From NCBI RefSeq assembly GCF_000802205.1, contig NZ_CP012850.1, positions 1,426,001 through 1,490,000 of the forward strand: a stretch of 64,000 bases of DNA. The letters run 5' to 3'. Below, piece after piece: positions 1 through 64,000 of the stretch (the stretch's first letter is position 1; each line of letters opens with the position of its first letter). The DNA is from Candidatus Nitrosocosmicus oleophilus. Its GTDB lineage: Archaea > Thermoproteota > Nitrososphaeria > Nitrososphaerales > Nitrososphaeraceae. A program made the translations under genes and the position numbers. The notes beneath the pieces are model-generated. The model saw only the letters and a list, made by a program, of their open reading frames with translations, was not told the DNA's origin and did no database searches.

Positions 1-523
1 TAAAAAGTGTTACATACATGTTGTTATAGCTAGGGTTGTACTCTACTCCACTCGGCAAACCCCTGACCACTATCGTATCAACCACAACATTGTTTTCATC
101 TGAAACCGACAAGCTTCTTGAAATAAAGTTTGTTACGTACATGTTACCATTGCCTTCGTTATGTGCTACACCAATTGGACCATTGCCAACTGGTATGGTA
201 TCAACCACCACATTACTATCATCTATTACAGACACTGTATCTGAAAAGAGATTTGTTACGTACATGTTACCGTTATCCGCATTATATGCTATACCAAAAG
301 GACTATCCCCAACTGGTATGGTATCAACCACCACATTGTTTTCATTTATAACAGAGACTGTGTTTGAACCATGATTTGCTACATACACATTGTTATAGCT
401 AGGGTTGTACGCTACTCCAACAGGATTATCTTCTACAGGTATAATGGATATTACTCTTTCTTGAGCAAATACCTTGTAAATGTCTGAAATTGGAATTATC
501 ATTACTCCCACCAGTAGAATCAT
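1..523 (-). CDS. Secreted YVTN beta-propeller repeat protein (partial)
   Basis: The reading frame starts at an ATG at 523 and runs off the left edge. It begins with a short hydrophobic stretch ending in VFAQ, a likely signal cleavage site. About four 42-residue repeats follow, with the cores VYVANHGSNTVSVI, MYVTNLFSDTVSVI and MYVTNFISRSLSVS, each followed by VVDTIPVG-type strands. This is the YVTN seven-bladed propeller family of surface proteins found widely in archaea. Members are thought to act outside the cell in adhesion or binding; no enzyme activity is implied. Decayed relatives occur at 4798-5028 and 37265-37613. The C-terminus is not visible, so blade number is unknown. Confidence 0.85.
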   Translation of the reverse strand, partial: MILLVGVMIIPISDIYKVFAQERVISIIPVEDNPVGVAYNPSYNNVYVANHGSNTVSVINENNVVVDTIPVGDSPFGIAYNADNGNMYVTNLFSDTVSVIDDSNVVVDTIPVGNGPIGVAHNEGNGNMYVTNFISRSLSVSDENNVVVDTIVVRGLPSGVEYNPSYNNMYVTLF

Positions 524-794
524 CAGTATATAGTGGGTTTTTTTTTGATGAACAAGAGAATGAATGTCTTACCTTATTCACAAATCTTTACTTTCAAATA
601 ACAATATAACAAAGATTATTAATTATACCTCTAGAAATTTCTGTTTTAGGAAACTTGGCTTTATTTGATTATCCATCTACTCGGGATAGTTATTTTCTCT
701 ATCTACTTACCCGTATTTCATCTACTTACAATCATGTCACTTACCAATTTATATACTTACTTTTCTATAGTAACTATTACAAAGTGATTTATTG

Positions 795-1202
795 ATGACA
801 GGAAATCAATGTGATTCAAATTGCGAATTTCATTATGGAAGAGAAGGAAGAGGGTCATCCTACCATGGCTATAACAAGTATTCAGATATTTATGAATGCA
901 ATAGTTGTGGATGTGAAACTATGCATCATGGTAGCAGCGGTAGTTGTTCAGGCTGCAACGTTGATCCAATTGAAGGTGCAAAAAAATTATTGGAAAGCGC
1001 CTTCTTTGAAGCTTTAAAAGAAGTTCATGTAGAAAAGATAAAGAAAATAATTGAAAGAGATTGGGGAAGTAATATAGACAAAGCGACTGAATTAGCGGTT
1101 AGAACAATTGAAAAACAATGGCAAACATCCTTATCCACTTCATCTCCAAGTAAGGAATTCTATGAAGAACTAAAAAAGATAATGACATCAGGCAATAAAT
1201 AA
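795..1202 (+). CDS. Cys-rich hypothetical protein
   Basis: A protein of about 135 residues. The N-terminal half has paired cysteines (C7, C11, then C36, C39, C41, C52 and C55 counted from a TTG three bases upstream) among Gly, Ser and His, suggesting a small zinc-binding fold. The C-terminal half is charged and probably helical. I do not recognise the family. ATG at 795 is preferred over TTG at 792. A CTATAG-like element about 25-30 bases upstream would fit a leaderless transcript. The last 17 or so codons and the following 3' sequence are duplicated at 7304-7396. Confidence 0.6.
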   Translation: MTGNQCDSNCEFHYGREGRGSSYHGYNKYSDIYECNSCGCETMHHGSSGSCSGCNVDPIEGAKKLLESAFFEALKEVHVEKIKKIIERDWGSNIDKATELAVRTIEKQWQTSLSTSSPSKEFYEELKKIMTSGNK

Positions 1203-2001
1203 ATATTAAAGGGTTCACACAATGAATCAAACATAATATTTTTTTTGATATTTAAAACATTATTTTGATTAAGGATTTGATTTGGCATGGATTAATGAAG
1301 TATCTCATCGCTCGATCCACATTCCACTATGGTTCATAAACACATGAAATCAATTTCGGGATAATAATATAGATAATACATTTCAGATTACAAATATTTT
1401 AAAAAATATTGCAAACTAGTGCGAAATTTCATACTCGTCTCACCGAACCTGCATCGGATATGTAATGAATCTTTAATAAGGGCCAAAGGGAATGGCAGCA
1501 ATCAGAAGTCTGATGTGGAGCCCTCTAATAATGAACAATTTTTTAGATTATAGTTTAGGAGATCAATCACCATATGTCGCATTTCGAGTATTGACTGGAG
1601 TAGCATCCCCCTAATACTAGAAAGTACAATATGTTTTCCTTCTTAGTAGCTGTGCATGTTAGAACTTAATTTCCTTAAAGCTTAAATTCTAAATTAACAT
1701 TGCTTTAATTGGAGAATTTGAACCAATGTCTCTAACCTATGAGAAGTTAATCCATAACCTCTTCTCATGGGAAATTTCAAAGAATATTAAACGATAAGGT
1801 CTTACAGGGAGGCTTATCCTATCATACAAATTAGTAACATAACAAACGTATTTGATATGACCTGACCCTTATACTATGCGGGATCTAATCCCACCTAACC
1901 AACATAGCATAACAATTCTTTTAAACAAGTTTTACAAACAGATAAATAAAAAAATGATAAATTTACTCATTTTATCATTTTGGAAACTTCTACCTAACTT
2001 C
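1203..2001. other. Gene-poor gap
   Basis: No convincing gene was seen. It holds an inverted repeat with arms ATGAGAAG (1739-1746) and CTTCTCAT (1761-1768), and a diverged copy of a dispersed repeat around 1868-1912 (see 14647-14695). Confidence 0.5.
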
Positions 2002-3168
2002 TTAGAATACGTTTTTTCTTCCTCCAAAGCCTCTGAGTCTCCTGATGTGCATGGCAGTTTTTGCCTCCTTCAATACATCATTTACGTATTCTTTCATCGA
2101 CTCGAGAGATTCCTCTATTTCCTTTCTTCTTTTTTCAGCCTCAAATAGTTCTCTCGTTTTTTTTTCAACTTCTTTGATGAGAGTGTTGTTCCACTTAGCT
2201 AGAAGTATTATCAATACTACTACGGCAGCAAAGGTTGAAGTAAATAAGGTTATCATCTTTATATTCTCGTCGGAAATTACGTGTCGAATTTGTGAGTGAA
2301 TTTGGTCCGTCGGTGTTACAATCTGTATAAAAAATTCAGGTCTATCTCCGATGATGATAGGAGATTGAGTAGTCAGTCTTTCTCCTCTTCCATAGTCATA
2401 AATAGCGTAGCCCGAGTTGCCCATCAAGAGAGCGTGCGTAAGATTGTTCAATATTGTATTGCGATTTATAAAATCCTGTACATAGTCCCCAAAATAGTTC
2501 TGCCCCATCAATTTCTTGTCCGCACCATTGGCTAAGATGGTCCCAGATCGATCAAAAGCGACCAGAAATTGTCTGTCCCCGAGTTCCACATTTCCATATT
2601 TTGCAAAAAAGGGCTCGGTGGGAATAGCGGCTCCTACCATTCCTATATATTCGTTCGATTCTCTATTGACTATCGGATATGTTATGAATTCCCTATAGAT
2701 ACCCTGTCTTTCAAATCCGCCAGATAGTGTTAGACTGAGGTTGGTCTTGGTGTCTTTGACCCAGTTTCTTAGCGAGAAGTCTTGTCCCAGGAAGGTTTCA
2801 GTTCCTCTAGGTGCTAAGCTCATGCGTACTACTCCGTCCTTGTCAATCACAAAGAGCCGATTTACAATATCGCTGTAGCCGAAGTACTTTTCTTTTAGTA
2901 ACGTTTCTGGTTCTGTTCCCATTAAATCACCTTCTTGAAAGTATTTAGATGTAGCTAATCCATCTAACATAGTAATTACAAGATTAAGATCTGACTGGAT
3001 ATGATTGGAAATGCTCTTTGTGGACTCAAGTTGCCTCTCCTTCTCCTCCTCAATGAACCTGTCTCTAACCGATTCCTCAGTGATGCTCTGATTGTAGATA
3101 AGTAATCCTACGGATAGAGATAAAATCAAGATTACTGATATTATACCAATTTTCTTAACTTTGTCCAA
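2002..3168 (-). CDS. Cache-domain membrane sensor lacking an output domain
   Basis: A 388-residue protein. TM1 is near residues 8-26, an extracytoplasmic region spans about 27-300, and TM2 is near 304-324. A charged coiled coil (330-375) and a basic tail follow. The outer region has the look of a double Cache ligand sensor, with strand patterns such as RLFVIDKDGVVRMS and FLVAFDRSGTILANG. Cache domains in kinases and chemoreceptors bind small molecules. Here no kinase, HAMP or methyl-accepting domain follows, so signalling must go through a partner, or this is a truncated receptor. It is divergent from the solute-binding protein at 3255 across about 85 bases, which suggests shared control. Confidence 0.75.
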   Translation of the reverse strand: MDKVKKIGIISVILILSLSVGLLIYNQSITEESVRDRFIEEEKERQLESTKSISNHIQSDLNLVITMLDGLATSKYFQEGDLMGTEPETLLKEKYFGYSDIVNRLFVIDKDGVVRMSLAPRGTETFLGQDFSLRNWVKDTKTNLSLTLSGGFERQGIYREFITYPIVNRESNEYIGMVGAAIPTEPFFAKYGNVELGDRQFLVAFDRSGTILANGADKKLMGQNYFGDYVQDFINRNTILNNLTHALLMGNSGYAIYDYGRGERLTTQSPIIIGDRPEFFIQIVTPTDQIHSQIRHVISDENIKMITLFTSTFAAVVVLIILLAKWNNTLIKEVEKKTRELFEAEKRRKEIEESLESMKEYVNDVLKEAKTAMHIRRLRGFGGRKNVF

Positions 3169-3254
3169 TCAGACCCACTATTATTACCATCCTAGTTCTT
3201 ATTAACCAGTTCTGAGATAAGTGCGAATTTGAATTTAGGCTTATATATTTGGCT

Positions 3255-4619
3255 ATGTATGTCACTATAAGATTGCTAAGATCCGCGCTTATTACCGCTA
3301 TAGGGGTACTAGCAGTTTCCATTTTAGCGAATTATTCATTAAGTTTTGGAAGTAATTTACAACAGATAGATAACTCGTCGAACAAAGAGAATGTCACACT
3401 TTCCGCAATCCTTGAAGACCAAGGCGATCCAGCAAGGTGGAATTCGCTGATTGGACCAGCTCTGGATAGGCTTAGAGAGGGACATCCTGATATTACCATC
3501 AACATCGACTACAGAACTTTTCCTTATAATGAAACAAGAGAGAAGTTATTGTCGACTCTTTCGGACCACATCCCAATTGATCTTATTACGCTTGACCAGA
3601 TCTGGCTTGGAGAGTTTGCTGAGGACCGATTAATTGCGGATCTTACAAACTACACACAAACCTGGGGTCGTCAGAAAGATTGGTATGAAGTAAATTGGGA
3701 TGGCGGTGCAGTAGATAAGAATATCTATGGCATATGGGCATGGACTGATGTAAGAGGAATTTGGTACTGGAAGGATTTACTAGACGAGGCCTCTGTTGAT
3801 CCTAACTCACTAAAGACATGGGACGGATATATCGCTGCGGCAAAGCAATTAAATTCAGTGCTTCGGCCTAAAGGGATAGAAGGGGTTCATCTTACAGGAG
3901 CTGGGCATTCCCCGGATCTATGGTATCCATATCTTTGGATGCTCGGTGGAAATATCTTGCAGGAGAGAGAAGGACATCCCACAAAAGGTACTTACTGGTT
4001 TCCTGCTTTTAACAATAGCGAAGGAGTAAGGGCGATGAAGTTTATAAAGGATCAGGTGGATGCGGGCATAAAACCTCAAAAGAATCATTTCTGGGGAGAG
4101 GAGTTTCTTGATCGAAAATTTGCTGTAATGATAGAGGCCCTACAGCATCACATACCTATAACGACTGCCGACAGCCGAACTGCATTTGAAGAGAGGGTCG
4201 GATTTATACCCATGTTTCCTGTTCCACATGAAGACAATCAGACTTCTACCTTAATGGGAGGTTGGTTGTTCAGTATACCTTCAACTTCAACTCACAAGGA
4301 TCTCGCATGGGAGCTTATTACAATTATGCTAGAACCAGATATTCTTGGTCCGTATCTCGTAAACCATGCAAATTTGCCGACTCAGATCCAAATTGGCGAG
4401 GGTCCTTTTTCGGAAGAACCAATGAGGGTTATACCATATTATAATGATTTGATTTCAATGATTCCCTCTGGTCATGAGAGACCCAACATCAGGGAGTATC
4501 CTCAGATAGCTGAGTTTGTGAAGGAGGCACTAGATAGCGTTCTCTATAAGGGGGCGGACCCTAAACGATCTCTAGATGATGCTGCCTCTGCTTCTGCAAA
4601 AGTGCTTGGTTGGTTGTAA
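3255..4619 (+). CDS. ABC-type sugar-binding protein, family 1
   Basis: About 454 residues. A hydrophobic N-terminal segment (signal or anchor) is followed by a family 1 extracellular solute-binding fold: WNSLIGPALDRLREGHPDI near the N-terminus, DLITLDQIWLGEFAEDRLI, then the Trp/Tyr-rich segment IYGIWAWTDVRGIWYWKDLL typical of maltose/multiple-sugar binding proteins. Its family role is to capture sugars for an ABC importer. No permease or ATPase gene lies nearby, so it is an orphan here. It may instead feed ligand to the divergent Cache sensor (inference). ATG at 3255 is chosen over TTG at 3249. Confidence 0.82.
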   Translation: MYVTIRLLRSALITAIGVLAVSILANYSLSFGSNLQQIDNSSNKENVTLSAILEDQGDPARWNSLIGPALDRLREGHPDITINIDYRTFPYNETREKLLSTLSDHIPIDLITLDQIWLGEFAEDRLIADLTNYTQTWGRQKDWYEVNWDGGAVDKNIYGIWAWTDVRGIWYWKDLLDEASVDPNSLKTWDGYIAAAKQLNSVLRPKGIEGVHLTGAGHSPDLWYPYLWMLGGNILQEREGHPTKGTYWFPAFNNSEGVRAMKFIKDQVDAGIKPQKNHFWGEEFLDRKFAVMIEALQHHIPITTADSRTAFEERVGFIPMFPVPHEDNQTSTLMGGWLFSIPSTSTHKDLAWELITIMLEPDILGPYLVNHANLPTQIQIGEGPFSEEPMRVIPYYNDLISMIPSGHERPNIREYPQIAEFVKEALDSVLYKGADPKRSLDDAASASAKVLGWL

Positions 4620-4797
4620 TTCACGAATATCAATTATATCAAATGATGTTCACTAAACATATTTTACTGGTATTATCGACTTTAGAAATGAGAAATTTAT
4701 TACTTTTCCGTTTTACGGTAGTATTTGTTTGTCTCAGTTTTATCTACATCATTGAATCTATAAATGATATTTAAGAAAGGAAGTATTAAAAACATAA

Positions 4798-5028
4798 AAG
4801 TGCCCGCTGGGTTTTATTCTATTTACAATTATTAAAAGAAATAATCTATGTAATTAATAACGCTATAGAAACTGTATGTATAATAGGTAGCTATTCAAAT
4901 AATGTGTTGGATGCCGTTAAAGTAGGCAAAGACCATGAGATATTATTTACAATCCTACAAACAAATATGTCTATAATATTGCTAATAAAGAGGGAGGGAT
5001 ATATCTGTATCAAGTCCGTTGGATATAA
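4798..5028 (+). pseudogene. Decayed YVTN beta-propeller gene
   Basis: Three short stretches in shifted frames line up with YVTN repeats: KVPAGFYSIYNY (near 4798), then KEIIYVINNAIETVCIIG and SNNVLDAVKVGKDHE, then after a frame change YNPTNKYVYNIANKEGG (from 4948) ending at TAA 5026-5028. No intact frame or start remains. The pattern follows the family order (strand, VKVGKDPE-like, YNPxNKYVYV). The rest of the 4620-5235 gap holds nothing clear. Confidence 0.55.
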
Positions 5029-5235
5029 TATCAAATCCAGATTTAGATGACATATTAAAATCTACTTTCAAAAAGAATCTTCGTTGATCCTGTAATCTTG
5101 GATTGTAAAAAAATAAGTAATATTCGATTAAAAGAGTGGATGTATTGTAATGGATATATGCTATTCTTAAAATCGTGTTTTGTTTCATCGAAATTCTCAT
5201 GTTTCTACTCCATAGAATGAATTACTATGTAATAC

Positions 5236-6942
5236 TTAATCTACTTTTACTTCACCAACCATTGAAGGGTGATAAATGCAATAGTACTGGTATTCACCGG
5301 AATCATCAAATTTAAAGCTGAAATATTGGTTGGATATTATTGCACCTGAATCAAAGACTTCTCCTGCATCCTTGTCATTATCTTGTCCTGAGGTTACTGT
5401 ATGGGATATAGTATCGCCGTTATACCATGTAATTGTTTGACCTTTTTCTATTGAAATAGGATTAGGAGAGTAGGAACTATCACCATTTATTCCTACTATG
5501 ACTGCAGGAACAGAATTGTCATTCTGAGAATTGATTTGATCATTATTGTCCAACTGTTCTTGTTGCTGACCTTTAGTTGTTGTACCGATGGAGGCTGTGC
5601 TAGTCCAATTTGTTATATTACCAGAAGAAGGCAAGATTCTAAATAGAGAACCAGTATAACTTAAAACATACAGGTATCCATCTGGACCTGTTTGTAGGTC
5701 TGTTATACCGCCAAAACCTTGACCAAATACTATGGGTTGATTTTCTTTGGGGTCGTTAACTTCTCTATCTGCAAGTGGTCCTGTATTTTCTGCATATCCA
5801 TTATCAAAGGATAGGTCATTTCGTGCTTCATTAAGAACAAATCGATACAAAAGACCATTATTTATGTCGCCTACAAACATGTTATTCTGATATCCTGTTC
5901 CTAACTTACTGGAATTCAAGAATTCCAATGCTGTAACGCCTATTGGTGTAACCCAAGAGAATTTTGGCTCAGAATATGATCCTTTCCCAAAATATACCAA
6001 GTCATCAGGTGTTGCTCCAGTAACCATAAAATCATTCTTTGAAAATCCTTGAATCAATGACCAACCGCTATTAAAGCCGGGATAGACTAAATTGATTTCA
6101 TCGCCCGCCGTCGGACCATTCTCAGTATCCCATAGATTACTGGTCACGGGATCAAAGTCCATACCAAAACTGTTGCGAATACCCATTGCATAGTACAAAT
6201 TAAGAGGGGATTCATCGCCAAATATGACATCGCCCTTTACGATATCGCCATCCTGAGTAACTCTGAGTACACCGCCAAGTCCATTTGGCTCTGGACCATC
6301 TTCAATATTCTGTGCTTGGGTCCTATGTCCTCCCACTTCTCCTACTATGTAGTAGACGTTATTATCCGGACCAATTCGGATTTTGCCTCCATTGTGCTCT
6401 CCTCTACCATTATCTGGAATTGCAGTAAGATCTAGTAGCAGAGTAGGATTTTCCAGTTGCCCGTCAACGTATTCATAACGATATAATCTATTACCTGATG
6501 GGTCAACATTGTCTTCAAAATCGCTACCATCTGCATCGTTGCCTGATTCAGTATAAGATAGGAAAACATAGATTTTTCCATCTGGTTGTTTTGCTAAAGC
6601 AATACCTAGTAAACCTCTTTCTATGTCAGTAGCCACAGATACATCAATTGCTGGAGTATCCTGTATCTGACCATCTATAACATGCATTACCTTCCCGGTT
6701 TCTTTTTCAGTGACCAGAATATCGTTAGGTCCTAAAAATGCCATACTCGTAGGCTTTTCTAATCCGTCGGTTACTTTTTCCACCTTGAGCACTTTATCTT
6801 TTACAGTGGGTCCATTGGGCGCTACAGGAGCTTTAGCATATGCTCCATAGGATAAATTAATCGTAGAATAATTTGAATAAAATAATAAAAATATGCAAAG
6901 AGCAGATAAAACAAATAATTTACTACTTGTTTTTTTTAGCAA
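5236..6942 (-). CDS. PQQ-type sugar dehydrogenase fused to a cupredoxin domain
   Basis: A 568-residue exported protein. A signal peptide covers about residues 1-35. A glucose/sorbosone dehydrogenase-type beta-propeller spans about 50-440, with TDGLEKPTSMAFLGPNDILV, ERGLLGIAL, GEHNGGKIRIGPDNNVYY (the His matches the catalytic base of soluble glucose dehydrogenase) and MGIRNSFGMDFDP. An Asn/Gln/Thr-rich linker (about 445-490) leads to a C-terminal cupredoxin with type 1 copper ligands SHTVTS, C555, H558 and M561 (YYCIYHPSMVG). The family oxidises sugars or aldoses using PQQ; the fused blue-copper domain would be a built-in electron acceptor (inference). The start is TTG at 6942, because a TAG lies two codons upstream in frame. 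Whether the host makes PQQ cannot be judged here. Confidence 0.85.
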   Translation of the reverse strand: MLKKTSSKLFVLSALCIFLLFYSNYSTINLSYGAYAKAPVAPNGPTVKDKVLKVEKVTDGLEKPTSMAFLGPNDILVTEKETGKVMHVIDGQIQDTPAIDVSVATDIERGLLGIALAKQPDGKIYVFLSYTESGNDADGSDFEDNVDPSGNRLYRYEYVDGQLENPTLLLDLTAIPDNGRGEHNGGKIRIGPDNNVYYIVGEVGGHRTQAQNIEDGPEPNGLGGVLRVTQDGDIVKGDVIFGDESPLNLYYAMGIRNSFGMDFDPVTSNLWDTENGPTAGDEINLVYPGFNSGWSLIQGFSKNDFMVTGATPDDLVYFGKGSYSEPKFSWVTPIGVTALEFLNSSKLGTGYQNNMFVGDINNGLLYRFVLNEARNDLSFDNGYAENTGPLADREVNDPKENQPIVFGQGFGGITDLQTGPDGYLYVLSYTGSLFRILPSSGNITNWTSTASIGTTTKGQQQEQLDNNDQINSQNDNSVPAVIVGINGDSSYSPNPISIEKGQTITWYNGDTISHTVTSGQDNDKDAGEVFDSGAIISNQYFSFKFDDSGEYQYYCIYHPSMVGEVKVD

Positions 6943-7783
6943 TGACTACTGATCATGAATTGGCGTATTAAAGAGTATTTATGAATTTCCTAGTATATCT
7001 GCCACTACTTAAAATTTTTGTATCTTGCGTATTGAATCAAAATGACCTAAGTATAATATTTGAGTTATAGTAAAATATCATTAAATAGATAATTAATATT
7101 TGATTCTTAAAACTTCAAGTATCCCTTTTCTAAACAAAATGCAAACTGAGATTGATAAAAATAATGTCCATAGACTTGCCACGGTAAATTCTGAATACTC
7201 TATCATTTTCTATCCAATATACTAGTATCGCTATATACTTTATTGTCACGTTTAGAGTCATTCACATTAAATCAAACATAATTTAAGGTTTAGAACCTCC
7301 AATTAAGGAAATTTATGAAGAACTAAAAAAGATAATGACATCAGGCAATAAATAAATATTAAAGGGTTCACAAAATGAGCCAAACATAATATATTTTTTG
7401 ACAAATTTAATGCATTTAAGCTAGTGTTATTTATTCTTAATAACATAAAACTCGATATTTTTTTGAACTTTACTATTTTAAAAAGACCTAGTTATTATCT
7501 GAGTTGGAATAAAAGATTAAAGATTTTTTTCTTTTAGCCAGGTAGATTCAATGTGGTAAAACTTATAGAGTCAGTATTAATATCGCGAGTATTATGCGTA
7601 ATGAACTTGTTTAGACATGTTATCTCAGTGACCATGAAAAAATTATTTCGAAAATTACATTCCATTGTATTTTTTCGGTAGTAACACTTTCTAGAACTTA
7701 AGTAGTTAGTGCAGATAAACTCTGTAAATTTATAGTTAACTTTACAGAGGCTGCGTTAGACATTGATATTTCAGATTGTAATT
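6943..7783. other. Gap with one gene fragment
   Basis: No intact gene was seen. It contains the duplicated 3' fragment at 7304-7396. Confidence 0.5.
7304..7396 (+). pseudogene. Duplicated 3' end of the Cys-rich gene at 795
   Basis: About 93 bases closely match 1151-1241: the last 16-17 codons (EELKKIMTSGNK), the stop codon and about 40 bases of downstream sequence. Only scattered mismatches and small differences are seen. Upstream similarity stops abruptly, and there is no start codon or Cys-rich region. It is a partial duplication or the remnant of a lost second copy. Confidence 0.75.
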
Positions 7784-7975
7784 TCAGGTAATGCAAGCCG
7801 GGCTAAGCGAACACTGTGCCTCAACTTCTGCTTGAGAGCTACCGAATTGTCCGGTAAGATTACTACTGGTATTATTCTGAGCATCGGCCGTTGGGGTAAC
7901 AGAGATGGCTGGAATTGTTAATACAAGAATAGTCAAAGCCATTATGCAGAGGCCTGTGATCTTTTTAATATTCAT
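7784..7975 (-). CDS. Small exported protein
   Basis: About 63 residues from the ATG at 7975 (an upstream start at 7987 would add MVVS). A signal peptide, KKITGLCIMALTILVLTIPA, leads to a cleavage-like ADAQ. A short Asn/Ser-rich mature part with two cysteines (AQCSLSPACIT) ends the protein. The family is unknown. The signal peptide is the main support that it is real. Confidence 0.45.
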   Translation of the reverse strand: MNIKKITGLCIMALTILVLTIPAISVTPTADAQNNTSSNLTGQFGSSQAEVEAQCSLSPACIT

Positions 7976-7987
7976 ACTTACAACCAA

Positions 7988-8917
7988 TGAAAGGATCGAT
8001 TTAAGGGTATTGGGTATTTTGTGAATATATTCATTTCAAAACACCCCTGAATATTCTTCCTGTTGTGGGTCTAGTAAGAAGGCTATTGTATCAAAGAATA
8101 GACAATGGCAGAGTTTGTAAAGAACTTTAAGAATGATATGACAAAGGATAGTCAGCATCTGCGTAACCCAAATGATTTTACATTAAGTATTGTATTGTGG
8201 AGATCCTAGACATTTTACGGATTGCCTTGAATAGTGCATTTTACAGGATCTCATTGTAGAGGAATTGATAAAAACGTTACAAATTGTATATCGTAGAGCC
8301 GATGATACTCATGACGCCAAAATGGGGACTACGGATTAGTAGTCCTTCAACTCAAAGGCAATAGAGTTTCTGAATGACAGTCAGGCAGTCTGTTACTCGT
8401 TGGTCAGCATCATCTTTTCAGGAATGATATGGTTTGTAATATTAGGTGATCTAGCGTTTCATCCATAACATGAACCGATTTGATCCAAACAAGATAGCGA
8501 CCCTTTCTATGGATTTAGATCGGCATCATAAAGAGAGCGAATTCTAATACTCAAAGGTTTTGAATTCTTAGAATTATGGATTCATCTTAGTATAAGAAAC
8601 ATAATAGAAAATTCAATTCTCAATTAAATGATTAGGATTAGAATAGTTATCCGACAAGATACCCTCAAATCAGGCACCAATCTTGTAACTATTACTCTAC
8701 GGAATATGGCTTTATATGGCAGAAAAAACTCATCAGACCCACGTGGATATCCTCATGATTTCTACAGAATCCGCTACTTATTTGTAGTAATGATTTATGT
8801 AAAATAATGTTTTGGAACTAGAAATCAAAGGTTTTCTTAATAATCTGACCAGTAATAAATTCTTATTTTTATGAAAATGGCAGGGTTTATCAATAATATC
8901 GACATAGAATTGACGAA
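7988..8917. other. Gene-poor gap
   Basis: No supported gene. One 34-codon frame at about 8106-8210 looks weakly coding but matches nothing I know. Confidence 0.4.
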
Positions 8918-9142
8918 ATGAAAACATGTGAGATTTGTGGTGGTACAGTATCCTCTGGAACTACCGGCATTGTATGTTCCGCTTGTACTAGTATTAGAGA
9001 ATTCACAACAGCTTCAAAAGGCTCTCTTCCTGAACATATATGTGGTTGTATTAATACAGATAGAAAGAATTGTCCTTTGTGTAAGAAACCATGTCATCAT
9101 GATACATCCTTAAACCCTAAGATATTAATTTCACCAATGTAA
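8918..9142 (+). CDS. Small zinc-ribbon-like protein
   Basis: 74 residues with regularly paired cysteines: C4-x2-C7, C20-x2-C23, C42-x-C44, C52-x2-C55 and C59, plus H60 and H61. This spacing fits two small zinc-binding knuckles. There is no signal peptide, so it is probably cytoplasmic. It could bind nucleic acid or a protein partner; no closer function can be given. Confidence 0.6.
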   Translation: MKTCEICGGTVSSGTTGIVCSACTSIREFTTASKGSLPEHICGCINTDRKNCPLCKKPCHHDTSLNPKILISPM

Positions 9143-9460
9143 TATGAAGGGGAAGTAATTGATATGCAATTTATTTTATTTTACAAAAGAATATGGGAGA
9201 TTCAATTATCAGTTACGAGATATTCTGAATGTTAAATGCGTTCAAAAAAATTACAAAACATCTTTTCAAACTCTGATAGGATGCTATGGTTTACCCTAAA
9301 TTCTATACCTTAAAGTATCCACATATTATGTGAGAGCGTTAATAATAAAATAAATATAAAAAACCTAAAGTGAAGAGTTTGATAATCTAATATTTTGGCC
9401 CTGATTCTTGACCCTAACGTCTCTAGGATTTCGCTATCATTCAACTCCCCATGAAAATGG
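9143..9460. other. Intergenic
   Basis: Convergent spacer between the zinc-ribbon gene and the NRAMP-like gene; nothing seen. Confidence 0.5.
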
Positions 9461-10741
9461 TTATATTCCAAAAGTAATGAACATAATAATTGTAGAAATA
9501 GACATTATAACAAAGGTGGTCCAACCAATAATATTTGTAAGACGTCCATTTGTGTTTTCCTTAAGAATCTCTTTATCATTAGATAGTTTCATAACTACAA
9601 AAATAATGGGCACTGATACAACTCCATTAATAACTGAGGCATATATTAGTGCTGTAATGGGGTTAATACCAAGAAAATTCATACCTAAACCGATTATTCC
9701 ACATATGATTATAACTAAATAAAACGCCTTTGCCTGTCCAAACTTTTGACTTAACCCTTGTTTCCAACCGAAAGTATCCGATAATCCATATGCAGTAGAA
9801 GTGGCCAGTACAGGTATAGATAAAAGACCAGTTCCAATAATACCTATCGCAAAAATTGATTTGGCAATTTCTCCAGAGTTAGGGAAAGACTGTACCAGAG
9901 GTTCGAGTGATTTTGCGGCTTGTTCGGCACTTTGTATTTCTGTAATACCATTGTCATGGAGACTTCCTGCTGTAGTAACAATTATTGCCCATGTGATCAA
10001 ATGTGCAAAACCAATTCCAACCATGGTATCTGTTCCCATTGATTTTATTTCTTTTTTTGAAACCTTGGGTTTTCCTTTACCTATTTCCTTTATCTTGTGG
10101 TGTACAACTTCTTCTTCAGCTTCTTCAGAAGCTTGCCAAAAAAACAAGTAAGGAGAAATAGTGGTTCCAAGAATAGCTACAAGCATGGTTGCAAAGTCAG
10201 CGGTGAATTCAACATGGGGAACTATAGTAGCGATTAAAATTTGATACCAATTACCTCCTACAATCAATGCTGTTACTATATATGTTAAAAGTGAAAGAGT
10301 CAAATATTTTAATATTTTAATATATCTTTTATAAGGTATCATAATAATTGCAATTATAATAAATGCAGTAAAAAATATGCTAAAAATATTCAAAGATATT
10401 TGAGGGAACATAAGGCTAGCCGATGCAGCCATTGCACCAATGTCAGCTCCAACATTTATTGTATTTGCAACTAAAAGGAGAGAAATGAGGGGTAAGACAA
10501 TTTTTCTAGAATACTTTTTTTTGATGATTGTTCCAAGGCCACTCCCAGTTAACAAACCGATTCTAGCACATATTTCTTGAATTACTATTATCAAAGGAAT
10601 TAGATAAATCACTGTCCATAGCATTCCCAGTCCAAACTTTGCTCCAGCCTGAGCAAATGTTGCAATACTTGATGGATCGTCATCGGCTGTCCCTGTAATT
10701 AAGCCAGGTCCCAAAGACTTGAGAAAGGACTTTATTGACAT
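9461..10741 (-). CDS. NRAMP-family divalent metal transporter with altered metal site
   Basis: 426 residues with about eleven membrane helices. GPGLITGTADDDPSS sits at the TM1 position where classical NRAMP proteins have DPGN, so here it is D22-P23-S24-S25. At the TM6 position GTTISPYLFFWQAS replaces the usual MPH motif, so the selectivity Met becomes S196. The family carries Mn2+ or Fe2+ with protons. Loss of the Met and Asn ligands resembles NRAMP-related magnesium transporters, so Mg2+ (or Mn2+) is a reasonable guess. A GAGGAA purine run lies just before the ATG. A CTTATATA box is about 36 bases upstream. Confidence 0.85.
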   Translation of the reverse strand: MSIKSFLKSLGPGLITGTADDDPSSIATFAQAGAKFGLGMLWTVIYLIPLIIVIQEICARIGLLTGSGLGTIIKKKYSRKIVLPLISLLLVANTINVGADIGAMAASASLMFPQISLNIFSIFFTAFIIIAIIMIPYKRYIKILKYLTLSLLTYIVTALIVGGNWYQILIATIVPHVEFTADFATMLVAILGTTISPYLFFWQASEEAEEEVVHHKIKEIGKGKPKVSKKEIKSMGTDTMVGIGFAHLITWAIIVTTAGSLHDNGITEIQSAEQAAKSLEPLVQSFPNSGEIAKSIFAIGIIGTGLLSIPVLATSTAYGLSDTFGWKQGLSQKFGQAKAFYLVIIICGIIGLGMNFLGINPITALIYASVINGVVSVPIIFVVMKLSNDKEILKENTNGRLTNIIGWTTFVIMSISTIIMFITFGI

Positions 10742-11551
10742 TTCCTCTGAATTGCTATATTTACGAGTAATATATAAGAATAGAAAAAAAGGTGAACTGA
10801 CTTGTTTATGTAGTCATAGAGAAACTCTTAACCTACAGTATGTTAGTACGTCAGAATAATGTAAATAAATCTTAATTAATACCATAGCTTTGATAACTCA
10901 TCAAATTAAAATTGAGATTGAAAAGCAATAGAAGGAAGTGTAAATTATCAAGAAATTAAGTAGATGGTAAACTCCATTTTATCCTTACCAAATCTATTTA
11001 GTACGGAAATTTTATTTTCTCCACACAGCTAAATTGCACATATAAGAAACTAATTCTAAAATAGGATTCTTAACAATGTCAATGTCCAAATAATTTATTT
11101 CATCACTGATTATCTCTGTCAATTATCTATAGTTGCAAGAAAATCTGATGTTGTTTTAGTTTGTGAGGTTACTAATATTGGAGTGTTAATGTTTCTCTGC
11201 CGAAAATTTCAGTTGTAATTATAGCGAACAATAGTATCTAATACCTACTTTCCTTGCGAAGTAAATGAAGAATTAGAATGTATAGGATGTTTAATGTAAT
11301 TGAATTTCCTAATCTTCTGCTGTCCTCTCATTTACCAAAAGATGTCTTACTAACGACTAACTATGTTTTTCCTAGCATTATTTTTGGTTTTAGCTTGTTG
11401 GTTATCATTATTGTATTACGTGCATTCATAGGATGGTAGTCAAAAATGTACCTATCAGTAACATAAAAAATCTTTATCATACATGTCATTCTTTTCACAA
11501 CTATAAAAAAAGTAACGGGGCTTTTTCTCACCATAAATACTTGCCTACATA
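10742..11551. other. Gene-poor gap
   Basis: No supported gene. It contains one copy of a roughly 37-base dispersed repeat at 11344-11380, whose other copy is at 27980-28016. Confidence 0.5.
11344..11380 (+). repeat. Dispersed 37-bp repeat, copy 1
   Basis: Begins GTCTTACTAACGACTAACTA and ends GTTTTTCCTAGCATTA. It matches 27980-28016 with about four differences. Both copies lie between genes. Confidence 0.6.
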
Positions 11552-11929
11552 TCATAAATGAACCAAAGCATCTACCGGCTGAATTGATAAAACCCCAATC
11601 TTTCTGTCACTCTTATCATTCAGATGTTTAATTTTTTCTACTAAATCCTCTAACACACTAGCTTCTGCTATTGTTACTACAGTTTTTCTATCTGATGGAA
11701 TTATTCTATTCTGACCACCTGATTTCCCAGCCCTTAGTGTTTGTTTAGATTTTCCTAGGCCTTGGGAATTGTATAAAGTTGCTTCAAGTTTCAATTCGTC
11801 TAATACAAGTATTACGTCGTTTACTTGTCCCGGGCTTACATAGATTTCTATTTTCTTTAGTCCAGACAACACTTTTATTTCATTTCCCTCTGATTTTGAA
11901 ATTTCAAAAGGAAGTGTATTTTCGTTCAT
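11552..11929 (-). CDS. Divergent P-II family signal protein
   Basis: 125 residues. After a 22-residue leader comes a P-II fold: KKIEIYVSPGQVNDVILVLD (beta1-alpha1), LYNSQGLGKSKQTLRAGKSG (start of the T-loop), RKTVVTIAEASVLEDLVEKI (beta3-alpha2) and KIGVLSIQPVDALVHL (the C-terminal strand). P-II trimers sense ATP/ADP and 2-oxoglutarate and gate ammonium transporters or enzymes. The T-loop lacks the usual uridylylated Tyr motif and the C-terminal Arg is absent, so the partner and ligands may differ from GlnK. No amt gene is adjacent. Confidence 0.75.
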   Translation of the reverse strand: MNENTLPFEISKSEGNEIKVLSGLKKIEIYVSPGQVNDVILVLDELKLEATLYNSQGLGKSKQTLRAGKSGGQNRIIPSDRKTVVTIAEASVLEDLVEKIKHLNDKSDRKIGVLSIQPVDALVHL

Positions 11930-12117
11930 TAAAGTGATCTAAGCTATTATTATTTAAACTTCAGTAAAATACAATCTATCTAGCAGAAATGGACTACAAT
12001 GGTTCTGTTAACAGTTGTGTAAATGGTAAGATACATCCATCCATCTGTAAAATGATTATATACTTGTTTAGGTATGATACCGCAACACATTTAGCTAACA
12101 ATCCCGGATTATCAATA

Positions 12118-12762
12118 CTATGAGGGATACATTCTATCAGAACTATTCCCAAATGAATTAGTCTTTATTCTATATTGTAACCCATGATACTCGATCTTTT
12201 TCTTTAGGATTAATGATTTCATTTTGTCTAGTTCGATTTGCAAAGTTCGTAATTCTTTTTTCTTTTGTTCAACATAATCATAGACTTGGTGAATAGAAAT
12301 TCCAAGTCCCGATGCGAATCTATGAATTTCATGCACTTTTTTAACAAAATCCGAAAAAGTCTTGTTTGTTTTGAAGGAATGAATATCTATATCCGTGAGT
12401 AATCTTTCCATCTCTATCTCTGAAGATCCCATTTGTTCTAAAAAATTTTTTACCCTGATACCTGATGCCACGTCATTTAGACTCAAGCCTTCTTGTTTTA
12501 TCATTACATCAACTGCTCTTAACACATCTATGTCTGGAATTTTGGATTTAAAAGACTCGATAATTCTAAATACACTACCATAATCTATTCCATTACATGT
12601 AGCGATCATATTAATCGGTATGCCAAAAAGCCAACTGTCAAGCACCTTGTTTTTAATTCCACTTGGTGTTCTTTTTCCCAAATTTATTGCGTACTTGTAT
12701 ATATACTTTACTGTATATAAATAAAATAAATATCTCAAAAAGTTTGTCGGGTAACTATGCAT
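12118..12762 (-). CDS. Helix-turn-helix / coiled-coil protein of a thaumarchaeal family
   Basis: 214 residues. Residues about 35-75 (KNKVLDSWLFGIPINMIA and CNGIDYGSVFRII) look like a resolvase-type helix-turn-helix. A helical middle follows (SLNDVASGIRVKNFLEQMG, HSFKTNKTFSDFVKKVHEIH), then a coiled coil from about 165. Proteins of this layout are abundant in Nitrososphaerales and are generally annotated as hypothetical. A DNA-binding role is inferred. The hydrophobic first 20 residues may mean the true start is internal. Confidence 0.65.
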   Translation of the reverse strand: MHSYPTNFLRYLFYLYTVKYIYKYAINLGKRTPSGIKNKVLDSWLFGIPINMIATCNGIDYGSVFRIIESFKSKIPDIDVLRAVDVMIKQEGLSLNDVASGIRVKNFLEQMGSSEIEMERLLTDIDIHSFKTNKTFSDFVKKVHEIHRFASGLGISIHQVYDYVEQKKKELRTLQIELDKMKSLILKKKIEYHGLQYRIKTNSFGNSSDRMYPS

Positions 12763-12817
12763 AAACTCTGAAGGGATGAGATTTTGACAGGTTTGGATGA
12801 GAGATAAAATGCGGTTT

Positions 12818-12887
12818 GAGGGGATTCTGATTGGGTTTGGATTTGGACAAGTAGAATAGAGATGTAGGGGATTCTGATTGGTTTAGG
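12818..12887 (+). repeat. Short direct repeat
   Basis: GGGGATTCTGATTGGGTTTGG (12818 on) and GGGGATTCTGATTGGTTTAGG (12867 on) form a near-perfect direct repeat of about 20 bases, spaced about 50 bases apart, downstream of the broken gene at 12888. No role can be assigned. Confidence 0.45.
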
Positions 12888-13092
12888 TCATGTAAACAAA
12901 TCGATGCTTCCTTCCTGTAAACTGATCATGATTGCTTTGAATCTATGTTTTTTGGTATAATAGCATGTCCAGTCAGATACTACTTTACCTATTTCTGACT
13001 CATCTTCAAAAGTGATTTTCGTGGCCTGTCTGTCTGTGGACCCATAACTAAGGAGACAATATCCTGCAAGATCGATGAAATTTTTTGATCAT
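12888..13092 (-). pseudogene. Small gene broken by a frameshift in an A6 run
   Basis: An ATG at 13092 opens MIKK and soon meets a stop. The neighbouring frame, entered at the run of six A's at codons 3-4, reads a coherent 64-residue protein (NFIDLAGYCLLSYGST, TFEDESEIGKVVSDW, KKHRFKAIMISLQEGSIDLF) to TGA at 12888. With five A's instead of six the gene would be intact. I do not recognise the family. It could be a pseudogene, a phase-variable gene, or a homopolymer sequencing error. Confidence 0.5.
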
Positions 13093-13149
13093 GTTGTAAT
13101 TAGAATTGATTCGGTGACAGTCCTATAGTCAAAAGAATAAATAAACAAA

Positions 13150-13350
13150 CAACCGATCATTTTTCTAGAAACCGCCCTAAGAAATAAAAATGGGCACTGA
13201 ATTCTATTCTGGCTTTTATGGAATATCTGAAATCAAGACAACGAGAAGGCGAAATCACTCCAGGGACCACAATGAATTACTATGGATCCATATAACTATT
13301 CTGGGAAATGAATGATCTAGATTTATGAAGGAAAAAAATAGGATTGGTCA
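13150..13350 (+). pseudogene. Remnant of a thaumarchaeal integrase/recombinase gene
   Basis: One frame reads NRPKK, stop, KWALNSILAFMEYLKSR, then EGEITPGTTMNYYGSI, stop, LFWEMNDLDL, stop. The pattern FLxFLKS...GEITPxTxxNYYxAIKLFCEMND is the SAM-like core-binding part of archaeal tyrosine-recombinase proteins. Three stops and no catalytic domain make it a dead fragment. The assignment rests on motif memory, not a search. Confidence 0.5.
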
Positions 13351-13546
13351 CTTTACACTATGTCATTGGTTCATCCACTCTGCCGCCACTTTGTCCCAGA
13401 ATGCATAGGGCCCAGGATAAGGGTGGATTAATAATGTTTAACTATTTTACAGTATTAATGAAATAAATATGATTTATCTACTAATATGAATAGATTTTTT
13501 AAACCATTTCGATATCTTCAAATACAAAAAATATATTATTGCATAA

Positions 13547-13978
13547 ATGAGCTGTATTGAAGAATTAGAAAAAAAATATATGGAATTTGAAAGTCTAATG
13601 AAAACCTGTCTTCCCAAGGTGGATACTCAGCTAATTGTGGACATGCTTCACCGTTTGGCTGGAGACAGAAACCCTATGTATACACTAGAAATCTTCCTCA
13701 ATAAAAAACCAGTGCTTGAGGAGATAAGAAATAAGATAGCCACTGATTTACAAGTTGAGCCCGCATTTTTTGACGGAGGAACACATGTAGTAATTGCACA
13801 TAGAATTGATCTAAAAATGCTTGAATACTTTTCTTCAGATGAGAATGTTTACCGGATTCGAGGAACATATACAGGACATGGACAAGGTGCTTCCATCGGT
13901 CCAGTATTTGAAAGAGATGATCCAGAGGAAACATGGGATGATTATGACAAAGCGCATTCCCAAAAAGATAAAACATAA
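13547..13978 (+). CDS. Conserved-looking cytoplasmic hypothetical protein
   Basis: 143 residues, no signal peptide or membrane segment. It starts with a helical, acidic stretch. The middle (PAFFDGGTHVVIAHRIDLKM and VYRIRGTYTGHGQGASIGPV) is globular and the tail very acidic (RDDPEETWDDYD). I do not recognise the family. Balanced composition and length support a real gene. Confidence 0.6.
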   Translation: MSCIEELEKKYMEFESLMKTCLPKVDTQLIVDMLHRLAGDRNPMYTLEIFLNKKPVLEEIRNKIATDLQVEPAFFDGGTHVVIAHRIDLKMLEYFSSDENVYRIRGTYTGHGQGASIGPVFERDDPEETWDDYDKAHSQKDKT

Positions 13979-14698
13979 TTTGGTAGAATTCCGGGGAAAA
14001 ATGCGCTTACCGCAGGTGCAAGCTTTCAATTAGATATATTTTAGTTTATATCCCCTAATCATCTGCGACAAATCTAAAGAAGGTATCCCTCACAATAATC
14101 CTAGATGGTAAGCTAAAGGTGCAGTGCTATAGAATCTTAACAATCACAATTAGTTTACAGATGAATATAGATATTATTTTAGATAGTTGTCAAAATAACA
14201 GTCCAAATTGTAGTAAACTGCATTAAGTAAAATGAATCAACGTCAACATTTTTAAACTTAATGAACTTCCGTTAAAAGTCGACACTAAGGTATCAATAGT
14301 CCTCAAAACCGAATATTTTCAACTATTAGTGATTCTAAGAATGAAATAATTCAGTCTCAGGTAATCATAATTATTATAGATAGTGGATATGTTTTAGCTA
14401 TTGAATCAAAATATATTTCCTTTGACTCTAATGATAATTTTAATGACGAAAATAGTGACACATGAATTGCAATTTATTCTAATATCAAATATACCGTAAT
14501 GTCTTGTGATTCTATTTTTGAAACACTTTGGACTAAAGGTGAGATAAAGAAAGGACAATATTAGAATAGGAATTAAAGTACGAAACAAATTTAATTTTCC
14601 TTCCCCTTAAAACTAATAGATAAGAGTAAAGTCAACCGAACCCTAATACCATACGGAACTTAATCCTACTGAAGTAGATACCGATTCATAGTAACACT
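13979..14698. other. Gene-poor gap
   Basis: Nothing coding is supported. The right end holds a copy of the dispersed repeat at 14647-14695. Confidence 0.45.
14647..14695 (+). repeat. Dispersed 49-bp intergenic repeat, copy A
   Basis: Matches 16677-16725 at about 41 of 49 positions, with the shared blocks GGAACTTAATCC and ATTCATAGTAAC. Partial copies are at 1868-1912 and 19184-19213. All lie outside genes. Confidence 0.6.
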
Positions 14699-15125
14699 TT
14701 ATATAACAGGATACTGCGTTTTACTCTGAATCCTTTGCATTTTGAATAGGGTGGGAAAATTTACTTCTGATTCAGCAACATCTTTTTTTATCAAACCCTT
14801 TGATACAACATTGGTAAATTGGGTTACAGATTGGTCTCAAAAGATACTTTTGTCAGAGTAAAAGTAATCTAATTGTCTCCCAATAATATTTGTTGAATTT
14901 GCCTAAACCTGGAAGTTTATGGCGCTATCTAAGCCTATAGTATCTTTCGATGTTAGTGGTATCATTCCAACTACTTTGACTATGTCTGAACCTAAGTATG
15001 TAACATATGTATCCTCATCAGTTGGATTGTGCCTCAATCATACTGGATGACTCTCAGCCATATGGTTATTTTGACCATCCTGTGCAAATATGCTGATCAA
15101 ATAGGAGGTTAGGAGAACCAGGTAC
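14699..15125 (-). pseudogene. Exported-protein gene with three in-frame stops
   Basis: A single frame runs from a hydrophobic signal-like stretch (YLVLLTSYLISIFAQ) through about 125 codons to TAA at 14699. It is interrupted by TGA (15038-15040), TAG (14903-14905) and TGA (14837-14839). Coherent pieces include DTYVTYLGSDIVKVVGMIPL, GLDSAINFQV, IIGRQLDYFYSDKSIF and DQSVTQFTNVVSKGLIKKDV. Keeping one frame across three nonsense codons shows a former secreted protein. No ATG remains. The family is unknown. Confidence 0.6.
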
Positions 15126-15553
15126 CTATTTTAGTTCCTAAATTAGTAAAGTTTGAGAATATTTAATAATGCATAAACTACGCATTCTAATCGTTGAACT
15201 TTTGAACAGATGGGGATAACCTCTTGATTTCCCCAGAACCCCGTAGTATACGTGTCTATATACTAGTTATTTTTTATTATACTCGCCATCAGAACCTGAA
15301 TTTTGCCAATATTAGTAACAACAGGGGGTCTTGGCTATTCCAGTAATATTGGAGACCACTAGACAATATCATGAAATATCTAAAATAAAGAATTCAAAGA
15401 CTTAATTAATTATCGATAATAGTGTTAAATATATTTACAAAAATAACTCTTTTATAGGAAATTTTTTTGTATTTATTTGTAAGTTTTTCAAATTTAGCAA
15501 TAATAAATATGGTTTTTACAAAAGTTTATTAATATATTTTAGCCTGATTGTAC
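15126..15553. other. Gene-poor gap
   Basis: Nothing supported. Confidence 0.4.
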
Positions 15554-16156
15554 ATGGGAAATGTTGTAACTCCTTTAATTATATCTTGCTTTGTAATTCT
15601 TGTCTATATAGCATCAGTATTAACATACAGCATTGTATTTATTGGTTGAAAAAATCCATTCGATCAATCTTTGCAATTAGATTCTGAACGATATAACCAG
15701 ATGGCTACAGGAATTAATTGTATATATCAAACTGATGTTGGTAAATCTACCCAAACCGTTTTGCTTAATGGAATGAATTTTAGTCAAAATCAATTTTTAT
15801 TATTCTATGATACTACACCATTTGCAAGTAAAGGCCATGTAGCAGTGACTTTCCCATGTAATGAAGAAGATCCTTCTAAACCATCATTTCAGATTCTGTC
15901 AGGTAGGGCTCCTGACCTGTTTACAGTACCATTAGGATATATTCAGAATATTTCATCAGTACCATCAATGTGTGTATTTCACGGTCAATTTGGATTCGGA
16001 GATCCGATTACAGATTTGGCACTAAAATATGTTGGTGAAGGAAGCATAGCCCTCAAGGGTCCATACTCTGTTGTGGTATCCGGATTGGAATCCTTTATTC
16101 CAAAAGAAAAATCATTCGAAGAATTACAACATGCTCAATTAGCAACTAACCAATAA
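15554..16156 (+). pseudogene. Membrane-anchored hypothetical gene with in-frame TGA
   Basis: An ATG at 15554 opens a membrane segment (IISCFVILVYIASVLTYSIV). A TGA at 15647-15649 follows codon 31, after which the same frame continues for about 169 codons to 16156. The downstream part is globular (SQNQFLLFYDTTPFASKGHV, CVFHGQFGFGDPITDLALKY). A TGG-to-TGA change would explain the break. Restart at the TTG at 15671 would give a 161-residue protein without its anchor. The family is unknown. Confidence 0.55.
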
Positions 16157-16901
16157 TAACTGCCATTTCCTCTCATTTATCAAAAAATCAGAGTTTATCA
16201 TTTATGACTATTCTTATTTTTTTATCTTCAAATTCCAACCAATCGTCTGATAACCTGTTTTCAAAAGTTGATTGGCAATACCTACGTCATATATAGCAAG
16301 GTATACAAGAAAGCTATTGTTAAATCCTCTACGGGATCTAAAAAACTTGGATTACTATGACCTTTCTTAACCCTAAATTTATCTTCTATGAATGTTGTTT
16401 GCATCAAATAATTATGATTCCTATACAAATCTCAATTAAGAAATCTATTTCTGATAGCTATTCGAGTTCTATTGATAAACACCAGATTCTGTTATTCTAT
16501 CTTATTCATGGATGGAAAACTACTTTAACACAAGATTTTGTACATAATTATTACTTATTTATGAATACAAGTCTATTTTTGTGCCCGATTGATGTCTGGA
16601 TGGTCCTCATTTAGATCCAAAAACCATTTACTTGTTATCCTGTATGTTGGATATTATTGACAGAACTGACTCCTATCACCATAGGGAACTTAATCCCACC
16701 GAATCAGCTACCTATTCATAGTAACTGTATGAAATATTACATTGATATTGGCACAGGTGACTAACATAATTTTGTACAGACAAATTCAATCAAAATCGTA
16801 AATTTTCTGGCGGTCTTCTTTTCTCAAGAGCTATCATAGCCAGTAGGTATTTTGTTTTAACCTACAATCTATGAGATTTGATAAATGCGTAAAATATTTT
16901 A
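16157..16901. other. Gene-poor gap
   Basis: Holds repeat copy B (16677-16725). An 85-codon frame at 16357-16614 has no signal, motif or neighbour support. Confidence 0.45.
16677..16725 (+). repeat. Dispersed 49-bp intergenic repeat, copy B
   Basis: Begins CACCATAGGGAACTTAATCC and ends CTATTCATAGTAAC; see copy A at 14647-14695. Confidence 0.6.
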
Positions 16902-17450
16902 TTAAATCGCTATCTTAAGAATTACTGTATTATCTGTCATCTCTGCTTCTGCATTTTTTAGGTCAAACTGTCTAAATACAAGTTGCATCTGTGTTTTAAA
17001 GTAGAGCGAAAAATTTTTTCCCAAATCAAATTGGATTACATATACATCCATACCATTGGATATATCATATCTAAAGTTATAACCCGAAGAGTCGAGCCAT
17101 GAACGAAGTGCACTCATAAATGACGAGAAAGTATTAGAGGTTCCAAGCATATTGGAAATATCTTTTAGGTGATGGTTACAAAACTCTTCTGTTATTTGTA
17201 TTACCTGTTCTTCGGTAAGGTGATTCATAGATTCGGCTAGTAGGACTTTAGAGAAATAACCTAAACCAGCTTTTTTAGCAGGTTTATGCCATTGTATATA
17301 TGATTTTATTATTTGGTTTACCAAAGTATTAACACTTTCCATTTTTTGATCAGCTTCCGATCTTAATTCATCTAAAATAGGTTTTTCAATTCTAAAAGTT
17401 ATACTCTCACTTTTTATGTTGCCTTTGACATCTTTTTTAACTTTAGGCAT
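16902..17450 (-). CDS. Ribbon-helix-helix regulator with C-terminal effector domain
   Basis: 182 residues. Residues 16-55 (SESITFRIEKPILDELRSEA, then TLVNQIIKSYIQW) match the ribbon-helix-helix (CopG/Arc-like) DNA-binding pattern: one strand and two helices. A roughly 120-residue C-terminal domain (VLLAESMNHLTEEQVIQITE, YVIQFDLGKNFSLYFKTQMQ) ends in beta strands. It probably senses a signal or mediates assembly. Target genes are unknown. Confidence 0.7.
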   Translation of the reverse strand: MPKVKKDVKGNIKSESITFRIEKPILDELRSEADQKMESVNTLVNQIIKSYIQWHKPAKKAGLGYFSKVLLAESMNHLTEEQVIQITEEFCNHHLKDISNMLGTSNTFSSFMSALRSWLDSSGYNFRYDISNGMDVYVIQFDLGKNFSLYFKTQMQLVFRQFDLKNAEAEMTDNTVILKIAI

Positions 17451-17634
17451 TCTTCATTGTAATGATAACAACACTTGCACTTAAATAATTGCATAAAACT
17501 TATTTAAATTATTTTGAGAAATCTATTGTAAAATATTCCCAAAAAATTAAATATATGATCAATATTTTAATATATTATGCCTATTATGAATTGCAAAAAC
17601 AGTCAAAATCCTAAACCCCGTTACAAGGTGATAT

Positions 17635-18069
17635 TTGGTGCAAGAATTATCAAGAATTAATCTGATTGGACATCAATCTAAGGACGAATTTGAAAATAAA
17701 ATCGGAAAAATGATTGGACTCGAAAATGCTGCAATTAAGACACTGAAAACGATTGCAACCCTCAATAGAAAGGACCTAAAAACAAATATGAAGAAAAACG
17801 CTGATATGAAAGCCCGTTCGAAATTTAATAGAATAAAGACCAAAAAACTTTCTAAAGTGTTTGACAATATTGGGAATAGCGAAATTAACCAAAGCATGGT
17901 TGAGGAAATAGCAATGGAGACTGAACAAAAGGCCCTTGCAACTTTACATTACTACCTATTGGATACAAATATCAATGAGCAGGATTGCGATGCTTATAGA
18001 TCATCAAAATTCCTTTGTCTTTCTCAAGAAGGAAACTCTATAGAGCATACTTGTTGTTATTTTTATTGA
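17635..18069 (+). CDS. Hypothetical helical protein
   Basis: 144 residues from a TTG at 17635 (GTG at 17638 is equally possible). It is mainly helical and Lys-rich, with two helix-like blocks (GLENAAIKTLKTIATLNRKD and EEIAMETEQKALATLHYYLL) spaced as in small four-helix proteins. The tail has three or four cysteines, including CC near the C-terminus. No family was recognised. The weak start lowers confidence. Confidence 0.45.
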   Translation: MVQELSRINLIGHQSKDEFENKIGKMIGLENAAIKTLKTIATLNRKDLKTNMKKNADMKARSKFNRIKTKKLSKVFDNIGNSEINQSMVEEIAMETEQKALATLHYYLLDTNINEQDCDAYRSSKFLCLSQEGNSIEHTCCYFY

Positions 18070-18391
18070 ATTAACTTGCAATTATCAATCTAGGAGAAAT
18101 GTTGCTGTTAACCGCTAAAAATATTATGTTGTTAAAACACACAATTTGAGACCGGCAAAGAGCAGTCAATTTCAAATATCTCAGAATTATAGATGTTTTG
18201 TGTTCAAATCGTTACTCCCGTTAAATTCAAATGGACCATTCGAACTGTTCTTTATTGAAGTAATAGATTTCAAATTGAGATGGGCCAAGTAGTGTAAGTT
18301 TTTCCTTTATCGACAAAATATTGAAATCATACAGTAGGCCATAACATGATATCAAAAAAAATTACAGGATAATTCTGGTCATCTGTCCACT
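18070..18391. other. Intergenic
   Basis: Nothing seen. Confidence 0.4.
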
Positions 18392-18865
18392 TTATCCACC
18401 GATAGTTCCGTTCGTCGCCAATTTCAAAATTGGTCCAAAAGTTTGACCGCTATCTGTGCTTATCCTAGCTACTGGCTCAGCCTCTCCACCTCCAGGTATA
18501 GTCATCATTGTCATCGGTAGTGTAGATTGTGTTCCTGTTGTGTCGGTCTGATTTCTCCATTCCCACCATGTGACGATTACTACATTATCTCCAACAGCAG
18601 CCAACTCTGCATCTATGGAATCGGAATCAGTGCTGTTGCTGAGGTTTATCTTATCTCCGAATGTCACCCCACCGTCTGCTGAAGCCCTAAACATTACTTC
18701 ATCATTACCCGTTCTGTTAGTCCACCAAACAATGTAAACGTTCTCACCCGAATCTGATGAAGCTATGGGCGCATTTCTCATTGGATCGGTAACCCAAACT
18801 CTGCCATTTACAACTCCTGGTGTTTCGAAAGACAAAGCTATACTCGTTATCAATACCGCTGTCAC
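18392..18865 (-). pseudogene. Truncated sialidase/BNR-like exported protein
   Basis: The frame reads two Asp-box-like units: VYIVWWTNRTGNDEVMFRAS with DGGVTFGDKINLS, and VVIVTWWEWRN with RISTDSGQTFGPILKLA. These are typical of exo-alpha-sialidase-like propeller proteins. It ends after 157 codons, while relatives normally have more repeats. Upstream the frame keeps a hydrophobic stretch (HIITGVIITVVTAVLITSIA) but reaches a TGA with no ATG. The only start is a GTG inside the signal segment. Both ends therefore look damaged. Confidence 0.55.
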
Positions 18866-18947
18866 GACTGTGATAATGACCCCTGTAATAATATGAGTTC
18901 TTATATTGAATACTCAATAAATTGTAGTATAAAAATAAACTACTCAA

Positions 18948-19496
18948 TAGCCGATCTCAATGGGTGCTCCAAACGGATCCACCGGGTCATCATGACTATC
19001 CATATAGCAAACTTAGTTACATCGATTTGTTTTTCTTGGTTCATGAATTGAAAGCGAAAGAAATAGATGGCAAGCAGAAGCGACTATAGAGAAAATGGTT
19101 GTTTTCCAATCAATATTTTTATACAAAGTTTATAAAAGTAATATGTAAATATCTTAAGATATCATTCATTTTTGAATTACACACCACCTAACCAACTACC
19201 TATTTACAGTAACAATATAAGATTCAATCGTGTTGATGCTTCCTTTAGGTAGATTATTTTATTTTGTATGTTACTCAGCAAAAAGAATATGTGATTGTTT
19301 CCTTTGGCTATCTATCTCAAGCAGTTAGAATTTTTAGGACACTACATTGCTTCACTGCTATCCTGTTCAGTTGAGTTTCCTTCTATTGAGAGACAGTCAT
19401 GATGAGTTTTCTCCGAAACTAGATTGTGTTCCAGCGCTATTTCTAGTTTTTAATGATTACCATTTAGAAATAATTGGAAAAAGTATTCTATATCGC
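18948..19496. other. Gene-poor gap
   Basis: Contains a partial copy of the dispersed repeat (19184-19213, CCACCTAACCAACTACC then GTAAC). No gene supported. Confidence 0.4.
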
Positions 19497-20048
19497 TTAG
19501 TTACCATCTCCACCACTGTCATCTCCACCACTGTCATCTCCACCACTGTCATCTCCACCACTGTCATCTCCACCACTGTCATCTCCACCACTGTCATCTC
19601 CACCACTGTCATCTGCTATCTCTCCTCCTGTCAAACTCGCAAAATAGTCTATTGAGTTTACATCCTTCCATTTGATGGTAAATTCATAACTCTCAGGATT
19701 ATTATTAATGATTTCAACTTCTGGTTGTATAGTGAACACCGATCTATCCCCGGAGTTGATAGTGGTATGATCAAGGCGACCTTTTTCGGAACCTATAATT
19801 CCACTATCATTATAAAAAACTGCAGATATTTCGACTGATTTTGCAGTGTCTGTTCCATTATTTAAAATCTCACCAACAATTTCATTGGCAAATCCTATGC
19901 TATTGTAATTTTGACTTGGTAATACCATGTCATACTTTTTCTTGTTTTCCTGACTGAAAGCATCAGAATGAAGATTGATTCCTAAAACCAATATTGTTAT
20001 CATCACAAATGATAACCCGAAAATTTCGTTAATTGACATTGCTTTCAT
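19497..20048 (-). CDS. Exported FxLYD-like protein with (DDSGG) repeat tail
   Basis: 183 residues. A signal segment (LSFVMITILVLGINLHSDAFS) is followed by an FxLYD-type beta-sandwich (EIVGEILNNGTDTAKSVEIS, AVFYNDSGIIGSEKG, FTIQPEV), a fold common in exported archaeal proteins. The last 37 residues are seven copies of DDSGG, encoded by a perfect 15-base tandem repeat at about 19503-19613. The highly acidic tail may act as a spacer or bind cations (inference). It parallels the GDS tail of the repeat protein at 59896. Confidence 0.72.
   Translation of the reverse strand: MKAMSINEIFGLSFVMITILVLGINLHSDAFSQENKKKYDMVLPSQNYNSIGFANEIVGEILNNGTDTAKSVEISAVFYNDSGIIGSEKGRLDHTTINSGDRSVFTIQPEVEIINNNPESYEFTIKWKDVNSIDYFASLTGGEIADDSGGDDSGGDDSGGDDSGGDDSGGDDSGGDDSGGDGN
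19503..19613 (-). repeat. 15-bp coding microrepeat
   Basis: About seven perfect units (CATCTCCACCACTGT on the + strand) encode DDSGG. Unit number is likely to vary between strains. Confidence 0.85.
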
Positions 20049-20873
20049 TATGGGTCATTAATAGGGAGCTTACAAATAAAACTTTTATTGTATATTTTTC
20101 TGTTCTATAATACTGCTCGCTCACATATGGTAAAAATCAAAATTTCTCTGTTCATCTCTTAGGATAGATTAGTTCGTATGATTTACCATAAAGCAGCGCA
20201 GGGAAAGAAAAGTAACCAGATCAACAAACCATTTAGTTCTTAAATTTGATTGGATTGTTTTTATACAAATAGAGTGATAAGATGGAGTCAAATCTGTTTC
20301 ACATATTACAGAACTCGTTTGTAGAAGGGACTTGGTCCACAATTGTGAGAAGTGTTACTAATAATTAAGCGTCATCTCACAAATAGAGACTACTAAATAG
20401 CTAACCAGATAAAACAGACTGAATATAGAATTTAATATCAAATAATTTGTCTGTTGCACTATTAATGCAAAGTAAAGAATATGATTAGATCATTTTTTTG
20501 AATTATCACTCAAAATATCTTTGAATTATCCTTGAACCAATAATAAATATCTGTCATTTGTTTGTACTGTCGAACAAACAGCTTTCCTAACCTTGAACCC
20601 CAAATTGGGATAATTGTAAACATGTTGATATATTTCCTGTCACAGATTTTGAAAAGTAAGTATTTTATCCTGTGTGATCATAATAGTACAATACCATGCT
20701 ACATCCTTGGTAAAGATATGACAGAACTCCAATAATTCTGATTTTAAAAAACTAAGTGTTATCTCATACCAGTATGTTAAAGTGGCGATTTGAAGTAATT
20801 TTTGCATGTCGGGTTTATGATTAAAGCTCAAAAGGATAGGAAATTTTATAATATAGGCTTAGATGAATAATGT
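20049..20873. other. Gene-poor gap
   Basis: A 63-codon minus-strand frame at 20640-20831 (TTG start) has plausible composition but no other support. Otherwise nothing seen. Confidence 0.4.
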
Positions 20874-21191
20874 ATGTCAAATAATAGATTTGCTTATGTT
20901 TTATATCTGATGCCGTTATTTGTAACAACTGTTCTTCTAATCCTTCCAATTCAGACACAAGCACAAACTACATCAGCTGAAGGTTCATGCTTTCCTGTTG
21001 AACCCGGTGCGGTGACAGAGATGTGTACAGAAGGCCCAGAAAGTGGTTATCAGGAGACAAACGCAACATCGATTAAAAAGGGGACTACTAGCACATCTGG
21101 AGTTTCATGCTTTCCTGTTGAACCCGGTGCGGTGACAGAGATGTGTACAGAAGGCCCAGAAAGTGGTTATCAGGAGACAAACTCAACATAG
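20874..21191 (+). CDS. Small exported protein with internal duplication
   Basis: 105 residues. A signal peptide (YLMPLFVTTVLLILPIQTQAQ) is followed by two copies of a unit containing SCFPVEPGAVTEMCTEGPES and GYQETN, joined by a Lys/Thr/Ser linker. At DNA level 20984-21062 and 21104-21182 are identical over 79 bases, so the duplication is recent or kept by gene conversion. Each unit has two cysteines that could pair. The family is unknown. Confidence 0.65.
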   Translation: MSNNRFAYVLYLMPLFVTTVLLILPIQTQAQTTSAEGSCFPVEPGAVTEMCTEGPESGYQETNATSIKKGTTSTSGVSCFPVEPGAVTEMCTEGPESGYQETNST

Positions 21192-21983
21192 GTTAGAGAC
21201 TAGCCAAACATGTTTCGATTTAATTTTGTACAAGGACTAATCGATAGATAAATCCTGAAGCATTAATTATTATAGGTTGTTTGAATTTTTTTTAGAAATT
21301 TGAAATTATGAGATATAATGTTTCAACATTTTTCACTGCTATTTGAAAGCCTAAACCAGATATTCCAGTTACAAACTCTTAATTTTAGGATGTCATCAGA
21401 CTGAGCTATATACAGGATTAATATCCTCAATTCATACAAATTACATATTCATAAATTTAAGTCCTGACTTCCAAGCAAAACAAACTCAGGCTATTCTCAT
21501 ACGCAAGAAGCAGTTATCTACTCAATGGAATATTTATACAAATGGTTTGTATATACTAAATTTTCAATCGTAGAAGGTAACCAATCAGATGATTCGAAGT
21601 TTGTCTTTGGTAGATATATATTAATAGCCCATGACTGGCAGCAGTCTTAATCATGATTCATTTTTAACATTCATTCATACCCATAGGGGGGATAATTATT
21701 ATCCAATTTTATTTCAAGAGTTCTTTTGATGTCTAGGTTATTAAAATATCATTTTAGCTTATCATAATCGAATCATTTGAACCAAATGATTATTAAGAAT
21801 ATTATTTGATTGTTAACTGGATACATTATTTCTTACTAATTTCATAAAAAAAAGAAAATATTTACTCTTTTGAACGGCTTATTATTTAAATTTCTAAGAA
21901 CCCTTCCAGCATTATGTCGAAGATTTTAGATCGTATCATACTTTTTGTTACCTACTTGTGTGATCCAGGGTTTATGATATCTC
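21192..21983. other. Convergent gap with two perfect inverted repeats
   Basis: No gene. Inverted repeats occur at 21690-21704 (GGATAAT-T-ATTATCC) and 21771-21791 (AATCATTTG-AAC-CAAATGATT). Since the flanking genes converge here, hairpin/termination roles are possible. Confidence 0.5.
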
Positions 21984-22343
21984 TTATGATTCAGATTCAG
22001 ATTCCGAAAAATTTTGAATTGGTTTATTCAAGTTTTGAGGTGCCTCTACTAGATCTGCAGGTTGATCATCATTTGATTTTGGAGGTACTTCTTTGCAATT
22101 GTATTTTTGGTCATTTTGAAAGTCTACATCACATTCTAGGCATTTTAAAGTGTCATTTGCACTATCACAACATGTCTCTTTATTTTTATCATTGTCATAA
22201 GTACAATCAAAACGGGGTTTTTCACCCGGAAATGCAGCAAATATCTCAGATTGGACTAAGGCACTTGACAAAAGTATAACCACAATACCTATTACACCCA
22301 AAGTCACAAATATTTTTGAATTTAAATAATTTAGTTTATTCAT
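21984..22343 (-). CDS. Exported or membrane-anchored Cys-rich protein
   Basis: About 119 residues from the ATG at 22343; an upstream in-frame ATG would put 24 unlikely residues before the signal. A hydrophobic segment (IFVTLGVIGIVVILLSSALV) leads to a mature part with six or seven cysteines (FDCTYDNDKNKETCCDS, LKCLECDVDF, YNCKEV) and an acidic Ser/Glu tail. The Cys pattern suggests a disulfide-rich extracellular domain. The family is unknown. Confidence 0.6.
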   Translation of the reverse strand: MNKLNYLNSKIFVTLGVIGIVVILLSSALVQSEIFAAFPGEKPRFDCTYDNDKNKETCCDSANDTLKCLECDVDFQNDQKYNCKEVPPKSNDDQPADLVEAPQNLNKPIQNFSESESES

Positions 22344-22823
22344 AAAATGACTTATAAAGCAAAAATATAAACATTTGTCAAATACAACGTCGAATGAATG
22401 GGAGTGGAAATTCAAGATAATCCTTTAGCAGTATTTTGATAATGCTGCTACTATGATAACTTGCTGTCCATAAAACAAAAAGTATTGATATGTGTAGATT
22501 ATTTTATACCTTGGTCATACGTTCTCGAAGGTAACTGTTGATTTTCATTAAACTCTAGGAAGTGGCAATCTGAAGAAATACAGTACATTATCCATTAGAA
22601 CCATTTATTAGGAATCTAATTGATTAAAAAACACAAATAGTCTAAAGGTATAAGTTCTAAGGAAGATCTATTCTCAAATTGTCTCATGAGAATGAAAGCA
22701 AATAAAATAATCTAATCATTTTACTTGCTGTTCAAAATGTAACTTACATCTATCTTCAATAATTATTGATATCCAATTATTATTTGATTAGTACCTAATA
22801 AGGAATCATTAAAGTATTCTACT
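22344..22823. other. Intergenic
   Basis: Nothing seen. Confidence 0.4.
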
Positions 22824-23135
22824 CTACATTTTCTCTTCTGTAAATACTAGTTCATATAATATTCTCTCTACCTTAGCCACACTCGCAAGATCGTTCATTT
22901 GTATTATTGCTCTTGGATCGTTAAGCATTTTTTCAATTGCATCTTTATTTTCCCATTGTACATAACTCATTACCTTTTTTCCATCTAAACTTTTGTGAAT
23001 TCTTGTTGAAATGAAACCATCATGTTTACTTAGTATTTGTTTAGAAGCATCCTCAAGCATATCAGCTACTTTTTGCTGCTTGTAAGGATCATCAACCACA
23101 AAGTTGTTTATTAATATGATATTATTTTTTTCCAT
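22824..23135 (-). CDS. Antibiotic biosynthesis monooxygenase (ABM) family protein
   Basis: 103 residues with a ferredoxin-like ABM pattern: IILINNFVVDDPYKQQKVAD, SKHDGFISTRIHKSLDGKKV, and MSYVQWENKDAIEKMLNDPR. Members are small dimers: cofactor-free monooxygenases, haem-degrading enzymes or stress proteins. It lies on the same strand as the nitroreductase upstream but about 630 bases away, so an operon is unlikely. The substrate is unknown. Confidence 0.75.
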   Translation of the reverse strand: MEKNNIILINNFVVDDPYKQQKVADMLEDASKQILSKHDGFISTRIHKSLDGKKVMSYVQWENKDAIEKMLNDPRAIIQMNDLASVAKVERILYELVFTEEKM

Positions 23136-23522
23136 AAATTTAGTATGTATATTATTGGTCTTTAAGCTAATCCATCAAGAGATAGTTAAATATTGATAAA
23201 TAATAGGACAAGACATATTGGCGTTTGCATCCCCTTATCTATTATGAAAAATCGTCCTACTTATACATAATAATAAACTTATGCCAAGTTAAAGACTAAC
23301 AATTTGAAGTGAAGAAATAATATCACAACAATCCCAAAAACCTATTCAATTTACGCAATTTCATTATCCTTCAAGCTACTTTTACTTCATGAATGGTCAT
23401 AAAGCCATTGTCCCTGTTGTTCTTTTTTAGGAAATCAATAATGGTTCAATATCTTTTTCTCTCTCATCTATTGTTCAATCATCAACATGGGTTGATTCAT
23501 CATAAATCCTTGTAAATGCACA
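23136..23522. other. Intergenic
   Basis: Nothing supported. Confidence 0.4.
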
Positions 23523-23654
23523 CTAGATCCACCTTATCTCGGCACATGATCTAAGTGGATGACTATGCTCTTTACTTATGATTGAACCTATTAAAAATGG
23601 AGATGCTACAAATAATGATACGGCAATCGTAAATATGATCGGATCTGAATTCAC
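23523..23654 (-). CDS. Possible small membrane protein
   Basis: A 43-codon frame from a GTG at 23654 reads NSDPIIFTIAVSLFVASPFL, a clear membrane segment, then IGSIISKEHSHPLRSC. It sits between the nitroreductase and ABM genes on the same strand. Too short to be certain. Confidence 0.3.
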   Translation of the reverse strand: MNSDPIIFTIAVSLFVASPFLIGSIISKEHSHPLRSCAEIRWI

Positions 23655-23767
23655 ATAAGCTTATTCAATCATCTTGGAAAATTTTATTTGTTAATGGAAT
23701 AGGCCCTACTTTATTATTCTTAATTTTTTGTTCACAATGACGTTCATTCAATTTTATCTTACGGATG

Positions 23768-24409
23768 TTAGATGCATTTCATATTTCTAAATTTTGATAT
23801 TTGAATTGTTTGTTCCTCATTTCTAAAAGCCCCTTCCATTACTATTTCACTTAATTCTTTCCTATGGTTAGGAAACTCTTTTTCCTGTAGATTAGGTGGT
23901 AGATTCTCTCGAGGTCCTTTAATACCGATAGCAATCATTGCCATTATGTTAAAGTTAGAAGGTATTCTTAGTTGTTCTCTTGCCTTTTCATAATCAAAGC
24001 CTTGCATTCCATGTGTACCAATTCCACGGGTACTCGCTTCTAATGCTAAATTCTCCCATGCCGCCCCTGCATCAAACTGATGAGTAATTGAAGGTTTTTC
24101 ATTGTGTTCAAAATTCTTTCGAGATATGACTACAACTAATACGGCAGCATCTTTTGCCCAGACTTTATTTCCTTCTAACAATAGGTTAAAGAAAACATTC
24201 CAACTAGAAGTATCCTTTTTAGCATAAAGAAATCTCCAAGGTTGATTGTTGTAAGAAGAAGGTGCCCATCTAGCAGCTTCAAAGAGACTCATCAATGTTT
24301 CATCATTTATTATCTCTCCTGTCATTGATCTAGGTGACCATCTATCAACAAAAATAGGGTTTATTTTATTTTGAGGAAGACGACCATTTTCAACTTTTTT
24401 GTTAACCAC
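23768..24409 (-). CDS. Nitroreductase-family flavoprotein
   Basis: 213 residues from a GTG start. The FMN-binding start of the fold is clear: DRWSPRSMTGEIINDETLMS, LFEAARWAPSSYNNQPWRF. AGAAWENLALEASTRGIGTH and MIAIGIKG follow. The family reduces nitro groups, quinones or related substrates with NAD(P)H. The physiological substrate is unknown. Insertion sequence copy 1 begins about 33 bases upstream of the start, so the native promoter may be displaced. Confidence 0.85.
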   Translation of the reverse strand: MVNKKVENGRLPQNKINPIFVDRWSPRSMTGEIINDETLMSLFEAARWAPSSYNNQPWRFLYAKKDTSSWNVFFNLLLEGNKVWAKDAAVLVVVISRKNFEHNEKPSITHQFDAGAAWENLALEASTRGIGTHGMQGFDYEKAREQLRIPSNFNIMAMIAIGIKGPRENLPPNLQEKEFPNHRKELSEIVMEGAFRNEEQTIQISKFRNMKCI

Positions 24410-24441
24410 TAACGATTTTAAAGAATATAATATTTAACAAC

Positions 24442-25438
24442 TGCTTTGTCGCCTAACTCAACATATTTAGCTGGAATGAACAGATTGATTATTTGTGATA
24501 GACTGGCCCTCTTACAATCGCTCATTAGTTCAACGCGGTGAGATCCTCTTCTCGTATGATTTCCTTGATGGTTGGGGTTCAGAGATAGAGAATATGAATA
24601 TAAACAAAAAGGGTAAACCATTTGTATTTCCAGATTCTTTCATCTTGGCCATTGGTTACATTCGCTATTTATTTCACCTACCATACAGACAAACCCAAGG
24701 TATAATTAAGGCCACAGGAAAAAGGTTACCTGCTAATCCACCAAGTTATGGTCACATCTGTAAACGAATCAACAAGCTAAACATCGATATTAAAAGAGAC
24801 AAGATGGATGACGATGATGACCTAATAATATCAATAGACAGTACAGGTATCAAGATTACTAACAGAGGTCAGTAGATGGATGAGAAATGGAATACACAAA
24901 ATAGAAAAGGATATCTCAAGATCCACGTTGCTGTAGACATAAAGACCAGGAAAATCATTGCTTTGGAAGTGACAGATGAGAAGGTACATGATGGGAAAAT
25001 GCTAAAGAAACTAGTCAATCATGTTTTGGATTCGAGAGAACCAAACACTGTAAAGATAAAATCGGTACTAGCTGATGGAGCCTATGATTCAAATCCAAAC
25101 TTTGTGTATCTTGAGGACAAAAAGATCAATCCAGGTATAAAGGTAAGAAGGAACTCTATTGTTTCTCCTAAAAACAATAGGTTAAGGAACAACGAAGTAA
25201 AGTTACAAGCAAAGGATCTGTTGAAATGGAAGACAAAAAGAAAATACGGACAGAGATGGATATCTGAAACTGTGTTCTCAGCTATAAAGAGAATGTTTGG
25301 TGAATACACATCAGCAAACAGGTTTCAAAACATGGTAAAGGAGATCATGATAAAAGTATCATTGTATAACATTTTTAGAAGAATATAACATGATGATCAT
25401 GATGATAACCGGAGAATAAGGAATTATGCAACAAAGCA
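24442..25438 (+). mobile_element. IS5-family-like insertion sequence, copy 1 (transposase broken)
   Basis: 997 bases bounded by imperfect inverted repeats (TGCTTTGTCGCCTAACTC left; TGCTTTGTTGCATAATTC read inward from the right). A 9-base direct repeat, TTTAACAAC, flanks it at 24433-24441 and 25439-25447. It appears identical to copy 2 (33816-34812) apart from one coding change. An 8-9 base target duplication fits the ISH1/IS903-like branches of IS5. The target overlaps a small palindrome (ACAACAAA-T-TTTGTTGT at 25444-25460). Confidence 0.88.
24495..25388 (+). pseudogene. Transposase with a nonsense codon (copy 1)
   Basis: Same frame as the intact transposase at 33869-34762, but codon TAG at 24873-24875 replaces TGG (base 24874 is A, where 34248 is G). 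The stop falls just after the first catalytic Asp block (IISIDSTGIKITNRGQ), so the N-terminal piece lacks the other two active-site residues. A restart at ATG 24876 would give the C-terminal 170 residues only. Confidence 0.9.
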
Positions 25439-25707
25439 TTTAACAACAACAAATTTTGTTGTAAAGAAGGACAGTTTGATTCGATAATCATGATTTACAA
25501 ATTGATGCGAACCACAAGAAATACTCCTTTTATACCTATTACATATTCAAATTAAATGGATGAACCAGAAATTGAGCAGAAGAGTTCGAGTACCTCTTAT
25601 CAATAGACTAAAAGTTGTTAAAAGCAAATTTGCGCATTGGGTCAATATTAGTTTGGGTTGAAATCTCTTATACCTAGTTATATTATTCCATTAGTAATAT
25701 GATATCG

Positions 25708-26286
25708 TTACTTTTCTAATGATGCACTTGACTTGAGTGTATTGGATATCTTTTCTGCGTGAAAAGCATCTGTCAGAGCTACTTCTGTATTAACATCTCT
25801 TATGGTTTGATCCGCAAATGATGTTGCAAATTGAATCACGCCTGACTCACCTAACACAAATCCTTTTTGAATAGTTGATGTTTTCAAAAGGGTTCCTTCA
25901 GGATTATACACTTTCATGACCCCATCCATATGGGTGTTTACTAGTGCAGGATCATTTGTTTTATAATCTGCAAGAACTTTTAGTTGGTTATTATCACTAT
26001 TTGTCAATGGGGCAAATTTTATAGAGTTTAGTTGAATTGTTATCTTATCCTGTGAGTTTGAGGTATCATTCCGTTGTTGGGCCTGTGGGAATTGTGCATA
26101 TACATCGTTATTAATCCCAAAATTCTCGTTATTAATGACGACAGATAGCGAAATTATCAATGTAATTGTAATAATGACGGTCGCTATTTTTGAGTTAGTA
26201 GTGAATGCTAACCTTCCGCATTTATAGTATGTAGTATGTATGTTTCTTGGTAACACATTTGTTATATCTTTTATATTTACAGGCAT
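25708..26286 (-). CDS. Exported hypothetical protein
   Basis: 192 residues. A 37-residue cytoplasmic-type lead precedes a membrane/signal segment (ATVIITITLIISLSVVI) and a DVYAQ cleavage-like site. The mature part (KITIQLNSIKFAPLTNSDNN, QLKVLADYKTNDPALVNTHM, GVMKVYNPEGTLLKTST) looks like a small beta domain of a kind repeated in related genomes. No function is known. Confidence 0.6.
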   Translation of the reverse strand: MPVNIKDITNVLPRNIHTTYYKCGRLAFTTNSKIATVIITITLIISLSVVINNENFGINNDVYAQFPQAQQRNDTSNSQDKITIQLNSIKFAPLTNSDNNQLKVLADYKTNDPALVNTHMDGVMKVYNPEGTLLKTSTIQKGFVLGESGVIQFATSFADQTIRDVNTEVALTDAFHAEKISNTLKSSASLEK

Positions 26287-26635
26287 TAACTAAAGAGTGA
26301 TACCATATTATATAACTAATAATGCAAATATTTAATTAAACATGATTAGATTAAAAAGAGGATGTCCTGTTTTCTCTCATTTTCTTCTCTTATAGTATTA
26401 TGGTTTAAAATAATCAATAATCAATTAAAAAAGCGTAATTGTACTGTTGCTTAGATTTCAATCTTAAAAATATCCTATTTTATCTCATTTAAACAAATAA
26501 TAACAAAATTACAACTGCTCTGTATTAAGAACTAAGGACCAAGGATTACTAGAAATAAGGAATTAGAAAGGTGTCAAGATAAATATGACTAGAAATTTCT
26601 TGTTTTTAAAAGTAGAAAAGATGTAGATATTGTTT
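26287..26635. other. Intergenic
   Basis: Nothing seen. Confidence 0.4.
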
Positions 26636-27553
26636 TTAGATCAAATCCAACAGCCTTATCACAATAAAGTCATTATCATGGAGATACTTCATTTCCGCCT
26701 TGAATAGTTCAATGCTTGTAGTGTAAAAGCCACTCTCCTTATCAATATCATGGTATATTAATACAGGTATAGATCGTATCTCATTACCTTTATTGTATTT
26801 ATTCTGGCTTTCAACAACCTGGATAAACTTTTGTAGCATCTGGCTATCGTCATATCCTTTTGCTTCTCTATCCGCATCATGGCTCCAACCAATAATTGAA
26901 TATCTGCCATCCTTATTGATGTCATTACCCAAAGAAGAACAACTTATCTTATTCATCATTGTGTATGAACTACCTATTTGACATTGAAGGAATTCCAGTG
27001 GATCGTTACCCGTTCTTGCCAAATCATAGTGTTTGGAAACCTCCTTCAGTATAAAAGGATCATCCGATCCTCCATTTTTTGGATATGTGAATACTCTGAC
27101 CTCTTTGACGCCATTATCCAATAGACATTCTTTTGACTCGCTTATTTCGTATTCTGAGACGTTATTGGGTACATCTTCCAGTTTAATATGATTCATAGAA
27201 TGAGAGCCTATATCATATCCTTCTTTTTCTAACTGCACTATGTCATTCCAGTTTAATTCATCACTCTTTGAAACATTATTACATATAATAGCAAAAGTTG
27301 CAGTATAGTTGTATCCGTCAAGTATTGGTTTTGCATTAGTTATTTGCCCCTTCTTTCCATCATCAAATGTAATAATGGCTAGTTTTTTTTCATCTCTTTC
27401 AGGTGCGTTCTCGGGCGTATTTATTGCTGCTTGATTGCTTTTATTGTCTAGAGTGCCATTTGCGTTTAGAACTATACTTTTATCCAACGTATTATCGAAT
27501 AAGGAATTAATACCAATTGGAATTAAGAATAGAAGTATTACCGTTATCAACAT
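26636..27553 (-). CDS. Polysaccharide deacetylase (NodB-fold)
   Basis: About 305 residues from the ATG at 27553 (TTG 27571 is also in frame). A signal/anchor precedes the NodB domain: KKLAIITFDDGKKGQ with the Asp pair, then YDIGSHSMNHIKLED with the two zinc-binding His residues (about H124 and H128 by the longer count), and VFTYPKNGGSDD. The C-terminal IPVLIYHDIDKESG is usual in the family. It removes N- or O-acetyl groups from extracellular polysaccharide. With the epimerase-like protein 2 kb away it suggests surface glycan tailoring (inference). Confidence 0.85.
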   Translation of the reverse strand: MLITVILLFLIPIGINSLFDNTLDKSIVLNANGTLDNKSNQAAINTPENAPERDEKKLAIITFDDGKKGQITNAKPILDGYNYTATFAIICNNVSKSDELNWNDIVQLEKEGYDIGSHSMNHIKLEDVPNNVSEYEISESKECLLDNGVKEVRVFTYPKNGGSDDPFILKEVSKHYDLARTGNDPLEFLQCQIGSSYTMMNKISCSSLGNDINKDGRYSIIGWSHDADREAKGYDDSQMLQKFIQVVESQNKYNKGNEIRSIPVLIYHDIDKESGFYTTSIELFKAEMKYLHDNDFIVIRLLDLI

Positions 27554-27571
27554 ATTTCTAAAAACTATCAA

Positions 27572-28081
27572 TCCACTTTAGAATTATTAATTTACCTTAT
27601 AAGTTCATCTTTTAGTAGTGAGAAACAATGAAACAGGGTATCAAATCACCCACTTTTCTTTAGAAATAAATGGACAACTAGAAATATTGCTCTAGTATTA
27701 AGATGAACTTTGAAAAAATTTTTTAAAATATGGCTAATTTAGAAAGTTATAGATTATCAAGGATTGTACTATGATCTAGAATAGAATCTTATTCCAATGA
27801 CATAGAAAATCATTTTTGATTATAACACCCTATTCAATTGTAATTATTTCTGAAAAGGTCATACTTTACATTTGATACTTTTGGACACTCTTTCCCCAAA
27901 TAACAAACCAATCGAGAATGATATGATATATATCACAAGAAAATTAAAGTTATTGTGAATACTTTATCCTTTATTAAATTGTCTTATTAACGACTAATGA
28001 TGTTTTTCTTAGCATTACGAGTTAACATTTAACGTTATAGTAATAAAGATAATAAATAAAACTGACACCATAATAAATTCT
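27572..28081. other. Gap with dispersed repeat
   Basis: Only copy 2 of the 37-base repeat (27980-28016) was noted. Confidence 0.45.
27980..28016 (+). repeat. Dispersed 37-bp repeat, copy 2
   Basis: GTCTTATTAACGACTAATGA then TGTTTTTCTTAGCATTA; see copy 1 at 11344-11380. Confidence 0.6.
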
Positions 28082-28402
28082 CTAATTTGCTTTAACTCCA
28101 GGCAAGTTTTCAAAAGAACTTTGAACTGCTTCCATATCATTTGCTACACTGTGACTCAACTCCACATCGTCTATCACCTTTTGATTACAAACTAATTGTA
28201 TTGTAGTATTACTAGGTACTGGATTTTTGTCAATTTGCTGAGTATAACAATTGTTAAAGACCAACGATGTCAAGCCTTGATCTGTAGGATCAGCGTAGTT
28301 TGGAACTAATAGTGGCTCTCCGTAAGCGATTGAATAAGCAGAAAAGAGGAATACAAAACATGCTATGAATATGAGTTGATAGTTTCTTATTTCTCTATTC
28401 AT
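28082..28402 (-). CDS. Small exported protein
   Basis: 106 residues from the ATG at 28402 (a longer frame from 28471 would bury the signal). The signal peptide YQLIFIACFVFLFSAYSIAY is followed by a soluble part with two cysteines (FNNCYTQQIDKNPVPSNTTI, QLVCNQKVIDDVELSHSV). The family is unknown. Confidence 0.55.
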   Translation of the reverse strand: MNREIRNYQLIFIACFVFLFSAYSIAYGEPLLVPNYADPTDQGLTSLVFNNCYTQQIDKNPVPSNTTIQLVCNQKVIDDVELSHSVANDMEAVQSSFENLPGVKAN

Positions 28403-28471
28403 TTGATAGTGGTTTTTTCTTAAAAAGTTATTAATCTTTAGATCCGGAAATCGTAGAGTACGGAAGATCAA

Positions 28472-28957
28472 CCGATGATGATTTCAATGCTTTTATGACT
28501 TTTAATCACATGATGAAGCAAGGTATTACAACTCTGTGTAGTGCTGAAACTTCAAGTAAGTGCACTAAGGTGACCATCCCTATTATTCATAAATCAAGAC
28601 ATAATTCAATTATTAGGATGATTAAAGATGATACTCTCGTATTAAAAAACCAAAGGATAAGTTGAGTATGGTTTAGGACATCTAACTCATTCTATCCTGT
28701 GTCTGATAAAGTAATATGAAAATATACCAAAAAATCTGAATGTTCTAACGATTTAACTATGGTAAGACTATTGTATATCAAATGATTATCGGTAGTTTGG
28801 AAAGGTATGTCTGTGTCGTCAAATCTATTTGTTTCTAATGTTGAGACGTTATCTCTGTACGGATCTACTAATTACGTAATCGTAATATGGTTTTATCTAT
28901 CACGTTCCAAACCTCTTCTTGCTAATCACCTTTACAAGACTAACTATCTTGGCAAAA
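28472..28957. other. Intergenic
   Basis: Nothing supported. Confidence 0.4.
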
Positions 28958-29311
28958 TCATTCTATCTTGAGTGTAAGATCACTGTATTCGACTATTTTC
29001 CTCTCAACCTGGACGTATATAATCTCCAACAGTTCCAAGCCAGCCGGCTCAATGAAATATTTTTTTTCGATCCCGTTATACGATATGAACGAACTATTTA
29101 ACAAATAGTAAATGTATTCTCTCAGAACCAATTCGGATGTTAGGACCACCCTCTGTAGGCACCGATCAATTTCAGAGAATGATGAACCATCAATGCATGT
29201 CAGTAATATTGGTTCTATAATAACTACCTTGAGGTAAACTGGATCAGGATTATTATTATTATTATTTGTGCATTCGTGATTCATTATGGTATTTACCACA
29301 TTTTGTCTCAT
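28958..29311 (-). CDS. Winged-helix regulator (ArnR1-like)
   Basis: 117 residues. VLREYIYYLLNSSFISY and KKYFIEPAGLELLEIIY match the recognition-helix and wing pattern of archaeal ArnR1-like winged-helix proteins (L-x2-Y-L...Y...T-x-G-x-x-F/L-L). An N-terminal Asn-rich stretch precedes it. Its ATG directly follows the TAG of the epimerase-like gene, so the two are co-transcribed. A role in controlling that gene is likely but inferred. Confidence 0.6.
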   Translation of the reverse strand: MRQNVVNTIMNHECTNNNNNNPDPVYLKVVIIEPILLTCIDGSSFSEIDRCLQRVVLTSELVLREYIYYLLNSSFISYNGIEKKYFIEPAGLELLEIIYVQVERKIVEYSDLTLKIE

Positions 29312-30529
29312 CTACACAATAGTGTTATTTGATATTTCATTGGTCCCTTGTGAATCATCGCTTTCTTCGATTCCTTCTGTAGCATTGGTTAAGGTGTTGT
29401 TATAGACTTTATTTCCGATAGAGTTATGATATAGATAGATTCCTTGACTCTCACAATTACTGATGTCATTATCATAAACTTCGTTGTTTGGCGATTGAGA
29501 TAAGAATATACACTTTTCCTCGTCGTGAACATCGTTATTTCTAGCAACAGAATCAGACATATTTCTACTAAACATGATTCCAGACCCTGCACTGTTATAT
29601 ACTTCATTACCTTCGATTGTAATATTGTAACAATCAAGTGAGCATATTATGCCCATTGCACCATGGTCATGCACTGTGTTGTTCCTGATAATCATATCAT
29701 GAGTTGCAGTATGGGGGTCAAAACCATACATAAAGTTATCATGAACATTATTATCTTCTAAAACTACACCACCTACACCAACGGAATAAAATCCAAACCG
29801 GTCATGGTGAATCTCATTATTCTTTACTATACTTGTTCCATTGTTTCCGTAGTAACTAATACCAGAACAACCGCTACCGCATTCATAACCTAGATAAGCA
29901 ATTTCAGAATTGGTAATATTCATTGTTCCAGAAGTTTCATCTTCTGTTTTTATGTAAGGTCTTGGTATAGCATCGATACCGGTATGCTCAAATTCTCTGC
30001 TAGGGAGTATGTCAACTTCAAACTTTATAACATCATTGTTCTTAGGATCCCATGAAGTAATTTTTACCGAATCTATAATTAAATTACCAAAAACCGTAAT
30101 AGAGTTCACAATATCTCGGTCACCATCACCGTTCTTATCTCCAGCTAATATCTTGAGCCATTTGGTATCACTCGAATTAATCACAAGTGTTGAATCTTTT
30201 TCGACTATTATGGTTGCATCTAATATCCAAGTACTTTGATTGGAATTATTTTCTCTATTTAGAATCTCTTGATTTTGAATACTATTGTATATATCGGTAA
30301 GAGTTGTAGGATGTGAGCAGGACACAGTAATCGTGTTTTTACCATTTTCCTCGTCAGTATTATAACCAATACAGTCAGTATTACTACTTTTATCACTACT
30401 ATCACTATTTTGATCAGGCTCCTGAGCGAACGACGCGATATTTATTAAACCAAGTCCGCTGAATGTTAATATGATAACGAAAACCGATACAAAACACGTT
30501 GCTGAAATGAAACTCGCTAGCCGTTTCAA
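29312..30529 (-). CDS. Secreted parallel beta-helix protein, mannuronan C5-epimerase-like
   Basis: 405 residues from a TTG (an in-frame stop lies upstream and no ATG is nearby). The signal peptide ends SFAQ. Residues about 200-400 form repeated NNxIxxN coils of a right-handed beta-helix (TSIVKNNEIHHDRFGFYSV, NITIEGNEVYNSAGSGIMFS). The segment YGFDPHTATHDMIIRNNTV (D271, H273, H277) closely resembles the catalytic DPH region of AlgG-type mannuronan C5-epimerases. HGAMGIICSLDC and SGIMFSRN follow as in that family. It probably epimerises or cleaves an extracellular uronic-acid polymer. NosD-like helix proteins are the main alternative. Confidence 0.72.
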   Translation of the reverse strand: MKRLASFISATCFVSVFVIILTFSGLGLINIASFAQEPDQNSDSSDKSSNTDCIGYNTDEENGKNTITVSCSHPTTLTDIYNSIQNQEILNRENNSNQSTWILDATIIVEKDSTLVINSSDTKWLKILAGDKNGDGDRDIVNSITVFGNLIIDSVKITSWDPKNNDVIKFEVDILPSREFEHTGIDAIPRPYIKTEDETSGTMNITNSEIAYLGYECGSGCSGISYYGNNGTSIVKNNEIHHDRFGFYSVGVGGVVLEDNNVHDNFMYGFDPHTATHDMIIRNNTVHDHGAMGIICSLDCYNITIEGNEVYNSAGSGIMFSRNMSDSVARNNDVHDEEKCIFLSQSPNNEVYDNDISNCESQGIYLYHNSIGNKVYNNTLTNATEGIEESDDSQGTNEISNNTIV

Positions 30530-30765
30530 TTTATCTGATTGATGATTATTCTACCCGATTATAAGATTTATCTTTACAATTTTTTAAAAATGACAATCTT
30601 GAAAAATATTGAGAATTATTTTCAATACTCAAAATAATTTCAAACGATTTTATATAAAATGGATTAGTCCGTACTTATTTATTGACCATACCCAATTCTG
30701 TATCTTTATTTATGGCAATAAAAGTACAAGGTTTTAGGCATCCAAACACGCAAATAGTCTGGTGC

Positions 30766-31133
30766 CTAGATAACATTAGTAATCGATAAATTTTCTAACC
30801 AATGAGTTTCTACTCCAATTAATGAACTAAATCCTTGTTCTAACGACATTACTCCAGATATACTAAAGATGAGTGTGGTCACAACAGGAGACTAAAAAAA
30901 CTGTCCTTTTCTATGCCCAAAAGGGTGTTATCAGAAACTCGCTTTTTGTTAGTTCTAACTCCTATCAAAAATAATACTTGATTAAAAGTGTCTGCGAATG
31001 AATGATAAGTCTATGCCCGCATTGAAGTAATACCGGTTAGGGTTGCAGCTACAAGCTTGGACATTGCAATTCCTAAATTTCCCAATAAAACGGCATAAAT
31101 TACTCTTTTTGAACCTCCACCTCCACCTATCAT
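30766..31133 (-). pseudogene. Decayed CDF-family cation transporter
   Basis: From an ATG at 31133: GSKRVIYAVLLGNLGIAMSK and LVAATLTGITSM match TM1 of cation diffusion facilitators. After TAG (31011-31013) the frame continues YHSFADTFNQVLFLIGVR, carrying the HSxxD metal-site motif of TM2. It stops at TGA after FFSLLL. The next frame continues VTTLIFSISGVMSLEQGFSS, matching the family's next membrane segment. One nonsense codon, one frameshift and loss of the remaining two-thirds make it dead. The family exports Zn2+, Mn2+ or similar. Confidence 0.75.
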
Positions 31134-31530
31134 TAATATTTACAAATAATCCTTAACTTGGATTTGATACATGCTGTTAAAATATTAATGCAAAAACCTG
31201 GACTTTTTGATTTTTCCTTCTTCTTTATTAGCAGCACAGAGTGTAAATCAAAAACTAAAATAAAATTAACTGCCAGCGTTAACTACAAACAAAAATTTTT
31301 ACCAGGAATTCAAACACCAGCAACTATTCTAAACTACTGATGGACAAATTTAAGAATCTAACCAGTTTTTTCAATCTCTTTTTTTAGTAATTATTATTAG
31401 TGTTAACATCATACTAAGAATCGTAAGCGTTTTTAACTTATCAAAAAATAAATAATAAAATTGAGGTTTATTTTTCTGCTTAAAGCAACACAATTGATAA
31501 TATACTTTGATATCTATTAATACATGACTC
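31134..31530. other. Intergenic
   Basis: Nothing supported; a 60-codon frame at 31158 has no independent evidence. Confidence 0.4.
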
Positions 31531-31956
31531 ATGAGTTTGGTAATAACGGTATGTCTATTGGTAATAGTTGGGCTCATGACCGTATACGGTTTATCAGTAT
31601 CAGATTTAGTTTTTTGCGTTGACAAAACTTTTTATGATGATGAAGAAAAATCAATGACATCCCTTCTTAAAGGACCGACCATGAAACACATGACAGACAA
31701 GACTCTTGTAGAAATAGTAAAAAGCTTTAAGAATTCTTCAGGATTTTACAAAATTAATGGAACTTTAGAAAATGAGGATTCGATTATACTTACAGATATT
31801 AAGGTGATAAAATATTACAAGATTCCTTCGGTAAATGATACAACGTTATTATGCTATGAGGAAAGTGGTGTTAGGTGCGAATATAAGTCAATTAATCAAT
31901 TACATTCAGATAGTTTTTTATTAAACATTCCTGATCCAAACATGAATGCTAAATAA
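31531..31956 (+). CDS. Membrane-anchored hypothetical protein
   Basis: 141 residues. One N-terminal membrane segment (SLVITVCLLVIVGLMTVYGL) is followed by a soluble outer domain (TLVEIVKSFKNSSGFYKING, DSIILTDIKVIKYYKIPSV) with three cysteines, two of them in LLCYEESGVRCEY. The family is unknown. Confidence 0.6.
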   Translation: MSLVITVCLLVIVGLMTVYGLSVSDLVFCVDKTFYDDEEKSMTSLLKGPTMKHMTDKTLVEIVKSFKNSSGFYKINGTLENEDSIILTDIKVIKYYKIPSVNDTTLLCYEESGVRCEYKSINQLHSDSFLLNIPDPNMNAK

Positions 31957-32400
31957 TGGTATTATATTCTCATACAGTAAAATAGAGTTACATCGAGAAG
32001 TAACATGCATTTATGCGTAGTTCTAAGATGGTTTTTGGTTTAAAACCTAGGACTAATTAATAATATAGGAGTTGAGCGAAATTAGTGCTACCAATAACAT
32101 TTGAGATATAAGGATAAATAGTAAAACAATAAGATGAAACAAGATTATATCATATAACTTTATTCCTCTTAATCCTAAATCGATAAAGTCAACTTCATTT
32201 GGTAGGCACTTGACCACAAAATGGGCTCATGATGAGCATGCTTTATGAATTATTCAATCAATCAATTGATGAAATGAAAATAAATAAAATCACAATTGAT
32301 TGCAATTAATTACAACAAAAACGTGGACATTATTAGGTGCCGATATTCAATCATTCTTATGAATTTTCGAAATATCAATTCACAACAAAATACTCATCAA
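31957..32400. other. Intergenic
   Basis: Nothing supported. Confidence 0.4.
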
Positions 32401-32703
32401 ATGACGAAACTAGCATCAATATTTTCAATTCTTTTTGTTTCCATGTTTTCTATGGCAATCATTTCGGCAGAGGATAAAACGGTAGTAAATGTGAAATCAA
32501 AACCAAGAGCACAAGTGGAAGCGATTGAATCATCATCGACAATGGGATCTGAAGTCGATTCAAAGGATCTTACAACCAAGTCACATGAATCTTTGAATGA
32601 ATATGAAATCACAAAGCAGTCAGGAACAGGTTCTTTTGTATCAAACTATATCAATGCATGGAAACTGAGCAAAGCAAGTTCGGTATTTCAAATAACTTTA
32701 TAA
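32401..32703 (+). CDS. Small exported protein
   Basis: 100 residues from the ATG at 32401. A signal peptide (KLASIFSILFVSMFSMAIIS) is followed by a Ser/Lys/Glu-rich low-complexity mature part with no cysteines. The family is unknown. The start is chosen because it places the signal at the N-terminus. Confidence 0.5.
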   Translation: MTKLASIFSILFVSMFSMAIISAEDKTVVNVKSKPRAQVEAIESSSTMGSEVDSKDLTTKSHESLNEYEITKQSGTGSFVSNYINAWKLSKASSVFQITL

Positions 32704-32932
32704 ATTAATAATAAATTACAAAATCTTAAAACTAGCTCGTTGATCACATAAAAGTTTGGTTAATTTGCTTGCAAATTAAGACATTGATAAATAAATTTTC
32801 TTTTTCAAAATTTGTTTATACATAATTCTTTCAGAGATTAATGGATTTGAATGCGAAATGAATTTAACATGAAATCATAATTATATTGTCTGATTACAAT
32901 AGGTTTATTAATTTAGCACAAACATTCAAGTT

Positions 32933-33133
32933 ATGAGATTTTTCCCCAAAACCGTCATTGTAGTTACAGGGATATGCCTTTTAATGATAACTCACTCTTC
33001 TCTTGTCTTTGAGGTCTTAGGTCAGCCTAATGCTATTAACATTAGTGATTATGACTTGGAATTTACCCCGCATACTTTGCAAAACAGCACTATAGCGGGT
33101 GACAATAATACATCTCATTCTGATGCCAACTGA
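32933..33133 (+). CDS. Small exported peptide
   Basis: 66 residues. The signal peptide TVIVVTGICLLMITHSSLVF ends near VLGQ, with a short Asn/Ser-rich mature part. A GTTTATTAAT box about 25 bases before the ATG suggests a leaderless transcript. The function is unknown. Confidence 0.5.
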   Translation: MRFFPKTVIVVTGICLLMITHSSLVFEVLGQPNAINISDYDLEFTPHTLQNSTIAGDNNTSHSDAN

Positions 33134-33519
33134 CAAGAAAGTTCTTGAAATTTATGGCGGCTCAAGAATGGCAACGATATGCTGTGCAATTATCCTCTAT
33201 CATGCTCGAATAGTCTTATTTTTCTAGCAGATATATCATTCTTAAGTTTAGAACTTTGATTAGAGATGCCTTCATCAAATTACTAAAAAAGGGACGGTCA
33301 ATCAAGATTGTCGGATTATGAAAATAGTGTCTGAACTAGTATATAACGTATATGTTCAATGTCTAAATGATTTCAACATAGTCTTTTGGTATGTTGATGT
33401 CAACTATTTTTAGAATAACTTAAATAGTCATGAATTCAAAAAATAGACTTTATCTCCTATTTACCTACTTATTAATTTCATTGTATAAAACTAGTTAACA
33501 ATGTAATTATGAATTTTGT
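33134..33519. other. Intergenic
   Basis: Nothing supported. Confidence 0.4.
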
Positions 33520-33804
33520 ATGACCTCATATATTTACATTAATTTTATCTTGAATGTGAAGGCCCTGACAAACTTTGTGATATTGCAGTTGATGCTTCAG
33601 CAAAATTTCTCAAACACAGATAAGTCGAATATTTATGGAGTAGATTTTTTCTATTCAGGATTACATTTTCCAAGGATTGATGAAAGTAATTGTATTAGCT
33701 GCATTCTCTTACCCAGCAATAAATTTGATCAAGTTAATGATTATCTCACTATGATTGACAACCTTTTGGATCAATTAGATATGATGATTAATAAACTAAA
33801 ATAA
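33520..33804 (+). CDS. Hypothetical protein just upstream of an insertion sequence
   Basis: 94 codons. The C-terminal half (DFFYSGLHFPRIDESNCISC, LLPSNKFDQVNDYLTMIDNL) has coding-like composition, reminiscent of a small ligand-binding domain. The N-terminus looks random, so the true start may be internal or the gene truncated. Insertion sequence copy 2 lies about a dozen bases after its stop and does not interrupt it. Confidence 0.35.
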   Translation: MTSYIYINFILNVKALTNFVILQLMLQQNFSNTDKSNIYGVDFFYSGLHFPRIDESNCISCILLPSNKFDQVNDYLTMIDNLLDQLDMMINKLK

Positions 33805-33815
33805 GAATTGCCAAA

Positions 33816-34812
33816 TGCTTTGTCGCCTAACTCAACATATTTAGCTGGAATGAACAGATTGATTATTTGTGATAGACTGGCCCTCTTACAATCGCTCATT
33901 AGTTCAACGCGGTGAGATCCTCTTCTCGTATGATTTCCTTGATGGTTGGGGTTCAGAGATAGAGAATATGAATATAAACAAAAAGGGTAAACCATTTGTA
34001 TTTCCAGATTCTTTCATCTTGGCCATTGGTTACATTCGCTATTTATTTCACCTACCATACAGACAAACCCAAGGTATAATTAAGGCCACAGGAAAAAGGT
34101 TACCTGCTAATCCACCAAGTTATGGTCACATCTGTAAACGAATCAACAAGCTAAACATCGATATTAAAAGAGACAAGATGGATGACGATGATGACCTAAT
34201 AATATCAATAGACAGTACAGGTATCAAGATTACTAACAGAGGTCAGTGGATGGATGAGAAATGGAATACACAAAATAGAAAAGGATATCTCAAGATCCAC
34301 GTTGCTGTAGACATAAAGACCAGGAAAATCATTGCTTTGGAAGTGACAGATGAGAAGGTACATGATGGGAAAATGCTAAAGAAACTAGTCAATCATGTTT
34401 TGGATTCGAGAGAACCAAACACTGTAAAGATAAAATCGGTACTAGCTGATGGAGCCTATGATTCAAATCCAAACTTTGTGTATCTTGAGGACAAAAAGAT
34501 CAATCCAGGTATAAAGGTAAGAAGGAACTCTATTGTTTCTCCTAAAAACAATAGGTTAAGGAACAACGAAGTAAAGTTACAAGCAAAGGATCTGTTGAAA
34601 TGGAAGACAAAAAGAAAATACGGACAGAGATGGATATCTGAAACTGTGTTCTCAGCTATAAAGAGAATGTTTGGTGAATACACATCAGCAAACAGGTTTC
34701 AAAACATGGTAAAGGAGATCATGATAAAAGTATCATTGTATAACATTTTTAGAAGAATATAACATGATGATCATGATGATAACCGGAGAATAAGGAATTA
34801 TGCAACAAAGCA
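33816..34812 (+). mobile_element. IS5-family-like insertion sequence, copy 2 (intact)
   Basis: 997 bases, the same ends as copy 1 (24442-25438), flanked by an 8-base direct repeat TTGCCAAA (33808-33815 and 34813-34820). It has a single transposase gene. Near identity of the copies shows very recent movement. Confidence 0.9.
33869..34762 (+). CDS. DDE transposase, IS5 family-like
   Basis: 297 residues from a GTG; an in-frame TGA three codons upstream fixes the start. The N-terminal DNA-binding part includes YRQTQGIIKATGKRLPANPP. The catalytic triad is visible as D in IISIDSTGIK, D in SVLADGAYDSN and E in RWISETVFSAIKRMFGEY. Basic residues are common, as in IS5 transposases. It cuts and joins the element ends and can act on both copies in this window. 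Confidence 0.9.
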   Translation: MIDWPSYNRSLVQRGEILFSYDFLDGWGSEIENMNINKKGKPFVFPDSFILAIGYIRYLFHLPYRQTQGIIKATGKRLPANPPSYGHICKRINKLNIDIKRDKMDDDDDLIISIDSTGIKITNRGQWMDEKWNTQNRKGYLKIHVAVDIKTRKIIALEVTDEKVHDGKMLKKLVNHVLDSREPNTVKIKSVLADGAYDSNPNFVYLEDKKINPGIKVRRNSIVSPKNNRLRNNEVKLQAKDLLKWKTKRKYGQRWISETVFSAIKRMFGEYTSANRFQNMVKEIMIKVSLYNIFRRI

Positions 34813-34959
34813 TTGCCAAATAAAGAATAAGAAAGAAGTTTGTTCAGTATTTAAACCGGTTTTAGAAACAATTAGAAGGACGATGTATCATCTGGTGGGT
34901 TCACTGATGATAACGCCGGATCACCCTATTGTATCTGCGGAGAGTGACAATTCGAGAAT

Positions 34960-35421
34960 ACACAAGGGGTGGGTTCCAATAGTATTCTAACCGTGCACAA
35001 CCAAGAGCATGCTGAATTGGGAGTTACAACGCTCACCTGGAGCAATACACACGCTGCTGATGCTCTGACCTGGGCTGATCATCTGGTTACTCTCCAAGTG
35101 ATCGGTGGTTCAAATGCTCACGATCCTAACCAAACTCCAACACGGGTGAAAACTTCGGAGTAAGAAGGTATAATGTAATGAACCATGCAACCCCAGATCA
35201 GATGCAGAAAATGTGGCTCCGGGAAAAGAACAAACATGACGGCACATTACCGCCAAGGTCTGGACATTATGGACAGATGGTTTCTCCGGTCACGACCGAG
35301 GTTGGTTGCGCTACCACAAGTACACTCGGTGGTCCTTTCGCTCAATCTGGCGGAACAGACGGTTGAGTGTGCCGCTATACTCCGCGGGCATAGTCATGAC
35401 CTGCGTGAATTGAGCCTGTAG
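34960..35421 (+). pseudogene. Decayed CAP-domain (SCP/PR-1) gene
   Basis: Pieces in shifting frames match the intact protein at 41091-41621: LTVHNQEHAELGVTTLTWSN and DALTWADHLVTLQV; then after a frameshift near 35145 GENFGVRRYNVMNHATPDQM, MWLREKNKHD and SGHYGQMV; then after another near 35366 VCRYTPRG. No signal peptide is left. Base composition is noticeably more GC-rich than the surroundings, as in the intact copy, hinting at acquisition from elsewhere. Confidence 0.75.
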
Positions 35422-35489
35422 GCATGTAACTTCCATTATGGCCAAAAATTTCATTTTGATCTTTATAAAGGAAGTTATCATATTATGAT

Positions 35490-36869
35490 ATGCAAATTAC
35501 TGTAAGGATTAATGGAGTAGATCCAAAGATCTCTGAGTTGGGAGAAGAAGGAAACTCTGAACGAATCTTTGAAGTAAAGAAGCAGAATATCATATCAAAT
35601 ACATCTTGTTCTATATTTTCAAAAAATGAACACGATCAAAATGCCTCTCATGTACTTGTGGATGTTGGCAATGGAGTTATCTCAAGCATCGAGCGAGGAT
35701 TCCCTAGTCTTAGAGATGGAACATCATATTTATCAGACTCCCACCTTCCAAATGCACTTTTGATAACTCATTCACATGATGATCATATTGCAGAACTTCC
35801 ATCTTTAATAGAAAAAATTACTAATAGTTCCAAGAATTTACAAATTTTCTGCACAGAACAATGCTATGAACAAATTGTTCAAAAGTTTCCTCACCTCTCA
35901 TCCATTATTTCATCAAATTCAACTTCTGTAATAAATAATAATACTATTTCCGTGAATGTAATATATCCAAATAATAACTTTAAAGTTGATAATCTTTCAA
36001 TAACTCCTATTTTGGCAGACCATGGCAGTAATACCCCTGCTGGTTCGGTCATTTATGTAGTAGATATAGATAATATAAAAATAGTATTTGGATGGGATTT
36101 TCTTTCTCTTGTAGGCGTAGATGAAAATATACTCTGGAATCCTGATCTTCTTATACTGGGTACTAATAGTTATAATCCGCATCCAGAAACAGGAATGATC
36201 TCTGTTTCCGATGCATACTCATTAATAAGACAATGGAATGCTAAAGAAAGCTATATAGTACATTATAGTGGGTTAGCAGATCTTGTAGATGCTAAAAATC
36301 AATGGTTTAGAGGACCAACAAAACCTATGACCTCAGAAGAACTACAAAAAGTAGTAGACTCTAGTGGTCCTATATCAGGTGCAGAAAATCTTTATTCTTT
36401 TAAAATAACCGTAGCCAAGGAAGGAATGTTGTGGCACTCAAAAACGCAATTTGAAGAACCTTTGGAAAAATATAATGGTAGTGATAAAATAGGAAACGAA
36501 CTTTTAATTGAAGGTCTTGAAAAATATGTGTTGAAATTTGAACATAATTCTATAGAAGATAATTTAAGAATCATGGTTGAGGATCGCATCAATAGACGTG
36601 ATTTATCCTTCGTTAGGCCACACAAAGATAGTAATAATGATAATATAGTTTATGCCGAGGCAGTGAAAGGGGGAATGAGGACTTGTGGTCCAGAATTGAG
36701 AATGGAGGTACTCAATACAATTCCACAATCCGCACAATCACGGGAAGATTCTGCTGTTGTTAGAATGCATGCCTACAAAGGCAAAAAGGATGTTTACAAA
36801 AACGATATACGAATCAATAATTTAGATGCGGTAAGGTTGAAAAGATATCTTCAAGAAAATTTAACATAA
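35490..36869 (+). CDS. Metallo-beta-lactamase-fold hydrolase
   Basis: 459 residues, no signal peptide. Motif II THSHDDH (H94, H96, D98, H99) follows the strand LPNALLI. ADHGSN and VVDIDNIKIVFGWDFLS are the later metal-site strands, and SYIVHYSG supplies a late His. Such proteins are Zn/Fe hydrolases (nucleases, phosphodiesterases, thioesterases). An unassigned C-terminal part of about 120 residues (from near 335) is extra to the fold. The substrate is unknown. Confidence 0.75.
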   Translation: MQITVRINGVDPKISELGEEGNSERIFEVKKQNIISNTSCSIFSKNEHDQNASHVLVDVGNGVISSIERGFPSLRDGTSYLSDSHLPNALLITHSHDDHIAELPSLIEKITNSSKNLQIFCTEQCYEQIVQKFPHLSSIISSNSTSVINNNTISVNVIYPNNNFKVDNLSITPILADHGSNTPAGSVIYVVDIDNIKIVFGWDFLSLVGVDENILWNPDLLILGTNSYNPHPETGMISVSDAYSLIRQWNAKESYIVHYSGLADLVDAKNQWFRGPTKPMTSEELQKVVDSSGPISGAENLYSFKITVAKEGMLWHSKTQFEEPLEKYNGSDKIGNELLIEGLEKYVLKFEHNSIEDNLRIMVEDRINRRDLSFVRPHKDSNNDNIVYAEAVKGGMRTCGPELRMEVLNTIPQSAQSREDSAVVRMHAYKGKKDVYKNDIRINNLDAVRLKRYLQENLT

Positions 36870-37264
36870 CATCTACGTGCTTAATCTATTGATATGACAT
36901 AATCGGAGTTTTTCCTTTTTATATATGTCTTTAGATGGGAAAGTTCTTTTAGGTTAGAGCAAAATAGGATTTGAGAAAATATTGTTACTGTGTAATGGAG
37001 AAGACAGATAAATCATGTTTGTACCAAACTAGATATGTATTATAGTCACGCAATCAGATAGGATTAAGTTAGATTGTTTATTAAACACCTAGACTTTTGG
37101 AAGAAAAAAAGTAGGTTTACGTCCTGATATTGGGCACTGACCTATACTACGCATAGTTTGTATTTCAACAACTACTTCCTTTAGGACACTACGTTACTAT
37201 CCTCTTCTGCTGATTGACCTTGATAAATTGGAGATTCGGAATACCTATTTCCATCACTTGACTG
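36870..37264. other. Intergenic
   Basis: Nothing seen. Confidence 0.4.
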
Positions 37265-37613
37265 TCAACATACGTTATTCCCTGAGGTAAGTAAGCCTTC
37301 TAATATAGGGATTGGTGAAATAATTCCTATAACCCTGACCGTGTATGAAGGTGAATTTGACACATTCATATTACCACAGCCGGCGTAAAAGGTCATTCCA
37401 GCTGGAACGCTTCCGGCTGCAATGGTATCTATCACAACATTCTTTTTATCTATGACAGTGATTGTGGCTGAAAATGCGTTTGTTACATACATATTATTAT
37501 AACTACCTGGGTTGAACGTTACTCTAGCTGGGCTGTCTCTTCCTTTTATGGTATCTATAGCTCCATCTTTTTGGGCAAAGGCTTTAGATATTCCAGTCGA
37601 ATCAGTATAAATT
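37265..37613 (-). pseudogene. Decayed YVTN protein fragment
   Basis: The frame opens just after a TAG with no ATG. It reads SKAFAQKDGAIDTI (the remains of a signal end), ARVTFNPGSYNNMYVTNAFS, TITVIDKKNVVIDTIAAG, then a degenerate blade and a stop. About two blades remain of a normally much longer propeller. An internal ATG at 37492 would omit the signal. Confidence 0.65.
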
Positions 37614-37847
37614 ACAAACTATAACGAAATTATAAGCACACGCCTAGACCAATGTTATCAAGGAATTTGATTGGTAAGATGAACTTACATATATAGAAAA
37701 TTAGTTTATAACAACCGATTATCAATCAATTTGTTTATTAATCTAATCTTCTCTCAAAATGCTTAGAAATGATGCATTATATTTCCAGAAAGTCTGAGAA
37801 TTATTGTTATTGAAATTATGATAATAGGTCTCAGATAATTAATCGTG

Positions 37848-38786
37848 ATGTATAATAAAGGTGTTCTTAGTATTTTAGGAAGAGTATATTTGAATACTAA
37901 ATTGTTTATAGGAACATCTGCAATCATCTTGTTATATGGACTCACCACTGTCTCTACAGACACTTTATTAAGCTCAGCAACCCCAAATTTGGATCAAACC
38001 AAAGTTAATTCGTATAATGAGCCAATCAATAATCATCTTTTAAGCTTGAATGTACTAACTAATAGTCTAGAAAACAGACTTTATGGAGTAGCTTCTATAT
38101 TGGAATTTGCAAGCAACCTACCGGAAATGAAAAGTGTGCCTAATGTGAGCTTGTTGAATACTACTCTGGAAACCCTCCATGGAATTCCACAAGACTCAGA
38201 TTTACAAAAAAGAAACATTGCACAGGAAATCTTATCCCACTATCATGAAATTGCTGGAATAGCATTCATTATGCCTAATGGTGATACCTACTTCATGGAA
38301 CCTTATGCCTTGCAAAGCAATCAGACTAAAAATAATCTTGCTTACAGAGACTACTTTAAAGGATCTATTGCTACTAACGACACCTATCTTGGAGACATAA
38401 TTACTTCCACATCTTCGGGCGTTAAACGTGCTATTGTAGCAGTACCCGTATTTACCGAAAAGAATAACGGAGTTTTAACAGGGGTTTTGGTTGGATCTAT
38501 AGAATTAGGCCTTTTGAACAAAGAACTTCAATCATTAGATTTATCTCAAGGTCAACGAATTGTATATGTTGACTCCAACGATACTAAGTTAGCAGATTCT
38601 GATAGGAGACTTTTTACAAATAGTAGTGAAACATTTTCTAATCTAAAGAGTTTCCAGAATGCCAATGAAGGAAAGTTCGGTTCCATTGTGGAGAAAGTAG
38701 GCCAAGATAACATGCTAGTAACATACTATCCAATGGAGGCGCTCCAAAATAGGTGGATAGTACTTTGGATACAGCCCATTAGTTAG
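37848..38786 (+). CDS. Membrane-anchored Cache-domain protein (paralogue 1)
   Basis: About 312 residues from ATG 37848 (GTG 37845 is also in frame). One membrane segment (KLFIGTSAIILLYGLTTV) is followed by a complete outer Cache domain: NRLYGVASILEFASNLPEMK, GIAFIMPNGDTYFMEPY, YRDYFKGSI, IITSTSSGVKRAIVAVPVF, LVGSIELGLLNKEL. No cytoplasmic output domain or second membrane helix is seen. It is therefore a ligand-binding protein held on the outside, presumably partnering another receptor. A paralogue lies at 42937-43885. Confidence 0.78.
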   Translation: MYNKGVLSILGRVYLNTKLFIGTSAIILLYGLTTVSTDTLLSSATPNLDQTKVNSYNEPINNHLLSLNVLTNSLENRLYGVASILEFASNLPEMKSVPNVSLLNTTLETLHGIPQDSDLQKRNIAQEILSHYHEIAGIAFIMPNGDTYFMEPYALQSNQTKNNLAYRDYFKGSIATNDTYLGDIITSTSSGVKRAIVAVPVFTEKNNGVLTGVLVGSIELGLLNKELQSLDLSQGQRIVYVDSNDTKLADSDRRLFTNSSETFSNLKSFQNANEGKFGSIVEKVGQDNMLVTYYPMEALQNRWIVLWIQPIS

Positions 38787-39294
38787 CAATATGGGCTACA
38801 ATAGTAACAAGTTTTTGACTGAACAAATAGATCCAATCGGGTGCTCTTTTACATCATCCTTACTACGGACGATTCATTAATACATCTCTCTATAATCAAA
38901 TAATAATTTAACAACGGATATTAATTGTGCCCAATGTAGTACTACGCTAAAGTCATTGACTATTGGAAATGAAATCTTATATACCAAATAAAAGAAAATT
39001 CCCAAGTTGTCAATCCAATACCCACAATGACTCCGATAAGTTAAACCCGTTGTGAAACCTAAGTGAATGTCCTTTTGATTTCCGTCAAAGCCCCCAACCA
39101 TATTAGTCTCTTTATTCTCCTCGCTGCATTACATTGGTAGAATAAATGCGGAATCTGTTTATGACTTGAATCACTACATACAGAACTAGAGTAAAAAATG
39201 GATTCAATTAATAGGTCTACTCTACTGACTTCGTTTCATTATTCCAAATCTTGAGAATCAATAATATTTAGATCAAGAATAACAAGATGACAGC
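38787..39294. other. Gap with a possible small convergent ORF
   Basis: Apart from the candidate at 38877-39101 nothing is seen. Confidence 0.4.
38877..39101 (-). CDS. Possible small protein with GFDGN-x2-DIH motif
   Basis: 74 codons, convergent with Cache paralogue 1. Its start, GGFDGNQKDIHLGFTTGL, resembles GFDGNYVDIHMSLNTV in the small ORF convergent with Cache paralogue 2 (43902-44045). The rest looks hydrophobic and irregular. The shared motif and position are the only support. Confidence 0.35.
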   Translation of the reverse strand: MVGGFDGNQKDIHLGFTTGLTYRSHCGYWIDNLGIFFYLVYKISFPIVNDFSVVLHWAQLISVVKLLFDYREMY

Positions 39295-39684
39295 ATGTCT
39301 CTTTCCGAAGCATTTACAAACCAACACATGAAAAAATGGATTGAGGGCTGGAATACCCATGATATAAAAACAGTATTGTCTATGTATTCGGAAAATATGA
39401 ATTCTCCAGTCCCAAAATCAAAATTGTATTTCCAGATCGTAATGTATCTAAAATAAAAAACAAAAAAGACACGAGGAAGTATTGGTCATACGCGTTAAAA
39501 TAGTATAACTTTCCCAGCCTAAAGTTAGGTTAAGGAAGTAATAGCGAATAATGATAAGATTATCTTAGAATATTACGCTACCTTGGATGACAAGCACAAA
39601 ACTTCTGTTATTGAGAAGTTTGAGCTTAATAACGGATTGATAGCAAAATCAGATGTGTTTTATGGTGTAGAAGAAATGATTTGA
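39295..39684 (+). pseudogene. Decayed NTF2/SnoaL-like gene
   Basis: Starts MSLSEAFTNQHMKKWIEGWN, THDIKTVLSMYSENM, typical of SnoaL-like small folds. It shifts frame to KIKIVFPDRNVSKIKNKKD and YWSYALK, meets TAG, shifts again and ends VKEVIANNDKIILEYYATLD, EKFELNNGLIAKSDVFYG. Two frameshifts and one nonsense codon lie in order along one fold. The family includes small isomerases, cyclases and binding proteins. Confidence 0.7.
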
Positions 39685-39846
39685 CAATACTGTTAGCTGA
39701 TTCTTGATGTTTTCTTCCACGACATAAATTCTTTGACTCTTGTGCAATTTATCCATTGTCAAATTCGTTTCAATATTTTTGCCAAACCAATACTCCAAGA
39801 AATCACATAGAAATCCACAAATGAGAATTAGCGTCGTGATGATCAA
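39649..39846 (-). CDS. Doubtful small membrane protein
   Basis: 65 codons from a TTG. A membrane segment (IITTLILICGFLCDFLEYWF) precedes a charged helix. It overlaps the NTF2-like pseudogene by 36 bases on the other strand. An open minus-strand frame ends just upstream (TGA overlapping the TTG). Weak support. Confidence 0.25.
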   Translation of the reverse strand: MIITTLILICGFLCDFLEYWFGKNIETNLTMDKLHKSQRIYVVEENIKNQLTVLSNHFFYTIKHI

Positions 39847-40019
39847 TTGAAAACATCAATCCCAATATACAAAGTCTCATCAAATTTATATCTGGGTAGG
39901 TCGATCATCGTTGCAACTGGCCCGACTGTAAGCCCGTTTGGTAATCCTAGACTTGCTGACAGGGCATTAATTTGGAAATATCATTTATTACGCTCTCTAT
40001 TTTGTTATGGAGATAATGC

Positions 40020-40340
40020 AATAAAGCATCATATGAATCTCTTTTTCTATTTGCGACTTTAGTAATAATTGGTAGTCTATTCACTCTGCCTTATGTTTTT
40101 TTGATGCTGACCTTTTCTAACCCACTAATTACAATTGTTTTGGTAAGAGGCAGATATGTATTGCAGAGTGTTCTGACACCTTCTAGTTTAAGGTCGATGC
40201 TGGATGCAAAGACCAAGTCACTGGATTGTCAAAATAGTAAATCAAGTCTAATTAGTGAAGGTATGAGTCCTATCAAACACATTTCTCTAATATTCTTCCT
40301 AATCGTTTATTGGCAGGGTATTATTTGTAAAATCAACTAG
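40020..40340 (+). pseudogene. Probable remnant of a membrane protein gene
   Basis: An open frame without a proper start reads ASYESLFLFATLVIIGSLFT and LPYVFLMLTFSNPLITIVLV, long hydrophobic stretches, then a polar part and a second segment (ISLIFFLIVYWQGIICK). A stop sits just upstream and the first start codons (TTG 40101, ATG 40104) fall inside the hydrophobic run. It ends ten bases before the next gene. The family is not recognised. Confidence 0.35.
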
Positions 40341-40349
40341 GGAGAAATA

Positions 40350-40862
40350 TTGTCTATTATAGTAATACCATCATTAGTTTTCATAATGCTTCTATCTAAT
40401 ATTCTAGTGAATATAGATCTTGTCTCAGCTGATACATTAGTCGCTAGTATAGATGTTGGAGATCACCCTTTGCTATTCGAATATGATCCTAATAGTGGAA
40501 AGGTCGATATATCGAGTCGTGATTCTAATGCTCTGAATTCTACTGTTGCGCCGTGGGGTTGCACGCCTGAATTAACAAAGGGCTGCATTGATATGACAAA
40601 TGCTTCTAGCACTTATCTTAGTATTGCTATAGGTGCCGTAGTTGGTGCGTTCATAAGCTGGTTGGTATACGCCTTACAGAAAAAGTCTACTATTAAACAG
40701 GAAGAAAACCTCAAGAGGCTAAAAGAGTTAGATGAAAGACATGACACCATCTTAGAATTAATACAACAATTCCAAAAACATCAAGAAAAACTTCTTGATC
40801 AAATACTCAGTTTGGATAAGAAAATTGACGCTGCAGTTGAAAAGAAAGGGAGTACCACATGA
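40350..40862 (+). CDS. Membrane protein with YVTN-like stub and cytoplasmic coiled coil
   Basis: 170 residues from a TTG. A signal peptide is followed by ASIDVGDHPLLFEYDPNSGK, which resembles the first strand pair of a YVTN blade and is then cut short. A Cys pair (WGCTPELTKGC), a membrane segment (SIAIGAVVGAFISWLVYALQ) and a long coiled coil (about residues 122-165) follow. It looks like a surface propeller protein that lost its blades but kept its anchor, or a small novel anchor protein. Confidence 0.55.
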   Translation: MSIIVIPSLVFIMLLSNILVNIDLVSADTLVASIDVGDHPLLFEYDPNSGKVDISSRDSNALNSTVAPWGCTPELTKGCIDMTNASSTYLSIAIGAVVGAFISWLVYALQKKSTIKQEENLKRLKELDERHDTILELIQQFQKHQEKLLDQILSLDKKIDAAVEKKGSTT

Positions 40863-41090
40863 TATCATGCGATCAATTTCCATCTTAATCTGATACAGTG
40901 AGTTATTCGAGAATCACTCATCAAATTATGATGTGTATTTATTGAAAGAACAGTTGATAAATAAATTGTTATAGAAAATTAAGAATAGCCTACAAGAACG
41001 TTATAGGTTTTCCTCTACATCACCACCAGTTTCTGATCACCGCACATCTTCAATACGAAGCACAGAAACATATACCATGACTTGGACACC

Positions 41091-41621
41091 TTATCCAAAT
41101 GGTGTCTGCCCCAGAATGTTGCCCGGAGGGCTGTAGCGGCACACTAGAAAGTCCATTCCACCGGCGCTGGAGAACCCGCAGCCGACCTCATGGGTGTTCT
41201 GCCATACCATCGCAGTATAATGACCAATACCTGGCCCAGAACGTTGGCCGTCGTCATACTTCGACTTTTCGTCGGCCCACAATTGGGCTAGTTCCACAGG
41301 AGAATTGAGGCCAGCGACCCCCGAAGCAATGTTCTCGTTTTTAGCACCGTGGGGAGTAGCATCGCATCGTTGGTCATCGCATACAAGCCCAAGTGTCGTC
41401 AAATGATTAGCCCAACTCTGGGAGTCGGTCGCGAGGCTGTTGCTCCAAGTCAGTGGCTGAACTCCAACGGCTGCGCGCTCTTGGTTATGGATATTTAGCA
41501 TGGTATTTTCGAGATCTGTCTTTGATTGGGCTTGTGAGATCTGCACCATATACGATAACACTGTCAAAAATATCGTAATATACAAAATTAATGCTAATCC
41601 TTTAGGTACTTTTTTATACAT
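41091..41621 (-). CDS. Secreted CAP-domain (SCP/PR-1) protein
   Basis: 176 residues. The signal peptide ends ISQAQ. The CAP domain has NIHNQERAAVGVQPLTWSNS, ATPHGAKNENIASG (the His and HGEN-like motif), QLWADEKSKYD, GHYTAMVWQNTHEVGCGFSS and DFLVCRYSPPGN. This fold is found in extracellular proteins that bind lipids or cell walls or act as proteases; the archaeal role is unknown. Local sequence is GC-richer than the neighbours. A dead relative lies at 34960-35421. Confidence 0.88.
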   Translation of the reverse strand: MYKKVPKGLALILYITIFLTVLSYMVQISQAQSKTDLENTMLNIHNQERAAVGVQPLTWSNSLATDSQSWANHLTTLGLVCDDQRCDATPHGAKNENIASGVAGLNSPVELAQLWADEKSKYDDGQRSGPGIGHYTAMVWQNTHEVGCGFSSAGGMDFLVCRYSPPGNILGQTPFG

Positions 41622-41848
41622 AATTTATAACTAATCGATTTTGATAGTTTCTTATTTATTTTTCGATCAGGTCATGTATAATGAAGAAATTTTGCAGAGG
41701 ATCCCAATTGTTATTTTAGTTACGATATAAGAAATAAATGAAATCATACTCAAGTATTAAAATCTAAGAAATACCCACGAAATCTAAATATTTTGGTGAA
41801 CGTCGTTCTTAGAATAACTGAGCTTAGCCCGTGTAATTTTGCTTCTCA

Positions 41849-42235
41849 CTACACTTTAAATTGGCCACGCGGAGGTAATTCCTGAAGGGCCCAAGCGTTG
41901 CCATCCGGATCATTAAAATAAATGAACTTTCCCCAGACTTGTATATCGACATCTGTAACATTCACTCCACGCTTTTTAAGTTCATCATGAGCGGCCTGAG
42001 CATCCTTGACTACCATCTGTAAACCCTTAATGCTACCAGGTTTCATGCTGTCTGCAATACCAATCCCAAAGCAAATTGAACATGCAGAACCCGGTGGTGT
42101 CATTTGAATAAAACGTAGATTCTCGTTCACCGTATGGTCATGGTCTAAATTAAAACCTACTTTATCTTTATAAAAATCACGTGCACGATCCACGTCTGTT
42201 ACCGGAATTGCAACCAATTCAAGTTTCATTTCCAT
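41849..42235 (-). CDS. VOC (glyoxalase/bleomycin-resistance) family protein
   Basis: 128 residues with the vicinal-oxygen-chelate pattern: ELVAIPVTDVDRARDFYKDK, GFNLDHDH, IKGLQMVVKDAQAAHDELKK and GKFIYFNDPDGNAWALQE. Metal-binding His/Glu residues are placed as in the family. Members include lyases, dioxygenases and drug-binding proteins. Sequence alone does not give the substrate. It is a single gene with no operon partner. Confidence 0.85.
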   Translation of the reverse strand: MEMKLELVAIPVTDVDRARDFYKDKVGFNLDHDHTVNENLRFIQMTPPGSACSICFGIGIADSMKPGSIKGLQMVVKDAQAAHDELKKRGVNVTDVDIQVWGKFIYFNDPDGNAWALQELPPRGQFKV

Positions 42236-42936
42236 CAGATAATCCCACCAGTGCTATAGGTAAACAAGACAATATTTAAAAACGAGTGTTTGGTCTGATA
42301 AGTATCTAGATAGATATCCATTAATACCTATTATAAATCCATGAATAAAAAGATAGGGCGGAATTGATTGTCACAGAAGTAATCATCTTCTACGCATGCT
42401 GATCTCTTTAAGTCTATTTGCGATATAACTGAGATTTCGAAACCTTATATCGAAAATACTATCCACAACATCTTTTGCTCCCAAATCATTCCGCAAGGTC
42501 AGCCCTGACTATTAGTCACGGGTCTAAATCTCCTTTCAACTAAGATAGTCGGCATTGATGCTATAGGAATTTAATATATTCAAATCATGAATCCGTCAAG
42601 ACAGCTAAAGGTTATTGATTCATTGAAATTATTTTGGTATTCCCATGATAGCAATGTTCTTATCTAAATTCATTTCTGATAGTATATTTTTTTCACGTAA
42701 CACCTCTCAACCAACAACAGAATAAAAAGGAGATTCAAATGATATAAGAAATGAAGGGTGGTCAAAGAATAATAGAAATAAATCCCACATTTTAAGAATT
42801 AATGAGCCAAGATGGTAGCCATCATCAAATATAAGCAAAAAGATTTTCGACCATATATCTGCCTATATTACACTCTTCTTAACAGTATCTAATGAGAATC
42901 TTAATTCTCATTAATACCCTGGAAATAATTAATGTG
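42236..42936. other. Gap upstream of Cache paralogue 2
   Basis: No gene is supported. It holds a perfect inverted repeat at 42890-42913. Confidence 0.45.
42890..42913 (+). promoter_or_regulatory. Perfect inverted repeat, candidate operator
   Basis: Arms TAATGAGAAT (42890-42899) and ATTCTCATTA (42904-42913) are separated by CTTA. The repeat ends 23 bases before the ATG at 42937 of the broken Cache gene, a spot where a regulator dimer could block transcription. A transcript hairpin is the alternative. Confidence 0.5.
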
Positions 42937-43885
42937 ATGCTCAAAGCATATCTATCAAGATTCATATTATTATCTATTCTCATAGTCGGATCAATTATGA
43001 TTCTATTTGTATCATCATCTACAAAACGTATTTTCGCAAGTTACTGAATCCTCATCTAAGAGTACTACGTTTATTAATTCCAATACTACAGGATTAGAAC
43101 TGCTAAATGATACAAATATAAAACTTTTAGACAGCCTTGGGCTCGCCACGGTTTACCAACCACTGGAAAGAGAAATTGTAAAAATAATGGATATTGCCTA
43201 TCAATCGATGAATTTAACTAATTCTTTTGGGACATTTCCTTTATCAAATCTCACTGCCGATATGCAACAAAAGTATCGCGGGATACCGAGCGATCAGGAT
43301 ATAGACAAAAGAAATGAAGCCAAAAGTCTTCTTGAAGCCAATCCCTACTTATCATTCATCGGAATGACTTTTCCGAATGGAGATACTTATTTTAGTGAAC
43401 CTTACTATCCGTCTCACGCAAATAGTTCTGCTTACAATTACGGGTATAGAGATCACATTATAGGTGCATTAGAATCTAAACATCCATATTTTAACAACGT
43501 TATCACTGCAGCTTCAACTGGTAAACCGCTAGTTGTACTAGCTAGTCCCATTTTTTCAGGAGAGACAGTGAATAATACTATGATAGGATTACTAGCACTA
43601 GGATTCAACTTGAAGCAATTTGATAATTTGATAAAATCAGAATCCTTAGATCTGAATGATACTAGGCTATTACTTATGGATAATAACGGTACTGAAATAT
43701 CTGATTCAGAATTTAATACAAGTAAACTAGAAACATTCAAGGGCCTTCAGAGCATTGATAAAGCCAGAAGCGGCCCAGTAGGATCCATTGTGGAATTCAT
43801 TAATGGCAGAAATATTTCTGTTTCTTATGCGCCAATTGACATAACTCAATCTAAATGGATATTGCTATCCATCACGCCTAACTAA
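42937..43885 (+). pseudogene. Cache-domain protein (paralogue 2), anchor and domain in different frames
   Basis: ATG 42937 opens a membrane anchor (RFILLSILIVGSIMILFVSS) that runs into a stop at TGA. The Cache domain is in the next frame, open from 43001: PFSNGD-like core FIGMTFPNGDTYFSEPYYPS, YRDHIIGALESKHPYFNNVI, TGKPLVVLASPIF. It resembles paralogue 1 throughout (compare IAFIMPNGDTYFMEPY). A one-base shift near 43015-43025 would join them. Translation from TTG 43007 would give a 292-residue domain without export signal. Confidence 0.7.
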
Positions 43886-43901
43886 TAAATTATCAGAAAA
43901 T

Positions 43902-44045
43902 TTAGTAGTTCTTATGACTTTTGGCTATTAGGACTAAATCATTATACCAATGATCATTCTCATTAACTGTATTCAAACTCATGTGGATATCCACATAATT
44001 TCCATCGAAGCCTGCATCAAACCTTAATAAATCTCTAATAAACAT
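43902..44045 (-). CDS. Possible small protein with GFDGN-x2-DIH motif
   Basis: 47 codons from an ATG at 44045, convergent with Cache paralogue 2. It reads FDAGFDGNYVDIHMSLNTV and HWYNDLVLIAKSH. It shares a motif and relative position with 38877-39101. Confidence 0.35.
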   Translation of the reverse strand: MFIRDLLRFDAGFDGNYVDIHMSLNTVNENDHWYNDLVLIAKSHKNY

Positions 44046-44113
44046 GGTAAAGCCTTATTTACATGTGAAATAATTTGCAATATGTAGGAAGTTAATCACA
44101 GGATTTGCAAACT

Positions 44114-45322
44114 ATGAAAAAAACCTTTTCAATATTTGGTCCTTGTAGTTTTACTTTTGCTATGCTACTGTTATTTTTTTATATGCCTTCCACTTATTTT
44201 CCCACTACTTTTGCCTTGTCGCCTGCTTTTGAACCCCAGGCTATCAATGATCAGAGAAATGATTGGATTCAAACTTTTGGCAATGAAAGTATCAATCTAA
44301 AATCCAATTATAGCGATCTATTGGAGATAGATTATCTTAGCGATGGAAAAACTTTGAAAGCCACACTTTGGTTAGGATCAGATTCGGAAAATGCTTCCAT
44401 ATATAACCAATCTTCAAAAAGGATTAGTTATGGTATGCTTATTAAAATCGCTAGTTATAACATAAACACTGGATTTAGTGGAGCAGATTACAATTATTAT
44501 ATTGAATGGGTTAACGGAAAATGGAATGAATACCTTTATCAATTATCCTCAACGGGCAGTCAAATACTTTCATATTCTAAAACAAATTATACCGAATTCT
44601 TTGGTGGTCCCACAATAGGACCAGGATATGTTAAACTTAATTTGAATCTGAGCTATATTGAAAATCCGAGTGAATATGGCATATTATTCTACACTACGGA
44701 TTCTTTTAATAACAATGAAGTTAGTGATTTTACAGATTGGGTCGGGGTTCCTCCATCTGCTATGACTATGGTAACATCTCCAAAGGACATTGTGGTTACA
44801 CAAGGGGAACAACTACTAGTTCCTGCTAATATCTTATCAACATTCTCTAACAATGTTACCGACATCACTTTTAATAAAGCCAGCAATGATGACGGCTCCG
44901 AGTTTAACTCTAGTGGTTTATATGCATCTATTGAAAGAATCCAACCTTCATTATTTAAGATAAATGTATCTCCACAAACACCCCTAGGTTTCTATACTAT
45001 TCCTTTTTCAGCTTCATTATTCATAGATACAACGATTGAATCTAAGGAGTCTGCACCTTCTTATAATGAGAGTGGAATTATGAAATCTGGTCTTCAAACA
45101 TCCAAAAAATATCCCACATTTGGCTATGTAACTAATCCATCAATGAATTTGACAATTACTGTGACGCCTCCGATTAGTTTTGATGAACAGTTTAAAGAGT
45201 TCTGGAGCGTATATGGCCAACCCATAAGTATTATTGCGGGAGGATTTGCAGGCGGCTTTGCCTCACTAGTCTTTGCAAAATTTAGAAAAACAGATAAACA
45301 ATCTAAAGATACTAAGAGTTAA
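44114..45322 (+). CDS. Exported protein with C-terminal membrane anchor
   Basis: 402 residues from ATG 44114 (TTG 44105 is in frame). The signal peptide ends TFALS. A beta-rich outer region carries many NxS/T sites (DYLSDGKTLKATLWLGSDSE, YNYYIEWVNGKWNEYLYQLS, FTDWVGVPPSAMTMVTSPKD, GFYTIPFSASLFIDTT). A C-terminal membrane helix (ISIIAGGFAGGFASLVFAKF) is followed by a basic tail. It is a cell-surface protein of unknown role; such anchored beta-sandwich proteins are common in this group. Confidence 0.72.
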   Translation: MKKTFSIFGPCSFTFAMLLLFFYMPSTYFPTTFALSPAFEPQAINDQRNDWIQTFGNESINLKSNYSDLLEIDYLSDGKTLKATLWLGSDSENASIYNQSSKRISYGMLIKIASYNINTGFSGADYNYYIEWVNGKWNEYLYQLSSTGSQILSYSKTNYTEFFGGPTIGPGYVKLNLNLSYIENPSEYGILFYTTDSFNNNEVSDFTDWVGVPPSAMTMVTSPKDIVVTQGEQLLVPANILSTFSNNVTDITFNKASNDDGSEFNSSGLYASIERIQPSLFKINVSPQTPLGFYTIPFSASLFIDTTIESKESAPSYNESGIMKSGLQTSKKYPTFGYVTNPSMNLTITVTPPISFDEQFKEFWSVYGQPISIIAGGFAGGFASLVFAKFRKTDKQSKDTKS

Positions 45323-46062
45323 ATAAACTTGCGTAATGAGAGTTGAAGACTGTGTTCGTATCAATTGATGATGCTAGTCTCCTCTTATTGGACCTTCTAA
45401 AATATCAAAAATTAAGTGAGTCTTTAGTTATTGCTAATATGATTTTATGCTTTAACTTTGATAAATAAGAATTTGAAACAGATGCCTACTTGAGACTATT
45501 TGAAGATATCAAAGTTGAGTTACAGTATCAGATCAAATCTGTTTTACATAACACCAAAACCCATCTCTATTTGAGTAACTATTTGAATAAGAATCTGAGG
45601 CAATACAATTCTTAATCGTTAATCTCTAATAAATAAAATAAGGGTAAGTATTTATCCTCATGTCATAGTTATTTGAAATTATAATTTGTTCTCCGTTTTT
45701 CATTATTCGCAATGCAAGGGCACAACACTTTTATCCTGAATTGTCAACTGTGCCTGTAAGATATTTTAATTAGGGTAAGAATGCCACAAATCATTAAGGA
45801 GTAACAGTACTTTTAGATACTTCGGTAAAGTTCATTTTGCCTTGATAGGATCAACATGCTGAATTCTCTCATCTTACTACAACATTGAGTATTACAAGTT
45901 ATCTGCTCTTATGACTAAAAGAAAATTCTGTAAATACCTATACTAGTAACCAGATTTCTGTCCTCCTCTGTGTTCAAGAAAGTCGAGAATTTAAGTAATA
46001 TATCTATGCTAACAAAGCAATGATCGAGATCACACTGAAGCAGATCTAACAATTACTTTTAA
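45323..46062. other. Gene-poor gap
   Basis: One + frame (about 45354-45615) reads coding-like text broken by a single TAA (ASLLLLDLLKYQKLSESLVI; then YLRLFEDIKVELQYQ). It might be a remnant, but no family is apparent. Confidence 0.35.
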
Positions 46063-46818
46063 TTGCTTGATATGGATGTAAAAGTTATGGTTACATCTAA
46101 ACCTCAGAATATTGTATTTGTTCATGGTTCATGTCACGGGGGCTGGTGTTGGAAGAAAATATTACCCTATTTTGATTCTAATGAATTCAATATCTATTCA
46201 CCAACCCTTACCGGGTTAGGTGAAAGAAGCCACCTTGCAAATGAAACGACTGATCTCTATACCCATATAGAAGACATTTTACAAGTATTCAAGTATGAAG
46301 ATCTTTTTGATGTGATTCTAGTGGGCCATAGTTATGCAGGAATGGTAATAAGTGGAGTTGCAGAAATGATTCCTGACAAAATTAAACTATTGATATATCT
46401 CGATGCTTATATTCCTCAAGATGGAAAAACAGCTTTTGATCTTGTTCCTGGACTATTGGATCTATACAAAGGAAGAATTATGCAGGATCAAGATAAACCT
46501 TGGCTTGTAAGGTCTTATACACCTGTTGAATTTGGTCTCTCAGACAAAAAGGACATTGAATGGGTGGAACCAAAACTCGTTCCTATGCCATGGCATACAC
46601 ATACCCAACCTCTTGTAGTTCATAACAAACAAACAATGAAAATCCCAAAGGCATTCATTACTTCAGCGGAGTTCGGAGAAGGCATGTTTCAAAGACAAAA
46701 TGAGGAAGAAAAGTGCAAATGGGATTGTTATGAACTCAAAAGGGGTCACGATGTTATGATCACAGCTCCAGAAGAACTGTCAAGGATAATATTGAACATA
46801 GTATCTAAAGAAAAATAG
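46063..46818 (+). CDS. Alpha/beta hydrolase (esterase-like)
   Basis: 251 residues from TTG 46063 (ATG 46072 is possible). The fold is clear: NIVFVHGSCHGGWCWKKILP (oxyanion loop HGSxHGGWCW), SPTLTGLGERSH, VILVGHSYAGMVISG with nucleophile Ser90, LLIYLDAYIPQDG, and the catalytic His in KRGHDVMIT. HGxxHGGWCW is typical of the methylesterase/hydroxynitrile-lyase-like branch. It probably hydrolyses a small ester. It stands alone. Confidence 0.82.
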   Translation: MLDMDVKVMVTSKPQNIVFVHGSCHGGWCWKKILPYFDSNEFNIYSPTLTGLGERSHLANETTDLYTHIEDILQVFKYEDLFDVILVGHSYAGMVISGVAEMIPDKIKLLIYLDAYIPQDGKTAFDLVPGLLDLYKGRIMQDQDKPWLVRSYTPVEFGLSDKKDIEWVEPKLVPMPWHTHTQPLVVHNKQTMKIPKAFITSAEFGEGMFQRQNEEEKCKWDCYELKRGHDVMITAPEELSRIILNIVSKEK

Positions 46819-47424
46819 GCAATTCTAGCGGTTATATTCAAATTTCATTTTTTTACTCCAGACAACTCTGTCTGGTCTTTATCAGGTCGTAAATTGTTTC
46901 ATATTTGACGGTGTTGTCGATTTTTCTACTAGTAAGTAAAACTAGATCCTAAAACTAGGTATGCAAACGGTCATACGCTACTTTTATTTTACCTGAATCG
47001 ATATTCGATCCATCTAATATGTATTCAAGTTGAGAGATAGTCTCACCTGGTACGAAATTTTAGTATCTACAAAAACCTAAGAATTTGTGGATACATAAAT
47101 ACTACGATTGAAGATTAGCTCAAATTTGTTTCACATACTCCCAAACCCGTATCAGATCTGCAACAAATCTTCATATAACCTATCGACAATGAGAGTTTTC
47201 GTAATTTGTTTGTTCTGCACACATCTCTAATTGAACCTTTTCTTATACTACATTATATTCTAGTTAAAGATCAAATCAAAAATCATTCCGCAACCATTGA
47301 AGCATGCAGTTTTCCTTTAGTATTCACTTTTTGCCGAAAACAATTAATGCGATTTTTCAGATGCAGCATTGGCTAGCAAGGATTAATTTACCGATGCGAT
47401 TGAGTCCATGAAAGGTATAATGAA
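46819..47424. other. Intergenic
   Basis: Nothing supported beyond a diverged dispersed-repeat copy near 47113-47150. Confidence 0.4.
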
Positions 47425-48924
47425 ATGAGATGCGAGAACCCCGTCATGAATCAGATTCTCGATGCTTATAAACCAATTTGGTCGCTAAAACATGCCATAT
47501 CTCTAATGGGCTGGGACTTTGAGACATACATGCCTGGAGGAGGAACAGAGGAAAGAGGAGTGGCAGATTCTCAGCTTAGCATGTTGCACAAGGATCTACT
47601 GCTAAATAAAGATTTTATCGGGCTTGTTGAGTCAGCAAAGAAGCAGGGTAGCCTTGATGACTTAGAGAGGGGCGTTGTAAGAGTTCTTGATAGGGAAATA
47701 ACTAAGCAGATCAAGATACCCAAAGAATTGACTGAAGCAGAGTCTTTGGTGAGGATAAGGGGAAACATGGCATGGAGGGAAGCGAGGACCAAGTCTGATT
47801 TTAAGCTATATGAACCTCACTTGAAGGAAATGATCGAAATAAAAAAACAAATTATTGCAAAGAGAGGTTATGAAAAACATCCGTATGATGCACTTTTGGA
47901 TACATTCGAAGAACAGCTTACTGTCAATGACTTGGATAAAATATTTGGTGAATTGACCCCTCGTATTCAAAAACTTGTAAAAAAACTCGTAGATTCAAAC
48001 AGCCCGTTCTGCAAAGAGAACAAACTTGTAAAATCAAAGTATGATATTACAAAAGTGGATGAACTCAATCGTGATATTTTGACTCTTCTACAATACGACA
48101 TGAAACGATTCAGAATGGATGTTTCCACTCACCCTTTCACTGAGACTATGGGCCTCAACGATATCAGAATAACTACTCGCTATGAAGGAACTGATTTCAA
48201 AAAGTCAATATTCAGTACCATTCACGAAGCAGGTCATGCCCTATATAACCTACAATGTGATCAGTCGTTGTCCTTTACTCCTATTGAAGGCGGGTCTTCG
48301 CTTGGACTCCATGAATCTCAGTCAAGGTTTTGGGAGAACATTGTGTGCAGAAGTTTACCCTTTGTTCAATTGATAGGTCCATTGATTAGAAAACAAGTAA
48401 ATTTTGCAAACCAAACCACAAATGATGAATTGTACCTTTATTTTAACAATGTCAAGGCTGATTTCATACGGGTTGATGCCGATGAAGTGACTTACAATTT
48501 ACATATAGCAATAAGATATGAGATCGAAAAAAAAATATTTGGAGATGAGCTAGGTGTCTCCGAGATTCCTGAATTCTGGAACGATAGAATGGAACAGCTG
48601 CTTGGGGTGAGACCAACAACAGATTCACAGGGAATGTTGCAAGATACACATTGGAGCAGTGGCCTCTTTGGTTATTTCCCAACCTATACTCTAGGAAACT
48701 TGGTTTCAGCGATCATTGCTTCAAAGATGCGCAAAGATGTGGAAAATTATGAGGAAGATATCAAGAGGGGTAATTTTAATCCCATCAGAAAATGGCTAAA
48801 ATTGAAAATACACCAATATGGATCTGCTTATGCCCCCAAAGTGCTTCTTGATAGGAGCCTGAATGAAGGCTATAACCCGGATTACTTTGTTAACTACCTT
48901 GAGACTAAATATCTTGGCTCCTAA
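47425..48924 (+). CDS. Thermostable carboxypeptidase, family M32
   Basis: 499 residues, the usual length for the family. The zinc-binding HEAGH lies at 267-271 (FSTIHEAGHALYN). The third ligand Glu is in LGLHESQSRFWEN near 297. An N-terminal helical block (AISLMGWDFETYMPGGGTEE) and RPTTDSQGMLQDTHWSSG near 405-420 are family signatures. The enzyme removes C-terminal amino acids from peptides in the cytoplasm. A short purine run, AAAGG, precedes the start. A single gene. Confidence 0.92.
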   Translation: MRCENPVMNQILDAYKPIWSLKHAISLMGWDFETYMPGGGTEERGVADSQLSMLHKDLLLNKDFIGLVESAKKQGSLDDLERGVVRVLDREITKQIKIPKELTEAESLVRIRGNMAWREARTKSDFKLYEPHLKEMIEIKKQIIAKRGYEKHPYDALLDTFEEQLTVNDLDKIFGELTPRIQKLVKKLVDSNSPFCKENKLVKSKYDITKVDELNRDILTLLQYDMKRFRMDVSTHPFTETMGLNDIRITTRYEGTDFKKSIFSTIHEAGHALYNLQCDQSLSFTPIEGGSSLGLHESQSRFWENIVCRSLPFVQLIGPLIRKQVNFANQTTNDELYLYFNNVKADFIRVDADEVTYNLHIAIRYEIEKKIFGDELGVSEIPEFWNDRMEQLLGVRPTTDSQGMLQDTHWSSGLFGYFPTYTLGNLVSAIIASKMRKDVENYEEDIKRGNFNPIRKWLKLKIHQYGSAYAPKVLLDRSLNEGYNPDYFVNYLETKYLGS

Positions 48925-49390
48925 ACCCATACCTGTTCGATTAGATCTAAATCTTGATTCTTGCAATCCTAACGGAAATTTCTCACCTATGATACTAAGA
49001 TTTGAAGAACAATTGAATTTTAAAATAGAAAAACTATTAGTCCCTGCACCCTGCAGTACTTTATTCCAACGAACAGACACATTGTTTGGGTAACGATAGT
49101 GTTTAAGAGTTGGAGCCAAATTTAAGTAACTTCATCATCAAGAAAAGTGTCAAAATCCAATTTAACAAAATCAAACATTTTTCCCGAATTTTTTAATAAA
49201 GCAGCAATGGTGATAATTCTTGAAAGTTATCTATAACTTAAATCCATTTGGGCCGTAGGTTCTTTAGTTAGTTCTTTTATCTAAATGCATCAAACATATT
49301 CATTCCATCCAACTGTTCTTAATGAAGTATGCCATCATGCTAATAAAGATCATGATTATATAGCTGCATGTTTTATGATGAAACATAAAA
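48925..49390. other. Intergenic
   Basis: A + frame at 48930-49093 looks weakly coding but overlaps the M32 gene's end and matches nothing; otherwise nothing seen. Confidence 0.35.
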
Positions 49391-51100
49391 TTGAGAAAAA
49401 TAATAATACCGATGATATTTCTTGCGATTTTGATTCTAGGTTTCAATGATTTAGATGTGAGGGCTCAAGAAAGTAACTCTACAATAGTGTTGAACCCTGG
49501 TGCAACTAACAGCGACAGCCAGAATCCTATCTCGTCAGCCAATGTTACTGTTCCCGCAGGAACTAATGTTACTTGGGTCAATAAAGACTCTTCTCCTCAC
49601 ATGTTAGTCTCTGGATCCCCAGAAGAAGGTCCAGATAACATATTTTATGGCGACTTCTTTGGTACAAATGAAAATTATACTGTAACCTTTGATAAACCAG
49701 GATTGTATTCTTACTATGATCCGGCATGGAGTCATATTAGGGGAGAAATAACTGTAGAGAATCCTGAATTTTCCCCCAATCTAGGATCGAGCCTGAATAC
49801 ATCCAGTCTAGGCGGTATTAAGGAAAACCTCGTACCAGATTCTAATACAAATGTTGATGTAACTAATTCTGATGGGAATAGGACAAACACGGAGAATGAT
49901 TCATTCTCAATCCCGACCTCGTCTTTTCTATCATCATTTCCTAGCTCTGCCACAAATGATACAAGTGATCAATCTTTCCCACCATCCTCGTTAGCCTCTG
50001 ATCAGGCCCTTTCAGACATATTCAATAAGGTAGGTCCCTTGCTGGGCCTTTTGATGAGTGGGGCTAATTCTTCCTCCTCCTCCTCTTCACCCCTCTCCTC
50101 TTTCTCGCAATCAAACGAATCCTTTGGTGCAGGTAGCTTTGATAACCAATCCTCATTTCCGTCTTCCACCATCCAATCCGCAAGCCCTGATCAGGCCCTT
50201 TCAGACATATTCAATAAGGTAGGTCCCTTGCTGGGCCTTTTGATGAGTGGAGGTGGTTTGCCCTCTTCTTCCTCCTCTTCACCCCTCTCCTCTTTCTCGC
50301 AATCAAACGAATCCTTTGGTGCAGGTAGCTTTGATAACCAATCCTCATTTCCGTCTTCCACCATCCAATCCGCAAGCCCTGATCAGGCCCTTTCAGACAT
50401 ATTCAATAAGGTAGGTCCCTTGCTGGGCCTTTTGATGAGTGGGGCTAATTCTTCCTCTTCTTCCTCTTCTTCACCCCTCTCCTCTTTCTCGCAATCAGAT
50501 GGAGTGTTTGGACAAGGGTTGATGGATACTGCCAATTTCAGTAACAGTGAATCTGGAGATGTACTGTTATCGGATCAAAACTCTAGTTCACTTCTAAATG
50601 ATACTTTTACTTTACAAAATAAATCCATCACTTTATTAGATGAAGAAAGGGTAGCAGTTCAGAAAGAATTGATAAATATTCTTAAGAAGGCCTATAGTGT
50701 TGGAGCTGAATTACCAGAACTCCCTTCATTTTTAGATGAGGGTGACAATGCCACCATTTTCATCAAAGTTAACGTCATTAACCCAATTGATAAGATAGCA
50801 AATGCGTCAGATTTTCCAATCAAAATAAATTATGAATATGGGGATGGTATACCATCAGTGAGCTACACTTACGCCAATGATGCTGGGCGGATCGAAGCCG
50901 TACCTGCAAGTATTTATGCAATACTTGCGGATCCATCTCAGACTAGTGATCAGGGCAAAGATACCTTCTTGAATTCTTATACGACTTCATACTCGAAAGG
51001 GTGCTCTGGTCATATAGACTATTCAGAAACCCAAGACTGCGTAATTACCAAAAAATATACTGATATGACAAACAATATCAATATAACTTCAGGAAGTTAA
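49391..51100 (+). CDS. Secreted cupredoxin-like protein with Ser-rich repeats
   Basis: 569 residues from a TTG (in-frame TGA four codons upstream). After a signal peptide, residues about 30-120 form a cupredoxin fold (VTVPAGTNVTWVNKDSSPHM, YTVTFDKPGLYSYY). The copper Cys position reads D (YYDPAWSHIRG), so type 1 copper binding is probably lost. Three repeats follow with DQALSDIFNKVGPLLGLLMS, each trailed by poly-Ser and SPLSSFSQS; DNA units start at 50000, 50189 and 50381. A C-terminal domain (from about 410) contains EERVAVQKELINILKKAY and two Cys in GCSGHIDYSETQDC. Probably an extracellular structural or adhesive protein. Confidence 0.75.
   Translation: MRKIIIPMIFLAILILGFNDLDVRAQESNSTIVLNPGATNSDSQNPISSANVTVPAGTNVTWVNKDSSPHMLVSGSPEEGPDNIFYGDFFGTNENYTVTFDKPGLYSYYDPAWSHIRGEITVENPEFSPNLGSSLNTSSLGGIKENLVPDSNTNVDVTNSDGNRTNTENDSFSIPTSSFLSSFPSSATNDTSDQSFPPSSLASDQALSDIFNKVGPLLGLLMSGANSSSSSSSPLSSFSQSNESFGAGSFDNQSSFPSSTIQSASPDQALSDIFNKVGPLLGLLMSGGGLPSSSSSSPLSSFSQSNESFGAGSFDNQSSFPSSTIQSASPDQALSDIFNKVGPLLGLLMSGANSSSSSSSSPLSSFSQSDGVFGQGLMDTANFSNSESGDVLLSDQNSSSLLNDTFTLQNKSITLLDEERVAVQKELINILKKAYSVGAELPELPSFLDEGDNATIFIKVNVINPIDKIANASDFPIKINYEYGDGIPSVSYTYANDAGRIEAVPASIYAILADPSQTSDQGKDTFLNSYTTSYSKGCSGHIDYSETQDCVITKKYTDMTNNINITSGS
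50000..50570 (+). repeat. Triplicated 189-192 bp coding repeat
   Basis: Three nearly identical units begin GATCAGGCCCTTTCAGACAT at 50000, 50189 and 50381. They differ mainly in poly-Ser length, consistent with slippage. Confidence 0.85.
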
Positions 51101-51280
51101 TCAAGCAGAGATAGATCCCATGTTCTTATTTTTTTTGCCACATCTTTGACCTTTTAGAAATGGGGATAAATTTTGTAATGTTATTTCAAACGCAAATAAC
51201 AATTTTCGTATAAAATCTCTAGTTCGTTACTTGTAAAAGAATAATAAGAAAAAAGTTTAATGAATTAGATCACTTGATTA

Positions 51281-52300
51281 TCATACCTTAGAGCCTTCAA
51301 TAACCCCAATCATACTAGATTTGGGGTATCGAGTTTGAATATGTTTCCATCCGGATTGGGCTAAAATTGATTTATACTCTTCCATCGTTCTTTCTCTTCC
51401 GGTTGTAGCACACATCATATGAATATCGAATAATTTGGAAAAATGTGATGTAATTGGGTCAGGTACTATATGTTCAACAATCAATATTTTGGATTTGTCA
51501 GATGCAGACTTGTGAATTTTTGAAAGTATTTTTATACACTCGTCATCATTCCAATCATGGAGGATCATCTTCATTATATATAGATCTGCTGAGGGGACGT
51601 GTTCAAACATGTTTCCTTTAATATATTTACAACGATCCTGTAACCCCATTTTATTAGGCCATGATGAGTCTTGATTGTTGACGACAGGTTCCAATTCTAA
51701 AATCGTTCCATTGAGGTGATTATATTTTGATAGCAAATGACTTAAAAGATGTCCTTGACCACCACCAATTTCACAAATATTAGAAATATTGGAAAAGTCA
51801 TATCCGGCTAGTGCCTCTATTACCATGGCAGTATGCATTGCCGAATAACTGCTCATTGCATAATTGAAGATTTTAGAATATTCTGAATTATTGCCTGCAT
51901 ATTCAAAAATGTTATTTCCATATTCGGAATTAAATGCATTTTGTTGTCCATCTTTAATTATTCTTGATAAATGTTTCCATATTTGGTAATGTTCTGGTCC
52001 TTCCTCTAAAAGCAGAACTCCTTGAAGAGTGTGAGGATGATCTTTCCTTAGTAGTTCTCCTAAAGTGGTGATTGAGAATCTATGGCCGTCCTTATCTTCC
52101 TTTAAAAAACCCAAAGATGCTATTGATCTAAGAATACGATATGCCATTGGCTCGTTCAGATTCAAATCCTGTGCAATTTGACCTGTTTCTTTAGGATTTG
52201 TTGATAAGTAATCAAATATGCCCAATTTGGCTCCTGTATATAGTATTTGGCTTTTCCATCTACCAAAAATGATATCCATTGTTTTATCAAATTCAGACAT
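51281..52300 (-). CDS. SAM-dependent O-methyltransferase (COMT-like)
   Basis: 339 residues. The N-terminal winged-helix dimerisation domain is TNPKETGQIAQDLNLNEPMA with YRILRSIASLGFLKED. The Rossmann domain has the SAM motif ICEIGGGQGHLLSHLLSKY, the acidic ILELEPVV, and the family's catalytic-His region MKMILHDWNDDECIKILSKI. It methylates hydroxyl groups of small aromatic or terpenoid-like molecules (hydroxyneurosporene/caffeate type). The acceptor is unknown. Confidence 0.88.
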   Translation of the reverse strand: MSEFDKTMDIIFGRWKSQILYTGAKLGIFDYLSTNPKETGQIAQDLNLNEPMAYRILRSIASLGFLKEDKDGHRFSITTLGELLRKDHPHTLQGVLLLEEGPEHYQIWKHLSRIIKDGQQNAFNSEYGNNIFEYAGNNSEYSKIFNYAMSSYSAMHTAMVIEALAGYDFSNISNICEIGGGQGHLLSHLLSKYNHLNGTILELEPVVNNQDSSWPNKMGLQDRCKYIKGNMFEHVPSADLYIMKMILHDWNDDECIKILSKIHKSASDKSKILIVEHIVPDPITSHFSKLFDIHMMCATTGRERTMEEYKSILAQSGWKHIQTRYPKSSMIGVIEGSKV

Positions 52301-52598
52301 ATGCTTATTCTATCAAACTTTTTATTATATGTTAATCAAAAATGATGAATTTCATCCAATTGCATTTCTGCTATCCAAGCCATTTTTTCATTTCTTTAAC
52401 TTCGGCACAGAAAATATAGGATTATATTCTGTTGAGATGAGCCATATGATTAATTATCTGATTATCAACGAAAAATTAGGCGGTCAGTCAACCTTCAAAT
52501 GTTTTATTAATCTCGAAGTCCAGGGCAAATATCTAATAGCCTTGGTTCAAATATATCTCCTATCTCCTATTTATCCAATATTGTTTCGTCAACTATAA

Positions 52599-53124
52599 TT
52601 ATCTCCAATGCCACATAAGAAATGTACCTGTGCCATTTTTGTCGACTTGATCCTTATAGATCCCTACCGAATTACTCAGAAAAGAGAGTTCACCTGTACC
52701 ACCATCATCAAAAATTGCTATTCCGTTGCTATCAAAACTACCATCTGGGTTGTAATTACCAATCGCATAAAAGTTATACGTTGCTATATCTCTATTCTCA
52801 GTAACATACTTTGATTTTCCTTGGATATAGGATGTGTCATTATTTCTGAAGGTTTCACTGCCATTTCCCTGGGCAGTTATGTTTACTGTATCGTTAATTA
52901 TTCCCTCGCCTGTAAAATCTGCGGAAATACTACTGTTTGCAGTTTCTGGTTCCTCTGGCGTAGTCTCATAGTGTTGTACAAGAAATGGCTTGCCCAAATT
53001 TACAACTTGAGAGGGATTGGTGTTATCAAGAGCCTGGGTGTATTGAGAGATCGTAGCCAAAGAAGAGAGTTACCAATCCAACAATTAATGTTAAAACATA
53101 AATGTTTATCATGATAAATTTCAT
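52599..53124 (-). pseudogene. Exported protein gene with signal peptide out of frame
   Basis: ATG 53124 opens a signal peptide (IMINIYVLTLIVGLVTLFF) that ends at TGA after 32 codons. The adjacent frame, opening right after a TAA within GTAACTCTC, gives LSSLATISQYTQALDNTN and about 150 further codons (SSISADFTGEGIINDTVNIT, YNFYAIGNYNPDGSFDSNGI, GTGELSFLSN) to 52599. One base change in length near 53070 would rejoin them. A translation start at TTG 53060 would give an unexported 153-residue product. The family is unknown. Confidence 0.6.
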
Positions 53125-53575
53125 TTCGATCTCTTTGATATCATTTGATTAATAAGTTTGTGTAATATTTCATGAACGAATTTTGATGATGATATGGATC
53201 ATGATTTTGTAAATATTACTTACTTTATGGTTTGATGATCCTTTTGACATAGATACTAATCATGGTGACCCCACCTAAATTGCTCGGTCATCAAACTCCT
53301 ATAAAAACCGTGATTTCCACCTAATCCGCATAACCTAGGCCTCTATATACTAGACAATCTTTACAATAATCGTTAAAAAAATAATGAATATTGATGATTT
53401 TCTTTTTAACTTGAAATTATGTATACCCATAAAGTTTGATCATATAGGAAATATTGACCTGGTGAATAACCATCTTCATAAAAACTGATTAAATCCTGTA
53501 CAGCTTAGTCGAGTTGCAATTAGGCCAATAACTGTAAAATATTAGAGCTCTGAATAATGAGTATCTGTGATTATT
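53125..53575. other. Intergenic
   Basis: Nothing supported. Confidence 0.4.
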
Positions 53576-53956
53576 ATGGAACATCAAGGAAATGGAAAAA
53601 ACCCCAACAAGAACGATTTAATGCCAAACATGAATTATCCTAATCAATTTAGATCGATTATGGATTGGTGGCAGCAAAACTCACCTATCGCTTGGAGCGA
53701 AATGTATACTGAATATATTACTTATGTTACATCCATGACTGAAATATACAAAGAATACATTAAACGCTCAGAAAAAATGACGGAGTTGTATAGAGAATTG
53801 GCAGTAAATACCGAAAAAATGACTGACCTGTATAAAGAGTCAGTTAAGAGTACCGAAAGACTGACCAATCATTGGTTAAATAAATTTCCTAATCCTCCAT
53901 CTTCAAAAGAACAAAGAAAAGAAAAACAAATTAATAAACTAAAAACTAAAAAATAA
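53576..53956 (+). CDS. Phasin-like or coiled-coil helical protein
   Basis: 126 residues from ATG 53576 (GTG 53567 in frame). After a Trp-rich start (SIMDWWQQNSPIAWSEMYTE) come repeated 14-residue helical units: MTEIYKEYIKRSEK, MTELYRELAVNTEK, MTDLYKESVKSTER. A Lys-rich tail ends it. There is no signal peptide. The layout recalls granule-associated phasin/PhaE-like proteins of polyhydroxyalkanoate storage, but this is a weak likeness. A plain oligomerising helix is the alternative. Confidence 0.6.
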   Translation: MEHQGNGKNPNKNDLMPNMNYPNQFRSIMDWWQQNSPIAWSEMYTEYITYVTSMTEIYKEYIKRSEKMTELYRELAVNTEKMTDLYKESVKSTERLTNHWLNKFPNPPSSKEQRKEKQINKLKTKK

Positions 53957-54335
53957 AAAATGACTATTATTAGAAATTATTCACAAACAAACTTGAAAAT
54001 ATTATGCATTTTCCACATAATTTTATCAGAATAAGATCTCTATTTTAAGGACATTGAGCTAATAAAGTAGAGTGAAATTTCTTTCACATATCGCTCAACC
54101 CTCTCTACCTATTAGTAACCACATTCCAAATTGAAATTATCTTAAATTAGGTCAACTAGTAACTCTTTTGTTTTGAAAGCAACTTATGAGAAAGGGAATT
54201 GTCAAAAATGCATAGTAGTCCGTGATCAAATTGACAAAAATCAAGTCTTTTAGATAACTTTTTGTCCATTGGAAACAAATAATACCTTGTTACAAATTGA
54301 TATACTCATACTATAAACCAATATTGAAACTGTTG
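53957..54335. other. Intergenic
   Basis: Holds a partial dispersed repeat near 54073-54118 (TCTACCTATTAGTAACC). Nothing else. Confidence 0.4.
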
Positions 54336-55151
54336 CTAATCCAAAAAAACCGTACGTAAATTCTCATCCAATGAATCTAAAATATCCATATCTTTTTGAT
54401 TGATGTGGAAATCAAACACCTGACTATTTTCTAAGATTCTTTCCTCATGGTTAGATTTTGGAATTACAACCAAGTCATGTTGTAAACTCCAACGTACAAG
54501 TATTTGTGCAGGAGTTTTTTCATAAGCCATTGCAATTCTAACTATACTAGGATCATCTAGTCTTTTGCCCCTTGTTAATGGACTATAAGCTTCCGGATGA
54601 ATTGAATTGCTCTTGCAGAACAGTAACAGATCTTTCTGATACAAAAATGGATGAAATTCCACTTGATTAATGGCAGGTACGACATCGGAGCTTTGTATCG
54701 TTTCTCTCAAGTCATTGATAGAATAGTTACTTACTCCAATTGCATTCACTTTTCCATTTCTTAATAGCTTAATCAGAGCCTTCCACGTTTCATTAGTCTT
54801 TCCCTGAATTGGCCAATGTATGAGGTAGAGATCCACATAAGATAGTCCAAGTCGTTTAAGGCTAGATTCAAATGCCTCCAGAGTTGAATCATAGCCTTGG
54901 TCGCTGTTCCAGACCTTTGTAGTGATAAAAATGTCTTCTCTTTTTACATCACTATCCTTCAATGCCTTACCAACATCTGATTCATTACCATATATCATAG
55001 CGGTATCAATGTGCTTATAGCCAATTTTCAATGCATATTTGACTGCTTTGACGGTTGATTTTCCAGAGGGTACTTGATAAACACCTAGTCCAAGCCTTGG
55101 GATTTGAATCCCATTATTTAATTTAGCCGTTGAATTCAAGGTAAATGACAT
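54336..55151 (-). CDS. Aldo/keto reductase
   Basis: 271 residues, standard for the family. IPRLGLGVYQVPSGKSTVKA, GYKHIDTAMIYGNESDVGKA (Asp and Tyr of the catalytic tetrad), FITTKVW (Lys), DLYLIHWP (His), then GVSNY and VVIPKSNHEERI for NADPH binding. It resembles 2,5-diketo-gluconate reductase-type enzymes that reduce aldehydes and ketones. It sits 143 bases downstream of the P450 on the same strand, so co-transcription is possible. Confidence 0.92.
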   Translation of the reverse strand: MSFTLNSTAKLNNGIQIPRLGLGVYQVPSGKSTVKAVKYALKIGYKHIDTAMIYGNESDVGKALKDSDVKREDIFITTKVWNSDQGYDSTLEAFESSLKRLGLSYVDLYLIHWPIQGKTNETWKALIKLLRNGKVNAIGVSNYSINDLRETIQSSDVVPAINQVEFHPFLYQKDLLLFCKSNSIHPEAYSPLTRGKRLDDPSIVRIAMAYEKTPAQILVRWSLQHDLVVIPKSNHEERILENSQVFDFHINQKDMDILDSLDENLRTVFLD

Positions 55152-55294
55152 ACAAAAAGTACATCTTTAGATCCGACTTAACTCTATCTATAACAGTCTA
55201 CCATGATTACTGAATTTACCTACTAGCTCTTCTAACACTGGGGAAATCTAATACCTGCCAATCCCTTAAGCCCGGTGGAAGTTAATTTTCCCTA

Positions 55295-56848
55295 TCAATC
55301 ATTAAATCTCTTCAAAATTTTCATTTTAATACCATTTTTTGGCCTGAGTGTTACTAGTGGGTGTAGTTTTATATTTGCTATATCTTTTTCTTCAAGTGTA
55401 ATCTTCCAATTATTGATAATATTCGCTAGCACTATAATACCTTCAATCCAAGCTAACGGTTCTCCTATGCATGATCTGGGACCACCACCAAACGGAAAAT
55501 AGCTAAATCGTGGCATTGATGCTCTAAATTTTAATGACCATCTTTCAGGATCAAACTTTTCAGGATCTGAAAAGTACCTGACATCATGATGCATTAGATA
55601 CTGACTCATAATAATAACTGAGCCAGAAGGTACTGAATACTTTTCATTTAGATTATAATTCTGGATAGTCTGACGACCTATAGCCCAAGAAGGGGGGTAG
55701 AGTCTCATTGACTCCATCAAAACTTTTTCTGTAAATTTTAGTCGTGATAAATCTTTAACGGTGATAATTTTTCTGTTGTTCTTATCGTCTTCTTTCTCTT
55801 TAGGTATAGCGTCAATTTCAGCTAGAATTTTAGATTCAATCTTAGGATGACATGATAAAAGATATAAAGTCCATGTCAGAGCATTAGCAGTCGTCTCATG
55901 CCCTGCTAAAAATATCGTCATTACTTCATCCCTAATCTGTTTATCAGTCATTTTTGAAATCTCTTTGGTTTGTTCTTCATCTTTATCAGATAATAATTGT
56001 TCATTATGATCCGTCATTCTTTTGTCTGTTGAATCGATAAGAACAGAAAGTATGTCTAATTCGTTTTGATATTTTTGAAAATTATTATGTTCACTTAATT
56101 GAGTATCATTGGCTTTAGATCTACCTATTTTCTTGTTTTCTTTAACAGGTGATTTTTGACGTTGAAGATCAATTTTACTATAAATTATATTATCTAGTTG
56201 TTTTAGAGCATCCTTGTATTCCAAGGTTAGAGGAATTGGGAGTCTTTCAATAAACCTTAAGAATGGAAGTCTAAGTTTGTTAATATACTCAATAATTAGT
56301 GTTATCTGATCACTAATTTTATCGATCTCATTTAATGTTATAGCATTATTTCCAAATAGTAATTTACTAATTATGGAGAGTGTTAACTTGGTCATTTCTT
56401 TATGAATATCTACAATTGTCCCATCTCTCCAATTTGTATCTGTATATTCTATACAATGTTCTGTTATTATATTTCCATAAATCGTTATCTTGTCTTTGGT
56501 AAATGCTTGCTGGACCCTTCTCCTCTGTTTCGAATGACTTTCCCCTTCATTTGTTATTAATCCATTACCAATCACTCGTTTTGCTAACTTCAAACCTGGA
56601 CTTTTAACAAAATATTGATTATGTTTTACCAGAATATTCTCAATTAGATAAGGGTCATTTATGAGATATACATGTAACTTTGGTCCAAATTTAAAATGAG
56701 AAATATCGCCGTAACTTTCGAAAATTTCTTTCAATATCGGTAAAGGATTTGATATGAACTTGAAAGCCAAACTGTAAGGAAATATCTCGCGCGGTCCTGG
56801 TGGATACACGTGATTTCTATCTTTATTAATATTTGATTTCACTTTCAT
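55295..56848 (-). CDS. Cytochrome P450
   Basis: 517 residues from ATG 56848 (a TTG lies 12 bases upstream). All core motifs are present: I-helix FLAGHETTANAL, K-helix ESMRLYPP (ExxR), PERW, and the haem loop FPFGGGPRSCIGEPLAWIEG with Cys about 57 residues from the C-terminus. An N-terminal YPPGPRE proline hinge is present without a clear membrane anchor. A Lys/Asp/Glu-rich insert of about 60 residues (near 235-300) is unusual. It hydroxylates an unknown substrate using electrons from ferredoxin or a reductase not found here. Confidence 0.93.
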   Translation of the reverse strand: MKVKSNINKDRNHVYPPGPREIFPYSLAFKFISNPLPILKEIFESYGDISHFKFGPKLHVYLINDPYLIENILVKHNQYFVKSPGLKLAKRVIGNGLITNEGESHSKQRRRVQQAFTKDKITIYGNIITEHCIEYTDTNWRDGTIVDIHKEMTKLTLSIISKLLFGNNAITLNEIDKISDQITLIIEYINKLRLPFLRFIERLPIPLTLEYKDALKQLDNIIYSKIDLQRQKSPVKENKKIGRSKANDTQLSEHNNFQKYQNELDILSVLIDSTDKRMTDHNEQLLSDKDEEQTKEISKMTDKQIRDEVMTIFLAGHETTANALTWTLYLLSCHPKIESKILAEIDAIPKEKEDDKNNRKIITVKDLSRLKFTEKVLMESMRLYPPSWAIGRQTIQNYNLNEKYSVPSGSVIIMSQYLMHHDVRYFSDPEKFDPERWSLKFRASMPRFSYFPFGGGPRSCIGEPLAWIEGIIVLANIINNWKITLEEKDIANIKLHPLVTLRPKNGIKMKILKRFND

Positions 56849-57127
56849 GAATTCTATCAATGTTCCAACGTGCCAAAGTATAATTATTTTTGCGTGATTT
56901 AGATATCCATTAGTAATTATTCAAATGATTGATAACTTTTGGCCTCATGCATCCAACATTCATTTTTTAGAGGATTTGTATTCTCCTAGTTAAGAAAATG
57001 TCTCAATAGTCATCTTTAAATCATCTTTATCTTTACTCAATTCACGTACTCCGCTATCCCTTTCGACACTAGTAGCACTGCATCCATACCTTATCAATTA
57101 AAGATATTTTTCACATTCTCCTCAGCT

Positions 57128-57751
57128 TTAATGTGCATGTTCGGGAGGATTATTACTATGAATGTTCAAAGTTCCTGTACCATTATTATATATATAAAAC
57201 GATGCCACCGGTCCAGGATAAACCTCATCATTTACAGTTATTGGCGTATATTTGCTAATTCCTTGATATAGTTGACCACTACTGTCTTTGGTAATGTTAG
57301 TTATACTGAAAACTCGACTTATTTCTTCCATGTCTTGTGAATTACTTTTTTGTAAATCAGACATACTAAATGAAAATGATGGAAAAATACTGATATTTGA
57401 AATGGTCACTTTGTTATTTTCTGAGTTGATCAACGGATGTTGGTCTACCCTATGTTTTCCATTTTCATTCACTAGAACCGTTACACTTCCGTCTTCAGGA
57501 ATGTATCGGTCTCCAGTAGAACTATAACCTCCAGGATCCTTGATTGTTTGCATGGTAATAGATAGGTAGGGTTTGGTTGCTGTATTTCCATGAGGAAGTT
57601 TGGTTGCTTGTTCATCCAAAGGTATTGTCGTATTTCGTTGTTGCGAATATGATTTGTGAATAATAGTGACACCACCGTGCATCACACAAACAATTGTTAG
57701 AAATATTGAGACAAAACAAATGCATAATGAACTATTAAAGGTTCTTTCCAT
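57128..57751 (-). CDS. Exported hypothetical protein
   Basis: 207 residues. A signal/anchor segment (LCICFVSIFLTIVCVMHGG) is followed by a beta-rich soluble part (KPYLSITMQTIKDPGGYSST, DGSVTVLVNENGKHRVDQHP, PGPVASFYIYNNGTGTLNIH) ending in a His-containing tail PPEHAH. There are no cysteines in the mature part. The family is unknown. Confidence 0.6.
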   Translation of the reverse strand: MERTFNSSLCICFVSIFLTIVCVMHGGVTIIHKSYSQQRNTTIPLDEQATKLPHGNTATKPYLSITMQTIKDPGGYSSTGDRYIPEDGSVTVLVNENGKHRVDQHPLINSENNKVTISNISIFPSFSFSMSDLQKSNSQDMEEISRVFSITNITKDSSGQLYQGISKYTPITVNDEVYPGPVASFYIYNNGTGTLNIHSNNPPEHAH

Positions 57752-58062
57752 TGTTAATATGATGATTACTCAGTAAAATACTTTAAAGGTCATTTATTAA
57801 TATAATGATCAAATATTTTGATAACATAGCCGATTATGTTAATAAAAATGACTTTCAACAAATGTTATGTGCATTGCAGTTGAAGCATATTTTTCTATCA
57901 TCAATTTTATTTTTTCTCTACCATATTGAATTGACTCTTTTAAATAGTCTCACGATTTCTATATTACCTGCTTTAGAATACGCAATACACGGTAGATATG
58001 GAGTCAGTCAATATCGCGATGTTAAACTATGAGGTAAACCCATAAAGGTTTTCAGGGACAGG

Positions 58063-58929
58063 TTATTGTTTTACACCCACAATACATATAGCTTCATTAT
58101 CTAAAACTACGGAACCTGTATTATTTTTGACATATTTTGTTGCTTCTTCTGTAACTGCTTCCCATATCTTCTCTTTGCGATCTATAGTTTGATCATTTAA
58201 CATTTTAAGAACCGGTGCGGCTATATCTTTAGTAAAATTTGTGTATTCTAGAGCAGAATCGAATTCAAAGCCTATATTAATCCGTTCAATTTCGATAACT
58301 TTGAATCCACACCTTACAAAAGACTCATTAAGAATATTTTCATCAGATAGACTGAATGGTCCCGGTGTTCCAAGCGGAGGGGGCGACGAAATATTAAGTT
58401 CCTTTCTTACAGTATTCATAGCCAGGGCAAGTTGAGGAACTTTCTCTGATGTTGCCCAAACACTAGCCGCAAAACGTCCTCCATTAACCAATGATTTATT
58501 GATATTAACTAGTCCTGAGTCGAGATCATCTAAAAACATTAATCCCAATCTACATAATGCAGAGTCAAAACGTAATTCGGGTAAGTCGATCGTTGCTGCA
58601 TCTCCTTCTTTAAAGTCAATTATTCCTTCCAAGTGCTCTGCGATGGCCCTATTTCTCGCTATTGATAACATTTGTGATGATATGTCCGTAGCCAATACAT
58701 GACCACTGGTGCCTACGCGTTTAGCTACAGTAATTGCAGGTTCTCCTATACCAGTCGCTATATCAAGAACTTTATTACCTGGTTTTATTTTTGCCAATTC
58801 TATTAGTCTGTCACTCATTTTATAAGCACCCTTTTCAAATGTCCTAAACCACTTTTGCCACCCTGCGGCTACGCTTTCCCAATCTTGACGTTGATCTTGT
58901 CTTAAATGACCAGCACCTGAATTAGGCAT
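58063..58929 (-). CDS. Class I SAM-dependent methyltransferase (UbiE-like)
   Basis: 288 residues. Motif I is NKVLDIATGIGEPAITVAKR, followed by GHVLATDISSQMLSIARNRA, FKEGDAATIDLPELRFDSAL and CRLGLMFLDD. This is the ubiquinone/menaquinone-type methyltransferase pattern, also used for many small molecules. The C-terminal part (NIGFEFDSALEYTNFTKDIA) fits arsenite- or polyketide-type relatives, but no specific substrate is shown. Confidence 0.85.
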   Translation of the reverse strand: MPNSGAGHLRQDQRQDWESVAAGWQKWFRTFEKGAYKMSDRLIELAKIKPGNKVLDIATGIGEPAITVAKRVGTSGHVLATDISSQMLSIARNRAIAEHLEGIIDFKEGDAATIDLPELRFDSALCRLGLMFLDDLDSGLVNINKSLVNGGRFAASVWATSEKVPQLALAMNTVRKELNISSPPPLGTPGPFSLSDENILNESFVRCGFKVIEIERINIGFEFDSALEYTNFTKDIAAPVLKMLNDQTIDRKEKIWEAVTEEATKYVKNNTGSVVLDNEAICIVGVKQ

Positions 58930-59895
58930 ATTGTCTTAATCTATCATTCATATTATTATTTCTTAACTGCGATGACCATTAAAGATCAGTGTGACCTCAA
59001 AAAAACCATAAAACTACGTTTGAGACGGGCGAAATTGAAACAATTCTTTAACTTCTAATGAATACTCTGTTGGATCATGATAAGGTTTTGACAGCAGGAG
59101 GCGACCAATTTTTTAAGACTGCATTTTTTTATAGGGGAAGAGAAAATGATGAAATTGCAATTGTTGATAGACATAATTAGAGAACTAGATCAAGACTTTA
59201 AGAAAAACAAGAACAGATTTTTACTGGGATCCAAGATTTAACAGATGCCTCTCAGCGTACATCATCTCATTGTAATATCTCATTTGGATGGGTATACCTT
59301 AACCCAAAACCTTGTATTCTCCTTGATAGAATACATTTAGATACAAACAAATCTTTTGTTTACAAAAATAATGTACGGGATCGACCAGCAGAAATATCTG
59401 AGATCTGCTGAATTTAACCACAAATTGCACTCAGATCCACAACTGGAAAATGTTCTAGTAGGATATGTTTTATGATAAATCAAAAAATATGTAATGATCC
59501 AACGGAAACTTATGACACATAAAATGTTCAAATATTTCTTTGATTTTTTAAAACCATACATCGAAGAAACCGTCTTTGAATAAAAACCTGGGGCTAATGA
59601 CAAAGTACCTCATTTTGTTTTAATTTAAACCTATCCAGATCTTATGCAAAAGAAAAACATGTCGACTGACACTATTTACTGTGATTGTTGCGAGTTTGAA
59701 AAAAAATAGAAAAGCTCACAGAATTGGAACACATGAATCATTCCTGAACGAAAAGAATTGATATAGTACCTCTATTTGAAGGGACAATTTTAGAAAGAAG
59801 ACTGGAATACAAAAATGAAAATATATGCAAAATTTCTACTTAAATTAATAATTCTATACATGACTTTATATACCTATATTCGTAATAAGTGCTGA
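58930..59895. other. Gene-poor gap with possible remnants
   Basis: Short coding-like pieces appear on the + strand (LQLLIDIIRELDQDFKKN near 59150; YGIDQQKYLRSAEFNHKLHS near 59370), but no frame is continuous. TTTATATA at 59865-59872 is a strong TATA box about 27 bases before the ATG at 59896. Confidence 0.4.
59865..59872 (+). promoter_or_regulatory. TATA box for the repeat-protein gene
   Basis: TTTATATA is centred about 27 bases upstream of ATG 59896, predicting transcription start at or very near the start codon, i.e. a leaderless mRNA as is common in archaea. Confidence 0.6.
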
Positions 59896-61792
<1,897 letters not shown>

Positions 61793-61862
61793 ATTTGAAT
61801 TCATCAACTGAGTCATTTCTTTGTGACCCTAGTCTAATACCTCCTTATTGATTCAAAACAAT

Positions 61863-61908
61863 AAAATTCTCTATTAGAATAAATTAAAATTCTCTATTAG
61901 AATAAATT
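61863..61908 (+). repeat. Perfect 23-bp tandem duplication, candidate operator
   Basis: Two identical adjacent units, each containing the inverted repeat ATTCT-CTATT-AGAAT. It lies 86 bases before the next gene's start, between the two repeat-protein genes. Confidence 0.6.
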
Positions 61909-61993
61909 ACTTGTCATATAGTATAGAGAAATATCGCAGTACCAAGTGTCTAAACTGTGATATTGGTAATTTCACTTATACAATGTAATTACC

Positions 61994-62266
61994 ATGAGTA
62001 ACATAACAAAAAACTATAAGGTTGGACTTTTTGCAATGTTTATTGCAGCTGCCCTAATTGGATCCGTAGTAGCATTTGGCGATAACATGGCATATGCAGG
62101 CGGAAAACACAAAAAATCAAATGATGCAGAGCAAGCAATTGAACAAGATCAAGAGAACGAGCAAAATGCACAATGTGTATCTGGAGTATTTACAATAGCA
62201 GGATGCAACAACTTAGGCTTTATGTTCCAAACCAACGAAGGTAACTTAGCCTTAGGTCAAAGATAG
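61994..62266 (+). CDS. Single-repeat paralogue of the Asn/Gln repeat protein
   Basis: 90 residues. The signal peptide is VGLFAMFIAAALIGSVVAFG, with cleavage near MAYA. A basic GGKHKKS precedes one repeat: [40 protein letters not shown]. This matches the Cys-type unit of the large protein ([30 protein letters not shown]) in both Cys positions. It begins about 215 bases after the large gene on the same strand. It could be a minor subunit, cap or nucleator of the same fibre (inference). Confidence 0.72.
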   Translation: MSNITKNYKVGLFAMFIAAALIGSVVAFGDNMAYAGGKHKKSNDAEQAIEQDQENEQNAQCVSGVFTIAGCNNLGFMFQTNEGNLALGQR

Positions 62267-62270
62267 ACCT

Positions 62271-62280
62271 CTTTTTTTTC
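62271..62280 (+). terminator. T-run terminator
   Basis: Eight T's directly follow the stop of the single-repeat gene, in the context ACCTCTTTTTTTT, much like the end of the large repeat gene. Confidence 0.5.
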
Positions 62281-63057
62281 TTTAAACATTTATTTAAATA
62301 ATTTCTTAACTGAATACCTTAAAATTAGTAAGCACCTGTGCAGATAATTCTCATTGATGGGACCTACATTAGTCAAATTAAATCTTGGTCTATTGAGAAA
62401 TATGTCTTCGATAAATAATTTGTATTGTAAAGGTTTCAAAATAATTCTCGAGTATCAAAATCTTAATAATTAGGTTTCGAATTCTTTTTTTCCAGAATCG
62501 ATCTCAGATTTGATTTTGTTAAGTACATCAACTATTCTTATTTTTTTACATATTGGATCTTTAAATGCCACATGATCGGGGATAGAAATATGATATATAT
62601 CAGTAAATTTGATTATTTATTAAAAATTTAAAATTGGCATAAAATTTCATCTTTGTCCTACCAAATATGTTAATCAAAAAATAGGGCGAGATTCAACCGT
62701 CAAATTTGCTTCCCACCAAAGATTTGACTCTGGTGAATTTCCTTGTGATTTCCAATATGCTTACATTAGATCTATAGCGAATCTTTTTTCATCTAATTAC
62801 AATTTAGTCGTAAGTACACCAATTTGCTAATATTCAATTTTATTGACATGATCCATTAAGAAGTTACTGTTGCCATTTTATTTGTCATTAGGAGAATTAC
62901 GGTATAAAGTCACTTTGTTCTAGATACTAGGTAGGGTCTTTGTATAAGAAAATAATGGTATGCTACAGAATAAACAGTATTTCTCTCATATTTAGAAACC
63001 AACCGTCAAATGACAGTAGGACATAATATAAAATCTATAATTAAAGGAGGGTAACAA
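62281..63057. other. Gene-poor gap
   Basis: A minus-strand frame of about 48 codons (62470-62613) without a clear start reads HISIPDHVAFKDPICKKIRI and VDVLNKIKSEIDSGKKEFE. It looks coding and may be a small gene with a non-standard start or a remnant. Confidence 0.35.
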
Positions 63058-63480
63058 CTACCCTTGTGTAAGTTCATTAACTTTGAGTGTTTTTGTTGCT
63101 GATGCTGAAATATGAGTTTCGTCTCCAGCAAAGTATGCTTGAAGTGCATATTCTCCTGGGCCCAATCGGACCTGTAAACTATATTTACCCATTTCATTTG
63201 TTATAACATCGTTACTATTTTCATCTATACCTGTAATTATTACGGTAGCTCCACTTATACCGGAGTCCCCGCATTTCAGCTCACCCAACAAATTTACAGG
63301 GAGGGTACCATCAGAACCGACAGTTCCTGTTCTTGGAAATGAAGCTAAACTTAAAGTTGGTTGACAGTCAACCATTTGAGCTGATACCGGATTGCTTGAC
63401 AACGATGCCATTACAATTATTGAGAATGTCAGGAAACCAGCAATAGCTACAATCATGGTCATTTTGTTAAAGTTATTCAT
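63058..63480 (-). CDS. Secreted Ig-like (carboxypeptidase-regulatory-like) protein
   Basis: 140 residues. The signal peptide MIVAIAGFLTFSIIVMASL ends PVSAQ. One beta-sandwich domain carries the usual pattern GISGATVIITGIDENSNDVI, TNEMGKYSLQVRLGPGEYAL, QAYFAGDETHISASA. Two cysteines (DCQPTL, LKCGDSG) could pair. Such Ig/CarboxypepD_reg-like domains are structural or adhesive parts of surface proteins; here it stands alone. Confidence 0.75.
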   Translation of the reverse strand: MNNFNKMTMIVAIAGFLTFSIIVMASLSSNPVSAQMVDCQPTLSLASFPRTGTVGSDGTLPVNLLGELKCGDSGISGATVIITGIDENSNDVITNEMGKYSLQVRLGPGEYALQAYFAGDETHISASATKTLKVNELTQG

Positions 63481-64000
63481 AATTTACATGAAATTACGTC
63501 AATTAATATTTAAGCTTTCTAACATATCGAGTGGCCCTGTCAACTTACCGTGATCCTTTAGTTTGAAATGTCCTATGTCTATTAAGAACGCTAGAAGAGG
63601 TGTACATCAGAGTATGTAGCATATCGTATACTTCAGTTTGTTAACGCTTTTCAGGATTGTCACTGAGGAAGGCCACGGAAATACTGTCTTGATAAGTTAG
63701 TAGAAACCATGTTACTTTTGCTAATATGGATTATCTCTTTTATATCTTGATTAAATGTCAATAAATCGAGGATATTGCTAACACATGGATTATAACAGTA
63801 GGGGGCTGGCTATCCAAATTTTATCTTGTATCATTTTTGTATCGGACTTAACGAGCCTGTAAATTGAATCGGGTTTTGTAAATCTTGCAATTCAATAGTA
63901 GTACGGATGAAATTTGTTTCAACCATTAATGAACGAGAGATTCAATTTGGTAACGATATTAATACCGGTTAATGCATAAAACTGTAGATGGAATTATCCA
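63481..64000. other. Right-end gap
   Basis: Nothing supported up to the window edge. Confidence 0.4.

Follow-up and report, generated by a model that had tools for sequence, protein, structure and literature searches.

An exported AlgG-type beta-helix protein of Candidatus Nitrosocosmicus oleophilus, a putative surface-glycan epimerase encoded near a CE4 deacetylase

The window, a stretch of 64,000 nucleotides from the soil ammonia-oxidising archaeon Candidatus Nitrosocosmicus oleophilus, encodes a right-handed beta-helix protein which, judged by profile comparisons and its structural model, is clearly closer to the mannuronan 5-epimerase AlgG than to NosD. Homology and the model lead us to interpret it as a putative secreted C5-epimerase of polyuronates whose active site has been altered. 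On balance we favour the explanation that this exported AlgG-type enzyme acts on a polymerised surface glycan, that a CE4 deacetylase encoded nearby probably acts on the same or a related glycan, and that an adjacent winged-helix gene may have a regulatory function.

Gene layout and family of the beta-helix protein

The three genes that a sequence-only reading had grouped as a polysaccharide-modification set are real, correctly placed and located on the minus strand, as confirmed by the open reading frames of the window (Table 1). The winged-helix gene indeed starts at the stop codon of the beta-helix gene, with its ATG (29311) directly following the TAG (29314-29312). The deacetylase gene, described in that reading as about 2 kb away on the same strand, is separated by 1,741 bp from the beta-helix gene and by ~1.4 kb from the 117-aa gene, a 129-aa ORF belonging to no known family being situated between the latter and the deacetylase gene. 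The three genes do not form a tight operon. The trio is flanked by two IS copies, which share 99.3% identity across 1,017 bp. A composite transposon built from both was considered and rejected; the short repeats flanking the copies differ when read by eye, and the two are therefore regarded as separate insertions.

Table 1. Genes and sequence motifs of the locus (positions within the window)
Feature	Position	Strand	Remarks
AlgG-like right-handed beta-helix protein	29312..30529	-	405 aa; predicted to be exported; hydrophobic helix at the N-terminus (residues 4-26)
Winged-helix protein, Sso10a-like fold	28958..29311	-	117 aa; start codon abuts the stop of the putative epimerase gene
CE4 (NodB-type) polysaccharide deacetylase	26636..27571	-	311 aa; N-terminal hydrophobic segment
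YGFDPH motif, beta-helix residues 268-273	29711..29728	-	By alignments Tyr268 = AlgG Tyr314, Asp271 = Asp317, His273 = His319
CSLDC, beta-helix residues 296-300	29630..29644	-	Leu298 = AlgG Arg345 position; almost all archaeal family members keep Cys296 and Cys300
Arg190 of the beta-helix protein	29960..29962	-	Conserved; candidate carboxylate-neutralising residue
CE4 motif TFDDG, residues 68-72	27356..27370	-	In the deacetylase
CE4 metal motif SHSMNH, residues 123-128	27188..27205	-	In the deacetylase
CE4 motif LIYHDI, residues 271-276	26744..26761	-	In the deacetylase

The model of the beta-helix protein superposed on AlgG (PDB 4nk6) over the whole right-handed beta-helix with Z 42.8 (332 residues, 2.1 A), whereas the next fold reached 29.9 and NosD (PDB 7o0y) 26.5. 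The top four Foldseek matches were all AlgG. The family profile matched AlgG at 2.5e-29 and NosD at 1.8e-6; the AlgG match spans positions 64-371 and is not confined to the repeats. Nevertheless, the archaeal protein differs considerably from AlgG, with an identity of ~22% and a score of 60.9 bits (E 8.6e-17) for NCBIfam NF038177 (AlgG, mannuronan 5-epimerase), far under the cut-off of 700 bits. NosD has a parallel beta-helix as well, but with its much weaker profile and fold matches it was ruled out as the closest characterised relative, and the concern raised at the outset that a NosD-type protein might match better was not borne out.

A NosD-type protein aiding the maturation of a copper enzyme might be suspected from the Pfam NosD match (4.2e-17), and nosD is reported as part of the Nitrosocosmicus core genome in a passage of PMC11559005. 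We consider such a function very improbable, as AlgG is far superior in both profile and fold and the DPH site is conserved. NosL gave no match in the genome (two of 14 controls were positive), whereas the lack of a match to the NosZ propeller in the genome is uninformative, with no control being positive. The published Nitrosocosmicus 'nosD' may be the beta-helix gene analysed here; it may accordingly denote a glycan epimerase instead of pointing to the maturation of nitrous oxide reductase.

Active site and putative reaction

Conservation was evaluated in 78 archaeal homologues, distinct by their last 120 residues, with fragments below 250 aa and weak matches left out. The YGxDPH site retained its Tyr, Asp and His in 76 out of 77, and Arg190, which also occurs in AlgG, was present in all 78. 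Seven further beta-helix frames with a NosD match in this genome all lacked the DPH motif, which is therefore not a chance feature of beta-helices. Among deeper relatives, only eight of the 18 examined kept all three residues, demonstrating that members without the site exist. Superposition on AlgG, proposed earlier as a check, showed a matching fold; in the alignments, Tyr, Asp and His were present, as well as counterparts of Ser344 and an upstream Arg, but Leu298 stood in place of Arg345. The catalytic context of mannuronan epimerases ascribed to the DPH motif was thus retained for three residues and lost for the fourth. The residue number Arg345 agrees with the offset of 45 residues from which Tyr314 and the D317A entry follow. 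Among the 74 archaeal sequences that have a residue at this position, 57 carried Leu, six Lys and none Arg. Further differences from AlgG are DPHT instead of DPHD and the extra cysteines Cys53, Cys71, Cys296 and Cys300.

The AlgE-type epimerases (AlgE4, AlgE6, AlgE7) share the YGxDPH site and the fold (Z ~29.8); however, Asp178 and Glu155 of AlgE, proposed as calcium ligands in a section of PMC8824271, have no counterparts in the archaeal protein and aligned with Ser297 and Thr274, respectively. With Arg345 not conserved and no calcium ligands of the AlgE type, one element of the catalytic machinery lacks an assigned residue. Parts of PMC4444821 and PMC8824271 describe what His and Tyr do in AlgG and AlgE. 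By homology, a cell-surface glycan of uronic (or N-acetyl-aminouronic) acids would be bound as a finished polymer in the beta-helix groove. There, His273 would take the proton from C5, and a proton would be given back from the opposite face by Tyr268 or by a water that Tyr268 holds, while Asp271 would shape the active site. The carboxylate would be neutralised unlike in AlgG and unlike at the AlgE calcium site; the best candidate for replacing Arg345 is the invariant Arg190, a guess that relies solely on its conservation. The archaeal family might serve as a naturally occurring collection of enzymes that have replaced the charge-neutralising Arg of AlgG.

The same His/Tyr site might instead eliminate across the glycosidic bond, making the protein a polysaccharide lyase or lyase/epimerase for turnover of a polyuronate matrix. 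AlgE7 performs both reactions in one active site according to a part of PMC8824271, and RbmB and PL6 lyases match the fold at Z ~25-26. Still, this appears unlikely, as the best fold match by far is an epimerase, AlgG, and relatives linked to a GT2 synthase (see below) suit synthesis and not degradation. Moreover, the lyase determinant Arg148 of AlgE7 (same part of PMC8824271) corresponds to Met267, beside the Tyr, a position at which Arg was found in 4 of the 78 archaeal sequences. The loss of Arg345, together with the complete disappearance of DPH in several deep relatives, would also suit a non-catalytic AlgG descendant, a secreted beta-helix for binding or guiding surface polysaccharide; a reference title within PMC4444821 credits AlgG with a contribution to forming the polymer that is separate from its activity. 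We regard this as rather unlikely, too, because the near-complete retention of Tyr, Asp and His in the closer homologues is unexpected for a dead site.

The neighbouring deacetylase and winged-helix genes

The deacetylase was confirmed as a CE4 protein with 65.8 bits for PF01522 (cut-off 23.1). Its TFDDG, H..H and LxH motifs are complete as in the CE4 deacetylases of the PdaB, PgdA, NodB and PgaB group, although it scored far under every curated equivalog cut-off. CE4 genes recur beside the epimerase family: of 78 loci, six had one at most 2 kb away, always on the same strand, compared to ~0.2 expected. The linkage estimate uses the CE4 and glucose/sorbosone dehydrogenase (GSDH) densities of 23 family genomes (14 genomes outside the family were dropped); the loci derive partly from genomes other than the density set, and three CE4-linked loci had already been noticed before counting. 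As related loci are not independent, this represents three to four separate events at most. GSDH genes and the gene at 25708-26286, whose secreted product belongs to no family, are common neighbours as well and do not identify the substrate.

A fusion of a CE4 domain to the epimerase was considered for loci L252-L256 and L258 and rejected. Only weak PF01522 matches (8e-6 to 4e-3) were obtained, and neither our own CE4 profile nor hhalign detected a CE4 domain in the five epimerase N-termini tried; lacking the DD and H..H motifs, the region is a degenerate NodB-like domain at best.

The model of the 117-aa protein (pLDDT 82.9) had 1r7j and 1xsx as best Foldseek matches. It resembles Sso10a in its winged-helix fold (Foldseek E 1.7e-3, probability 1.00, 31% identity, 75 columns), whereas NCBIfam NF053610 yielded 14.9 bits against a cut-off of 60. 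Of the winged-helix regulator postulated earlier, the fold is thus supported, but the pairing with the epimerase gene is confined to close relatives, and relatives of the winged-helix gene are often found elsewhere.

This scattered distribution, the gaps of 1.4-1.7 kb and the complete relatives G005 and G007, which possess the beta-helix protein without a CE4 match, would be explained if the three genes were functionally unrelated and merely neighbours between two IS copies. We consider this a serious possibility, though a doubtful one. The gene order in the sister genome G013 is consistent with colinearity as far as the contigs extend, only two CE4 genes exist in the genome of 3.43 Mb, and in other genera a CE4 gene lies 254-352 bp upstream of the epimerase gene. 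According to the explanation that we favour, the CE4 protein would probably take N-acetyl groups off the same surface glycan as the epimerase or a related one, and the winged-helix protein may regulate the epimerase-deacetylase pair.

Polymer synthesis genes and the nature of the exopolymer

The sequence-only reading had envisaged tailoring of an alginate-like or other uronic-acid exopolymer. Alginate itself is unsupported, since no AlgD-like (GDP-mannose-dehydrogenase-like) gene was found among the four PF03721 matches in the genome, of which the full-length one was scanned against equivalogs. This sole full-length nucleotide-sugar dehydrogenase by Pfam resembles the UDP-ManNAc type (best equivalog UDP-ManNAc dehydrogenase, 230.7 of 750 bits). 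It is unlinked to the epimerase gene, beside which, in contrast to AlgG, no alginate synthesis gene was recognised. On the basis of this search for an AlgD-like dehydrogenase, a strict alginate pathway was rejected.

The wider notion of a uronic exopolymer is favoured by the AlgG-like protein and by gene cassettes in related archaea. Of 20 deeper archaeal loci, seven had a GT2 polysaccharide synthase gene directly upstream of the epimerase gene, and in one locus (L249) a nucleotide-sugar dehydrogenase gene precedes the GT2-epimerase pair. In a Moranbacteria homologue, GT2 and epimerase constitute a single ORF behind a sugar dehydrogenase gene. With regard to the suggested search for a synthase, the own genome encodes a GT2 that shares 33% identity with the GT2 of L252 over 475 aa. 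In the examined flanks of the window gene and the 78 closer homologues, neither a GT2 nor a dehydrogenase of the cassette type was present. Tentatively, ammonia-oxidising archaea might build a polyuronate or N-acetyl-aminouronate exopolymer of their own by means of a dedicated cassette of GT2 synthase and AlgG-type epimerase; in Nitrosocosmicus the epimerase would be encoded separately, beside a deacetylase, and act in trans, its substrate's carboxylate being neutralised in a third way, by neither Arg345 nor the AlgE calcium.

Parts of PMC11559005 and PMC12448741 report that Nitrosocosmicus has no canonical S-layer and that its outer glycan layer is uncharacterised. The review PMC4444821 describes epimerases of this kind solely from bacteria and brown algae and does not contain the word 'archaea'. 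The secreted AlgG-like protein hints at an acidic slime polymer tailored by these archaea. Given a secreted AlgG-type epimerase and synthase-linked relatives in other ammonia oxidisers, an epimerised acidic polymer is predicted, for which one can search directly.

An AlgG-type beta-helix protein with an altered active site

The sequence-only reading had proposed a possible polysaccharide-modification set of an AlgG-like epimerase, a winged-helix regulator and a deacetylase. All three ORFs were recovered on the minus strand of the window, which belongs to a genome of 3.43 Mb in a single contig; among the genomes compared, its closest named relatives are Candidatus Nitrosocosmicus.

Features of the window
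Feature	Position	Strand	Remark
Beta-helix protein, 405 aa	29312-30529	minus	ORF
Winged-helix protein, 117 aa	28958-29311	minus	ORF, begins at the beta-helix stop codon
CE4 deacetylase, 311 aa	26636-27571	minus	ORF
Secreted-looking protein, 192 aa	25708-26286		without Pfam family
IS copy	24424-25440		transposase ORF interrupted by a stop
IS copy	33798-34814		
Glucose/sorbosone dehydrogenase	5236-6942		with plastocyanin domain

Pfam assigned only generic names to the beta-helix protein (Beta_helix 8.3e-20, NosD 4.2e-17), and its top PDB sequence match was AlgG (8e-14). With a profile of 33 homologues (A1), E-values were 2.5e-29 for AlgG (positions 64-371 of the profile), 1.7e-16 for AlgE4 and 1.8e-6 for NosD. 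Using the AlphaFold2 model (mean pLDDT 86.2, pTM 0.83), hits 1-4 in Foldseek were all AlgG, and re-examination with VIA-align yielded Z values of 42.8 for AlgG, 29.9 for tailspike, 29.8 for AlgE4 and 26.5 for NosD. Since AlgG outscores NosD in both profile and fold, a closer match to NosD-type helix proteins is not borne out, and the protein is AlgG-like.

In the profile alignment Tyr268, Asp271 and His273 aligned with Tyr314, Asp317 and His319 of AlgG. The AlgG numbering follows a 45-residue offset set in this analysis, with which a D317A entry and Tyr314 in PMC4444821 are consistent. According to this paper, the proton is thought to be taken by the histidine of DPHD, with water held by Tyr314 and the carboxylate neutralised by an arginine; for AlgE7, PMC8824271 proposes His154 as base and Tyr149 as acid. 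Tyr, Asp and His were all kept in 76 of the 77 archaeal homologues covering the site (set of 78), Arg190 in 78/78 and Tyr248, which aligns with the Tyr of AlgG's GFY, in 76/78. However, the carboxylate-neutralising arginine of AlgG, Arg345, is replaced at the corresponding position 298 of the archaeal proteins (57 Leu, 6 Lys, 4 Ala, 4 Val, 1 Thr, 1 His, 1 Met, 0 Arg and 4 gaps; n = 78). The calcium ligands of AlgE are absent as well. As an internal control, DPH occurred in none of the seven other NosD-hit beta-helix frames of the genome. The window gene encodes a genuine archaeal protein of AlgG type, well conserved, whose charge-neutralising position has changed; it is probably a polyuronate or aminouronate C5-epimerase.

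The single exception among the 77 homologues, L150, had lost the motif and was fused to a PMT-like membrane region. Loss of the DPH site behind a large N-terminal region was observed in L150:1-2658 (PMT-like) and L250:3294-5978.

Distribution and synthase cassettes of deeper relatives

With the window protein as query (E 1e-10 or better), 26 of 61 genomes matched, all within its own family; a profile search of 400 genomes from the class matched 46, of which 42 lie inside the family and 4 outside. In a tree of 81 sequences the archaeal members formed one group (support 100/99) including one Bdellovibrionales sequence, with AlgG, Moranbacteria and Chloroflexi sequences outside and several long branches flagged. 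The Bdellovibrionales member (L222:5911-7200), of archaeal type and divergently oriented to a DUF2334 gene, is possibly a transfer from archaea. A second tree, with 35 rows and deeper members included, placed L249 with the bacterial sequences at weak support (86/23), so that finer placement is uncertain.

Among the deeper archaeal relatives, 7 of the 20 listed beta-helix ORFs carried a GT2 glycosyltransferase (Pfam) directly upstream on the same strand, at a gap of at most ~40 nt or overlapping (L247, L249, L252, L253, L254, L255 and L256); as the GT2 profile was built with three of these and a Moranbacteria sequence, its independent hits are L253-L256. L249 showed the order nucleotide-sugar dehydrogenase (TIGR03026, 206.8 bits), GT2 synthase, epimerase, and has Arg at the Arg345 position, where L252-L255 have Leu like the window protein. 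One Moranbacteria ORF (L226) combines GT2 and epimerase (AlgG model 4.5e-40) behind a sugar dehydrogenase, which is also present in Chloroflexi L230. These cassettes are the strongest argument for a uronic-acid polymer as substrate of the family. The argument is not directly transferable to the window, because the examined flanks of the 78 closer homologues contained no such GT2 or dehydrogenase. The Nitrosocosmicus genome encodes, elsewhere on the chromosome, a GT2 that shares 33% identity with the L252 GT2 across 475 aa. Tyr, Asp and His were kept in 8 of 18 deeper members checked, which counts against universality across the family, and in 5 of the 7 GT2-linked ones. In L252-L256 and L258 the N-terminal part of the beta-helix ORF may be a degenerate NodB-like domain that lacks the catalytic Asp and His and is fused to the epimerase.

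Deacetylase, winged-helix gene and substrate

The deacetylase is a genuine CE4 enzyme (PF01522 4.7e-18) with the motifs TFDDG, SHSMNH, a WSHD stretch and LIYHDI. A CE4 gene lay within 2 kb of 6 of the 78 distinct homologues, always on the same strand, against ~0.2 expected from a mean density of 54 per 64.9 Mb. These loci come from few genera and are not independent; the probability of at least three is ~0.001. The sister genome G013 is consistent with the window order across two contigs: the one with the beta-helix gene ends at window position 28315, and the one with the deacetylase starts at 27646. No CE4 match was obtained in G005 and G007, though both have the beta-helix gene. Partnership of deacetylase and epimerase is plausible but unproven. 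Only two CE4 genes occur in the whole genome, the second near a PgaC-like GT2 (198 bits, cut-off 422; G000:C1:3132400-3135500, L240, same strand, ~600 bp apart), and the genome may therefore also produce poly-N-acetylhexosamine, possibly from this locus.

A glucose/sorbosone dehydrogenase was located within 2 kb of 10 of the 78 homologues (1.0 expected), and one further was fused to the epimerase (L203). In L203:514-3099 and L220:3857-6534 this dehydrogenase is fused to the AlgG-like domain or 27 nt away. PF07995 had 21 matches in this genome and 2-23 per genome across the genus.

Four PF03721 matches were found in the genome; one of them has three Pfam domains and is thereby shown to be a nucleotide-sugar dehydrogenase of full length. 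Among equivalogs this protein matched the archaeal UDP-ManNAc dehydrogenase best (230.7 of 750 bits), whereas a GDP-mannose dehydrogenase model did not appear among its matches. With the CE4 N-deacetylase close by, an N-acetyl-aminouronate polymer would be at least as likely as alginate.

The winged-helix protein (model pLDDT 82.9) had Sso10a as first structural match (E 1.7e-3, prob 1.00) and missed the formal Sso10a family cut-off; it may be a regulator. Its gene is tightly paired with the epimerase gene in the window as well as in G013:C70 and G012:C389, and partially in G012:C4; most relatives of the winged-helix protein are located elsewhere.

The nosD label and neighbouring elements

Searches of the open literature, with subscription journals largely outside it, yielded no description of an AlgG-type epimerase in ammonia-oxidising archaea, which is weak evidence for novelty. 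In PMC11559005 a nosD is assigned to the unique core genome reported for Nitrosocosmicus and tentatively tied to nitrous oxide reductase. This nosD could be the beta-helix gene, one among several NosD-hit genes of the genome; a search for NosL there gave no match. For Nitrosocosmicus franklandianus, absence of canonical S-layer genes and a visible granular putative extracellular polymer are described in PMC12448741.

The two IS copies (1,017 bp, 99.3% identical, same strand) differ in their short flanking repeats, which suggests separate insertions. In 5 of the 78 loci a relative of the 192-aa protein is encoded at most 1 kb from the AlgG-like gene.
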